The notes under the pieces are model-generated. The model was not told where the DNA came from, searched no databases, and was given only the letters and a program-made list of their open reading frames with translations. A stretch of DNA of 64,000 nt from contig CM028338.1 in NCBI GenBank assembly GCA_016647705.1, positions 20,791,577 to 20,855,576 of the forward strand, read 5' to 3'. Shown here piece by piece: positions 1-64,000 of the stretch. Made by a program: the position numbers and the translations under genes. The stretch's first letter is position 1. The number at the start of each line of letters is the position of its first letter. The DNA comes from Eucommia ulmoides. Its lineage: Eukaryota > Streptophyta > Magnoliopsida > Garryales > Eucommiaceae.

Positions 1-108
1 AATGGTTGGATCCAAAATATGCCTCCCTGAATAGTGAATCCTTGTGCCAGTATCCATGTTTCATTGCAGTCTGTGTGAATAACATGTCTGATATGTTTCC
101 TTTTCCAG

Positions 109-2478
109 GCTGCAATGGGTGAGGTGAAAAACAACAAAGGTGCAGAATCTGTGCCCCTCCGTCTAAAGGTTGGCACAGATAAGTTTGTTATCGGAACACT
201 TGGAGCTGGGAATATCCCTCAACTGACATTTGATTTGGTCTTCGAGAAAGAATTTGAGCTGTCCCATGACTGGAAAAACGGAAGTGTTTACTTCTGTGGA
301 TACCAAGCTGAAAACCAATTCATATATCCTTTGTGTTGTTTCACCTGATTGTGATTTTTTTTTTCCTTATAGTTTTTTTGATATATTGCCCATCATTTCC
401 TTTATTTGGAGTGTTCTCTTGTATTTCCTTGACCATATCTCTTGTGATCTCCACGGATGAGGGTGACGATGGCATTGGTGAGTGTTGAATCTACATTTCT
501 TAAGAAGTGTTTCAAAACTCACCTGTAGTTCTCACTGTTTTCACTTTTTAACATTCAGATTCATTCTCTGATGAAGATGATGATGAAGATTTACCGCTAG
601 ACATCCCCGAGAATGGTATGTGTTATAAGTTACAACAGTTTAGCCTCCTATATGATGAAGGTAAATCGCTGCTAAATTGTTTTGAGACTATTTCATACTC
701 TCTGTACTGCCTGTTATCTTTTACCCAGGGAAGCTAGAGACCAAGCCTGTCAAAAGTAAAGCTGCTGCTGCTACTGCTAAACCTGAATCATCTTCAAAGC
801 CGAAGGTCGCACTTGGGGAGGTGAAGAAAGAAGAGTATTCTGATGATGATGATGATGATGATGATGATGAGGGAGATGATAGTGGAGAATCAGAGGATGA
901 TAGTGAAGAAGAAGATGGAGAGGTAATCCTGGTCAAATCTATATGCTGATGTGTTCTCTGTTTATGGCTAGAGGATATTTTACATGCGATATTTCTTTTA
1001 ATGTGATTTTAAGATATAATTTTGTTTGTTTTTATTTTTTTTATATTTTCCTGAACCCCCTCTCTCTTTTTGTTACATTGTGTAGGGCTCGGATGATGTA
1101 AACAGTGATGATGATGTCGACAGCGAAGAAGATGAGTCTGATGATGAAGACGACACACCCAAGGTGAAGTATCTATATTACATCGTATGATTGTGCAACC
1201 CTTTGTCAGCTACTCTCTGCCTGCCATGTTTATTTAATTTTTTCATTTTTAAAGGCTAAGCCTGGCAAGAAGAGGCCGTCTGACTCTGCCATGAAGACTC
1301 CAGTTCCTGCCAAAAAGGCAAAATCAGCCACACCTCAGAAGACGGGTAATTGTTCCTCTCTATGCTGAACTCCATTATTGTTTGAGTACTGTCTGCAATC
1401 ATATATACTCATATATTAATGCAAGAAAGTTCTTCGTGTCCGAAGTGAGGCATTAAAGAAAACATAATTATGAATCTCAACTTTGTGCATGTCCATATAT
1501 TTGAACAGAGGCATCCAAGAATATCTAAGAGAATGTAGTCTTGTTTATGTGCCTAAATGGGTAGAAATTTTCTGTCTCTTGGCTTTTACATTTGGTTGGT
1601 TAATAAAATGAATTACAATTAAACCAAGAATTTCTCTTTACCCTTTGCGCTCTATTTATAGTATAGATTATTCTAAACAGTGAGATTTTTTTTATAGAGC
1701 ATAATTTGAAATAATTATTTAAATTTCAGTCGTTCTTTTAAAAAAATGAGTTATTTTGAATTATTGTTGAAGTAATGTGTCTCATTTCACTCAAGACAGA
1801 TTTAGTTGCTATTGAAATAGGTAGTTGGGTAAGGGGAGATACTCTCTTTCATTGTCAACCGGGGTTCCTCTCTCCTAGGGAGTACTCCCTGAATTAAATC
1901 TTAAATTTAATCTTGAATGTACCAGACCGATGTGGGGGAGTGTGCCCTTAAAGATCGCCCGGGGATCTGATTACTCGAGGTGTGTGTAAGGTTGTCCGGA
2001 CACACCTTACCATAAAATAAAATAAAAAGTAATTGGTTGGCTAGTCCAAATCATTATACTTTCTTTTAAATTGCAAAATACCCATGTTTAGCTAAACCCT
2101 TTGATAAACCAGCCTATAAGTCCAATATTTCATCACCGCTGTGAGGAACCAGTAGATTTTGGTAGCTTGTCATTCATCAAGTTCAGATCATCCTTAAATG
2201 TGCCGTGCTATACTTTTGTGTAGATGAAAAGAAAAAAGGTGGAACTCCACATCCCGCCAAGGCAGGTGGGAAAACACCAGCAAGTAATCAAAAGTCCAGC
2301 GGGCAAATATCTTGCAAATCCTGCAGCAAGTTAGTATAGTATACCTGAAACTGAACATCTTTTATTTGATATTTTTTGGAGTTACCCCTGTACTAATGGT
2401 AGATGTACCTCTTACAGGACATTCAACTCGGAAACTGGTCTACAGGCTCATACCAAGGCTAAGCACAGCGGCAAATAG
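109..2478 (+). CDS. HDT: HD2-type (HDT) plant histone deacetylase, 5' exon outside window
   Basis: Plant-specific HD2 family proteins are nucleolar histone deacetylases that repress transcription and rRNA genes. I read exons 109-323, 455-477, 559-615, 729-922, 1086-1163, 1255-1345, 2224-2329 and 2418-2478. Their lengths sum to 825 bases, so one frame is kept to the TAG at 2476-2478 (274 residues). Each splice site is GT-AG except the first (see the AT-AC intron entry). The order of parts is typical: the N-terminal HD2 core with FDLVFEKEFELSH and WKNGSVYFCGYQAEN, a long Asp/Glu-rich acidic tract coded by 559-1163, a basic nuclear-localisation-like stretch with KKRPS and PAKKAK, and a C-terminal C2H2 zinc finger (C-x2-C-x12-H-x4-H) split by the last intron. 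The family's conserved N-terminal MEFWG segment must lie in an upstream exon before position 1, which would bring the protein to about 300 residues, normal for the family. The ATG at 115 is internal to the exon and not the start. Which HDT paralogue this is cannot be decided here. Confidence 0.95.
324..454 (+). other. U12-type AT-AC intron in the HD2 gene
   Basis: The exon ending ...CAATTCAT is followed by ATATCCTTT (324-332), an exact match to the U12-type AT-AC 5' splice site. TTCCTTGAC at 425-433 matches the U12 branch-site consensus TTCCTTRAY, and the intron ends in CCAC at 451-454. Removing 324-454 restores the frame (Asn-Gln-Phe-Met-Asp-Glu-Gly-Asp-Asp). No GT donor near 323 paired with an AG acceptor gives a frame that runs into the acidic exon. 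The branch A to 3' end spacing, about 22 nt, is somewhat longer than usual for this class. Splicing would need the minor spliceosome. Confidence 0.85.
841..870 (+). repeat. Coding (GAT)n microsatellite
   Basis: Ten perfect TGA/GAT triplets encode a run of nine aspartates in the acidic domain of the HD2 protein. It is expected to vary in length between alleles without shifting the frame. Confidence 0.9.
1816..2030 (+). mobile_element. tRNA-derived SINE, Au-like, inside an HD2 intron
   Basis: This lies in the longest intron (1346-2223). A box-A-like segment (TAGTTGGGTAAGG near 1820) and a box-B-like segment (GGGGTTCCTC near 1861) are followed by a body with GGAGTACTCC. The end, CTCGAGGTGTGTGTAAG then GTCCGGACACACC, resembles the conserved 3' part of the plant Au SINE family. 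An A-rich tail (ATAAAATAAAATAAAAAG, about 2010-2028) closes it. The left edge is approximate and I could not read a clean target duplication. Family assignment is from memory of the consensus. Confidence 0.6.
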
Positions 2479-2760
2479 AAAGAGACATATTCTGCCTTTG
2501 AGAGAGATGAAGTAGAGGAGTGGGAGTTTCTGCGATTGAGTTTATGACATGTTGAGTTCATTTTTTTTGGTTGTTTAGGAGATTCACTTTGGGTGACTTA
2601 GAAATGATCCCAGATTTTGTCGGTCTTTGAGAACCTCATACATTTTTAAGTATATTGAAATTGTCTTTTGTTTTCCATTGCATTATTGCTTCTGCTCTGT
2701 TTTCGCCCTCGTGTTGTTCCCGTATCTTTCCTTTGATAATTTAATACAAATTGAAAGTTG
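2479..2760 (+). other. HD2 3' untranslated region
   Basis: T-rich sequence following the stop codon. No canonical AATAAA signal is obvious; A/T-rich near-upstream elements around 2740-2755 (TTTGATAATTTAATAC) could serve. The right limit is an estimate. Confidence 0.5.
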
Positions 2761-5149
2761 AATCCACATTATTCTTATTGATTTAAAGTCTCCTCATAAG
2801 AAAGTTGAATAATTTAATACAAATTGTAGAACTGAAAATTTATAAGAAATTTACTCTCCCACAATAAAGTAATTACCATAGCCTAATATATATTTATGTG
2901 TGTGTGTTTTTGTATATGTATGTATGTATGTATATTTCAGATTCTTGCTTTTGAATTTCAAATTCAAATGATTCTTTATTCTCATCTAAAAACCAGTTAT
3001 TCAACAGAGAAAATGTGTATTAAATTGATTATTAAAAGCATCACGTGTTCCATTGTAAAAAGTAAGCTAGATTCACTGGTTCAACCCACACCCACAACAG
3101 TTGAACCAACGTTGTTATATGAAGGAAATAAAGATAGATTTTCGCAATCTTTCTTAAGCTTATGATTCATGATTAATAGTTTGCATTTTTTTTTCATAAT
3201 CGAAAAGTTTTATAACATGAAAGCAATTTTTCTAATTTCTACAACCTTTTCATTGTTAACAAACCTAGAGAATTTGAATTCAACGAACATATTAATGATG
3301 TTGAATTCAACATTAATTCATACGTAAAAAAGTGGCAGTTACCTGGCGCTCCTATTAAGATGCAAAGCTACCACTTAAACCTTTTTTTTTTTAAATGTGA
3401 TACTAGCCTTTATGTTTTTCCGGTCAGGTTTGCCCTTGTGTCTGTTACACCTAATTGTGACAGTTTCTTAAAATACATATTTCCTAAAAAATTGGACAAT
3501 TTATCAAGAACTAAAATTCAATATGAATTTCATTTGATGATATGCTATACAAATTGAATTGTTACAAAGACGACCGAAATAAATTCATATCCGTGATCGT
3601 GATTATCAAAAGTACAAAACAACGTCTATTTATAACTTCGCATTTGTAACAAGAATATTGAATATATCCGAATCAAGAATTTCTACGAGATTTTATTTCA
3701 TTGTGTGTTAAATATAACTCGAATATCGAATATATCCAAGTCAACATTTCTCGTTTCATGAATCAGTAAAGAATGCACTATTGACACGTTCAAAAGACTA
3801 CTATTAAATCACAACATTCGTGTTGCTTACATGGAAATGATTCAACGTTGTTTTTCGCAAAAAAATGTTCGATCCTCTAGCGTTGTTCGTGAAAAATGTT
3901 GTTGCTATGGTAGCGTGTGAATTTGAATTTTGACAAGTATGCTATGTATGGATATCTTCTGTCAATTATTTTGAGATCAACAGAAAAGAAAATTGTGAGT
4001 TGATCATATAAATACGTTCCGTAAATCTAGCCATTGATTAAGTTGCGGAATGAAGGATAATTTCGGATTTGAATTTGAGATTATTTAGTAACACAGTTTT
4101 AGAAATTGAGGATTATTTGATTTAATTAGAAAGTTGTGTGATAATTTGGTAGATTCGTGTTCCTAATAAGACTACTTCGTTTTTTTTTTTTCTTTAAAAT
4201 AAAATAAAATAAAAAAGCAGATATTGGTATTGTATTGAAGCTCATATTTTTACAATCAATAATTTGTATTCATTTCATAACCACAATCTCTCAAAAAAAA
4301 TTTGGGGCTTGTTTTACTAAAAATACATGGATAACATTAAATAGAAAATTAATCCTATATTCTTGGTCATAATTGACCAGTTACCGCGGGCCTATTTTTT
4401 CGGATGTTGAATTTTACGCTCGCAAACATGAATAAAAAATTGTACGTGAATAAAAAAAATCATAAATCTTTACACCAATTTGAACAAATTTTTTTGAGGC
4501 CATTATTTTAGTATTGTTTTTGTTGATATTGAATTTAACACATTATAACTAAACTAAAATATAATCAATTTTTGTATCATTTTGAAGATTATTATTTCAC
4601 CATTATGACTTGTTTAAATATTAAAATGTGGATAGCATTAAATATATAATTAAATTTTATTTTCTATCCATAAATGTTACATTATTTCCTTTTTTTTGGG
4701 AATCAATTTACCAACGGAGTAGCATATCCGTCTGAATCTAATGAATAATTTGAATATAACCCACAAAAAATTTAAGATTTTTCTTTTTTTCTCCCTAATT
4801 TACTTGAGAACTCCGCGAGCACCTTGTTACATTATCTTAGCTTAATATGTTTGTCATGTCCAGATAGCTACCAATTCTACATTATTTTTTTTGGTCTGAC
4901 CAATTTTACATGTGTGGAAGCTATTATTAATGAAATTGTCAGTACCATCCTTCCATGCCCGCCCACTTTCAACATGCCAACTTAAATTTACAATCTGGGC
5001 AACATATGAAAAAAAAAAGAAAGTAACTAAATGAAAATATATCTCAGGAAGTTTTGAATGAGAAAACGTATAAATAGAAAATTTTTGTGCAACGAATCGG
5101 AACATGACATTGATACTCACGCGTGACACATGTGAATTTGAGCCCGACA
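2761..5149. other. AT-rich intergenic DNA, no gene seen
   Basis: No open frame here resembles a known protein and codon use looks random. It holds a short TG/TATG microsatellite (about 2896-2936) and several poly-T and TAAAA tracts. I found no convincing terminal repeats, RNA gene or transposon end. Confidence 0.6.
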
Positions 5150-6834
5150 TATAAGTACCTGAGGATTTTGCACGGGATTTTAAGAGGACTACGGTGAAAG
5201 TCCCCGATACCGACTATGATCCTTCGTTCACCCGAAAGATTAGCTTGGATCTATGTACAATGGACCATCCTTGGGGTGCCTAGTGATAACCAAACCTCTT
5301 TCGACGCTCAGGTTATGTATCTGCTTGGGAATGGTTACCAAATCCTATTATATCAAGAAATGGGATCAAATAATCAATGTAACGGCCCATAACCCCTAAA
5401 TCCTGCGAATTTTGCTATCATTTATGGGAATAACCGAGATCTTAAGGAAGATTTGTCAAACAAGTTTTCCACGCCTATATATACTAAGGGGGATGCGCCA
5501 GGCAAAGGTACACAATTTTCTAAGTCAATGTTATGTCAAAATTCTTGCAAAACAACATAGTTTTTCTCACATCGGAAGTGCAACGTTGCCAGGTCCACTC
5601 GCGATGCATTATTTTGCAAGAGTCCAAACCTTAGGAGGATCATATTCCAAATTGAATCACAACATATCAAATGATCCATATATTGGCATCATCATATTGG
5701 GACCGTCCATGGATCGACTAATTGTTTCTCATGTTTTTTTAAAAAAAATTATCGTTACCCTTCGATCAGAGATTATGACTAGTGATCAAGAAGCCGATAG
5801 GCAGTCGAACCATATGGGAGATTCAAGCATTGGCCCATCCGGTGACTGTCCTTCGTTGTTGATGGAATTGATGAAGAAGATGTAGGACAGCTCTCAGAAT
5901 ATACAATGAATTGCCGGGCTAACTCAAGTACCACCACCATCGCCTTTGCCGCAAAGCAAGCTAGCCTGAGCAGATCTCGTATCCCGAGTGGACAAAGGGC
6001 CCCATTTCTAGAGTAGGCAACCAGTGTTCATTCCAAACTCAGTTCGTGAATGCAGTTTTTTTGGTCTCAAGAGAGCAAACTCCTACACTGATCCTGGTGG
6101 CAACTCCTAAAAATGCTCGAGCAAGTGGTCAAGAATCGGACCTATCTCTTGATGATCTGCCTTACTCGATGGAGGCATCCTCGAGTTCCCGATTAAGGAC
6201 CTATTGGTCAGATCGGGATCATCAAAGAAACAATGACCTATGAGACCAAGTTAATGCAATAAACGAGAAGCTTGGGCAGATCGAGAAGCGTGAATCCAAC
6301 ATCCAGAATATGGTGAAAAGAAGCAAGAAGCGTACCACCTTTTACTGTTCAGGTTCTAAAGGAGAAGGCCTCGACCAACTTCACACTTCGATGGCATATC
6401 AGTAATACCAAGGAAATACCTGACCACATAGTCTCTTACCACGCTCAAATGGAATCAAATTTAATCAAGTGTTTGGCATTTCAAGTAATCATGGCTGGGA
6501 TTATAAGGAAATGGTATAAGATGCTGAAATCGAGGGCATTTGACTCCTTTGAGTCATTGAGCACTGACATTCATCCACCAATTTGTTAGTAAGAAACAAC
6601 GACCAAAAAACCCCTCCAATTTGCTTTATGTTTGGCAGGGGAAGGACAATGGCCTCGACACTTACCTAGTGAGATTTAGACAATAATCCAACAAGGTAGA
6701 AGACCTCAACGACGGAATGGTCGTACCATCTTTGATGTTCAGGGTTAGTGATGGACCCTTAATCTACGAGATGGCTCTGGCATCGCCTAAGACTCTAGCT
6801 TGCCTTGTCAACAGAGTTTATCTTTGCTGAAGAT
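5150..6834 (+). mobile_element. Gypsy1: decayed Ty3/Gypsy fragment with gag remnant
   Basis: Translations across 6350-6833 show a retrotransposon gag capsid region, including YHAQMESNLI and AGIIRKWYKML. The upstream part (5412-6300) resembles the linker region before gag in the same kind of element. It is old and heavily broken (many breaks). No LTR or primer-binding site could be recognised at the left. The fragment stops at 6834 where LARD A is inserted; its continuation is at 12061-12122 and 20787-21490. Confidence 0.7.
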
Positions 6835-7048
6835 TGATAGGTGTGATATACCTACATATTTCCAAACCGAATTAAGTTAGCTTTCGAGTGTTTATATAGG
6901 ATTTTATTACGTTTTAATTATTTTTTTATTTTTTTGTATTAAATAAGGTGTGTGGGGTAAAAAGATAGGAAACTGGAGCGAAAACGATGAGATTGACCAA
7001 AAAACGGTCGAAGAAAAGTAAAAAAACAAGTTCGGAGGCAAAACTGTG

Positions 7049-7245
7049 AAACAAGCCCACCGCCACAGCGTTCAGACCACCGCCGCGGCGGTGAAAATGT
7101 TGAGAAGACAAATGCTACTGACGGACCACCGCCTAGGTGGTGAACCAACATAATGTTTTCCAAATCCACCGCTGTCCTCACCGCTGCGGCGATCAACCAA
7201 CCGACCTACCCACCGCCGTAGCACTGAATCCCACGGCCGGGGCTG
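7049..7245 (+). repeat. Palindrome array in LARD A LTR upstream of TATA
   Basis: Successive short palindromic units such as CACCGCCGCGGCGGTG and CACCGCCTAGGTGGTG are separated by about 30-50 bp. The same place in the right LTR (10650-10850) holds eroded versions. They sit 40-240 bp upstream of the TATA box and could be protein-binding or hairpin-forming sites. Confidence 0.7.
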
Positions 7246-7285
7246 TGACCCTCTGCACAACCTAAGATATTTTTAGGATATTGTG

Positions 7286-7296
7286 CTTATAAATAC
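7286..7296 (+). promoter_or_regulatory. TATA box of LARD A LTR promoter
   Basis: CTTATAAATAC is followed by a C/T-rich stretch (CTCCTCTCCCCTCC), the usual look of a plant LTR core promoter. Equivalent TATA motifs occur at the same place in the other LARD LTRs, for example TATAAATA at 47265-47272. Confidence 0.65.
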
Positions 7297-7734
7297 CCAC
7301 TCCTCTCCCCTCCTCTTGTTCCCCCGTGGCCATTTGGGCACCTTAGGCCATATTTAGGCTAGGGTTTAGGTGTTTTAGAAGTGGAGCTTACATCCCGAAG
7401 TGAAGAAGACGACGAATCGATCGTTGAGCGTTCTTAGCGGTTTATCTTCGGACGAGGCTAAGTTCCTCGATTGTTTTTCCTTGTTTCTTTAACTTAGGAT
7501 CATGTGAGCATGTTTAGCTCGTTATTTCATTGTAAATGCGGCGATGACCTTAGCTAAACATGTATTGTAGTAGGAATTAACAAATAAATTTATAAATATG
7601 TTGTTTGGATGATTTCGGTGTTGCGTTTATGTTTGTTCTTCGTAATTTGATTGTGTTTATCGTATTGTTTGTTTATCATGCTTAGTTAGATAAATGGAGA
7701 ATATGGGGTTTTGACAAATCCCGGATTCAGATTA

Positions 7735-8130
7735 TGGTAAACAAATACCATGATTCTATAACCCGGTCGGGGTCTGAATTGTGGATAATCGATGACGTTG
7801 GGGCAAGACTAACGCGACCTAGAGTCGTTAAGACGTTGATGAGGACTTGTTCATTGACTCGAAGTTACGTTATATCCCCCGTCTTACACTCGGGAAAGGT
7901 GGCGAGGGAGTTTTAGAACGGAGATTGTCAATAGGGTAAATACAACACACAATCCAATGACCCGGTTGGGAGTTGGATTGTGTGCAATCAATGATGCTGG
8001 GCGAGACTCACGTGACCTAGGGTCGTTAAGACGTTGAGTGAGACTTCTTCATTGACTCAAAGTTATGTATTCCCCCATCTTACACTCGAGAGAGGTGGCG
8101 GTAGAGTTGACGTACCAAAATTGTCAAATA
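7735..8130 (+). repeat. Tandem duplication of about 200 bp inside the LARD LTR
   Basis: Two imperfect units (about 7735-7933 and 7934-8130) share ATAACCCGGTCGG-like, GACCTAGGGTCGTTAAGACG and TCTTACACTCGGG-like blocks in the same order. The same duplication is present in every LARD-type LTR here (for example 37379-37780, 40440-40830, 47710-48110, 51420-51820), so it predates their spread. Confidence 0.8.
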
Positions 8131-8461
8131 GGTTGAACACCATAAACGTGAGTAAATCGAGATCAAACACATATTTGTAACCAAGTTAATGCCTAGGCGA
8201 TTCTTTCCCCTAAAACATATTAGTATATTAGTATAGTTAATTTAGGTTATATTAGTATTAGTTTAATTAATTAAATACATTTGTTTTTAGCCTAGATAAA
8301 GTTAGGTCATGACAAACGCGATATTCGATAGTAACGACACCAATCCCTATGGATACGATAACCTGATCTTTCACGATCACACTATACTAAAACTTTAACC
8401 TCGTACACTTGCGAGTAGTTAGATACGCCGAGGATGTGAATCTTCCGTGCGTACAAGTTTT

Positions 8462-8479
8462 TGGCGCGATTACCGGGGA
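8462..8479 (+). other. Primer-binding site of LARD A (tRNA-Asp type)
   Basis: TGGCGCGATTACCGGGG is close to TGGCGCCGTTGCCGGGG, the complement of the 3' end of plant tRNA-Asp (CCCCGGCAACGGCGCCA). It lies six bases after the LTR end, and homologous sites follow the 5' LTRs of LARDs B and C. Confidence 0.75.
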
Positions 8480-8846
8480 TTGGTCGATTGGTGAATTCAG
8501 TTTTCGGGGATCGTCACCAAGTTTTTGGTAACGATTGCCGGGCATTGATTTGTTGTTATTATTGATATTATGAGTAAATGACCCGATTTTACTTTAGGCA
8601 TTTCTTCTGTATATAATTTTTGTTTGTAGTTTTGTTTCTATTTCTTATGCAGGGTATTTGGCAATGTTAGATCGACGGGTATTGATGCATCCCTTTCGAC
8701 GGGATTCCAAGCCGTTTTATGGTACGGGGCCACGCACATAAACCGGTGAGGCATTTCGTTGAAAGATCGAGCCGATCAAAGAAAAATCTCGCTAAACTTG
8801 AGGGCGATCTAAAAATGTTGGGTCGAGGACATTAAACCACGCGCTT

Positions 8847-8923
8847 CTTGGGAGGTAACCCAAGGTCAAATAAATTAAATCCATCTTCGTCGAATTTAAA
8901 CAGAGGCGAGATTCTCTCGCCTC
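8847..8923 (+). other. Two conserved hairpins in LARD A leader
   Basis: Hairpin 1 is CTTGGGAGGTAACCCAAG at 8847-8864 (6-bp stem). Hairpin 2 at 8903-8923 has an 8-bp perfect stem GAGGCGAG/CTCGCCTC around a 5-base loop. Both recur at the same spacing in LARD B (38400-38417 and about 38457-38478) and LARD C (48850-48867 and about 48905-48927). Confidence 0.75.
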
Positions 8924-10429
8924 CCAGGTACGTGTTCTAAACCCCTTTCGTCAGTATGCTTTAAATTTCATATGTTGAGAATGATGATTGGGTTCGTTGA
9001 GGACATTGTCCATTTTTAGTTTGGCGGTGATGTGTAGTATAGTATGTTAGTTTATGTGTTATCGCTTTCTTGTATTGCATGTGTGTTTAGGTTAGAATGT
9101 GTTTATGTTTTGGTGTTGTTGTGTGCATGCTGAGTTTTGTATTCATCTGGGCCGTTACTCGATGATGATAATTACCTCTGGTTGTTTTCGAAGTCAAGGG
9201 TAATTCCCATGTATGTGTGTTCTATGTGCTTGACTATGCGTTTTGGTAAAAGTTATTGTAAATCCGAATTTGCACGGGCACATAGATTCAATGTATTTCT
9301 ATTCAATTGACTTGAGGAAGATTATCGATTAGCCAAACTAATGACACATTAAGGATTTTAGAACCTGATTGATGGGAAGCTTGAGGCAAAATCCTAGGCG
9401 AGGTAATTCAGGAGACGTGATTTAGGTATTCTCTTTGTCACTTGAGCCTTTTTAAGCCTACCCTAATACATGTTTATCCCTCGTTACCCTATCAAAGCCT
9501 AAACGCTAATTCAATTATGAACACATAAACTAATACCCTAGCCAGTTGACTTTTTTTTTTCTTCCCCCAAACCTAAATCACTGAATTTAAAGGCACATTA
9601 GAGTGAATCAAGTTAGCAATTACAAATGCTACTTGATGTGAGCTGTTGGGTTTAGGGGGAACTTCAGATTGGTTCGGTATTCGAGTACTCACTTTGTCGT
9701 TTTTCTTTCATTTTAAAACCACACCCGTGAAATCATACTAATCAAATAAGTTTGGGGGTGTGGTTAAAAAAAAAAAACAAAAAAAAAACAAAAAAAAAAC
9801 CCTATGTAAATATAGTTTATTTTCTGTTTCTTTTTGACAAGTGAGTACTATGTTCTTAATTGCATGTTCGGGATTGTTTTCGATCTTTCTATGCGGGTTC
9901 AAGAGTGAATGTGTCAAGCGTTGAGCCTTGGGTAACGTTAAGTTAACAACGTTAACCCATTTTCTATTCCAAAATACCCTTGGCCAACTAATTCCTTAAT
10001 CGAACCAAATCCTAATAATCTCTATGAACTTCCAAGCCTACATTAGTGGAGAGTAGACCCCAATCAGGCATATGGTAATCCTAGTCATGTACGGTCTAAA
10101 TCATGAATTTCGTTGGTAGATAATCTAATCCGGTCGTTGCATAGCCATATTATTGAGTCACGCACTAACACATTTACAGGATCTATGGCGTTCACCATTA
10201 TTGCATGTCAAAATTCTAGAACATCACATGATGTGTGTTACCGCCTAAACTCGATATAACTGGCAGTTGTTGAGGGCAAAAATGACTTGGCCGTTAGAAG
10301 AATTTAAAACTCACATGTCGTTATGTTTAGATTGTTTTAGGATGTTTGTTATTTCATTTAGTTGTGTTTTTTTATTTTCGTGTGTGTGTTTGGCTCGAGG
10401 ACTAGCCAAATTCTAAGTTTGGGGGTATT

Positions 10430-12060
10430 TGATAGGTGTGATATACCTACATATTTCCAAACTGAATTAAGTTAAGTTTTGAGTGTTTATATAGTATTTT
10501 ATTACGTTTTAATTAGTTTTTATCTTTTTATATTAAATCAGGTGTGTGGGGCAAAAATATAGAAAACTGGAGCGAAAACAATGAGATTTAACCAAAAACA
10601 GTCGAAGAATGGTGGAAAAACATGCTCGGAGGTAAAACTGTGAAACAAGCCCACCACCGCAGCGTCTAGACTACCGTCGCGGCTGTGAAAATGCTGAGAA
10701 GACAAATGCTACTGACGGACCGCCGCCTAGGTAGTGAACCAAGAAAATATTTTCCAAATCCACCGCTGTCTTCACCGCTGCGACGATCAATCAACCGACC
10801 TACCCACCGCCGTGGCGCTGAATCCTACAGTCGCGACGGTGACCCTCTGTACTGCCTAAGATATTTTTAGGATATTTTTGAGATATTTTTCTTATAAGTA
10901 CCCACTCCTCTCCCCTCCTCTTGTTCTCCCCCAGCCATTTGGGCACCTTTGTCCATATTTAGGCTAGGGTTTAGGTGTTTTAGAGGTGGAGCTCTCATCC
11001 CGAAGTGGAGAAGACGGCGAATCGATCATTGTGCGTTTTTAGTGGTTTATCTTCGGACAAGGCTAAGTTCTTCAATTGTTTTTCCATATTTCGTTAACTT
11101 AGGATCATGTGAGCATGTTTAGCTCATTATTTCATTGTAAATGCGGCTATGACCTTAGCTAAACATGGATTGTAGTAGGGATTAATGAATAAATTTATAA
11201 ATATGTTATTTTGATAATTTCGGTGTTGCGTTTATGTTTGTTCTTCGTAGTTTGATTATGTTTATCGTATTGTTTGTTTATCATGCTTAGTTAGATAAAT
11301 GGAGAATATGGAGTTTTGACAAACCCCATATTCGGATTAGGGTAAAGAAACGGCACGATTCTATAACCCGGTCGGGGTCTGAATTGTGGACAATCGCTGA
11401 CGTTGGGGCAAGATTCACGTGACTTAGGGTCGTTAAGACATTGAGGGGGACTTCTTTGTTGACTTAAAGTTGCGTTATATCCCTCGTCTTACACTTGGGA
11501 GAGGTGGTGAGGGAGTTTTAGAACGGAGATTGTCGATAGAGTAAATACAATGCATAATCCAATGACTCCGTCGGGAGTTGGATTGTGTGTAATCAATGAC
11601 GCTGGGCAAGACTCACGTGACCTAGGGTCATTAAGACGTTGAGGAGGACTTCTTCGTTGACTCGAAGTCATGTATTCCCTCCGTATTACACTCGGAAGAG
11701 GTGGCAGTGGAGTTTACGTACCGATATTGTCAAATAGGTCGAACACCGTAAACGTGAGTAAATCGAGATCAAACACGTATTTATAAACAAGTTAATCATA
11801 GGCGATTTTTTCCCCTAAAACATATTAGTATATTAGTATAGTTAATTTAGGTTATATTAGTATTAGTTTAATTAATTAAATACATTTCTTTTTAGCCTAG
11901 ATAAAGTTAGATCATGACAAACGCGATACTTGATAGTAATGACACCAATCCCTGTGGATACGATAACCCGATCTTTCACGATCACACTATACTAAAACTT
12001 TGACCTCGTACACTTGCGAGTAGTTAGATACCCCGAGGATGCGAATCCTCCGCGCGTACA
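10430..12060 (+). repeat. LARD A 3' LTR
   Basis: 1631 bp, matching the 5' LTR. It is followed by AGTTTTTGGC (12061-12070), which repeats the ten bases after the 5' LTR before the sequence turns to unrelated DNA. Confidence 0.85.
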
Positions 12061-12122
12061 AGTTTTTGGCATGACCCGAGCAAAAGATAAATAAGGTCAC
12101 AAATGTCAACGAGCATAGCTAC

Positions 12123-12282
12123 TGTTAAGATGATGGAGAAGTGGGAGAATGAATCATGTATTGATATATATATGAAAAAGATACAATAATACAATGCTAT
12201 ATACACACATTTATAAGGGAAGTAGGGGTTAGAGTTTTGCCCTAATCGGTCACGTGGGCCAAGCCTATATAATACATTAATA
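12123..12282 (-). repeat. Copia 3' LTR
   Basis: Plus-strand start TGTTAAGATGATGGAGAAG; matches 20628-20786 throughout. The adjoining TCCCCCTT is the complement of the polypurine tract. Confidence 0.8.
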
Positions 12283-12599
12283 TCCCCCTTAAAACTCCAG
12301 GCAGTAAGTGAGAGGTGACCTTGAGTTTGGAAACCAGAGAGTGAAAACGTTTGGGTGGATGGGCCTTAGTGAAAATGTCTGTTGTTTGATCGACTGAACT
12401 AACGGATTGTAGACGAACCATATTCTAGAGAATGTGATGACGAATAAAATGACAATCAGTCTTGATGTGTTTTGTATTCTCATGGAAAATATCATTGTAA
12501 GCAATCTAAATAGCACTCCTATTATCATAGTGTAGGGTAGTGGCAGCAAGAGAAAAGATGTTATGTCAGTGAGTAGACATCGAAGTTAGAGAAGTTCTT

Positions 12600-14000
12600 G
12601 GGTTGCATAAGCTATAGCACGATATTCAACTTCAGTATTGTAGCGAGCAACCACAGTTTGTTTCTTATTACGCTAGGAAATGAGAGAATTACCTAAAAAG
12701 AAATAGTAACCAGTGGTTGAACGTCTGTCGATGGGGTCTCTAGCCCAATTGACATCAGAATAATCTTGTAAGACGGGAGTAGACTGAGCAAAGAAATGAA
12801 GCCCATGAAATAAAGTACCCTTGACATACTGAAGAATACAAAGAACAATTAGGTAATTGGTAGTCCGAGGAGCGGACAAGAACTGACTGACCTGTTGAAC
12901 GACATAGGCAATATTAGGGCGAGTGACAGTAAGATATACAAGACTTCCAACCACTTGGCAATATAGAGTGGTATCATGAAGATGTGAACCATTGAGTGGA
13001 GTAAGTCTGACGTTCGACTTGAGAGGAGTAGTGGCAGTGGTTGAGTTAGTGATCCCAACCTTGGAAATGAGATATGAGGAATATTTGGTCTGAGAGAGAA
13101 AATATCCATCAAAACCAGATGAGACTTTGAGGCCAAGAAAATAGGTAGCATGCCAAGATCTTTCATCTCAAATTGGCCACTGAGAAACTTTTTGAGTTCA
13201 AAAATACCACGTAAATCATCTCCAGTAATAACCATATCATCCACGTACGGTATAAGAAAGATAATACCGTTGGTAGTATGGAGAATAAATAGAGCCGAAT
13301 GATGAGCACTAGGTATGAACCCAAACTGATGAATGGTAGTGTTGAATTTGGCAAACCAAGCACGTGGAGCTTGTTTCAAACCATATAGGGCACGACGAAG
13401 ACGACAAACTTTATTTCGAGGGGCATCTAGGTCTGGAGGGCTATGCAAATAGACTTCCTCAAGAAGATCTCCATTGAGAAATATATTTTTGAGATCCATT
13501 TGAAAGAAAGTCTATATTCGAATGGCGGCGACGACAAGAAGTTTATGGACAGATGTGAGTCTCGCCACTGGAGCAAATTGTCTCTTCATAGTCAATGCCA
13601 TATTCTTGAGTAAGTCCCTTGGCAACAAGTTAGACTTTATATCATTCAACAGAGTCATTAGAAAGCGTTTTGATCTTAAACACCCATTGGTACCCAATAA
13701 GAGTTTTTCCAGGGGGCAAATCAACAATATCCTATATATGAGTTTTGGTTAGGGCCTGAAGTTCTTCGTCCATTGCTTTCTGCCAAAGAGGATTAGTACT
13801 AGCCTCCTCACAGGATTGAGGCTCATGCAGATGAAGTATAGTAGAAAAACAATAATAATCAGCAAGATAAGAAGGGCGATGAGTTACCCTAGTAGATCTA
13901 CGGGAATGATTTGGAGGATAGCCCTCAGAGGGAGTCAGTATAGACTCATCGAACATAAGGATATCCTTAGGTATGACCAATTGAGTGGGAGGGGTGAGGT
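12600..14000 (-). pseudogene. Copia reverse transcriptase / RNase H remnant
   Basis: Minus-strand translations contain hallmark Copia RT segments: LYGLKQAPRAWFAK, the catalytic-core-like YVDDM, and SLVYLTVTRPNIAYVVQQ with YSDVNWARD from the RT end and RNase H. The enzyme would copy the element's RNA into DNA. It is a fossil with several breaks. Confidence 0.88.
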
Positions 14001-14211
14001 CAACTGATGGTTCTGGACCTGGGTTTTGGGGAAGTAGGGTCAGTTGGTGGTTTCGGAATGAAATAGGTGATATCGGCTGGTAATTCTAAGGTGGACTTAA
14101 CAGTACCTGAAACTAGATTCTCAGGAAATAACTCAATAGATGGATCAGTAAAAAAATCTGGAGTTAGTGATGGTTGACATGTTAAATGACCGAATAGAAA
14201 AGAACATTTGA

Positions 14212-16198
14212 TATTGATCGTAAGATTTTGATGAACAATTAAGTATTATTGTTTTGGTGGAACTAATATTTTGATTCAATGTTTCACTTTTAAAGTTCCA
14301 GTGACGAAGATGACAAATTAAATGGATGCTAAATGATGATATTGAAGATATAGAAGAATTAAGAGTTTGAAGAAATTAGGGAAAACATCTCAGGTGAATC
14401 TTAACTCTTAATATCCCAATTAGGAACACACATAACACAAAATGTATTTTCTTATTTATGTATGTTTTGATTAAATGAAATTATTTGCTCCTATGTGATT
14501 TGAAAAGAAATATTTTTTATTGACTAAAATGGAATATAAAAATATTAATGGAGCTTATTTAGAAGAGAAAATGGTTAAAGGGGCGAAAACGTAAAAGAAA
14601 ATAAGTTAAAAACGTGTTCAGAAGAGAGATCCAGAAGGCATCAATCGACTGATAAGTCGACCGGACCAAACTGGTGAAAGATCCTATATCTCTAAGTCGA
14701 TCGACAGGTCGACCGACCAAGAGGAGCTGAACTCTCTGAATCTACAAGTCGACCGGATGCGCTGTTTCAGAATACTATTTTATCCAAGATTATATCCAAA
14801 AGTATCCATTTTTTGTTGGGATTTGAGAGAGATTTCGGGGATATTTTCTATATTTAAGATATGGTTCACATATTAATTAAATTCTATTAATATGGTTAAT
14901 TGAATATTAATATTTCTCAATTTGGTGCTTAAAATTGATTCTATTCTTATTAATTGAGATTGAGAAATATTTAGAGGGTTTAATTGAAAGATTTGAAAGC
15001 TGTTTTTAAGTGAATTGAACCTAAATGAAGTCATTATGATATAAGGGGTCTAAAAGTGCTATTAATTGTTATAACACATGTAAAGTAGCTGTTAAAAGGC
15101 TGATTTCATACTCCTATATATTGACCTACGGATTTCTTATATAAAACATTGAGAGAGCAAAGAAGTTAAGATCATTTGTAAGCTTTTTTATGAGTTATCA
15201 TATTAAGATATTGTGAACTTTTCTGAGAGATGATCTTGAAGATCAATTGCCATTAATCTTTGCTGCTACCGAATTTGAAGTTACATTGTTCTAATCATTC
15301 TTTCTGTGGATTTCGGGTGAGATCTTTTCAATTATATTCTTTCATTGCATTATCTGATTATTGTTTGGAAATTGATCTTAGAAATTGTTTTTGATTTTTG
15401 AAGAAAATATTTTTACAAACAATTTCTTGAATCTGATTACGTGCTCTAATTTGCTACCCATATCTTAGTCAAAATCATATTTTTCTATCTCATATTTTTC
15501 TATCACTAGATTGAGATATTAATTGAGTTATGATTTATCTGAGGTGATAGAAGCTCTGAGTGAGATTTCCTACTTATCATTTTTGGTGAGTAGTGTGATG
15601 GGTTAAATACTGTTGGGGGTATTTAAATAAGGATAGTTGGTTTTCAATCTCTTCTTGTAAAGAGATTGAGGTAGTGATTATTCCTGGATAGAATTGCGAT
15701 TTGAGTGATTTGTAAAGGTTCCATCCTTACCTAGGAAAAGGATACCTGGAATGTTTTGTGAGGTTTTGATTCTTGAGCCTTAGTGTTAAAAAGAATTAGA
15801 TTATTCTTTAACTTGTAAAAAGTAGAGGTTCTTTATTAGCTTGAGAAAAGGATATTATAAAAGTTGATTATGAGCTTATAAAAGAATTGGTGTGATGGTT
15901 TGGTTCCTACCTTTAAAGGGATTTTGGTTTTAGTGGGTTCGACCTCCGTGGAGCTCGGGTGACTGGATTAGTCAAGAGTAGCTTGGTGAACTAGTATAAA
16001 TCTTTTGTGTGCTGCTATATTTACTTTGTTATTTTTACTGTTTGGGTGTGCACTTAGTTAATTATATTATTCCGCTGTGATGTAAAGATAATAATTAATT
16101 TAGAATTAAAATTAATTATTTGATTTATTGAATTTTATTCTGATAATTTTTTAATTACCCAATTCACCCCCCCTCTTGGGTATTCCACTGGGCCAACA
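14212..16198 (+). repeat. Solo LTR of SIRE/Maximus-type Copia inserted in the Copia element
   Basis: 1987 bp starting TATTGATCG and ending CCAACA, flanked by TTTGA (14207-14211) and TTTAA (16199-16203), a near-perfect 5-bp duplication. The end with AATTCACCCCCCCTCTTGGG and the GTCGACCG-type palindromes at 14650-14755 resemble SIRE/Maximus LTRs. No internal element DNA remains, so the element was probably lost by LTR recombination. Family name from memory of the LTR end. Confidence 0.72.
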
Positions 16199-17420
16199 TT
16201 TAATATTCCCAAAAAATGACATGACGAGAGATACGAAGAGTTTTAGAAATAAGATTCCAGTACTAATACCCCTTATGTTCAATACCATATCCAATGAAAC
16301 AACATAGGTGAGCCCTTGGTTGCAGTTTATTGTGTTCATGTGGTTTGAGAAGAACAAAACAAGTGCAACCAAAGGATCTGAGTTCAGAGTAATCAGGAGG
16401 TTTATCGAAAAGGCGCTCGAATGAGGACTGATTCTGGATTGTGGCGAAAAGGACATGGTTGATTGTGTACACTGCAGTTAAGGCAACATTACCCCAGAAA
16501 AGTCTAGGACATGATGACGAAATGAGTAGAGCACAAACGGTGTCAAGAATATATCTATGTTTGCATTTGACTCGTCCATTTTTTTGGGAGGTTCTAGGGC
16601 ATGAGCGGTGGGAGAGCATGCCATTTTTGCGAAGTAGATTTAGAAAAACACGGTCTTTGTATTCCATTGCATTATCTGAACAAAAAACTTTGATATTCTG
16701 AGAGAATTGAGTTTGAACCATAGAAGAAAAATCAAAATATATTTGAAAGAGTTCAAATCTACTTTTTATAAGAAAAAACCACGTATAATGAGAATAGTCA
16801 TCAACAAATATAACAAAATAGTGAGCACCACCCATTGATGCATGAGAAGAAGTCCCCCCAAACATCAGAATATACTAAATCAAAAAGTGTAAGAGAAATA
16901 GACTGACTCTCTTTAAAAGATAAAGCTAATTATTTTGCAAGTTGAAAATGAATACAATGAAAAGGCTCATGCTGAAATGAACCTAACTGATCACTAGAAA
17001 TAAGATATGTAGATAGCTAGATGAAGTGTGACCTAACCAAGAGTGCCACAATTCCACGGGTGAGAGTGTTGGGATGGATGCGGCTAATTAGTTTGGTGAT
17101 GGTGATAATAGGACTTGGAGGTGAGTGAGCTCAAAGAGGTATCCAACTTTATGGCCAGTTCTAAGGAGTTTTCCTGTCTGAGGGTCCTGCACACGACAAC
17201 CAGTAGAAGAAAAATGCAAGTCAATCGAAGATCACATAGTTGTCGAACAAATATAAGGTTAAGCATAAGATTAGGAACCAAATATGTATCAGGGAAAGAC
17301 AAATAAGAATTGTCAACATGTCCAGTGTGGCTGACCAACATAATGCAATGGCAATGTGAATAGTAGGTGCATGCTCATCATGGGTTTTAGACAAAAAGAT
17401 AGAGGTATCAAAAGTCATGT
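16199..17420 (-). pseudogene. Copia integrase remnant
   Basis: Minus-strand translation of 16865-16263 holds GGAHYFVIFVDDYSHYTWFF and SCPRTSQKNGRVKCKHRYI, the catalytic core of a Copia integrase. The segment 17341-17084 is the region before the core. It is interrupted on the left by the solo LTR at 14212. Fossil. Confidence 0.88.
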
Positions 17421-17599
17421 GATTGCTACAGGCAGAATCAAAATACCATCAGGATGTACCTGGTGTAGCTGACATGGCTATATTGTTACCAATTTTAGTT
17501 AGAGCCTTAGTAAGTGTGGTTCAAAGGCTACTCCAATCAGGTGGAGAGCTGGATGAAGTTGGAGTAGTATTAGTGGCTATAACAGTAACATGCCTTGGC

Positions 17600-18346
17600 T
17601 TAGAATAGGACTAGTTATGAGAGCCTCGAGAGCGATATTGGTTTCCTTTAACTGATTTCTAGATGTAAGTTTAGGGTAGTTTACAAGATAGTGGCCCAAT
17701 TCTCTACAGACTTTACACAGGCGAGAAGGACATTTGAGCAAGTTATGCCCTTGTGAATGACAACATCTGCAAAATAAGAACTTCTGGGATGGGTTGGCCT
17801 TGGAAGCTGGTGTGGCAAGAGAAACTGGCGCTACAAGGGCAATATCTGTGTAAGATCCTTATAATGTGGTAAGATGTATTTCTTCATTGAGTAGATTATA
17901 AAGGACGTTGTTTAGGGAAGGTATCGTGCTCTAGTATAGGATTGAAGCTCGTACAGGCTCAAATTCATCTCTCAAGCTCATCAGGAATTGCATAATACGT
18001 GTCTCAATTCTATACTTTCCATAAACATTAGCATCTTTTGTGTATTCCCAGGTTGGCTCAGTGATAGCAAACTGGTTCTAAACGGCAGTCATCTAAGATA
18101 GAAAACTGTTGATAGTTTGCTCAGGCTCTTTGCACATGCTATGAAGGGTGGAAAGAAGATGATACCAATTTGATATGTATGCCCTGGTGTAGCGATGCTA
18201 CCTAAGATCCCAGGCTTCTTTAGCTATCTGGAGTGTACCAAATTGAAGTTTTATCTCTGGGATGATGGTGCCACGGAACCATGTAAGAATTTGGTGATTT
18301 TTGTTATCCCAATCCTTTAGACAGTCAATGTATTTGACAACATCTT
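17600..18346 (-). pseudogene. Copia gag remnant, C-terminal part with zinc knuckles
   Basis: Minus-strand translation around 17690-17790 shows two CCHC-type knuckles (CRCCHSQGHNLLKC, then CKVCRELGHYLVNYP). Upstream on the minus strand (18346-17900) is a UBN2-type gag segment (VVKYIDCLKDWDNKNHQILT). It continues at 19850-19661 on the far side of a nested solo LTR. Fossil with breaks. Confidence 0.75.
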
Positions 18347-19660
18347 TTTTGTGATATTTTATACGTTTTGAATTACTCGCAAGTGCACGAGGTCAAGTTT
18401 TAATAGTATAGAAAGTGAGGGATTGTCGTATTCACAGGGATTGGTTTAAATTGTTGCTAAGTACCCGATTATCGTAACCGAACTTTATTTAGGCGTTTCA
18501 ATTTTGGCTTTTTGTAAAAACATAAATCTAAACTAAAATACTTAGAATAAATTCTATAGAAATGGATTATCTAGTGATTAACTTCGTTGACTTAAACGTG
18601 CTTGATTTAGTCTCGTTTACATTAACGGTTATCAATCTATTAAACAATCTAGGTTTCTAAAACTCACTCCTCCCAAGTGTAAAGTGAGTAAATATGCAAC
18701 CACATCAACACTGATATCCCTATCAAGCATTTAAACGATCTCATGAGTCTTGCCCCAACCTCACGGATTGCACACATTCTAAGAATCTCCCAAAACATTA
18801 GAACGTTGTGTTGTGTTTTAACCCTAGTCCGAATCCGGGGTTACCTCTCTTGAGTGTCAAATCCCGTATTCTCAAACCAACTACAATATCATAACAAGTA
18901 TACTATAGAAGAAACAAAATGGTGAACACAATCGAATAGGGATAAACAACTGTTAACGAAACAAATATTTACTCAAACATGTATATTCATGAACTACATC
19001 AATCCCTAGACAACAAACATTTAGCTACACATGACCATAACCAAATATTCAACTAAAAATGAGATATACACAATCAAACAACCAACAAAAGTTTAGAATG
19101 AAAGAGAGAAATAAAGGAGAATATCTAAATATGAAGAGTGGATGATTCCACGTCCGTAAAGTCTGCTCCAATCTCATTTTTTCATCTCCAATTGATGATC
19201 TCCTTTTGCTTCGATGATTGTAGGGCTCCTAAAAAATATATTTGGAAAAGGTATGGTGAAGGGATATAAGTAGAGATCCAAAATATCCTAAAAATATAAA
19301 AAAAAAAATACGTTGCCAACAGTGCCTAGTCGCTGCAGCGAAAAGAAACTCGCTGCAGCGAGTTGAAAGCAGAATAGCCACTGGCTGTTGCTCGTTGTAG
19401 CGAGTAAGGTCAATGGCCTTTGGTTGCTAGCGTTGCAGTGAGTTGATACTCGCTGCAGGGAGAAGGTTGCATTTTGGCCTCTTTGCTTTGTTTTCAACCG
19501 TTTCTTCACCGACGTCCTGCCGATTAGCTCGATTTTCAACCGTTTTCTCCCATAACACCTGATTTGCATAAAAATAAATAAAAATAAATTAAAACATTAC
19601 AAGAACACTCGAAAACTATCAAAATTAGCTTGGAAATATATAGATAAAATCAATCTATCA
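18347..19660 (-). repeat. LARD-related solo LTR, minus strand, inside Copia gag
   Basis: The complement starts TGATAGATTGATTTTATC, then ATATATTTCCAAGC, matching the LARD LTR start in layout. The plus-strand left end has ACTCGCAAGTGCACGAGGTC, the complement of the LARD LTR end region. ATCTT flanks both sides (18342-18346 and 19661-19665). The LTR is shorter than in A-C and its palindrome cluster uses a different core. Confidence 0.8.
19330..19465 (-). repeat. CTGCAG-core palindrome array in the solo LTR
   Basis: CGCTGCAGCG occurs at 19331-19340 and 19351-19360 (the latter within ACTCGCTGCAGCGAGT), with eroded relatives up to about 19465. On the LTR's own strand this lies upstream of its promoter-like region, the same place as the CCGCGG and CCTAGG palindromes of LARDs A and C. 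Confidence 0.65.
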
Positions 19661-19850
19661 ATCTTCGTCGTCCTTCTTCTTGGGTTCAGTAATATCTCCA
19701 GTCATGAAACGCCATAATTGTTATCCACGAAGGAAACCAAACATTTCTTGATCCCACACAACATAATTAGATTCATCCAGAACAATAGTGATAACCTGGG
19801 GTAAGTCTGATTCAACCATAAGCGCAAAGAGGGAGGCAAACCGATGTAGA
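19661..19850 (-). pseudogene. Copia gag remnant, N-terminal part
   Basis: Minus-strand translation includes VLDESNYVVWDQEMFGFLRG, the typical beginning of Copia gag proteins. Separated from the rest of gag by the solo LTR at 18347-19660. Between here and the primer-binding site (20615) lies untranslated leader. Confidence 0.75.
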
Positions 19851-20614
19851 AACCACAAAAATATAGAATGAAATATATTATATGAGCCTCAAATCACAAA
19901 ACGGAGGCCGAAAACATAATTAGAATGTCAAAAAACTCTAGGAACTGGGACAACTTTGCACAAAACCGATCTAAAAATGCCTAAATCGGTCAAAATAAGT
20001 TACCTAAAAAAATCCCAATGATGTGGAAGATCAATGGTTGACTGACATTGATATGGCACTGATGTGGAAATGATGTGGTGTTGATGTGGTACCACGTGGC
20101 TCTAACGTGAATGACATGGCACCTGAGATGTCAGCTGACTGGTACTGACGGAACTGTTAGGGCTGAGGTAGAAGTGGGAACTGGTTAACAAAGCAAGCAG
20201 GCACATAGATCTAAGAGCGGCTGGAGCAGGACCTTATGCCGGCGGGTGAGGGCACGTGCGTGATCCAACAGAGATGATTTTTGTCTAGTTTGAATCATCT
20301 CGTCGAGATGGTTCTGGTGGTATATTGTGTGATGGATTTGGTGCCTTAGTTGAGGTGGAAGAACCCAAAATCCAAGACAGCGAGGTGTGATGGTATTGTA
20401 GGATGTTTGAGGTACGTGAGTACGCATCTAGGCTCTGGTGGCAGTGAGTTTGGTGGTTTTATGTTCATCTTTGTAAGACGAAGATGGTGGTTGTTGATAT
20501 CGAAGCGAGGATGAAACCTACAGTAGTGATGAAAGTCGTGGGAGAATAAAGAAGGCGGCGGCGAAAGCTTTAGGGTTGCAAAAAATTTAGGGAGAATAGG
20601 TTTAGGAAAAACTT

Positions 20615-20627
20615 GCTCTTGATACCA
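20615..20627 (-). other. Copia primer-binding site (initiator tRNA-Met type)
   Basis: The complement of GCTCTTGATACCA is TGGTATCAAGAGC, close to the usual initiator tRNA-Met site TGGTATCAGAGC. It abuts the LTR at 20628 and fixes the minus orientation. Confidence 0.8.
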
Positions 20628-20786
20628 AATTAAGATGATTGAGAAGTAGGAGAATGAATCATACATTGATATATATGAGAAAGAAATACAAGAATACAAT
20701 AATATATACACATTTTTATAGTGGAAGTGGAGGTTAGGGTTTACCCTAATGGGTCATGTGAGCCAGGTCCACATAATACATTAACA
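20628..20786 (-). repeat. Copia 5' LTR
   Basis: 159 bp, ending on the plus strand in TACATTAACA. It shares GAGAATGAATCAT, TATATACACA and CCCTAAT blocks with 12123-12282, with roughly 15 per cent differences by eye, so this insertion is comparatively old. Confidence 0.8.
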
Positions 20787-21490
20787 ATTGCGATGGGATT
20801 GGTCGGGATGAATCTCAACTAAAGAAGAAGAAGAATTACCAAGATTAGAGCGTGTTCAAAACGTCGACTAGACACCCTTGAATGCACCACTAGGAACAAT
20901 GTCGATGCAAATCAGGGATAAGAAGCTAGTGAGATGTACACAACCTTTGAAGCCAACAACTCAAATATGACTTCCAACGAAATCATAGGTACACAACCGA
21001 CAACTACTATAGACCAAGACCAATATGATCGATAAGATGAAGGCAATGAGAGGTCCGTAGTCCTAGGTGAAATTAAGACCAAATTCGGCTCGAGGGGAAC
21101 CTTTATTGCTAACCAGAAGGCCCATGGTATCCAAGGCCCCGAGTGCCAAGCATGCGATGATTGAGGATCTTTGGGGAATCCATACCCCTCACGGAGATGT
21201 CTTGGTTGTGACATTGCAGATCACCAACTATAATTTTGCTCGCATGTTGGTCGGCTGTGGGAGCTCGGTCATGATAATAAACCTCCTGGCTTTCAACAAG
21301 ACGGGAATTGGGCTTGCAAAATTGAAGCCCATGATGACAACGTTTGTCAGTTTCAAGGGTAAAACCGTTAAGCCACTAGGCTGAATTACACTTTATCTTA
21401 CCACTGGGATCAAACTGAAGAATTCTACTGTGGACATCAAGTTCATAAGATGGTGGACTGCTCATCTACCTACAATTTCATATGTTCTCC
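20787..21490 (+). mobile_element. Gypsy1 continuation: gag end and aspartic protease remnant
   Basis: Translations around 20850-20920 show the conserved TPLNAP segment that ends gag in this lineage. Those of 21180-21480 show a retropepsin-like region (VVTLQITNYNFARMLVG, then CGSSVMIINLLAFNKTG). It reads on from the gag remnant left of LARD A. No RT or integrase follows, so the fossil is cut off after the protease. Heavily broken. Confidence 0.75.
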
Positions 21491-22105
21491 AAGCTTACAA
21501 GATAAGGGTGAATTAGGTAGTACAAATAACTTACAAGTTGTTTGCTTTCTTTTTATTTGATCTTTGGAAGACCTCGATTTTTAAAAATACATATAAAGAA
21601 TGGTAAACCATGAAAGAGAGTTTTTTTTTTTTTTTTAAATATGTCGATTTTCTCTATAAAGTACTTAGGTCAAATTCTTAAAGAAATGAGTTGTCACCTA
21701 GCATTTGGTTGAAATTGTATGCTAGGTCACCAATTTTTTAAGAAAACAATTTTGAAAAAGGGCCTAAATATTTTTTTTAAGAAAACGATTTTAAAAAAAG
21801 GGCCTAAATAATAAATTGACTCTCTTAACAGATATTAAGTTAAAACAGGTTTGAGGGTCAATTACGCTTGGAGAATGTGTTAGGAACCCGAAAATTTCTA
21901 TCTGAAAATGGTATCTTATTCAATTAATTTCATTTAATAAGTCTGAATACTTATTTTATTTTGAAATCCTTTCCTCTTATTACTCTTTTTTGATTTTAGG
22001 TTTACAGTGAGATAATTTTTTGGCATTTTGGAATGTTCTCCCAATATAACTTTTTCTCAACTATGAGAATATTGATAACTATGATCCCCCGGGGGGAGTT
22101 CATAA
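21491..22105. other. AT-rich repeat-like spacer
   Basis: No gene. Contains a near-duplicate pair (about 21738-21770 and 21776-21808, each ending AAAGGGCCTAAATA) and a 17-T run near 21620. A block near 21690-21730 about TCACCTAGCAT resembles leader sequences of dispersed plant retroelements, but I cannot name one. Confidence 0.4.
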
Positions 22106-22872
22106 GGTTGCGTTTGGGTAAGAGATTTGACAAATTCAAGAAATTTGTTAAATGATGGGATTTCAAAATTTTGAATTTTGAAATCCTATCATTTAAAAAA
22201 TCCATTGTTTGGTTATTTGGAGTAGAACCCATTTTGTCTTCAACACCTACAATACTATCTTCTACAAAAACCCTAGCCCCTTACAAAACCCTATAATTTT
22301 AGAACCATCAATTGAATCGAAAAATACATGGAGAACATGAACATGGAGAACATAAATAACAACGATTCGACAAACTTGAATAACAATGTCGACGATGATT
22401 CGATGACGACAACAACGATTTGACGAGGGATCTCAGGTCTCAAGTGCGACGACGATTCGACAAGGGATCTCAGGTCTCAGTCACGACAACAATTCAACGA
22501 TTCGACGACAACAATGATGACTATTCGACAAGGGATCTCAAATCTCAGTCGTGATGAAGAAGACAACGACGAGAAGAAAAAGACGATTGCGAAGGAGAAG
22601 GAAGGCGACGAGAAAAAGTTGCAACGAAGAAGACGACGACGATAAAGGTGGTCAGGAGGGAACTGCGAATAGCGTTGAGGAAGAAAGGATTTGTGAAATT
22701 ACACATATTTCAAAAGGATTTTCAAATCCTCTCTTTCACCACTATTTGACAATTGAATGAATTTTACAAATTCTTCCTAGTCATTACCCAAACAAGGTAT
22801 TTGTTAAAAAAATATTTTAAAATTCCTTACCCAAATGAAATTCCTCTCCCAAATCCCTTACCCAACACAACC
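22106..22872. mobile_element. PIF/Harbinger-like MITE, 767 bp
   Basis: The ends are imperfect inverted repeats: GGTTGCGTTTGGGTAAGAG at the left, and CTTACCCAACACAACC at the right, whose complement is GGTTGTGTTGGGTAAG. The flanks are TAA at 22103-22105 and 22873-22875, the Harbinger target duplication. The inside has no transposase. It contains a repeated unit based on GATTCGACAAGGGATCTCA (about 22420-22535) and a purine-rich AAGA/CGACGA tract (22550-22690). Confidence 0.85.
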
Positions 22873-22875
22873 TAA

Positions 22876-25800
22876 TTTAAATGGAAAAAGCAGAATTGAG
22901 TGATATGGTGGCCTTAATAAAACCGTGAATGTAAAACATAAGGAATATAGTAATGCGAAACCTATTTTAATTCTAATATAAATATCTAAAATGTGCTTAT
23001 AACCGTAATTTAATTATGCAAAATTAATATAACAAGCACCTAACATGTTCTAAATGATAACAAGTATAGGTATAGTAAGGGCAAGAGAATAACTAAATGG
23101 GAAGAAACAATGTCATGGAGTACTAAAAGTGTAATGAAAAAATAAAGTGACTAAATGACATGTCTAAACTATTAAAGGTGCACGGAATGACATGAAATTT
23201 GGGTATGACACACTTAAAATAATGTTAATTGATCTACTAATCATATTTATGGAAGAACATGCTTAGTTGGGGGATGAAATGACCTAAACTAGAGTATGCA
23301 AAAGTAAAAGACAACTTATTTATACTTTTTACCCCTTTTTTGGTGAGTTTTCTTTGTGTAAAATGTATTGATTGAAGTATACAAATGGATACGAAATGAC
23401 TCATGGACATAGATGAATCATTAAGCAATTATTGTAAATGACATCTAAAAATGGATGCAAAGTGGGCGCTAAGATTGACATGAAGAATAGAAATGAGTCC
23501 AAGTATAATGAAATCTTGACATATGCTTGTGATTTTTCCCTAGATGAGAATGGTCTTAACGCCTAACATGAAATCTCTAAATGACATACACAAAGTGAAT
23601 TTGAGGAGACGTAAAGGGCATATGTGACTTAAACATATACACTAAATGGCAAAAAGGAGTTACCGTGAAAATGTTAGTTTTCAACATGGCCTAATCTAAT
23701 ATGGTAATGTTAAATCGACGATTCCAACATTGCCAAATGACTTATATAATGAAGTGAATTATTGAAATGACGGAATGACATAAATGACTTCCTAAATGAT
23801 GGGGGTGACAGTGGTGTAAGGGTCCTAAAATGGATGTAAAATTTAAGGGAAAAAGGGTAAACATGTATCTAATGGCTACGTTATTTTAAGGGAATTAAAT
23901 GCAATGGATTGTCCATTTTTTGACTCATTTTGATTTGTCAAAACTTAGATTAAAGAGTCCTAGTTTGGCATCCCCTCAAACCCTATGAAAATGAGCATCA
24001 AGGGGATGTCCCAAAAATTTGTTTTGTCAAAATTGACCTTTCCAAAACTTATACCGATTTTGACAAAATGACAAAACGAAACAAGCAATTTCTTAAGGCA
24101 GACGTTTCTAAAATTCGCACCATTTGAGGAATCAAAACAATGGCATGAAACCACTCCTTCAATTCGCCAAAATCGTTGAAGTCGTCACAAGGCTTCAAAT
24201 GGTAGATTTCAACAAAATACTTATTTGATTTCTTTAATTTTCAAGCCGAAATTTTTACGTAGTTTGTATATTTTCAAATTTAAAGCAAGCGTAATAAGTA
24301 TTTTCGTTTATTTTAATTTTAAATAGATGGTCTAAAGGCATAAATTCAATGACAAAGACATTAAAGGTTCGAAAAACATTAAAATTCTCATCTAATGCTT
24401 GAAGGCTAAGATCGAAAGGGTACCCTCGTCCTGGTGTTTTCGTTGAATTATAGGATGACAATATTTAAATGACAAAAAATTAAATAGCAAAAAAATGTAA
24501 AGTGCAAAAAGTAAATGTGATAATTAAATGGCAAGATATATGGTATGGAAATCCTATATTGAGAAGTTTCAAACCTCTGGTTGTCACTATCTTCAACGGA
24601 GTTTTGAGAGATAAGTACACTAATCGCAGCTTAGTATTCCCCAACCATAGATTTATACAAACTAAAGAGAGAAAAAGGCTAAAGAGAGAAAAAGGCCAAA
24701 GAAAGGACGAGGATGGAGAGATGAACTAAAAACTTGAATAAATAGTAAATATGTATACCTAGCCTCTAGATCGGCAGGATTCCTTCATGGAAATTAGATT
24801 TAGGAAGGTGTTTTTGAGGATTTTTTGACAGTAGAGGAAGAAGAGGGTAGAATCGCAAAACGACATTTAAGGAAGGGATTTTTGAACTGAGCCCTTAGAC
24901 TGGAGGCCAAAGCGGGCTATTTATAGCCCCCAGATAATGGGCCCGCACCAATTGTTGCGGTCCTATTCCTGGTCCACAGTTTAAGCTACATCCTAGTTTT
25001 TAGGTGTTGGCTATGGACTGACTGCACATTCTCTACTCATTTCTCTATAAAATTTGTTATTATGTTGTAATAGGCTATATTATAGAGCCTACCAAATTAT
25101 AAAATGTTAAAAAATTAGTTTAATTGCAAAAAAATTAATCTTCTATAGAAAAATGGTTTTTAAGAGGGGTGACATGTGTCAATGCATGATTGGAGAGGAT
25201 TTTGCCACGGTGAGAATTTTGCCAAAGGTTACATAAGGAAAGAGTCGTTCTAGATGATGCATGGGTTACGTAAACGAAGACGTTTTCAACTAAGCCCATT
25301 CTTATTCTTAATTACCTTGGAGATGATCAATTAAGTCCGTAGTGAATTGCAATTTGGTTCTAAATCCCCTTTTTACCCTTATAAGAATTGGTCGATTTTC
25401 GAGAATTCAACCGGTTTCTCGTCAAAAATAAATTAGTTCTCAAAACTCAATTATTCTTCAATATTGGGTTTAACTCAACAATTACCGAATATAACTACAT
25501 AACAATACTAGTTTTGAATTTTAAAAAGTGTTTTAAAATGACAATTTTTCACTTTTCTCTCAAAATATGAAATTGGCTCCCGCAATTCATCGTTATGCCA
25601 AGCAATATTTTTGGACCATGTATTCACCATTTTGAAAATCAAATCAAGCCCTTAGATTTCCCCTAATTTTAAAATTTAAAAGATTTCAAATAATTACACT
25701 TTATATCTAAACCTTTGGAACTTTCTCGAAAACCAAGTTTCAACTAGGATTCTCCCTCCCCTACCCACCCCCTCCAAAACTTTCCGTTGGAGATTTTGCA

Positions 25801-25980
25801 ACTGAGCAAAAGTCCAACGTAGTCTTTCAATTACATATTTTTTTGGCTTTCAACTTTTTTATTTTTTGGGTTTTCTTAAAATGCCAAAAATGTATACCAA
25901 AAAGAAGACCGGGTCGCAAAACAAAATGTGGTGTCGACATCTTTAAAACACACTCAAACAATTCAACAATCAAGAATAAG
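22876..25980. other. AT-rich spacer, possible eroded LTR-type DNA on the minus strand
   Basis: No coding frame is recognisable. AAATGAC/AAATGG words recur from 23090 to 24560. GGGCTATTTATAGCCC at 24914-24929 reads on the minus strand as a TATA box inside a short palindrome. With the purine/pyrimidine-rich sequence beyond it, it resembles an LTR promoter, but I found no LTR ends. Confidence 0.35.
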
Positions 25981-27127
25981 TGTAACGACCCGGATTCTCA
26001 GGGCCGCCACGCAGTTTCTCCATTTGGAGAATTAATACTAAAATTGAATAGTCAATATTTCATTTTATAAAAAATCGAGAAATTTTACAAATTACGGCGA
26101 TTATTATAATTAGCCATCTATCGAGTCAATTTTATAACAGTAAATAATAAATACAATTATTATAAATTAAATAAAAATTCAAATAAAATTTCACACACCA
26201 CACCATTTTCATCAATACTGCAATAAAAACTGTAGGATTATGAGCTAAAGTTCAGTATAATTTTTAAACTCCTTTACTACATGCATTTAATCAATTCACA
26301 AATAAAACACATAGACATGTTTTCTACAAATTTTTTTACATAATAATCCCAAATATATCATAAAAACTAACAATTAAAAATTAACAACAATTTTAGCATG
26401 AATCATATAATGAAGAGAGAGAGATTAATCACAAATATTAAAAGAGTTTGAAAATCTACTCCCCTTAAATAAATTCCATCCTCAAAATTTCATTCAAAAC
26501 AATAATAATTCAAAATCGCACTGTACGGTCATGTTAGTTACACTCAATCCTAGAACAATTTTTCTCTACATAGGGTCCCGTAACCGAAAGTCACAACCAA
26601 TCCACATCTCAACAAATTTCATATGATGTATCGTCATTTCCGCATTTACGGTGGTCCATACTTTATTTAACATAACTCAACATGGTACACTTTGGTTGGT
26701 AACACCTAACACTGATAATCAATTGCCAAATAATCTTATATTTCTAAATACTTCTGCTGCACCATTCTGATAAAACTAGTAATATATATCACAAACGAAT
26801 ATATTTTTAAAGTATCACGGTAGTCTCATTTGGATTGAGCCTACCTCTATGCCAATAGGTTCATGACCTTAATTTTTTTTTTTACTCGGCATGACATTTC
26901 AAGTCCATTGTCATATTCCATAACCAACATTGATCAATTTCATCCAACATTTTAAGCCAACAGATTCGTAACAAACATCATAACCAGTAGATAACCCAAA
27001 TTCCTCATAGATTGCCCCCTGAAACTAAAAATAATCATCTCCAATATCCACATCAACATTCCAATAATGTCGTAAACGTTTTAAAAAATATCAACACAAT
27101 CCAAACTTCAAATAACAGATTTTGTGA

Positions 27128-27375
27128 AATACGTTTGAAAATCCATAAATACCTCTCGCTTACATAAAAACGTGCCAAAATATATAAATACTTCTTAACC
27201 ACATAAATACGTCTTAATTATATAAATATGTCTCGAAACACATAATTACGTCTCAACCACATAAATACGTCTGAAAACACATAAGTACCCCTTAGCCACA
27301 TAAATATGTCTCAAAATGCATAAATACGTTTCAAACCATATAATTACGTCTCAATCACATAAATACGTCTCAAAA
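27128..27375. repeat. Minisatellite based on CACATAAATACGTCTCAA
   Basis: About a dozen imperfect units of roughly 18-20 bp with the core CATAAATACGTCTC. A larger homologous array lies in D2 at about 52690-53125. No function is evident. Confidence 0.85.
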
Positions 27376-27837
27376 GTTCAATACTCACGTAATATAGCAA
27401 GTTGAATAGTCACGTAACGTGTATCATAATATAACATAACCCTTCTCTCCCCCACTTGAATTTCTAGAATATCGTTTAGGTTCAAAGTAAAAATTAATGT
27501 AAAACGTATATAAAACTATTATATAAAGTTCTCCAAAAGTCTCAACAATTACTCCACACTTTGATCCTACCAATTATTAGTAGTGGATCAATATCTACCT
27601 AAATTTTTTATCCGTGTTCTGTCTTCATAAGACAAAAATAACTTATGGATCCAATATTTTTTTTTTATCAAAACTCATTTTCAACAAATATTACACTGGG
27701 AAATATTAAAATTCCACAAATATCATAGAACAACCAAATTTAAATCAACAGATCAACTTAATTTTTACATAATAAAGTATCATATTTTTTTACTACCCAT
27801 AGGATCGTTTTATCTCCCAATCGGGAGTTATCATATC

Positions 27838-28270
27838 AACTACCTGCAGAACTTGCCTTCCTCACTGGTCTTAACACAGAATATCCATACTCAATTCCAT
27901 ATTCAACTTCTCCTATCAAATCAATAACATATTTTTATCACCTGCAAGACTTACCTTTCTGTAAGGTCCAACAACATATCTGTTTTATCCATAATCAATT
28001 TCATATTCAACTCCACTATATTATATCGTCAATACCATATTCAACTCCACCATATTAATAATCAATACCATATTCAATTCTACCACATTATATCGTCAAT
28101 ACTATATTCAACTCCATCATATTAATAATCAATAACACGTGGTACAAACCACCATATTATACCGATAATCATTGTCAACAACAACAATATATATCAACTA
28201 CCTGTAGGACTTGCCCTCTTGATAGGTCACAGCACAACGTCCTACAGGACATGCCCTCTTGTAAGGATTA
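27838..28270. repeat. Dispersed CTACCTGCAGGACTTGCC units in D1
   Basis: Units of the type CTACCTGYAGRACTTGCC followed by YTCYTGNNAGGTC recur at about 27840, 27942, 28200 and 28240. Relatives are found in D2 (53565-53730) and, in opposite orientation, in the LTR of element E (61425-61765). Confidence 0.75.
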
Positions 28271-28639
28271 AAATATATTGACGAGACAACTATGACATAA
28301 CATGATAGAATTCATTTTCCACCTTCAAAATTTTACTTGATTTATTTAACATCATAAAGCTGTCCATTTTCATCAATATATATATATTTTTTTACAATTT
28401 AATACGAAAAATATAATTTGATAGTTTATATAGAAGACAGTAAACATCTTGAAACTGATCTTTTTGAAAACTTATCCTATAGTCCACAACACTCACCTAG
28501 TCTACAGAATATATAACCTAAACTCAATAACAAAACGAGTTCAATACAAAATACTCAGAAATATGTATAACGGGAGCAAAGTGAAATAATGATCATTTTT
28601 AACTTCAGTGGTGCAAAGTGTCGAAAACCCAAAATAAAA

Positions 28640-29092
28640 TATTAGAATCTATTTTTGTTATACAAGCAACCAAACCTGCCAATTAAATGAGTATTTTATA
28701 CTATTATCAATAGTAGGAACTGCCAAATTCCTGAGCTGCCATGCCTATTTTAGGAAATGCAAGAAACCATTTGTAGACAATATGAAATCGTTTTTTTTCC
28801 ATCCAATTTCAGGTTCTTTCTGTTGTAGTATATAAATGATGGTTTTATTTGCTGCATGCTGTTTTGCTAAAACAGGCATCAGTTACCATTTGAAAGTTAA
28901 TCTATTCGAATTTTGGAACCTATTTGAACTAAAGAAAATTTACATCTTCCTGCTATATAACTTAAGAAATTTTATATTTACTTTTTTTTGGTTTAATTGA
29001 TTTGCCATCTCCGTAGCAATTTTTTTTTTTTTTTTGGGAATATGCATTTTTTTGCTTTCAGTTTGTTGGATTAATTTTCATAATTTCATCAG
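28640..29092 (+). pseudogene. Probable captured intron DNA upstream of the PRR7-like exon
   Basis: This T-rich stretch, absent from the sister element D2, ends in CAATTTT..., CTTTCAG and finally TTTCATCAG directly before the PRR7-like exon, as a 3' splice site would. I infer that it is host intron sequence carried along with the exon. The left edge of the captured piece is uncertain (between about 28630 and 28700). Confidence 0.5.
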
Positions 29093-29254
29093 TCTAGTGG
29101 TAGTGGGAGTGAAAGTGGTATACGCACTAAAAGATCCACGAAGTCGGGAAGTGTTGATGGGTCAGACAATAACACTGGTAGCAATTACGAGGATGAATAT
29201 GGTAACATTGGCTTAAATGTTAGGGATGGAAGTGACAATGGAAGTGGAACCCAG
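29093..29254 (+). pseudogene. Captured exon of a PRR7/PRR37-like clock regulator in D1
   Basis: The 54 codons read SSGSGSESGIRTKRSTKSG near the start and GLNVRDGSDNGSGTQ at the end. Arabidopsis PRR7 has SSSGSGSESG directly after its receiver domain and GLNASDGSSDGSGAQ some 45 residues on; plant PRR37 proteins are even closer. These proteins are transcriptional repressors of the circadian clock. The piece begins after CAG and ends in CAG at 29254, consistent with one whole exon, then turns at once into the retroelement's primer-site region. It lies antisense to D1. No receiver or CCT domain is present, so it cannot be a working gene. The identification is from memory of the PRR7 sequence. Confidence 0.82.
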
Positions 29255-29265
29255 ATATGAATCAT

Positions 29266-29277
29266 GCTCTGATGCCA
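29266..29277 (-). other. D1 primer-binding site (initiator tRNA-Met type)
   Basis: GCTCTGATGCCA is the complement of TGGCATCAGAGC, one base from the standard initiator-Met site. It lies three bases from the LTR that starts at 29281. Confidence 0.75.
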
Positions 29278-29820
29278 CTTTGTTAACTCGATTTCCAGGG
29301 TCACCACACAATTTCTCTTTTTGAAGAATTATTACTAAAACTAAATAGTCAATATTCTATTTTATAAAAACCGAGAAATTTTACAAATTATGACGATAAT
29401 TATAATTACCGATCTATCGAGTCAATTTTACAACAGCAAAAAATAAATATAATTATTATAAATTAAATAGAAATTCAAATAAAATTTCATATATAACACC
29501 ATTTTCATCGGCCCTGTAATAAAAATTATGGGATTGTGAGTTAAAGTTCAGTAGAATTTTTAACCCATTTACTACATCCATTTAATCAATACACAAATAA
29601 AACACATAGACATGTTTTCTATATAATTTTCATATAATAATCCAAAATATTTCATAAAAACTAATAATTAAAAATTAACGACAATTTTAGCATGAATTAC
29701 ATAATGAAGAGAGAGATTAAACACAAATATTAAAAGAGTTAGAAATTCTACCTGAAATCTGAGCCGAAATTCAAATCGAGAATAGTTTGCTCTCAAAAAA
29801 CCATTTAGATTATATAATAT

Positions 29821-31320
29821 TGATGGAGGTAAATTTGGTTATGAAAGGTCACACATGCTGGGAAACCCTCTCTATGCCGAGTACGAATAAAGATCCGAGC
29901 TGCAGTGTCTAAGCACCCTCAGCTTGGACATATCCAAAAGGGGGACCCTCAAACCCTTTCATCTATACAAGTGTGCGGAACAGACTGAGCCGTGGTGTCT
30001 GAGCACCCCTAGCTCGGACATATGCAAAAGGCAAGTCTCAAACCCCTCCAGATTGTTCAGATATCATGTTACCAAGCTGAGGTGTTCAAACACCCTCAGC
30101 TCTGGCAACATCTAAATGGGAAACCCCCAAATAAAGATCGAAGAACAAGTTACCGAGTTGAGGTGTTCGAACACCCTCAGATCGGGCACCATCCAAAAAG
30201 GGGTTCTCAAATGAAGAAGTATCCTCACCGAGCTGGGGTATCCGAGCACCCTCAGCTCGGGTTGTTTACAAATTGGAAAACCTCAATTGGGATTGAAGAC
30301 TCAACGCCAAGTTGAGGTGTCCGAGCACTCGCATCTTGGTCAAATGCAAAATGAACACCCTTAAAAGAAAGTTCAAGTTACCCTGCCGAGCTGAGGTGTC
30401 TAAGCACTCTCTACTCAGATTAGTGCAAAAAAAAATAATCCTTAAAATGAAGGTTGAAGCTACATGGCCGACCTGAGGTGTCTGAGTACGCTCAGCCTAG
30501 ACTTATGTAGAAATATAGGGCCATCCAAGTAAATGATGAAGCTACATGGCCGAGCTGGGGTGTCCGAGCACCCTCAGCTCGGATCATCTCTAAATGAGCC
30601 ATCTATTTCCTCCTTGAAGATCACCATACTGAGCTGACAAGCCTGAGTACTCTCAGCTCAAATTCTCCTTGATATGGGGCCTCTTAAAGCCATTTTGAAG
30701 TTACCAAATCCATTTTTATGCCCTCTCCACCTACTAATCATCCAGAAGGGCTAAAAACGGGTCATTACTCCCCATTTCAAGTGGGTCGGCCCATAAACTT
30801 CTATACAGTGGGCCTAAAAGCCCGGTCCAGGTGATTAAGGCCTTAATCCACAAGCTCATTGGCTGTCAAACGAATTTGCTTAATTAACCGAGCTCAGCTC
30901 CCTAATTTCACAGTGCTAATCAAGCCCAACGCTCTATAAATACTCTTTGGCATCCATTACCCAAAGGTACATGCTTCTAAGTCACTCTAGAGCACTATTA
31001 GCCTTTCTTCCCGAATACTTATTCTCATTCCGGAGGGATCTCACTGGGCACAACCCCGGTAGGCTTTTGTGTAGGTGCTCAGAGTTTGGTGTCAGAGCTT
31101 AGCTCAAAGATCAGAACAGAGTCCAAAAAGGAGTTTAACTTAGAGTCTGAACAGGATCTTAGAGTTTGGTGAGGAGCTAAGGTTAGATTGTAAGGATTTC
31201 CCAAGCATCAGAAGTTTATTGATTCCGGGATCACCAGTTCGTCACCTCCACGTCAGCAACAAATTTTCACATGCTACCTGCTTAAATCATACTGTGGTTG
31301 CTCACCATTTTTTGACATCA
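29821..31320 (+). repeat. Gypsy2 5' LTR
   Basis: 1500 bp, starting TGATGGAGGTAAATTTGG and ending TTTTTTGACATCA. Its first 480 bp match 59349-59827. It contains a hairpin array (29900-30660) and a TATA-like CTATAAATACTC near 30933. Confidence 0.85.
29900..30660 (+). repeat. Array of hairpin units in Gypsy2 LTR
   Basis: About nine units, spaced 70-90 bp, each of the form CCGAGCTGAGG, a short spacer TGTCCGAGCA, then CCCTCAGCTCGG, so each folds into a stem of up to about 11 bp. The 3' LTR copy has the same at 59420-59800. Related units occur in the 3' non-coding part of the element (55790-56160). Confidence 0.85.
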
Positions 31321-31326
31321 ATAGTT

Positions 31327-31341
31327 TGGCGCCATCTGTGG
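31327..31341 (+). other. Gypsy2 primer-binding site
   Basis: TGGCGCCATCTGTGG lies six bases after the LTR end. TTTGGCGCCRTCTGTGG is common directly after the 5' LTR of plant Tat-type Gypsy elements. Confidence 0.7.
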
Positions 31342-31436
31342 AAACACATGAGAAGCCTTCCCTGATTGTCAGCTCCCCAAGTAGCGAAGATTTGATGATC
31401 ACATGGATTGGTTAGGTCATCGGAGAAGAAGATCAG

Positions 31437-33110
31437 ATGCCCGCCGTGAAAAACGAGTCAACCCCCCCAACCCGTCAACGACATGTCTACGCCTCCGAGG
31501 CCAGACTCTTGGGTCCTAGCTATAGAGAACCATCCACCACCCACCGGCCCGATGGGTCCTCCAACCGTCTAGACAAGCCCATCTACTTTACCATCTGTGC
31601 CGTTTGTGGGGAAGACCACAGGAGCACCCGAAGCTTCTTTCATTGACCACTTGGAATGCAAGCTTGGTTAATTCCTAACCTTCTTTCAAGTTCTCCTTGC
31701 CTGCCTATCGCTGACCCCACCAGAAAAGGTACCGGCTCTCCAATCTACAGGGGAAAGAGCGGGTACCTAAGCTTAAGGATCGCATGGTCCACTCCAACAG
31801 ACATGCCCCAAGGCTCGTCCGTAGCCCTGCAATAACAGATGGAGAGTGGTTGACCTAGAACCTCCCGAATCTTTAGGATCCCCATATTCACCCTAGCCGA
31901 AGCGAAAGAGGAACAACCAAGCAGCGTCCCCACCAAGCTGAGCTCAAAGTTATGTTACCCGATTAGAACATAGGTCATAGTATGTTTATGAAATGGATTC
32001 ATACTCACTACCTAACAGGCAGCGTGTTGTCCAGGCTGCTGCTAGTTAGGCCATGATATCTTCGAGAGGTGAGGTGATGGCTGAAAAGCGCTTCGCTAAT
32101 TTGGAGGTAGCCTTGCATCAAATTCAAGGGATAAGAGGACCAACTAGGCTCTCCTCTAAGGTAAGATCTTCATTTATTGATGAGATTCTGGAAGAACCTT
32201 TCCTGCACGGTTCACTCACCCCCAAATGATCCCTTATGACGGGACCGCCGACCCGGTGGATCACTTGTCCATATTCAAGTCCTATATGGATCTACACACT
32301 GCTTCAGTGTCCATGAGGTCCAAGCTTTCCTTCTCACCCTCACAGGGCGCGCACGCGGGGGGGGGGGGGGGGGGGGGGGTGGAGAGGGGGGGGCGTGGTT
32401 TAGAACCTTCGCTCCCACGTCCATTTCTAGTTTCCGAGAGTTGAAGCAACTCTTCTTCTCTCGATTTGGGCACTCCCGACATCGACTAAAAACCATTACC
32501 CATATTCTCTCCCTTTAGAAGCTTCCTGGCGAGTCGTTGGGAGATTATGTGGAACGGTTCAACAAAGAGATCATTGGCTGCGATGAAGTCTCCAATGTCG
32601 TTGCGATGAATGCTTTCATTAACGACCTCAAGCATTGGAGACTGTCCTACGACCTATGCTCCAATCTCGTGCCAAATCTTGATGCCTTACTCGAGAGGAG
32701 TATATGATTCCACAATACCAAACTAAGAGAAGTAGCCAAGAAGGATCGCGAGAGAGGTTAAAAGAAAAAAGACAAGGCGGAGGAAAGTCCAAGCAGAGCA
32801 TAAGGCTCCAAAAAGCTACAGGCCGAGGGGAGATTGGTCCCACTGCCCAGGGATTGGAGACCATTTCCACCCCCCAGGGCGTCATCCAAAAGAATTCACT
32901 CTGTTCACGGCCTTGTTTTCTACCATTTACTCTAAGAAGGCGGGAAAAGACTATTTCTCTCCTCCCTCGGCTCCGAGGGGTAAGCCGATGGAAAGATCGC
33001 TGAACAAATATTGCAAAATTCCATCGGGATAGAGTCCATTCCACGGAGGATTACTTCTAGATTCAGGAAGAGATCAAGGCCCTAATCAACCAAGGGTATT
33101 TGGGCCACTA
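31437..33110 (+). pseudogene. Gypsy2 gag remnant
   Basis: Starts with an ATG at 31437. The capsid region shows PYDGTADPVDHLSIFKSYMD (from 32232) and LKQLFFSRFG followed downstream by LGDYVERFNKEI. A run of 23 G (32357-32379) lies within it. Gag would form the virus-like particle. Fossil with several breaks. Confidence 0.8.
32357..32379 (+). repeat. Poly-G run of 23
   Basis: An uninterrupted G tract inside the gag remnant, with more G-rich sequence to 32400. Could form a G-quadruplex, and its exact length is open to sequencing error. Confidence 0.85.
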
Positions 33111-33399
33111 TATCCAAAGAGACGGCTAAGCACCCAAGTAAGAAGAGCACGACCCTCGTGATGAACATAAGGGCCGGATGAGAAGAGGTAATCGCTGTCG
33201 TCCTCCACCCTGAGCTGAAAGGGAAAGACATAATAATGAGTAGTAGGTGGATGGAGAGATAAACATCATCCACAGTGGACTCAGTCTCAAAAGGGAGACG
33301 GCATCTTCCAGGAGGAAGTATAAGCACAAAGCCAAAAGAAAAGTGGATGAAGATGTATTTGAGGTAATCACAATAGATGTCCCTGAACATAATATCATT

Positions 33400-33760
33400 T
33401 CTTTCAGTGAGGCCGACCTCTGAGGTGTACATGTCCTTCATGATGATGCCTTCGTCATCGTTGCCCTCATCAATCATTTCAAAATGGGAAGGATTTTGGT
33501 GGACGGTGGAAGTTCTGCTGATATCATCTTCAATTTGGTGTTCCAAAAGATGAAGGTTGACCCCAGCACTTTAAAGCCCGCAACAAGCCCCTTAGTCAGT
33601 TTTTGGGGTGATGTAGTCAACAAACTAGGATGGATATCTTTTGCCATCACGGTTGGAACCCACCCTAGGACCTCAACAGTGTGGACCAAGTTTTTTTTAT
33701 CATTGACAGACCATCCCCCTAGAATTCCATCATGGGTTGACCTACTGTGCTCGGATCTCA
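33400..33760 (+). pseudogene. Gypsy2 aspartic protease remnant
   Basis: ILVDGGSSADIIFNLVFQKM (about 33496-33555) is the retropepsin active-site segment of this lineage, where DGGSS replaces the commoner DTGAS. It would cut the polyprotein. Fossil. Confidence 0.85.
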
Positions 33761-34079
33761 AGGCAGTATGCTCCTCTTACCACCAGATAATGAAGTTTCC
33801 TACTGAGAAGGGGGTGGGAGAAATGGAAAAAGACCAGGATACCTCCAAGGCCTGTTCCCGGAGGGTAAAAAATAATAATCAAAGATAGAACTAGAGCTCA
33901 GTGCCACCAAGCTCATGGCTCTAGATGGGGGGATCGGGGTCGGTGCCCATCGACGACCCCTAAGAAGAAGAAGATGGTTCTCGACCACACGTAAAGCTGG
34001 TGGAGATTCTGATCCACCCCACAATAAAAGAAAGGATAGTAAGGATTGGTACAGGTCTTGGCCCAAAGTAGAGGGTTGA

Positions 34080-34997
34080 GCTCACTGACCTTTTCTGGAG
34101 AAACTATAACGTCTTTGCGTGGTCACATGATGAGTTGCCGGGGATTGATCCAAGTGTGGCGATGCACCACCGCCTACATGTTGAACCACACCACCCACCC
34201 GTGAGACAAAAGAGAAGAAAATTCTACCCTAAGCGGTAAAATATTATTGAAAAAAAATGGACAAGTTGATTAAATTGGACATGGTGAAGGGAGTCAAGTT
34301 TCCGGACTAGCTAGCCAATATAGTCCTGGCCCCTAAAGCCAGCAATAAATGATACCCCTGCGTCAACTTTAAGGACCTGAATGAAGCATGCTTGAAGGAA
34401 TTCTTTCCCCTCCCAAGAATCAACATTTTCATCGACGCCATAGTAGGGTATAAGCGCCTGAGTTTTCTTGATGCTTACACCGGGTAGAATTAGATACCTA
34501 TGTTCCCTCCCGATAAGAGCAAGACGTCTTTCATCATGGATAAAGGGACATACATCTATAAGGTCATGCTGTTCGACTTGCGCAACACCGGCGTGACCTA
34601 CCAGCACCTACTGAATAAAATGTTCAAGGAAGAGATCGGGCTAACGATGGAAGTCTACATCGATAGAATGTTGGTCAAGAGCTTAAAGGCTCCTGACCAT
34701 ATCCGACACCTCCTGAGGTGATTCAACAAGTTCATGTCTCACTGCATGAAACTCAACCTCAATAAGTGCATCTTTGGAGTTTTAGGCAAGAAGTTCCTAG
34801 GGTATATGGTCTCTCAGCGTGGAATCGATGCCAATCCCGACCAGATAAATGCCGTGTTGGGGAAGAATTCTCCTCAGAATAAGAAGGAGGTGCATATGCT
34901 GACAGAAAGGTTAGTTGCCTTGAATCGGTTCATCTCACGAGCATCGGAGAAGTGTTTGCCCTTTTTTAAAGTGTTAAGGGGTAACAATAGCTTCTAA
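34080..34997 (+). pseudogene. Gypsy2 reverse transcriptase remnant
   Basis: Translations show CVNFKDLNEAC, LSFLDAYTG, GTYIYKVMLFDLRNTGVTYQ, VYIDRMLVKS and GKKFLGYMVSQRGIDANPDQ, which are the ordered RT blocks of Gypsy elements. Fossil with several breaks. Confidence 0.9.
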
Positions 34998-35440
34998 TGG
35001 ACAAAGGAGTGTGAGATAGCATTTCAGGAACTGAAAAGGTATCTCTCCTCTTCCCCTTTTCTTAGCACCCCAAAGGCGAGTGAAGATCTATACTTGTACA
35101 TGTCTGATTCTTCAATGATGGTTAGCACAACCCTAGTGAGAGAAGATGTCGGTGCTTAGCACCCAGCCTACTACTCTAGCAGAGTCCTCACGGATATCGA
35201 GACAAGGTACACTAAGTTCGAGAAGCTCGCATACGCTTTGTTGGTGGCCTCGAGAAAACTAAAACAATACTTCCAGGCACATACAATCATCGTCTTAACC
35301 GACCAGCCGCAGAGGCAAATTTTGTATTCTCTGGACATCTTGGAGTGGCTAATGAAATATAGCCTTGAGCTCAACCAGTTCCACATCGAGTATAGGGCTA
35401 GGACTGTCATCAAAGGCTAGGTCCAGGCTGACTTTATCTC
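34998..35440 (+). pseudogene. Gypsy2 first RNase H remnant
   Basis: Directly after RT. Shows FEKLAYALLVASRKLKQYFQ and VLTDQPQRQILYSLDI, as in the RNase H attached to Gypsy RT. Fossil. Confidence 0.8.
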
Positions 35441-35539
35441 CGAGCTCACCTTTCCCGATGATCCTGAAGCGAATGCCGACGACCTGGGAACAAAGCCCGT
35501 GGAAATATATGAGGCTTCCACAAGCTCAAATCTGAACTC

Positions 35540-35940
35540 CAATTCGGGAACTTGGAAACTCTTCACTGATGGGTCTTCTAATGTTAATGGATGTGGAGCC
35601 GGAATGGTCCTCGTGGCCCTGGATAAAGAAGACATAAAGTACGCCCTCAGGCTGGGATTTAGAGTAACCAACAATAAGGCAAAGTACGAAGCACTCCTGG
35701 TCGGATTTCGCTGAGCCCGTGATTTTCATGTTAAGACGTTGGTCGTGTTTTGTGATTCCCAGCTCGTCGTCAACCAAGTCAACAATGAGTATTTGACCAA
35801 GGATCCAAGCATGACTACATATTTGGAAAGGGTCAAGACGCTGATGGATAGTTTTGAAAATGTCCAAGTAACTCAAATAACCTAAGAAGAGAATAGGCAT
35901 GCTGATGCCTTAGCCAATATCGCTTCGGCGGTGGAGTGGA
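35540..35940 (+). pseudogene. Gypsy2 second (archaeal-type) RNase H remnant
   Basis: WKLFTDGSSNVNGCGAGMVL and NNKAKYEALLVGFR, then CDSQLVVNQVN and ADALANIAS downstream, give the order of an archaeal-type RNase HI. A second RNase H between RT/RNase H and integrase marks the Tat lineage. Fossil. Confidence 0.85.
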
Positions 35941-36159
35941 CATTAAAGAGAAACATGCTCGTGGAGTACCTAGACTCTCCAAACACCATAATATCCGATA
36001 AGGTTGCATCAATCTACGAGCTCAATGACCAGCCCACCTGGATGGATCCGATACGACGTTACTTGGAGGACGGGACACTACAAGAAGATCATGCTGAGGC
36101 CAAGAAGATACGTTATTAGTCCGCGAGAGAGGTTCATGAGGGCATATGTGGCAACCACT

Positions 36160-36515
36160 CAGGGGGTAAATTTCTCGCAAGCAAACTACTCTATTAAGGA
36201 TATTTTTGGCAAAAAATGCTCGAGGATGTGACAAAGTTTGTGAAAAAAAATGTGACAAGTTTTAAAGATTCGCCCCACACCCTAATGTCCCTCCCACAAA
36301 CATGGTTCTGATGACAAGCCTGTGGCTATTCTCTTAGTGAGGGATTGATCTGCTTGGCCTTTTTTCTCAGGGCACTGGCCAAAGAAAATTCTTGGTGGTC
36401 GCCATTGATTACTTTACTAAATGGGTCGAGGAGGAGACCCTAGGTCGTATCACAAAGGAAAAGATTCGAGACTTCGTATGGAAATCCATGATATGTCGGT
36501 TTGGTATTCCAAGAG
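36160..36515 (+). pseudogene. Gypsy2 integrase remnant, part 1
   Basis: KFLVVAIDYFTKWVEEETLG and ICRFGIPR belong to the integrase core. LARD B is inserted at 36516 and the rest of the domain is at 43251-43950. Confidence 0.85.
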
Positions 36516-38099
36516 TGATAGTTGTAAATTACCTATATATTTCCATACCGAATTTATTAGTTTTCGAGTATGTTTATTATGTTTTAATATATTTTAATGT
36601 GTTTTTATTCTTTTTGTATTAAAACGGATGCATGGGTGAAAATGTATGAAATCGGAGCATAAACGATCAAATCGTATCGAGAACGGTCGGAGAACAGTGG
36701 AAAAATAAGCAAGGCGACAAGATTCTGTAAACAAGCCCACCGCCGCGGCATCCAGACCACCGCCGAAAAAGCTGAGAAAAATCCATTTTTGCTGAAACCT
36801 CACCGCCTAGGCGGTGAACCAGCAGAAACGTTTCCTTATCCATCGCCTACTCCATCCCCTCAGCAAACCTTAACCGACATACTCTAGTGCCGCGGTGGTG
36901 GCCTCTACACAGTTTAGATATTTTGTTTGATATTTTTTAGCCTATAAATACCCTTCTCTCCTTCTCTCTTCCAATCTCTTCGGCCCTTAAGGCCTTAGGC
37001 TATATTTTAGGGTTAGGATAAGGGATTTTTGAGGGAGTGCTCTCAACCCGAGGTGGAAGATGAAGAGGGAAGCGATCGTTCGACGGTTCTAGCGCCAATT
37101 CTTTGGATATAGGCTAAGTCGCTCATTTCTTCTCTTTATTTTCCTCATTTTGGTTGTTGTTGAGCATGTTTATGCCATTTTACATTGTATACATAGTTAT
37201 GGCCATTGGCTAAACATAGGTTGTTTAGGGATTATTAATATAATTTATGAATACGTTGTTTAATTGAGTTTGTGTTTTGTTTGCGGATGTTCTTCGTTAT
37301 TTTGATTGTGTATGCCGTATTATTTGTTTATCATGTTATGAGAATGATGTTATGAGAATATGGGGTTTGACAAATCCTGGATTTGGACTAGAATAAGCGA
37401 ACGCCATGATCCAATAACTCGGGAGGGAATTGAATTGTGGACAATCTATGACGTTGGGGTAAGACTCACGTGACCTAGGGTCGTTAAGATGTTGAGGGAG
37501 ATTTCGGCATTGACGCGAAATCACGTATTCCCTCATCTTACACTCAGGAGAGGTGAGGGTGGAGTTTAAGAACTGAGATTGTCGATAGGGTAAACACAAC
37601 GCGACGATCCAATAACCCGAGAGGGAGTTGGATTGTGTGCAATGGATGACGTTGGGGCGTGACTCACGCGGCCTAGGGTCGTTAAGATGTTGAGGGGTAC
37701 TTCGGCGTTGACATGAAATCACATATTCCCCCGTCTTACACTCGGGAGAGATGGTGGAGGAGTTTACGAATTGAGATTATCGGATAAGTCGAACGCCGTT
37801 AATATAAACTAAAACGAAATCGAACACGTATTCGTAAACGAAACTAATCCTTAGACAACCTATACTCTCAAAACTATCTCAATAAGGTATTAGTATAGTT
37901 AAATTAGTATTTTAGTATTAGTAATTAATTAAATTCCATTTTTATCGCCTAGATAAAGTCTGATTATGACAATCACGGTACTCGATAGTAATCTCAACCA
38001 ATCCCTATGGATACGATACCCGACCGAAAGGTCCATTATACTAAAACTTAATCCGTACGCTTGCGATAAAAGTAGCAGCACTTAAAAAAGCGGCCAACA
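36516..38099 (+). repeat. LARD B 5' LTR
   Basis: 1584 bp, same layout as the LARD A LTR: palindrome cluster (36730-36895), TATA (CTATAAATACCC near 36941), then the roughly 200-bp tandem duplication. Ends CGGCCAACA. Confidence 0.9.
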
Positions 38100-38399
38100 A
38101 GTTTTTGGCGCCGTTGCTAGGGATTGGTTTGTTGAATACAGTTTTCGGCGATCGCGACCAAGTTTTTGGAAACGATTACCGGGATTGTGTTTTGGATTAT
38201 TATTGATATTGTGAGTAAATAATTCGATTTTAATCTAGGCATATTTTTTGTATATAATTTTCGTTTGTAGTTTTGTTTTTGTTTTCTGACAAGATGCTTG
38301 AAGATGTTAGATCGACAGGTACTCTTGCATTTCGTTCATTGAAACATCTTGCCAGTCTTAAGGGTATGTGTTGGGCCGAGGACATTAAACCAAACGCTT

Positions 38400-38479
38400 C
38401 TTGGGAGGCAACCCAAGTCCTAAAATAAGTTAAATCTATCTCCGTTGACTTGAAACGGAGGCAAGATTCTCTCGCCTCC
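38400..38479 (+). other. Two conserved hairpins in LARD B leader
   Basis: CTTGGGAGGCAACCCAAG at 38400-38417, and GAGGCAAG/CTCGCCTC around a 5-base loop at about 38457-38477 (one A-C mismatch). Same spacing as in LARDs A and C. Confidence 0.75.
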
Positions 38480-39478
38480 CAAGTACGTGTTCTAAATCCC
38501 CGTCTTCAATATTATGCTATACACTGTCATTGGGATCGCTGATCGGTCATTTTGGGTAATGCTTGTGTTAAGTTGATGGTGATGTGTTAGTATATTTTAA
38601 ATATGTGTTTTAGTTAGCATGTTTTACTGTTTTTACTGTGTGCATGCTTGTTTAGGATTAGATTGTTTAGTTTAGTTGTTGTTTTGTGCTGAGTTTGGAC
38701 GTCATTTGGGCCTTTACCTGATGATGATTTTGTCCCCTGATTGTTTTGAGGTCGAGCGTAAAGCTCATTCATGTGTGTTCTGTGTGCTTAACGTATCGTC
38801 TTAGTAAAAGTTATTGTGGATCCTAAATGCACAAGCACGTAAACTCAATATAGCACAATCTAATTGATTTGAAATCGATTATCTGTCAATCAATTTCATG
38901 ACAATAGGGATTTTAGAACTTGATTTGGGAGAAATTCGAGGTGAAATCCGAGGCGAGGTTGTTTAGGAGATATGATTTAGGTAGTCATTTTGTCGCTTAA
39001 GTCTTTTAAGCTTACCCTGATAAATCATTACCCTTTGTTACCCTATCGAAGCCTAAACGCAGTTTCAATTTCTGAACCCTTATCAAAAACCCTAGCAGAT
39101 TGAACTTTTTCCAAACCCACATCGCTAAACCAAAGGCACAATGTGAGTGAATCAAGTTAGCATTTCGCTACTTGATGTGAGCGATTGGGTTTAGGCCAAA
39201 ATTCTAATTGGTTCGGTATTTGAGTACTCGCTTGTCGTTCATATTTTTTGCACATTCATAAAGTTGTAAGAATTCGAATACGTTTTGGGGATGTGTTACT
39301 TAATCATTTTTGCACACTCCTAAAAATTGTAGAAATTCAAATGAATTTGGGGGTGTGTTATTAAAAAAAAAATTAGTTTCTTTTTGACATGACAAGTGAG
39401 TAATACTTTCTTAAAGTTTGTTTAGGGTTGTTTCTAATTCAATTGTGGGGTTTTGAGTGTGAGAGTGCCAAGCGATGT

Positions 39479-41160
39479 TGATAGGTGTGAAAAACCTATC
39501 TATTTCCAATCCTAATTGGTTAGTTTTCGAATATGTTTATAGTTATTTTTATTATGTTTTAATTAGTATTTATACTTTTTGCATAACTCAGGTGTGTGGG
39601 TCAAAACAAATAAGAAACTGGAGCTAAAATGATGAGATCGAACCAAAGTGGTTCGAAGTTACGGTGGATAAACAATCTCGGAGGCTAAAAGACGAAACAG
39701 GCCCACCGCTTAAGCGGTGAAAATACAGAGAAGAGCAAAATGTTACTGACGGACGACCGCCAGAGCAGAAATTCTACCGCTTAGGCGGGAATCCAGTAGA
39801 GGACGAAGAAGGGCTACTGACAGCCGCTCGCCTAGGCGGAATTTCTATCGCCTAGGCGAAAATCCAACAAAATATTCTCCCACTCCACCGCCTACTTTAC
39901 CGCCCAGGCGATCAGACTTAACCGACCTAATTCCGCCTAGGCGGATTTGCCCTGCACAGCCTTTAGATATTTTTAGGATATTTTTGCTATAAATATCCCC
40001 TCTCCTCCTCCTTTGGCCGAACCTCTCTCCTGTCTCTTGCATTTTTGAGCCCCTTAGGCTATAGTTAAGCCAAGGGTTAGGAATTTTAGTGGTGGAGCTC
40101 GCATCCCAAAGTGGAAAAGACAGCGGATCGATCATTGAGCGTTCTTAGCGGTTTATCTTCGGACAAGGCTAAGTTCTTCGATCGTTTTTCCTTATTTTTT
40201 TTTATCTTAGGAGCATGTGAGCATATTTAGCTCGTTATTTTATTGTATATGTGGCTATGGCCCCGAGTTAAATATAGATTGTAGTAGGGATTAACCTAAT
40301 ATTTATAAATACGTCGTTTGGGTGATTTCGGTGTTTCGTTTGTGATTGTTCTTCGTAGTTTGATTGTATTTATTGTATTGTTTGTTTATTATGATTGGAT
40401 TGATAAATGGAGAATACGGGATTTTGACAAACCCCGGATTCGGATTAGGGTAAACAAACGCCACGATTCTATAACCCGGTCGGAGTTTGAATCGTGGACA
40501 ATCGATGACGTGGGGCTAGACACACGCTACTTAGGGTCGTAAAGACGTTGAGGGGGACCTCTTCGTTGGCTCGAAGTTGCGTTATATTCCTTGTATTACA
40601 CTCGAAAGAGGTGGCGAGGGAGTTTTAGAACGGAGATTGTCGATAGGGTAAATACAACGCGACGATCCAATAACCCGGGAGGGAGTTGGATTGTGTGCAA
40701 TCAATGACGTTGTGCGAGACTCACGTAACCTAGGGTCATTAATACGTTGAGGGGGACTTCTCCGTTGACTCGAAGTCATGTATTCCCCCGTCTTACACTC
40801 AGAAAAGGTGGCGGCGGAGTTTACGTACCGAGGTTGTCAAATAGGTCGAACAACGTAAACGCGAGTAAATCGGAATCGAACACGTATTTATAAACACGTT
40901 AATCCCTATACAATTCTTCACCCTAAAACATATTAACATAATAGTGTAGTTAATTTAGGATATATTAGTATTAGTTTAATTAATTAAATACATTTGTTTT
41001 TCGCCTAGATAAAATTAGGTCACGACAAACGCGGTATTCGATAGTAACAACAACAATCCCTGTGGATATGATAACCCGATCTTAACGATCACACTATACT
41101 AAAACTTAAACCTCGTATACTTGCGAGTGTAAGTAGCGGCGTGTTTTTCCTACGCTACCA
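39479..41160 (+). repeat. Solo LTR of LARD C type inside LARD B
   Basis: 1682 bp starting TGATAGGTGTGAAAAACC and ending CTACCA, like the LTRs of LARD C. It is flanked by a perfect duplication GATGT (39474-39478 and 41161-41165). LARD B sequence resumes exactly after it. It was probably left by recombination between the two LTRs of a full element. Its CCTAGG palindrome cluster is at 39700-39945. Confidence 0.95.
39700..39945 (+). repeat. CCTAGG-core palindrome array
   Basis: Repeated CGCCTAGGCG and close variants (CCGCTTAAGCGG, CGCCCAGGCG) lie just upstream of the LTR TATA box (CTATAAATATCCCC near 39988). Confidence 0.8.
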
Positions 41161-41684
41161 GATGTGCCTCGGGTCACGTTAAGTTAACGACGATTAACCT
41201 GTTTTGTATTTTCGATATACCCGTGGCCATTATTCCAAAACCGAACCAAGCCCTAATGATCTTCATGAACCTCCGAGCCTACATTAGTAGAGAATAGATC
41301 CCGATTTAGGCATATGGATTCCCTTTACCTAAAAGGTGTTAGTCATGAACTATATTAAGGGATAATCCCATCTAATCAATGGATAGTTGTATATTTGAGT
41401 TTAATAACACACACTTAAATAGGATCTAGAATGACACTTACTATTTTTGAACGTTGAGATTTTAGAACACCACGTGGTGTGATTTATACTTGAACTTGAT
41501 AGGATTGGGGGCCGACGAGGAAAAACTCGTTCGGCCGGTAGATGATAATCAAAACTTACACATTTTTATTTTTAGTGTTTTTTTTCATTTTTAGTTTTCA
41601 AATTTTGTAATTAGTTTGTATATTTTCTTGTATTGTGTGGGTGTTTTGCTCGAGGACTAGTAAAATTCCGAGTTTGGGAGTATT

Positions 41685-43245
41685 TGATAGGTGTAAATTA
41701 CCTATATATTTGCATACCGAATTTGTTAGTTTTCTAGTATGTTTATTACGTTTTAATACATTTTAATGTGTTTTTATTCTTTTTGTATTAAAACAGGTGC
41801 ATGAGATGAAAAGGTATGAAATTTGAGCATAAACGATCAAATTGTATCGAGAACGGTCGGAGAACAGTAAAAATATGAGCAAGGCGACAAGATTCTGCAA
41901 ACAAGCCCACCGCCGCGATAGTGAAGAAGCTGAGAAAAATCCATTTTTGCTGAAACCTCACCGCCTAGGCAGTGAACCAGCAGAAACATTTCCTAATCCA
42001 TCGCCTCAGTGAACCTTAACCGACATACTCCACCGCCGCGACGGTGGCCTCTGCACAATTTAGATATTTTGTTTGATATTTTTGAGCCTATAAATACCCT
42101 TCTCTCATCCTCTCTTCCGATCTCTTTAGCCCCTAAGGCCTTAGGCTATATTTTAGGGTTAGGATAAGGGATTTTTGAGAGAGCGCTCTCAACCCGAGGT
42201 GGAAGTTAAAGAGGGAAGCGATTGTTCGACGGTTCTAGCGCCAATTCTTCGGATATAGGCTAAGTCCCTCGTTTATTCTCTTTGTTTTCCTTATTTTGGT
42301 AGTTGTTGAGCATGTTTACGCCATTTTACATTGTATACATAGTTATGGCCATTGGCTAAATATAGGTTGTTTAGGGATTATTAATATAATTTAGAATACG
42401 TTGTTTAATTGAGTTTGTGTTTTGTTTGTGGATGTTCTTCGTTATTTTGATTGTGTGTGCTGTATTGTTTGTTTATCATGTTATGAGAATGATGTTATGA
42501 GAATACTGGGTTTGACAAATCCCAGATTTGGACTAGAATAAACGAACGCCACGATCCAATAACCCGGGAGGGAATTAGATTGTGGACAATCTATGACGTT
42601 GGGGCAAGACTCACGTGACCTAGGGTCGTTAAGATGTTGAAGGGGACTTTGGCATTGATGCAAAGTCACGTATTCCTTTATTTTACACTCAGGAGAGGTG
42701 ACGGGGGAGTTTAAGAACTGAGATTGTCGATAGGGTAAACACAACGCGACGATCTAATAACCCGAGAAGGAGTTGGATTGTGTGCAATTGACGATGTTGG
42801 GGCAAGACTCACGCGGCCTAGGGTTGTTAAGAAGTTGAGGGGGACTTCGGCGTTGACACGAAATCACGTATTCCCCCGTCTTACACTCGGGAGAGGTGGC
42901 GGAGGAGTTTACGAACAGAGATTGTCGGATAAGTCGAACACCATTAATATAAACTAAAACGAGATCGAACACGTATTCATAAATGAAACTAAACCCTAGA
43001 TAACCTATTCTCTCAAAACAATCTTAATATAGTATTAGTATAGTTAAATTAGTATTTTAATATTAATAATTAATTAAATTCCATTTTTATCGCCTAGATA
43101 AAGTCGGGTTATGACAATCGCGGTACCTAATACTAATCTCAACCAATTCCTATGGATACGATACCCGACCGAAAGGTCCATTATACTAAAACTTGATCCG
43201 TACGCTGGCGGTGAAAGTGGCAGCGCTTAAAAAAAACGGTCGCCA
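41685..43245 (+). repeat. LARD B 3' LTR
   Basis: 1561 bp, matching 36516-38099. Preceded by the purine tract GAGTTTGGGAGTATT and followed by the AAAAG target duplication and Gypsy2 integrase. Confidence 0.9.
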
Positions 43246-43250
43246 AAAAG

Positions 43251-43950
43251 CCATCGTGTCGGATAACGACACCCAATTCGACAATGACTTGTTCATAGAT
43301 TTCTGCCTAGAACTTGGTATCTAAACTCATTTTGCCTCTCCAAGTCATCTCCAAGCCAATGGCCAAGTGGAAGTTACCAATCGAACCATCTTGCACGGAT
43401 TGAAGACCAAACTCAATAAAGCCATGAGGCTATGGGTGGAAGATTTGTACCCTGTTCTCTGGGCATATCGCAATACGTCACGAACTCTAACCGGAGAAAC
43501 ATCTTTCTCAATGACGTTCGGATCGGAGGCCGTAATTCTAGCAGAGATCGAAATGCCAATCCTTAGGACGACAAGAAAGGATCTCGACCAAGAACAAAAT
43601 AACTCTATGATGGATCTAAACTTGGACTTGCTAGAAGAGCGACAATAACGCGCCCAAATCCAACAAGCAACATATCAACAATAGGCAGCTCGTTACTACG
43701 ACAGAAGGGTATGCCCTCTCCGTTTCGGAGTCAGGGATCTAGTTCTCAGAAAGGTCATATTGGTAACCAAAGAACCAAACACGGGTAAACTAGCCCTCTC
43801 TTGGGAAGGACCTTACCGCGTAACAAGAGTTGCAAGGCCGGGCACGTACGAGCTCAAGACTGAAGAAGGGGTCCTACTGCGACACCCTTGGATTATTGAC
43901 CACCTCAAGAAATACTTCTATAAGGAAGAGGTTGTTTTGTAAACATTCAA
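43251..43950 (+). pseudogene. Gypsy2 integrase remnant, part 2
   Basis: Continues the core with VSDNDTQFDN, QANGQVEVTNRTILHGLK and WAYRNTSRT, then the C-terminal region KLALSWEGPYRVTRVARPGT. The coding part ends near 43942. Fossil. Confidence 0.88.
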
Positions 43951-44308
43951 TTTTGCTACCAAGTGTAATGAATTTTCATATCAATGAAATGGCTATTCAA
44001 GAACAACAATCTTCTACCCTGTACACCAATTCACCGAAGTGACACTCCGTTGTTGACCGTTGAGAGTGATAACCAAACCCCCTACACATGTTAATAGTCC
44101 ATACCCGGGGATAGACCAAGGTCATCCACCAAGGGTGAGGCATCAATTGGGTCTGAGGTCCTGCGGCTCAGTATCTACCCCTTCACAGCTGACCACGAGT
44201 CAAGCAACTTAAAGGGGAAGATGCTACCGCATAGACTAAATTGGGATAACTTGAAAAGGCTCAGGGATGAGCCCGAATACGGAGAAACCACTGATGACCA
44301 GCCATAGG
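43951..44308 (+). other. Gypsy2 non-coding DNA after pol
   Basis: No frame of interest. Sequence before the solo LTR insertion, ending in the target duplication ATAGG (44304-44308). Confidence 0.6.
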
Positions 44309-45548
44309 TGTCACACCCCACTCCGGACACCCATCCTGTGAGGCCGATGTGACGTAGACATGACACCGCCCACTTGACTAGCCAACCTTAATACGTCACC
44401 AAACCACATAGTAAATCTATACCACACATATAGTAATTTCATTTGATAGGGATACACCGTCCTGAATATAAAACAATTGAACAAATTCCCTGAACCTTTA
44501 TTAGATTTCATCTCTGATATCTCATCTCAAAAGACTCATTTGCATGACCCGCATAACTCTATCTAGCGCCAATAGGGAACCGACCGACTCCTAGCTATTC
44601 CACCTGCGAGTGTACTACCTTCTTAGTAAAATATTTTTATAATAATAATAATTTATTCTGCAACATCTAAATGAATCAAGCTTAAATATGTAAACATCAC
44701 GTAACTCGTAAAAGTTTTCCTAATATTAACAGTGAGAATAAAGCACAATATATATATTCCATACAAAATCATTTAGTATAAGAGTCATGCCAATCACCAT
44801 AATAAATAATGAATCACCCAGTATAAGCAAAATATCACATCTCAAACCACCACTCTCAAACACACACACACTGGTCAGCCCTAGTGATCGTTTTAACCTC
44901 ACGATCGGGAGTTGCAACGGTACCGTAACATTCATAGGAATGTCTTCCTATGAAATATCCACACCCCTTTTTGGGGAGAAATATAATCCACACCCCCTTG
45001 CCGGCAAACGTTTCCCTCTCTCTTCTCTGTTTTTTTTTCGGTTGGGATCCACCGGCACACACATACACACACCTTTAGCTAATCACCCACGCACAACGAA
45101 CCACCCTCACACACGCTGTTGATCTCCGGTTGATCGACGACGACGACACACACACACTCATGCCGGAGCAACGACGACGATCCGAACCCACCGTCCCAAA
45201 CTTTCTCCTCTCCCTCTCGGTTTTTTGATTTCTCCTTTTGAGGTCCTCCCCTCAGGAATTACATATATATATATATATATATATATAACAATTGGTTAAA
45301 TTTCACTTTCCTCCCCCTATTTTCCATTAAGTCATTATTTAATCTCATTCTTTTTTTCAGGATTTCTTAAATTGCAATTCCACCCCAACAAAATTTTAAT
45401 TCAAAAATTAAATGCCAATTTTAGATTGAATGTTGTTTAAATTTACAAATTGACCTCAAAACTTTTTAAATCAAATAATAAATTACGCCACCTACCCCGT
45501 TATTTTTGAAACATTTAAGATACGACTTAAAAAAATCCGGGTCTTACA
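44309..45548 (-). repeat. Chromovirus-type solo LTR, minus strand
   Basis: 1240 bp from TGTCACACCCC to CGGGTCTTACA, flanked by a perfect ATAGG (44304-44308 and 45549-45553). On the minus strand it starts TGTAAGACCCGG and ends GGGGTGTGACA. The LTR of element E has the same end motifs (TATAAGACCC and GGGTTGTGACA) and shares an internal block around the complement of GATCGGGAGTTGCAACGGTA (44903-44922), so both belong to one group. An (AT)n tract lies at 45262-45288. Confidence 0.85.
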
Positions 45549-46160
45549 ATAGGCCCCACTACTTGCACAATACCCTGCGGACCGCAAAGACCAAAGACTA
45601 TTTTTGTAATGACCCGGTTTCCCAAGGCTGCCACGTGATTTCTCCATTTGGAGAATTAATACTAAACCTGAATGACCAATATCTTATTTTATAAAAATCT
45701 GAGAAATTTTACAATGCTCCAATAATAAATATCGATTTATTGAGTCAATTTTACAATAGTAAATAATAGATACAATTATTACAAATTAAATAAAAATTCA
45801 AATAAAATTTTCGACGCAATTTTATTCTCACCGACCCTGTAATCAAAACTGTGGGGTTGTGAGCCAATGCCCAGTAGAATTTTAACCCGTTTAATATGTG
45901 TATCCAATCAAACCCCAAATAAACACATAAACATGTATCTTACATAGTTTTTATAAAATATCCCTAAATATTTCATGAAAATTAACAGTTAAAATTTAAC
46001 AACAATTTTAGCATGAATCACATAATTAAGAGAGATATTAAATACAAATATTAAAAGATTAAAAAATTCTACCTGAAATCTGAACTCGAAATCCTAAACC
46101 AGAATCAACCTATATATATATAATACATGGATTTCTTCACCACCCTTCTTCTATTATATT

Positions 46161-46183
46161 TTATCTATCTATCTATCTATCTA

Positions 46184-46267
<84 letters not shown>
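46161..46267. repeat. Compound microsatellite (TATC)n(TC)n(AT)n
   Basis: About seven TATC units, then TC units, then about 25 AT units, within the D2 left LTR. The right LTR has a simple (TA)n at 55203-55244 in the same place, so the arrays have diverged since insertion. Confidence 0.95.
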
Positions 46268-46270
<3 letters not shown>

Positions 46271-46705
46271 TATTATCATGCATTACACTTGTCCATTTCA
46301 TATATAGGTAATTATGCATGTATCATATTACGTGTCCACTTCATATGTATAGAGAATTATACATGCATTTTTATTATTATTATTATTTTATTATTATTTA
46401 CATTTAAAATCCTCTTAGAATAAAGAATATATTAATTATAGCTCAAAATTCTTAAAAGTATTTTAAATATTACAATAGTTCCAAAACTTTTAAAATCAAT
46501 TTAAAATTAACACTTAACTCCCAAAAATTATTAGATATAATTTATACCATAAATTTATAAAATAATCCAAAAAATATTAAATTTCTATGAATAAGATTTT
46601 CAAAAAATACAAATTTTTAGGGTATTACAATCTACCCCCCTTAAATAAATTTCATCCTCGAAATTTCATTCAAAAGAATAGTAATTCAGAATCGTATTGC
46701 ATGGT

Positions 46706-48436
46706 TGATAGGTGTGAAAAACCTATCTATTTCCAATCCGAATTTGTTAGTTTTCGAATATGCTTATATAGTATTTTATTATGTTTTAATTAATTTTCAT
46801 ACTTTTTGTATAAATCAGATATGTGGGTCAAAAAGATAGGAAACTGGAGCTAAAACGATGAGATCAAACCAAAGCAGTTCGAAGTTACGGTGGATAAACA
46901 AGCCCGGAGGCTAAAAAGATGAAACAGGCCCACCGCTTAGGAGTCTAGACCACTGCCTAAGCGGTGAAGATGCTGAGAAGTGCAAAATGTTACTGATGGA
47001 CGACCGCCTAGGCGAAGATTCTATCGCTTAGGCGAAAATCCAGCAGAAGACGTAAAAGGGCTACTGACAGTCGCTCGCCTAGGCAAAGTTTTCTTCGCCT
47101 AGGCGGAAATCCAACAGAATGTTCTCCCAATCCACCGCCTACTTCACCGCCTAGGCGATCAGACCGAATCAACCTAACTCCGCCTAGGCGAAGAATTCAC
47201 CGCCTAGGTGGATTTTTCCTGCACAGTCTTGAGATATTTTTAGATATTTTTAGGATATTTTGGCTATAAATATCCCCTCTCCTCCCCCTTAGCCGGTGAC
47301 TCTCTTGTCCCTATGGAGTTTTTAGCCCCGTAGGCTATATCTAAGGGTATAGTTAGGGATTTTAGTGGTGGAGCTCACATCCCGAAGTGGAGAAGACGGC
47401 GAATCGATCGTTGAGCGTTCTTAGTGGTTTATCTTCGGACGAGGCTAAGTTCTTCAATTGTTTTTCCTTATTTCTTTATCTTAGGAGTATGTGAGCATGT
47501 TTAGCTCATTATTTTCTTGTATATGCAGCTATGGCCTCAAGTTAAATATGGATTGTAGTAGGGATTAACAATAAATTTATAAATACGGTGTTTGGATGAT
47601 TTCGGTGTTTCGTTTGTGAGTGTTCTTCGTAATTTGATTATATTTATCATATTGTTTGTTTATTATGCTTAGAATGGTAAATGGAGAATACAAGATTTTA
47701 ACAAACCTTGGATTCGGATTAGGGTAAACAAACACCACAATTTTATAACCCGGTCGGGGTTTGAATCGTGGATAATCGATGACGTGGGGCTAAACACACG
47801 TGACCTAGGGTCGTTAAGACGTTGAGGGGGACTTCTTTGTTGACTCGAAGTTGCGTTATATCCCTTTGTCTTACACTCGGAAGAGGTGGTGAGGGAGTTT
47901 TAGAACGGAGATTGTCGATAGGGTAAATACAACGCGACGATCCAATAACCCGGGAGGGAGTTGGATTGTGTGCAATCAATGACGCTGGGCTAGACTCACG
48001 TGATTTAGGGTCATTAAGATGTTGAGGGGGACTTCTTCGTTGGCTCGAAATCATGTATTCCCCCGTCTTACACTCGGAAGACGTGGCGGTGGAGTTTACG
48101 TACCAAGGTTGTCAAATAGGTCGAACAACGTAAACATAAGTAAATCGAGATCAAACACGTATTTGTAAACACGTTAATCCCTAGGAGATTCTTCACCCTA
48201 AAACATAGTAGCATATTAATGTAGTTAATTTAGGTTATATTAGTATTAGTTTAATTAATTAATTACATTTGTTTTTCGCCTAGATAAACTTAGGTCACGA
48301 TAAATGCGGTATTCGATAGTAACGACACCAATCCCTGTGGATACGATAACCCGATCTTAACGATCACACTATACTAAAACTTAGACCTCGTATACTTGCA
48401 AGTGTAAGTAGCGGCGTGATGTTTCACGCGCTACCA
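46706..48436 (+). repeat. LARD C 5' LTR
   Basis: Contains at least six CGCCTAGGCG-like palindromes (46930-47215), a TATA box TATAAATA (47265-47272) and the tandem duplication at 47710-48110. Confidence 0.92.
46930..47215 (+). repeat. CCTAGG-core palindrome array in LARD C LTR
   Basis: GCCTAGGC cores recur at intervals of about 20-60 bp up to 50 bp before the TATA box. The 3' LTR has the matching array at 50650-50925. Confidence 0.85.
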
Positions 48437-48849
48437 AGTTTTTGGCGCCATTGTCGAGGATTATTTTGATGTTATTTTCGGAGAAACGCGGTAACGGCTC
48501 TGGACTTAAGTTTTAGATAGGAGAAGCAAGTGTTTCGTATTATCGGGGGATTGGCGAAGTTGTTATTATTGATATTGTGTGTAAATGACCTAATTTTACT
48601 TTAGGCATTTCTTTGTATATAATTTTTGTTTGTAGTTTTGTTTTTGTTTCTTATACAGGGTACTTGGCGATGTTAGATCGACGGGTATTGATGCATCCCT
48701 TTCGATGAGATTCCAAGCTGTTTATTGTGCTTGGCCAAACACATAAGCTGGTAAGGCATTTCGTTGAAAGATCGAGCCATCCAAAGCAAAATCTCGCCAA
48801 TCTTGAGAGCATTCTGAATGTTGGGTTGAGGACATTAAACCAAGCGCTT

Positions 48850-48927
48850 CTTGGGAGGCAACCCAAGGTCAAATAAGTTAAATCCGTCATATCCGACTTG
48901 AATCGGAGGTGAGATCCTCTCGCCTCC
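48850..48927 (+). other. Two conserved hairpins in LARD C leader
   Basis: CTTGGGAGGCAACCCAAG at 48850-48867, and GGAGGTGAG pairing with CTCGCCTCC (one G-U pair) at about 48905-48927. The change from the LARD A stem keeps pairing. Confidence 0.75.
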
Positions 48928-50425
48928 CAGGTAAGTGTTCTAAACACCCTTCGTCAGCATGCTTTAAATTTCATATGTTGAGATTGATGATTGGGATCGC
49001 TGAGGACACTATCCATTTTGAGTTCAGAAGTGATGTGTAGTATTTAGTATTGTTAGTTTATGTGTTATTGTTTTTCCGTATTGCTTGTGTGTTTAGGTTA
49101 GAATGTGTTTATGTTTTTGTGTTGTTGTTTGTATGTTGAGTTTTGCATTCATCTGGGCCGTCACCCAATGATGAAAATTACCTCTGGTTGTTTTCGAAAT
49201 CAAGGGTAATACCCATGCATGTGTGATTCTGTGTGCTTGACTATATTTTTTGGTAAAAATTATTGTAGATCCTAATTTACACGGGCACATAGACTCAATA
49301 CATAGTTATTCAATTGATTTGAGGATGATTATCAATTAACCAAATTCATGACACATTAAGGATTCTAGAACTTGACTGAGGGGAAACTTGAGGCGAAATC
49401 CTAGGCGAGGTAGTTCAAGAGATGTGATTTAGGCATTCTCTTTGTCGCTTGAGATATGTTTATCCTTCGTTACCCTGTCGAAGCCTAAATGCAAATTCAA
49501 TTCTGAACACGTAAACTAATACCCTGGCCAGTTGATCATTTTCCAAACCTATATCGCTGAATTTAAAGGCACATTTGAGTGAATCAAGTTAGCCATTGCA
49601 AAGGATTCTTGATGTGAGCGGTTGGGTTTAGGGCGAACTTCCAATTGGTTCGGTATTTGAGTGCTCACTTGTCATTTTTCATTTATATTTCACACACCCC
49701 TTCAATTGTAACAATCAAATAAGCTTGGGGGTGTGTTCGTTGAAAAGAAAAGGAAAAAAAATTTTAAAAAAAAATAAAAAATCAAATGTAAATACGGTTT
49801 TTATTTCCGTTTCTTTTGACAAGTGAGTACGTCAGTCTTAAATACATGTTCGGGATTGTTTCCAATCTTTCTATGGGGATTCGAGAGTGAATGTGCCAAG
49901 TATTGAGCCTTGGGTAACGTTAAGTTAACAACATTAACCCGTTTTGTATTCCAAATTACCCTTGGCCAAATATACCAAAACCGAACCAAGTCCTAATGAT
50001 CTTCATGAGCTACTAAACCTATATTAGTGGAAAGTGGACCCCAATCAAGCCTATGGAAATCCTAGTCCTTCACGGTCTAAGTCATGAATTTCGTTGGTGG
50101 ATAATCTAATCCGATCGTTGTATAGTTATATTATTGAGTCTCATACTGACATGTTTACAGGATCTAGAATAACGTTCATCATTATTGCATGTCCAAAATT
50201 CTAGAACATTACATATTGTGTGTTACCGCCTAAACTCGATACTACTGGCAGTTGTTGAGGGAAAAATAAATAGGCCATTAGAAGAATTTAAAACTCGCAT
50301 GTTGTTATGTTTAGATTGTTTTTAGGTTGTTTGTTATTTATATCAGTTTGTTGTTTTTGTATATTTTTTCATTTTAGTATGTGTGTTTGGCTCGAGGACT
50401 AGCCAAATTTTGAGTTTGGGGGTAT

Positions 50426-52142
50426 TGATAGGTGTGAAAAATCTATTTATTTCCAATACGAATTTGTTAGTTTTTGAATATGTTTATATAGTATTTTATT
50501 ATGTTTTTATTAGTTTTCATACTTTTTGTATAAATCAGGTGTATGGGGCAAAAAGATAGAAAACTGGAGCTAAAACGATGAGATCGAACCAAAGCGGTTC
50601 GAAGTTACGATGGATAAACAAGCTCGGAGGCTAAAAAGATGAAATAGGCCCATCGCTTAGGCGTCCAGACCACCGCCTAAGCGGTGAAGATGCTGAGAAG
50701 AGCAAAATGTTATTGATGAACGACTGCCTAGGCGAAGATTCTATCGCCTAGGCGAAAATCCAGCAGAAGACGCAAAAGGGCTACTGGCCGTCGCTCGCCT
50801 AGGAGAAGTTTTCTTCGCCTAGGAGGAAATCTAACATAATGTTCTCCTAGTCCACCGCCTAGGCGATTATACCAAACCAACCTAACTCTGCCTAGGCAAA
50901 GAATCCACCGCCTAGGCGAATTTTCCCTACACAGTCTTGAGATATTTTTAGATATTTTTGAGATATTTTGGCTATAAATACCCCATCTTCTCCCCCTTGG
51001 CCGGTGACTCTCTTGCCCTCATGGATTTTTGAGCCCCAAAGGCTATATCTAAGGGTATAGTTAGGGATTTTAGTGGTGGAGCTCACATCCCGAAGTGGAG
51101 AAGACGACGAATCGATTGTTGAGCATTCTTAGCGGTTTATCTTCGGACGAGGCTAAGTTTTTCGATTGTTTTTCCTTATTTCTTTATCTTAGGAGTGTGT
51201 GAGCATGTTTAGCTCATTATTTTCTTGTATATGCGGCTATGGCCTCAAGTTAAATATGGATTGTAGTAGGGATTAACACTATATTTATAAATACGTTGTT
51301 TGGATGATTTCGGTGTTGCATTTATGTTTGTTCTTCGTAGTTTGATTGTATTTATCATATTGTTTGTTTATTATGCTTGGATTGATAAATGGAGAATACG
51401 AGGTTTTGACAAACCCCGGATTCGGATTAAGGTAAATAAACGCCACGATTCTATAACCCAGTCGGGGTTTGAATCGTAGACAATCGATGACGTGGGGCAA
51501 GACACACGCTACCTAGGGTAGTTAAGACGTTGAGGGGGACCTCTTCATTGACTTGAAGTTGCCTTATATCCCTCGCCTTACACTTAGGAGAGGTGGCGAG
51601 GGAGTATTAGAATGGAGATTGTCGATAGGGTAAATACAACGCGACGATCCAATAACCCGGGAGGGAGTTGGATTATGTGCAATCAATGACGCTGCGCGAG
51701 AGTCACGTGACCTAGGGTCGTTAAGATGTTGAGGGGGACTTCTTCGTTGACTCGAAGTCATGTATTCCCGTGTCTTACACTCGGGAGAGGTGGCGGTGGA
51801 GTTTACGTACCGAGGTTATCAAATAGGTCGAACACCGTAAACGTAAGTAAATCGAGATCGAACACGTATTTGTAAACACGCTAATCCCTAGGCGATTTTT
51901 CACCCTAAAACATATTAGCAAATTAGTGTAGTTAATTTATGTTAGATTAGTATTAGTTTAATTAATTAATTACATTTATTTTTCGCCTAGATAAACTTAG
52001 GTCACGACAAACGCGGTATTCGATAGTAACGACAACAATCCTTGTGGATACGATAACCCGATCTTAACGATCATACTATACTAAAACTTAGACCTCGTAT
52101 ACTTGCAAGTGTAAGTAGCGGCGTAGTTTTCATGCCCTACCA
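50426..52142 (+). repeat. LARD C 3' LTR
   Basis: 1717 bp matching 46706-48436. Followed by the target duplication ATGGT and resumed D2 sequence. Confidence 0.92.
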
Positions 52143-52689
52143 ATGGTCATGTTAGCCACACTCAATTCTAGAACAATTGTTTCTATGTAGGGTCTCATAA
52201 CAGAAAGTCATCCACAATTCATAACTGACAAAATTCATTCCACGCATCGCCACATCTGCATTTGCGGTGGCCCACATTATACCTAACATGGTGTACTTTA
52301 GTCGATAAACCCTAACATAGATAATTGTAAAAGATTTTTATGCTTTTGAATACATCTGCTACGCACTCTGATAAACATAATTGTAATAGTGATATATTTT
52401 TAAAACATCAAGGTAGTCTCACTAGATTGGGTCTATCTCAATCCCAACAGGTTTATTATCTTAATAATTTTTCCACTTGGCATGACTTTTCAAGGCCATT
52501 TCTATATCCCATTACCAACATTTCAAGCCAACCTATTCACAACTAACATCATAACCAGTAGATAACTCAAATTCCTTGTTAACTGTCCCGTGAGACTGAT
52601 AATAATCATCTCCAATATCCCCATTAAAATTCTAATAATCTCATAAACGTTTTCATAAATATCAACACAATTTAAACTTCAAATACAAA

Positions 52690-53125
52690 TTTTCTGAAAT
52701 ATATTTGAAAACACAAAAATATCTCTCAACCACATAAATACGTCCCAACACACAAATACGTCTTAACTGTAAAAATATATCTCGAAACACATAAATACAT
52801 TTCACGCACATAAATACGTTTCAAACCGCATAAATACGTCTCAATCACATGAATACGTGTCAACCACATAAATACGTCTAGAAACACATAAATACATCTC
52901 AACTAAATAAATACATCTCAAAACACTTAAATACATCTCAATCATATAAATATATCTCAAAACACATAAATACATCCCAATCACATAAATATGCCTCAAA
53001 GCACATAAATACGTGTCAAACTACAAAATTCAAATACGTCTCAAATAAATGCGTCTTAATCACATAATTATGTCTCAAACATTGGAATACATTTCAAACA
53101 CAAAGGATATTTCGTCTCAAAAGTC
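52690..53125. repeat. Minisatellite CACATAAATACGTCTCAA in D2
   Basis: About twenty imperfect units of roughly 18-20 bp. Homologous to the shorter array in D1 (27128-27375), with a different copy number. Confidence 0.88.
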
Positions 53126-53559
53126 AATACTCACGTAACATGATGAGTTCAATACTCAAGTAAAACATATATATAAAAGTACGCCAAAAGTCTCAACAAT
53201 TTCTCCACACTCTGATTCTTCCTATTGCTAGTAATGGACCAATATCTATCTGAATTATTTTATCGGTGTATTGTCACCATAATACAAAAATAATTTATAG
53301 ATCAAGTATTTTATTCAAAATTCACTTTTCAACAAAATATAGCCACATACTTGGCAATATCAAAATTCCAACAAAATATAACTACTCACTTGTCAATATC
53401 AAAATCCCAACAAAATATCATCATAATAGAACAATCGAATTTAAATCGATTAGTCAACTCACTTGTATATAATAAAATACCATATTTTTTACTAGCCATA
53501 GGATCATTTTATTTCACAATCGGGAGTTATGGCGGTACCATAACCTATACATATCAACA

Positions 53560-53735
53560 ACATATTCAACTACCTACAGGACTTACCCTCCTGTTAGGTC
53601 TCAACATATCAATAACATATTCAACTACCTACATGACTTACCCTTCTGTCAGCTCACAACACAACGTCCTACAGAACATGCCCTCCTGTAAGGGCCAACA
53701 ACATCTCGCAGAATATGCCTTTCTGACTAGATAAC
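53560..53735. repeat. CTACCTACAGGACTTACCCT units in D2
   Basis: Three or four imperfect units around the core CTACAGGACTTRCCCTYCTG. Relatives lie in D1 (27838-28270) and, inverted, in the E LTR. Confidence 0.75.
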
Positions 53736-54700
53736 TGTGGCATAGCAGGATAATAAAAATAATTTTTTCACGCTTAAAAATTTACTTAATCCATTAATCA
53801 TCGTAAAACTGTCCATTTTTAGCAACACATTTTATTTCATTTTTTAATTTAATACGAAAATAAAATTTGATAGTTTACATAGAAGACAGTAAATACCTTT
53901 AAGCCGATCATTTCAATTCAATAACATATCCTATGGTCCACGACTAACACGGTACTAACCCAACCTCACTTTACTTACTATAGGTATGTTGCATTAATCA
54001 AACACCACCTAAGATGTTAATATGTTCAAATTGAAACTGTAGAGATCAAAGTGAAATAATAGTAACAACACATAGGTGCAAAGTGTCAAACCACCGAAAA
54101 AATATAATGGAGACGTCAATGCATGCAAATATAGACCCAACCCCAATCCTTGCACATATGTATAAGTACTATAGCACATCTTGTGTTCATGTAGGCTTAA
54201 TATATCACATCACAATTATTCCATTAATGGAGATAAAACAAACAAAACAAAATTATTTATTTATTTTTATTTTATATATATTTGTTAATTTTTATTTATT
54301 TTTACAACCAAACTGCAAAAACACAATAATTTTTAAATCCAGTAACAATGAACCTGTAAATTGAATAACAACTAAACAGGCCCCAACAATATGAAAATAA
54401 ATTAACACAAAAATCATAGCCTCCTTGCATTTTTTTTTCAAGTTGTTTCATTTTCACCACAATAAAAATCATTAAATAGAACAATTGTTTACGTTCTAAT
54501 CGAAATTTAAAGCCCCGTTAAGTTACTTACAAATCTCCAGTAAAGAATGATTTCAAAATCTCTTTCAATTGCTTTTTATTTATTTTTTATATTTTTTTTA
54601 AAATATAAATTATTATTTTTAAGTATTACTTCACTTATCATGAGTAATGAATACCATAACCCAAGCTTAGGGTAGTCATAAATTTTCTCCAATACCACTT

Positions 54701-55199
54701 TGTAACGACCTGGTTTCCTAGGGCAGTTACGCAGTTTCTCCCTTTGGAGAATTAATACTAAAACTGAATGACTAATATCTTAATTTATAAAAATTTGAGA
54801 AATTTTACAATGCGACGACGATAAATATCGATTTATTGAGTCAATTTTACAATAGTAAATAAAAGATACAATTATTACAAATTAAATAGAAATTTAATTT
54901 TCGGCATAATTTCATTCTCATCGGCCCTGCAATCAAAATTGTGGAATTGTGAGTCAACTCTCAATAAAATTTTAACCCCTTTAATGCGTGTATCCAATCA
55001 AACCCTAAATAAACATATAAACATGTATCTCACATAATTTTTACAAAATGTCTCCAAATATTTCATAAAAATTAACAGTTAAAATTTAACAACAATTTTA
55101 GAATGAATTACATAATCAAGAGAGAGATTAAATACAAATATTAAAAAAGTAAAAAATTATACCTGAAATCCGAAGCCAAAATCCTAAACCGAAATCAAC

Positions 55200-55248
<49 letters not shown>

Positions 55249-55636
55249 TACATGCATAGTAATAAGTGATAATTTATATATAGAAATTATAATTATGCAT
55301 TACACTTGTCCATTTCCTATATAGGCAATTATGCATGCATCATATTACGTGTCCACTTTATATGCATAGAGAATTATGCAGGCATTATTATTATCATTAT
55401 TTACATTTAAATATCTCTTATAATAAAAAAATATGTTAATTTTCTCCCAAAACTCTTAATAGTATATTTTAAATATCATAATAGTCCCAAAACTTTTAAA
55501 ATCAATTTAAAATTAATATTTAACTCCCAAAAATTGTCAAATATTATTTATACAATAAATTTACAAAATAATCCCAAAAATATTAAATTTATATGAAATA
55601 ATATTTTCAAAAAATATAAATTTTGGGGGTATTACA
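54701..55636 (-). repeat. D2 5' LTR
   Basis: 936 bp, starting TGTAACGACCTGG on the plus strand and ending GGTATTACA. Matches 45605-46629 apart from the microsatellite tract. Confidence 0.85.
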
Positions 55637-56380
55637 GTTTTTTAACGAAAACCATATTTCTAGCCAGCAGCACGAGCAGTGATACTACTCTTGCTCCGGG
55701 CTACGGGACAAGGTGGATACAACCTTGGCTACTAGAGCAAACATTTTCCAAGTATGGGAAGATGTCCAAGTATGGAAAGATGTTTGAGCTTCGCTCTTTG
55801 AGCACCCTCAGCTCGGATTAATCAAGTTTGTAAGTGTCCAAAGCCAAACATTCCAAACATTTTCCAAGTATAGGAAATTAGCTGAGCTCCGCTCTTCAGG
55901 CACCCTTAACTCGAATTTTCCAATTGTGAAGATTCCAAAAATAAACGGCGCAAAATATTTTCTAAGTGTTGAAAAAAGGCTAAGCTCCACTCTTTGAGCA
56001 TCCTAAGCTCGGGCAAGTCAAATTTGAAGGACCCTAGAATATCTCCTTAGCCAAGCACTCTCAGCACAGATTTTTGAATTCAAAAGATTGGAAGTCGTTT
56101 AACGCTCAAGTGTTGGGTATTGGCCGACCATAAATCTCTGAGCACATCAGCTCGGGTTGGTTGAAATGATAACCCATCTACTCTATCCTAGCAGAAAGAA
56201 GAAAATGGAAATTCAACACAAGTATTTTGCTAAACAAAGCTGTTCTATGTGTATTATGCTCAAAAAGAAATGTTACAACGGAGGAGTTCAAGCCCATTTA
56301 CTCAAAGTCAGTACCAGATTACATCAAAATAAAAAAAAAAAAAAATTAAAAAGGAAAAGAGATTAAAAAAGTTCAAAAAA
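55637..56380 (+). other. Gypsy2 3' non-coding DNA with LTR-like hairpin units
   Basis: Units such as GAGCACCCTCAGCTCGG recur at about 55799, 55897, 55995 and 56138, echoing the LTR array but outside the LTR. No coding frame. Confidence 0.55.
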
Positions 56381-59330
56381 TATCAAGTTTGGATAAAAAG
56401 AAGGGCCGAGGATCTGGCCACCAGGCCTACGACCGATTGAAGAATCAATGGGACTACTCCTCCTCTAAGACACCCACGAAGTCCACAACACCGGCGTGGG
56501 TGTCCTCGTCTCTATCTTCGTCCTTTCCCTCGACCTATTCTTCGTTGTCTTTATCTCATCCACCCTCTTGGACCTTTTACAGGCGAGCCTCCTCAATTAT
56601 ATGTTCCTCCCCAACTGGTTGCCCCTCGCTGGGGAACTCCATCTTGACCTGCAAGCAATCCACGTCAGGTAAGTGGCATTGAAGGAAGCGTAGCGTGGCC
56701 TAGTGACCGTCGTCTATGTACTTTGCAGCGAGGTTGTATTTCAGCTCCTTAAATTCTTTGTTAGCCTTGTACTTTCCGGTGGCCTCCTTCTCTACTTTGA
56801 AGATTACCTTCGCCCTCAGGAGTTCCTCATTCTTTAGCTACTTCTCCATGTCGTCCAGCTGGGATTTAAGGTCTTTTTTTCCTTCCCAAAATTATCCCGC
56901 TCCATGGTGACGAGATGAAGCTTGGACTGGAGAGAATTTTGTGCCTGCATAGCGAGTTAGAGGTCATCATTTAGCCGGTTCCCTTTCTCAATAGCCATAT
57001 TTCTCTCAGTCCAGAGTGGGGACTTCTCCATGGCACTCTTAGTTAGCTTGTCAAAAACAACGGATAGATGGAGCATGCTCTGTACGAGAACGTTCAAATT
57101 AGTGCACTTGGAAAAATTTTGGAATTGAAATTCGAATTGAAATTGAGAGTTGGGCTCTTACCGAGAATTGATCACAAATGATGTTCCGCATAAGGCTCTC
57201 CGTTTCCTGATCGGCCATGAGCTTTTTATCATTGGGAGGGATTCAGAGGTTACCAAACATCACTTCGGGAGAAGTTAGTAGAGGATGACCAACCGATAAC
57301 CCCGTGTTCAGAATACTGAAGAACATGGCGTCGGCGGGTAGCTCAAAGGAGGCCCTGACCATTTACTTCGCCCTTTTCGAAGACTTATGTTTTTTATGCC
57401 TGCTTTCATGGGCCTTCCTCTTTTCCTTGTCGGATGGGTCAAAGGGAAAAACGTCGCTACTCCCAGATGAGGTGGACTGATGTAATGATGACCTTAACCT
57501 TGGCGGATCCCTGATCTCCACTCCACGAAGTGCTAGAGAATAGACCCGGACCGGCATCATGGGGCATTGTTGCTATTGTTGTTGTCACTGTGGTAGTGAT
57601 GGAGAAGGTTATGATGCCAGCCCAGCCTAGGAGCCTCCTGCTTGTTAGGAGCCACCGACTTTAGTTGCCTTAGTGGCTTACTTGGCCTGGCGTTCTCTCA
57701 GCCGTTGAACCACCATCGTCTTATCCATAGCTACAATATTCAACAAAATATTAAAAAATTCCTTTGACCAGGCCGGCAACATCCAGTTCTACATATGATG
57801 GCCTGCATGATTGAGCCAAACCAAATAATTTACAAGTCCAAGAAATTAATAGGGCCAAGATAACTTACTATTTTCTGAATCTTCAGGGGTCTTGAGAACG
57901 GGTGGGGTGCCTGGTGGCAGGTACCAGTAGATATTGAATAGGAGCGAGTCAATCAGCGTCTTCACCTCCTTGTAAACTATCCTCAACACTCTATCTCTCT
58001 GTTCGATTATCTCTTTCCTCGGCTTAGGTTTCTACTTTTTTGGTTTCTCCTTTTCTGCACGAAGTACAAAATGTAAAAATTAGTCCAAGTGTTAGAAAAA
58101 ATCGGAGAACCCAAATTCCCCTCGAGGGCCATAATCTTACCAATTTTCTCTCATTCCAGCTGAACGGGATATTTCCCTTTACCTTCCGAGCTGGACTGCC
58201 AACCATTCCCTCCGAGATTGAAAAATTGGGGCATCCAGTTATAAATGGAAGAATCCAGGTCTTTCAAGAAAGTCAACCTAGACGAGATGTAGCACCACCC
58301 AATACCTTAGGGAACCGACTTGGGGTAGAAAAGAGCCTTGAAGAGCTTTATCCTCAACTCGATTCCCTCGGCCCAGAAAATGATGTATGAAGCCACGATG
58401 GCCCTCATGCCGTTTGGAGTAATTTGTGACGGACACAAACCAAACTCCGTATAGATAGCTCAAATCCACCAATGGATGGTGAACCGAAGACTAGCCTCCA
58501 AATTATGCTTGTAGACGATCAGGTAGCCCTCTGGCAGTATACACTCTCGATCATCGGGCCCTAGAACAATCGTTTGGACGGAGTCTGGGAAAACATATTC
58601 ACTTTGACACTTGAGGATAGACTCATCATTCATAATCGTCTTGGTGTCCCAGACCGGGCTCGTGATTGGGACCTTGACATAGAGCTTCTTAGGCCCAACA
58701 TTGTGTACCTTGTTATCACGAAGGACATGGGATAGGGGAACGACTTGGAGAAACTCTATCACTGTGATAGTACTAGGAAGAACCCTGGCGCCAGGATCAC
58801 AAGACGAAGACGCTTTGCCGCTCTTATTGTCTCGGCCTACCACGTTCACGCAGTCGACCAGGGTGGACTAGGCTGTAGCACTAGTCTCGTAAAGCTGAGC
58901 TCGAGCAGAAGATAAGGCATCCCCGGGAGTAGGACAATGCTCCACCCTGAAGGACAGGGAGTTGGAGGATGACCGTTTTGAAGAACCGGATCTTGAGTCG
59001 GAGGTCAAACCCAAGGAGGAAATAGAAGAAGAAAGAGCTCTCGAAATTTGTGTAATTGTTAAATGCATGCATTTATAAAAAGGAAAGTGCCCATACAAAG
59101 AGTAACAAGGCCTAACGGACACTATTGCATCGATTCTTGTGCCCTATGCCACGTTGCATCCATCCAATGATCGTATGATTTGATTTTCTTTGCAAGCCTG
59201 TGTAAGCGCACATGCCACCCAAGTGCCACACATGAGGGCCTTAATAGAAAATTCAAAAAATATTCAATTGTCAAAAATTCGTCAGGCTGAGAACTAAGAG
59301 TCCCGAACATCCGTCTCTGTGTGTAGATAC
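56381..59330 (-). pseudogene. Gypsy2 antisense additional ORF region
   Basis: Minus-strand frames resemble the plant transposon-associated protein family found as an extra ORF in Tat elements. One (58849-58460) includes LPEGYLIVYKHNLEASLRF. Another (57560-57363) ends in the Lys/Arg-rich KEKRKAHESRHKKHKSSKRA. The position between integrase and the 3' LTR, in antisense, matches the additional ORF of several Tat families; its function is unknown. Broken in several places. The exact limits are uncertain. Confidence 0.6.
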
Positions 59331-59336
59331 TCAGGA

Positions 59337-59348
59337 CTGAGGGGCAAC
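59337..59348 (+). other. Gypsy2 polypurine tract
   Basis: CTGAGGGGCAAC directly precedes the 3' LTR start TGACGGAGG, where plus-strand DNA synthesis would start. Confidence 0.75.
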
Positions 59349-59827
59349 TGACGGAGGTAAATTTAGTCATGAAAGGTCACACGTGCTGGGAACCCCTCCC
59401 TATGCCGAGTATGAATAAAGATTTGAGATGTTGTGTCCGAGCACCCTCAGTTTGGACATATCCAAAAGGGGGACCCTCGAACCCCTTTCATCCGTACAAG
59501 TGTGAGGAATAGATCGAGTTGCGGTGTTCGAACACCCCCATCTCGGACATATGCCAAAAGGAAGTCTCAAACCCCTCTAGGTCATTCGGATATCATGTTA
59601 CTGGGTTGAGGTATCCGAACACCCTCAACTCGGGCAACATCCAAATGGAAAACCCCCAGATAAAGATCGAAGAACGAGCTATTGAGCTGAGGTGTCCGAA
59701 CACTCTCAAATCGGGCACCATTCGAAAGGGGGTTCTCAAATGAAGAAGTATCATGTCCGAGCTGCGGTGTCCAAGCACCCTCAACTCGGCTTGTCTACAA
59801 ATTGGAAAGCCTCAATTCGGATTGAAG
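59349..59827 (+). repeat. Gypsy2 3' LTR, first 480 bp only
   Basis: Matches 29821-30302, including the hairpin units. It stops where element E begins; the remainder would lie beyond the window. Confidence 0.85.
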
Positions 59828-60214
59828 TATAAGACCCTAATTTCTGCATATGCATAATCCTTAGCTGTATTTTAGAACATTTAGAAAATAACGGGGTAGA
59901 ATGTGTCATTTTTAATTTAATTTAAAATTTTAGGGGCTAATTAGCAATTTAAAAAAAATATTAATTATAGATTTTGTGTTTCACTAATAGCCTAAAGAAA
60001 ATTTAGGGGGGATTAATGTAATTAACCATAAATATATGCATACCAATTCTTCATGGAGGTGAGCTCATAAGATCACTCCCTCTGCATATATATAAATACA
60101 TCCATACACACACATTACAAGAGAACTTAAAAAGAAGGAAAAAAAAAATCAGAGAACGAGGGAAGTGGGTCGGCGGGGTGTCCAGTCGATGGTGTGGGAG
60201 TTGTCCGACAGTGT

Positions 60215-60521
60215 GTGTTTTGGCATGTGTGTGTGTGTAATCGTTGCTATTCAGCCGACGGTGGGTATGGGTGTGTTTTCCATACAGTGTGTGTGTGTGT
60301 GTGTCGTTAGCGGTGTAGTTGTTTGGTCCGGCATGTGTGTGGGTGTAGACGGTTACGGGTGTGTGTGTTCAGTGTCGGTCGTTCAGTCGTCGATTGTGTG
60401 TGCGCTGGTGGGTGGGTCTTCCATCGATTTCGTGTGTGTGTAGGTATCAGTCGTTCGATGGTGTGGTGTCACCGTTTGGCCTGGTTATGTGTGTGGGCAT
60501 TGTTGCTCTCCGTTCAGCCTA

Positions 60522-60567
<46 letters not shown>

Positions 60568-60860
60568 TACGCACTGTTTGTGTAGGTGTTATTCAGCGTC
60601 GTTGTGTGTGTGTTTCTGCGTGTGGGCGGTCGATCGTCGGCCGGCTATGATAGTGTGTGTCTGTGTATCGGCGTGTGTGTGTGTGTGAGCAGATTGTTTG
60701 GTCGCCAGCTGTGGGCGGTGAGTGTTTCGGGTGGGTATTGTTGTCCGTTAGGCGGGTATTCTGCTGACTATGTGTGTGTGTGTGTGTGTTCTGCGCGTCG
60801 GTGTGTGGGGGTGTGAGGTCACCCGCGGTTGGTGGGAGTGGGTGAGGGTGTTTCGGCGAG
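60215..60860 (+). repeat. TG-rich low-complexity region in E LTR
   Basis: Interrupted (TG)n with a pure run at about 60525-60560, mixed with GTCGGT/CGGTGTG words. The open frames here (Val/Cys repeats) are by-products of the repeat. Confidence 0.85.
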
Positions 60861-61424
60861 AACCCAAAAACAAAACAAAAAAAATAATAAAACCCAAAAA
60901 TAAAAAACCCCTTCTTGGCCGGCTGAAGTTTCGGAACAGGTAAAATTTTAGTTGATTATTGTTTTCATCAAATTAAATTATTAACAGTAAATTTTTATAA
61001 TCTTGATAATAATTTTGCAACTATTAATTTTAATAATTTTGTACAGTGAATATTAACATAACGGAATGGGGTAAATAATAATTTTGCATAACTAAATTTG
61101 GGAAATGGAAAATTGTGCATTTTAGGGCCACGCATTGCATATTAGGGTTATTTTAAATAAAAATATTAATTTAGGTCCTATCACTGTTAGATTCACAGGC
61201 GCCAGCGTCCCGGTAGTTTTGACGTTGGTATTTTTGCAGTGCGGAAATCGAGGTGAGTGTACTGTCTTCTATGTAAATTTATAAATTATATTTTTATATA
61301 AATTGTGGAAAAAAAAAGTGTTTATTAAAATTGGACGATTTTATGACTTATGTGGATCAAGTAGTTTTTAAATGTGGAAAATTACTTTTGTCCGACTGTG
61401 CCATTGTTTGATCCCGTCAAGAGG

Positions 61425-61765
61425 GTATGTCCTCCGAGATGGTATTGACCTGTTAGGAGGGGTGGTTGATTATATTATGACCTTTCAGGAGAATTAGTCA
61501 TACAGATGGTTGATTATTATGACTTATCAAGAGGATTAGTCCTGCAAGTGGTTGTTGATATTATGACCTGTCAGAAGGATTAGTCCTGCAGGTGGTTGAT
61601 TATTATGACATGTTAGGAGTGTCAGTCCTACAGGTGATGGATTATATTATGACCTGTCAGGAGGATTAGTCTTGCAAGTAGTTGATTATTATGACCTGTC
61701 AGGAGGATTAGTCTTGTAGGTGGGTGATTGACCAGTTAGGAGTGCAAATCCTGCGGGTGGTACCC
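61425..61765 (+). repeat. Tandem array of about 55-bp units in E LTR
   Basis: Six or seven units containing GACCTGTCAGGAGGATTAGT followed by CCTGCAGGTGGTTGATTATT. The pieces AGGAGGATTAGTCCT and CCTGCAGG can pair with themselves. Homologous, in reverse, to the internal repeats of D1 and D2. Confidence 0.85.
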
Positions 61766-62441
61766 CTACCATTGGGGATAATAAATGGCCCTGGTACTGA
61801 TAATCACATTAGATGACACAGTTGTACAGGTTACAGTACCGTCGTAACTCCTGATCGTAAGGTAAATACTATCCTATAGCTAGTAGGAAATAATGTGTGG
61901 GGTATTTTATTATACGATGAACTGCCTAGATTGATTGATTTAAATATATTATTTTAAGTGGGTTGACGTAAATATATTATTTTATGGCATTGGTGACAGT
62001 GAAAATTGATTTCCAGCCTAGTATAAGGTTATATGATATTATATTTTGAAACGTGGTATTTGATAATTGTGCTTGATCCATAAAATATTTTTATAGTATG
62101 AAGACAGTACACCGATAAAATATTTGGTTTCAAGTATTGCAATTAGGAGTGGGTCCACCACTGGCATTAGGTAGAGTTCGGAGGTAGTGTCATTTTGGAG
62201 GTAGGTCAGTCGGATGCGAACTGTGGGAAGTTAAGCCTTTTTGTGATTTTTGTTGTGAATATTTGGGACCGGTATATTCCCAAATGTTGAAATAGATATA
62301 TGTATTATTTGGGGAAAAAATTGTAGTAGAGCATGTGTGTATATATATATGGATGAATATTCGTTGATAGAGTCAGTAGTGTCAAATCGACGTCACGCCC
62401 GGTCTTGGGTAACGGGTACCCAGGGTGGGTTGTGACATTTG

Positions 62442-62457
62442 TGGTATCAGAGCCAGG
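62442..62457 (+). other. Element E primer-binding site (initiator tRNA-Met)
   Basis: TGGTATCAGAGCCAGG, the standard plant initiator-Met site, four bases after the LTR end. Confidence 0.9.
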
Positions 62458-62622
62458 TTATAGGTTCTGTAGACGTGTCAGTTGGTCTAGTCAGTCGTGG
62501 ACGTTGAGATAAGATGACGATAGGCGGGTTCGGCACGTGAGTGGTAGTTATTTTATTAAATTAAATATTGTTGTTTTTCTAGTTGGCCCAGTTGGTTATT
62601 AAATTTTATTTCGGATAGTGAA

Positions 62623-63641
62623 TATGGAGCATGAAAACGAGACTTCTGGGAGTGTGGGACCCCAAAGGCAGAAAGACAGGAAGTAGGAAAGTTTGGATGA
62701 CGTTGAAAGAATTTTATAGGCTGCTGCACAGTTGACAGAGCAGCAGGCGAAAATACTGGAATGCCAAAGAGCCCAAACGGACACAGCTACTTCCCAGGCA
62801 ACACTTATGAAAAGATTCAAGAAGTTGGATCCTCCGGTTTTCACAAGAACTGCGGGTCCAACTGATGCCAAGAACTGGTTGAGAGGCGTGGGGCATGTAT
62901 TTGAGGCCATAGGGATTATTGATGATAGCCGAGTACCTCTTGCCACCTTCCAGTTGAAAAAGGAAGCCGAACATTGGTGGGAGGAGATGGAGGAGTTACT
63001 TTCAATACCAGGCAAGGAGATCACTTGGGATCGATTTGTTGCGGTGTTTAATGAGAAATATTTCCCTGAATCCTATCGATTGAAAATGGAGTAAGAGTTT
63101 ATTTGAAACAAGGGAAGATGATCGTCAAGCAGTACGAAGTTAAATTCGATGCCTTGTCTCGCTTTGTCCCTGATTTAGTAAAAACGGAAGAGGCGAAATG
63201 TAGACGATTCCAAAAAGGCTCAATTTAGAAATCCATTCCAAGCTAATGAACAGACAAATTAAGAGTTACACTGAATTGGTGAATACGGAAAAATTAGTAG
63301 AAAGGGATGTTCAGGAAGCTGCCGAGAGTCGCGAACAGTACAAAAGGAGTAGATTCGAGTCACCTAATAGGTATCCAGGTGGCACTTCTCGAGAAGTGGT
63401 ATCTCGACCGCTAGTTTCTCGGGCCCCATTGATTGACCATTTCGTTAGGAGCCGAGGTCCACGGCAGTCTTACTCTGGGCGATAACAGAATGTATCTAGA
63501 TTGAGTGTTGGCCAGCAAGGGCCAAGAAGGAATCAGGCATTTAGTCAGGCCGAGATATTTGTATGCTACCAATGTGGATCACCGGATCATTTTATTAGAG
63601 ACTGTCCTATGGCGAGTCCCGTATGTTTCCATTGTCATGAG
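62623..63641 (+). pseudogene. Element E gag remnant
   Basis: Starts with an ATG at 62623 (MEHENETSGSVG). The capsid region has DAKNWLRGVGHVFEAIG and KKEAEHWWEEMEE, then ITWDRFVAVFNEKYFPESY, as in chromovirus gag. A CCHC knuckle CYQCGSPDHFIRDC lies at about 63561-63602, and a second one begins (CFHC) where the PRR7-like exon takes over. Fossil with a few breaks. Confidence 0.85.
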
Positions 63642-63731
63642 TCTAGTGGTAGTGGGAGTGAAAGTGGTATACACACTAAAAGATCCACGAAGTCGGGAAG
63701 TGTTGATGGGTCGAACAATAACACTGGTAGC
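63642..63731 (+). pseudogene. PRR7/PRR37-like exon fragment joined in frame to gag of E
   Basis: Thirty codons reading SSGSGSESGIHTKRSTKSG and on to NNNTGS are in the same frame as the gag zinc-knuckle region before them. They differ from the D1 copy (29093 onward) at 3 of 90 bases by my count. The fragment starts at the same base (TCTAGTGG) as the presumed exon start in D1, but here without the intron-like DNA. The right end is hidden by the LARD inserted at 63732. Confidence 0.8.
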
Positions 63732-64000
63732 TGGTAGCACGTGAATACGCCGCTACTTACACTCGCAAGTATACGAAGTCAAAGTTTTAGAATAGTGGAT
63801 CGTTTAAGATCAGGTATCGTGTCCATAGGAAAAGTGTGAATAATTGAGTACTGCAATTTACGTAGTCTCATATTATCCTGACGATTCAATTTAATATTTA
63901 ATTTAAACTAATTAAAACTACTCCTAAGGATTAATTCTAATTACACTAATTAACTATGGATCAATTTCATTCACTTAGTACCTATTTGGCTTAGTTTAGT
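63732..64000 (-). mobile_element. LARD LTR, minus strand, running off the window
   Basis: TGGTAGCACGTGAATACGCC, then GCTACTTACACTCGCAAG, is the complement of the LARD C-type LTR end. It matches that LTR in reverse to the window edge. The five bases before it are GTAGC (63727-63731), the presumed target duplication; the other end is outside. Confidence 0.85.

Follow-up and report, generated by a model that had tools for sequence, protein, structure and literature searches.

The in-frame join between a retroelement gag and an exon of the clock gene PRR7, found near the right end of the window (the whole 64,000-nucleotide stretch analysed, C14:20791577-20855576), is very probably the scar of a DNA deletion between two LTR elements, E and the PRR7-carrying X', with the exon edge and the reading frame both met by chance. 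Ordinary genome decay, and not a new spliced gene, is most likely what is seen here. The original prediction had described the same parts, namely PRR7, gag, a kept frame, an exon edge and 87/90 identity with a further PRR7-carrying copy, D1, and this description has stood; its proposal that the join arose by read-through and splicing has not. The junction would show that an in-frame fusion at an exon edge can arise without an RNA step, and it is the next 2 kb that decide the question. The features on which the argument rests are collected in Table 1.

Table 1. Features at the gag/PRR7 junction and in the related copy D1 (window coordinates)
Feature	Position	Strand	Remarks
D1, other X copy with PRR7	25981..29820	-	colinear with L034, L035 and L036
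PRR7 DNA inside D1	28721..29272	+	89.4% identity to L009:4564-5101
X primer-binding site, reverse complement GCTCTGATGCCA	29266..29277	-	where PRR7 meets X
Z' repeat, insertion site of E	59349..59827	+	85% identity over 480 bp, stops exactly at 59827
E 5' LTR	59828..62437	+	aligns with relative L012 from its LTR start (position 365)
E primer-binding site TGGTATCAGAGCCAGGTT	62442..62459	+	direct reading
E gag remnant	62624..63641	+	Pfam, stops, frames, 37 genomic relatives
Breakpoint interval	63640..63643	+	AGTC common to PRR7 and TC-type gag relatives
First 90 bp of PRR7 exon, SSGSGSESG...	63642..63731	+	in X', antisense to X; 88/90 to C12, 87/90 to D1
Y target duplication GTAGC	63727..63731	+	second copy L010:1128-1132, perfect
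Insertion Y, left part	63732..64000	+	LTR-like, TG...CA, 1,396 bp, continues to L010:1127

The open reading frame that crosses the junction (63486-63737) translates as ...CYQCGSPDHFIRDCPMASPVCFHCHE / SSGSGSESGIHTKRSTKSGSVDGSNNNTGSW followed by a stop. Its gag portion runs, as had been claimed, from a partial second zinc knuckle directly into PRR7 sequence, the three-frame translation giving CFHCHE and then SSGSGSESGIHTKRSTKSG. A search of the 947-Mb genome, which encodes PRR genes, with 63560-63731 as query returned 40 matches, scores having been computed for the best 40 of 718 candidates. The junction itself accounts for one, two match on the PRR7 side only (the C12 gene and D1) and 37 match on the gag side only, these last being the gag relatives referred to below. 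A 30-mer across the junction occurs once genome-wide with up to three mismatches allowed. The breakpoint cannot be narrowed to one base owing to the AG or AGTC that PRR7 and the gag relatives have in common.

The host sequence on the right of the junction belongs to a PRR7-type gene at the C12 locus L009, in which an exon of 162 nt (L009:4922-5083) is preceded by ...TTTCATCAG, followed by GTATG, and placed in frame after the receiver exons, in keeping with the earlier assignment to the segment behind the receiver domain. The gene translates as VWRKCHSSSGSGSESGIHTKRSTKSG; Pfam recovers from its single exons part of a receiver domain and the beginning of a CCT motif, neither reaching its curated cut-off, and we take the gene to be PRR7, and not another PRR, partly by its likeness to PRR7 sequence. 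The C7 and C11 paralogues of PRR7 stand further off than the C12 gene, and the C7 copy has the identical acceptor, TTTCATCAG / TCTAG. Since 63642 matches L009:4922, the exon base after the acceptor in both the C12 and the C7 genes, the exon does start at the base that had been presumed. Over 63642-63731 there are two mismatches in 90 to L009:4922-5011 and three in 90 to D1 (29093-29182), which bears out both the PRR7 identity and the figure given for D1. Position 63731 is not the end of the exon: Y breaks the exon there, and past Y it resumes at L010:1128, completes, and runs unspliced into GTATGAATCATGCTCTGA, with which the following intron of the C12 gene opens. This is followed by TATCACTTTGTAACAACTCG..., which is the primer-binding site and LTR of element X read backwards. 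Among publications judged by their titles and the beginnings of their abstracts, none was about capture of PRR7.

On the left of the junction, the anatomy is that of element E inserted into the repeat Z', of which a related copy, Z (29821-30298), extends beyond the point where E breaks Z'. The 5' LTR of E begins with TATAAGACCC (TGTAAGACCC in relatives) and ends with GTGACA, the right end having been placed with the help of L011 and of direct reading, and the primer-binding site that follows is presumably complementary to initiator tRNA-Met. Within the gag remnant, Pfam Retrotrans_gag scores 24.0 bits over 62720-63091, just under the cut-off of 24.1, and the first zinc knuckle is intact (PF00098 zf-CCHC, E 1.6e-7, above its cut-off), with no Pfam match to the second knuckle, which is cut after CFHCHE. 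In the relative L012, the 10 of 20 listed ORFs that were scanned contain zf-CCHC, RVP_2, RVT_1, RNase H and SH3_Tf2-1, with Retrotrans_gag again just under cut-off and no match to a chromodomain; judged by the gag, protease, RT and RNase H of this relative, E is a Ty3 LTR element. Neither an E pol nor an E 3' LTR was found across the 93-kb stretch around the junction.

The gag of E is broken several times: the frame of the ATG at 62624 has stop codons at 62684 and 62717, the frame that reaches the junction has one at 63483, and there are two changes of frame in the three-frame translation, near 63090 and within 63200-63230. The fused frame itself closes at a TAG inside the left end of Y (63735-63737). 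Despite its kept frame the join thus specifies no intact fusion protein, and a functional gag-PRR7 product is rejected. A tandem array of units of about 44 nt (TATGACCTGTCAGGAGGATTAGTC-like) lies at 61461-61731 inside the E LTR and is matched also in L011 and L012.

With queries extended beyond both edges of insertion Y, the similarity begins at 63730-63732 and ends at L010:1127 in all five relatives fetched. Y is possibly a solo LTR, and its family is probably very numerous (11,932 first-look candidates, 40 of them scored in the genome search).

The element in which the PRR7 sequence is embedded, X, is represented by relatives at L034, L035 and L036 whose LTRs begin, on the window plus strand, with TGTAACGACC or close to it and whose internal regions measure about 2.5-2.9 kb. 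Paired LTRs and the duplication AGTCA at L036 identify X as a true LTR element. L036 and L034 have 19 listed ORFs between them, and the 10 scanned hold no retroelement domain, a single weak match being to an unrelated family and under its cut-off, so that X is, by its domain content, probably non-autonomous. D1 consists of a 3' LTR piece (25981-about 26453), an internal region and a 5' LTR from 29281, both LTRs being incomplete, with the PRR7 host DNA between the two LTR pieces; its 5' LTR is cut off at 29820 by Z, beyond which a sequence comparison gave no missing outer LTR end. The PRR7 DNA in D1 takes in upstream intron, all 162 nt of the exon (29093-29254) and the beginning of the intron after it, and replaces the 388 bp of leader that L034 has beside the primer-binding site. 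No PRR7 match was found at that site in L034, L035 or L036. The joint between PRR7 and X falls at the identical base in D1 and X', and the X and PRR7 parts of the two are 87.6% identical over 651 bp, that is, they are diverged copies. The presence of PRR7 inside X in D1, complete with upstream intron and with the same-base joint, suggests that the cargo is older than the join to gag.

The composite of E and X' is bounded on the left by the U3 end of E and on the right by that of X, which is inversely oriented. Each element retains one outer LTR end without its remainder, and no other half that could be assigned to either was found in the 93 kb around. Further pieces of X lie in this stretch at 45605-46706, 52145-55636 and 74401-75244; the last cannot be the other half of X', since it lies on the wrong side of it, and in the first two the LTRs show 78-80% identity to X', compared with 87.6% for D1, so that all three are read as separate copies. 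The composite is flanked by TGAAG on the left and ATAAA on the right, which differ at three of five bases and form no matching target duplication. No continuation of Z was found to the right, and direct reading of the right side gave no poly(A).

We infer from this anatomy a deletion, at the level of DNA, that preceded the arrival of Y. X would first have taken up an unspliced piece of PRR7 beside its primer-binding site and later have been duplicated into D1 and X', the latter coming to lie near E in opposite orientation. Illegitimate or microhomology-mediated end joining would then have removed E rightward from inside the second zinc knuckle, the intervening DNA, and that part of X' which preceded the PRR7 exon, the ends being joined within 2-4 bp of common sequence, with frame and exon edge met by chance; Y would subsequently have inserted into the exon.

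The amount of common sequence varies with the base that E lost after GAG. The two bases following GAG are CC in 15 of the 37 gag relatives, TC in nine, CT in nine, TT in three and CA in one, and the exact microhomology is correspondingly AG with CC, CT or CA, AGT with TT, and AGTC with TC. The breakpoint lies inside an imperfect 8/9 match, TCAT(G/C)AGTC, to the TC-type gag. At random junctions the chance of at least 4 exact bp is 0.020, that of an 8/9 match 0.0013 and that of at least 2 exact bp 0.176. The similarity of TCATGAG to TCATCAG is read as having helped chance to bring the break to the exon start. Against a deletion it counts that the base after GAG is C in 25 of the 37 relatives, in which case the microhomology would be AG alone, common by chance (17.6% for at least 2 bp); that the flanks are old, with altered terminal bases at both LTR ends, so that the two 5-mers could have diverged too; and that neither the DNA supposed to have been lost nor the state before joining has been seen. 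Were the break placed at random along the 552 bp of PRR7 DNA, the breakpoint interval would take in the exon start in about 0.9% of cases and either exon edge in 1.8%, by simple ratio, and the frame would be kept in a further 1 in 3. This coincidence at the exon edge (about 1-2%), together with the kept frame, is the main reason why confidence in the deletion, high as it is, stops short of certainty.

A different DNA-level event, whether an inversion, a translocation or break repair that took up a truncated cDNA of E, would give the same junction sequence as a simple deletion. It is considered unlikely, as no third copy of the upstream part of PRR7, the expected reciprocal product, appears among the best 40 of 2,057 candidates, though such a product may have been lost, and as the left end of E is a normal LTR end. 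Less probable still is a template switch between co-packaged RNAs or cDNAs of E and X, resulting in a chimera with two U3 ends that integrated once. The LTR ends at both outer edges, the inverted orientation and the microhomology at the switch point would suit such an event, but the flanking 5-mers do not match, and Z does not continue on the right even though E had inserted into Z. According to the available portion of PMC1950507, complexes without flanking duplications derive from recombination after integration and those with duplications from template switching, and by this distinction the unequal flanks favour recombination after integration.

The RNA-level origin advanced in the original prediction, in which splicing linked gag to the PRR7 acceptor in a read-through RNA of E that was then reverse transcribed and integrated, has in its favour that the junction lies at a true 3' splice acceptor and that the frame is kept. 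It is nevertheless rejected as highly improbable. A donor would have to stand directly after GAG, the sole breakpoint phase that leaves AG at the intron end, and neither GT nor GC occurs there in any of the gag relatives (0/37). The PRR7 piece runs on into an unspliced intron and X, and a spliced product is not expected to keep the start of the next intron and a reversed X LTR. E likewise has its full U3 end and X' its outer end, with unequal flanks, no poly(A) on reading and no E 3' LTR in 93 kb. An assembly artefact uniting two unrelated repeats, conceivable in a region so rich in them, is scarcely credible given the coherent flanking anatomy on both sides and the presence of Y, with its perfect duplication, inside the PRR7 part.

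The preferred deletion has parallels among LTR elements that recombined or were truncated after integration. Chimeric and partial elements formed through microhomology are described from the maize centromere CEN10 in the accessible part of PMC4806543, and the elements there and in the corresponding part of PMC1950507 resemble the present composite in being partial or chimeric and lacking matching duplications; the short microhomology frequent at their joints may be a further likeness. The composite stands apart in uniting two unrelated, inversely oriented families, of which one bears a piece of a host gene. The complex elements of Triticeae attributed to template switching also consist of two fused LTR elements, but, as far as the same part of PMC1950507 describes them, duplications flank them and their outer LTRs are alike, neither of which is found in the E/X' composite.

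The earlier capture of PRR7 by X beside its primer-binding site is the more interesting part, more so than the join to gag: a segment of a clock gene has been built into X and is present in two copies, which makes this a case in which the capture of a gene by a retroelement with no coding domains detected can be dissected. At the primer-binding site the PRR7 intron and L036 have 9 bp, ATGCTCTGA, in common; L035 has 8 bp of these in common with PRR7, and L034 reads GCTTTAATACC, without ATGCTCTGA. That PRR7 sits beside this site, and that L036 matches it there over nine bases, is compatible with aberrant strand transfer. Tentatively, and with somewhat more doubt than confidence, PRR7 may have been taken up in this way during reverse transcription and transposed again as D1 and X', the joint with gag being a later accident. 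The plus-strand strong-stop DNA of X, which ends in a copy of the primer-binding site and normally targets the minus strand of X itself, would have landed on the PRR7-sense strand through the nine bases, with the outcome that the leader of X was replaced by an antisense, intron-retaining host segment and the new element moved once more. As a route of PRR7 into X, microhomology-mediated DNA repair fits too. As in the gene capture by plant LTR retrotransposons covered in the available portion of a review (PMC13317346), which refers to surveys in rice and sorghum, X has a host-gene fragment between its LTRs and exists in two copies; its fragment differs from those cases in being unspliced and antisense and in replacing the leader beside the primer-binding site.

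D1 is not favoured as the direct template of the PRR7 sequence at the junction, because at the one informative base, 63673, the junction copy agrees with C12 and not with D1, though D1 may also have changed afterwards. That D1 was locally duplicated as a segment was likewise discarded, as the pieces common to D1 and the surroundings of X' differ in their order. A degenerate tandem array (CACATAAATACGTCTCAA-like, spaced 19/39 nt) lies in the internal region of X copies at 27138-27375 and 52707-53020. A further repeat occurs downstream of X', where C14:20860314-20862399 (L010:4738-6823) is 90.5-91.5% identical, piece by piece, to 14214-16198.
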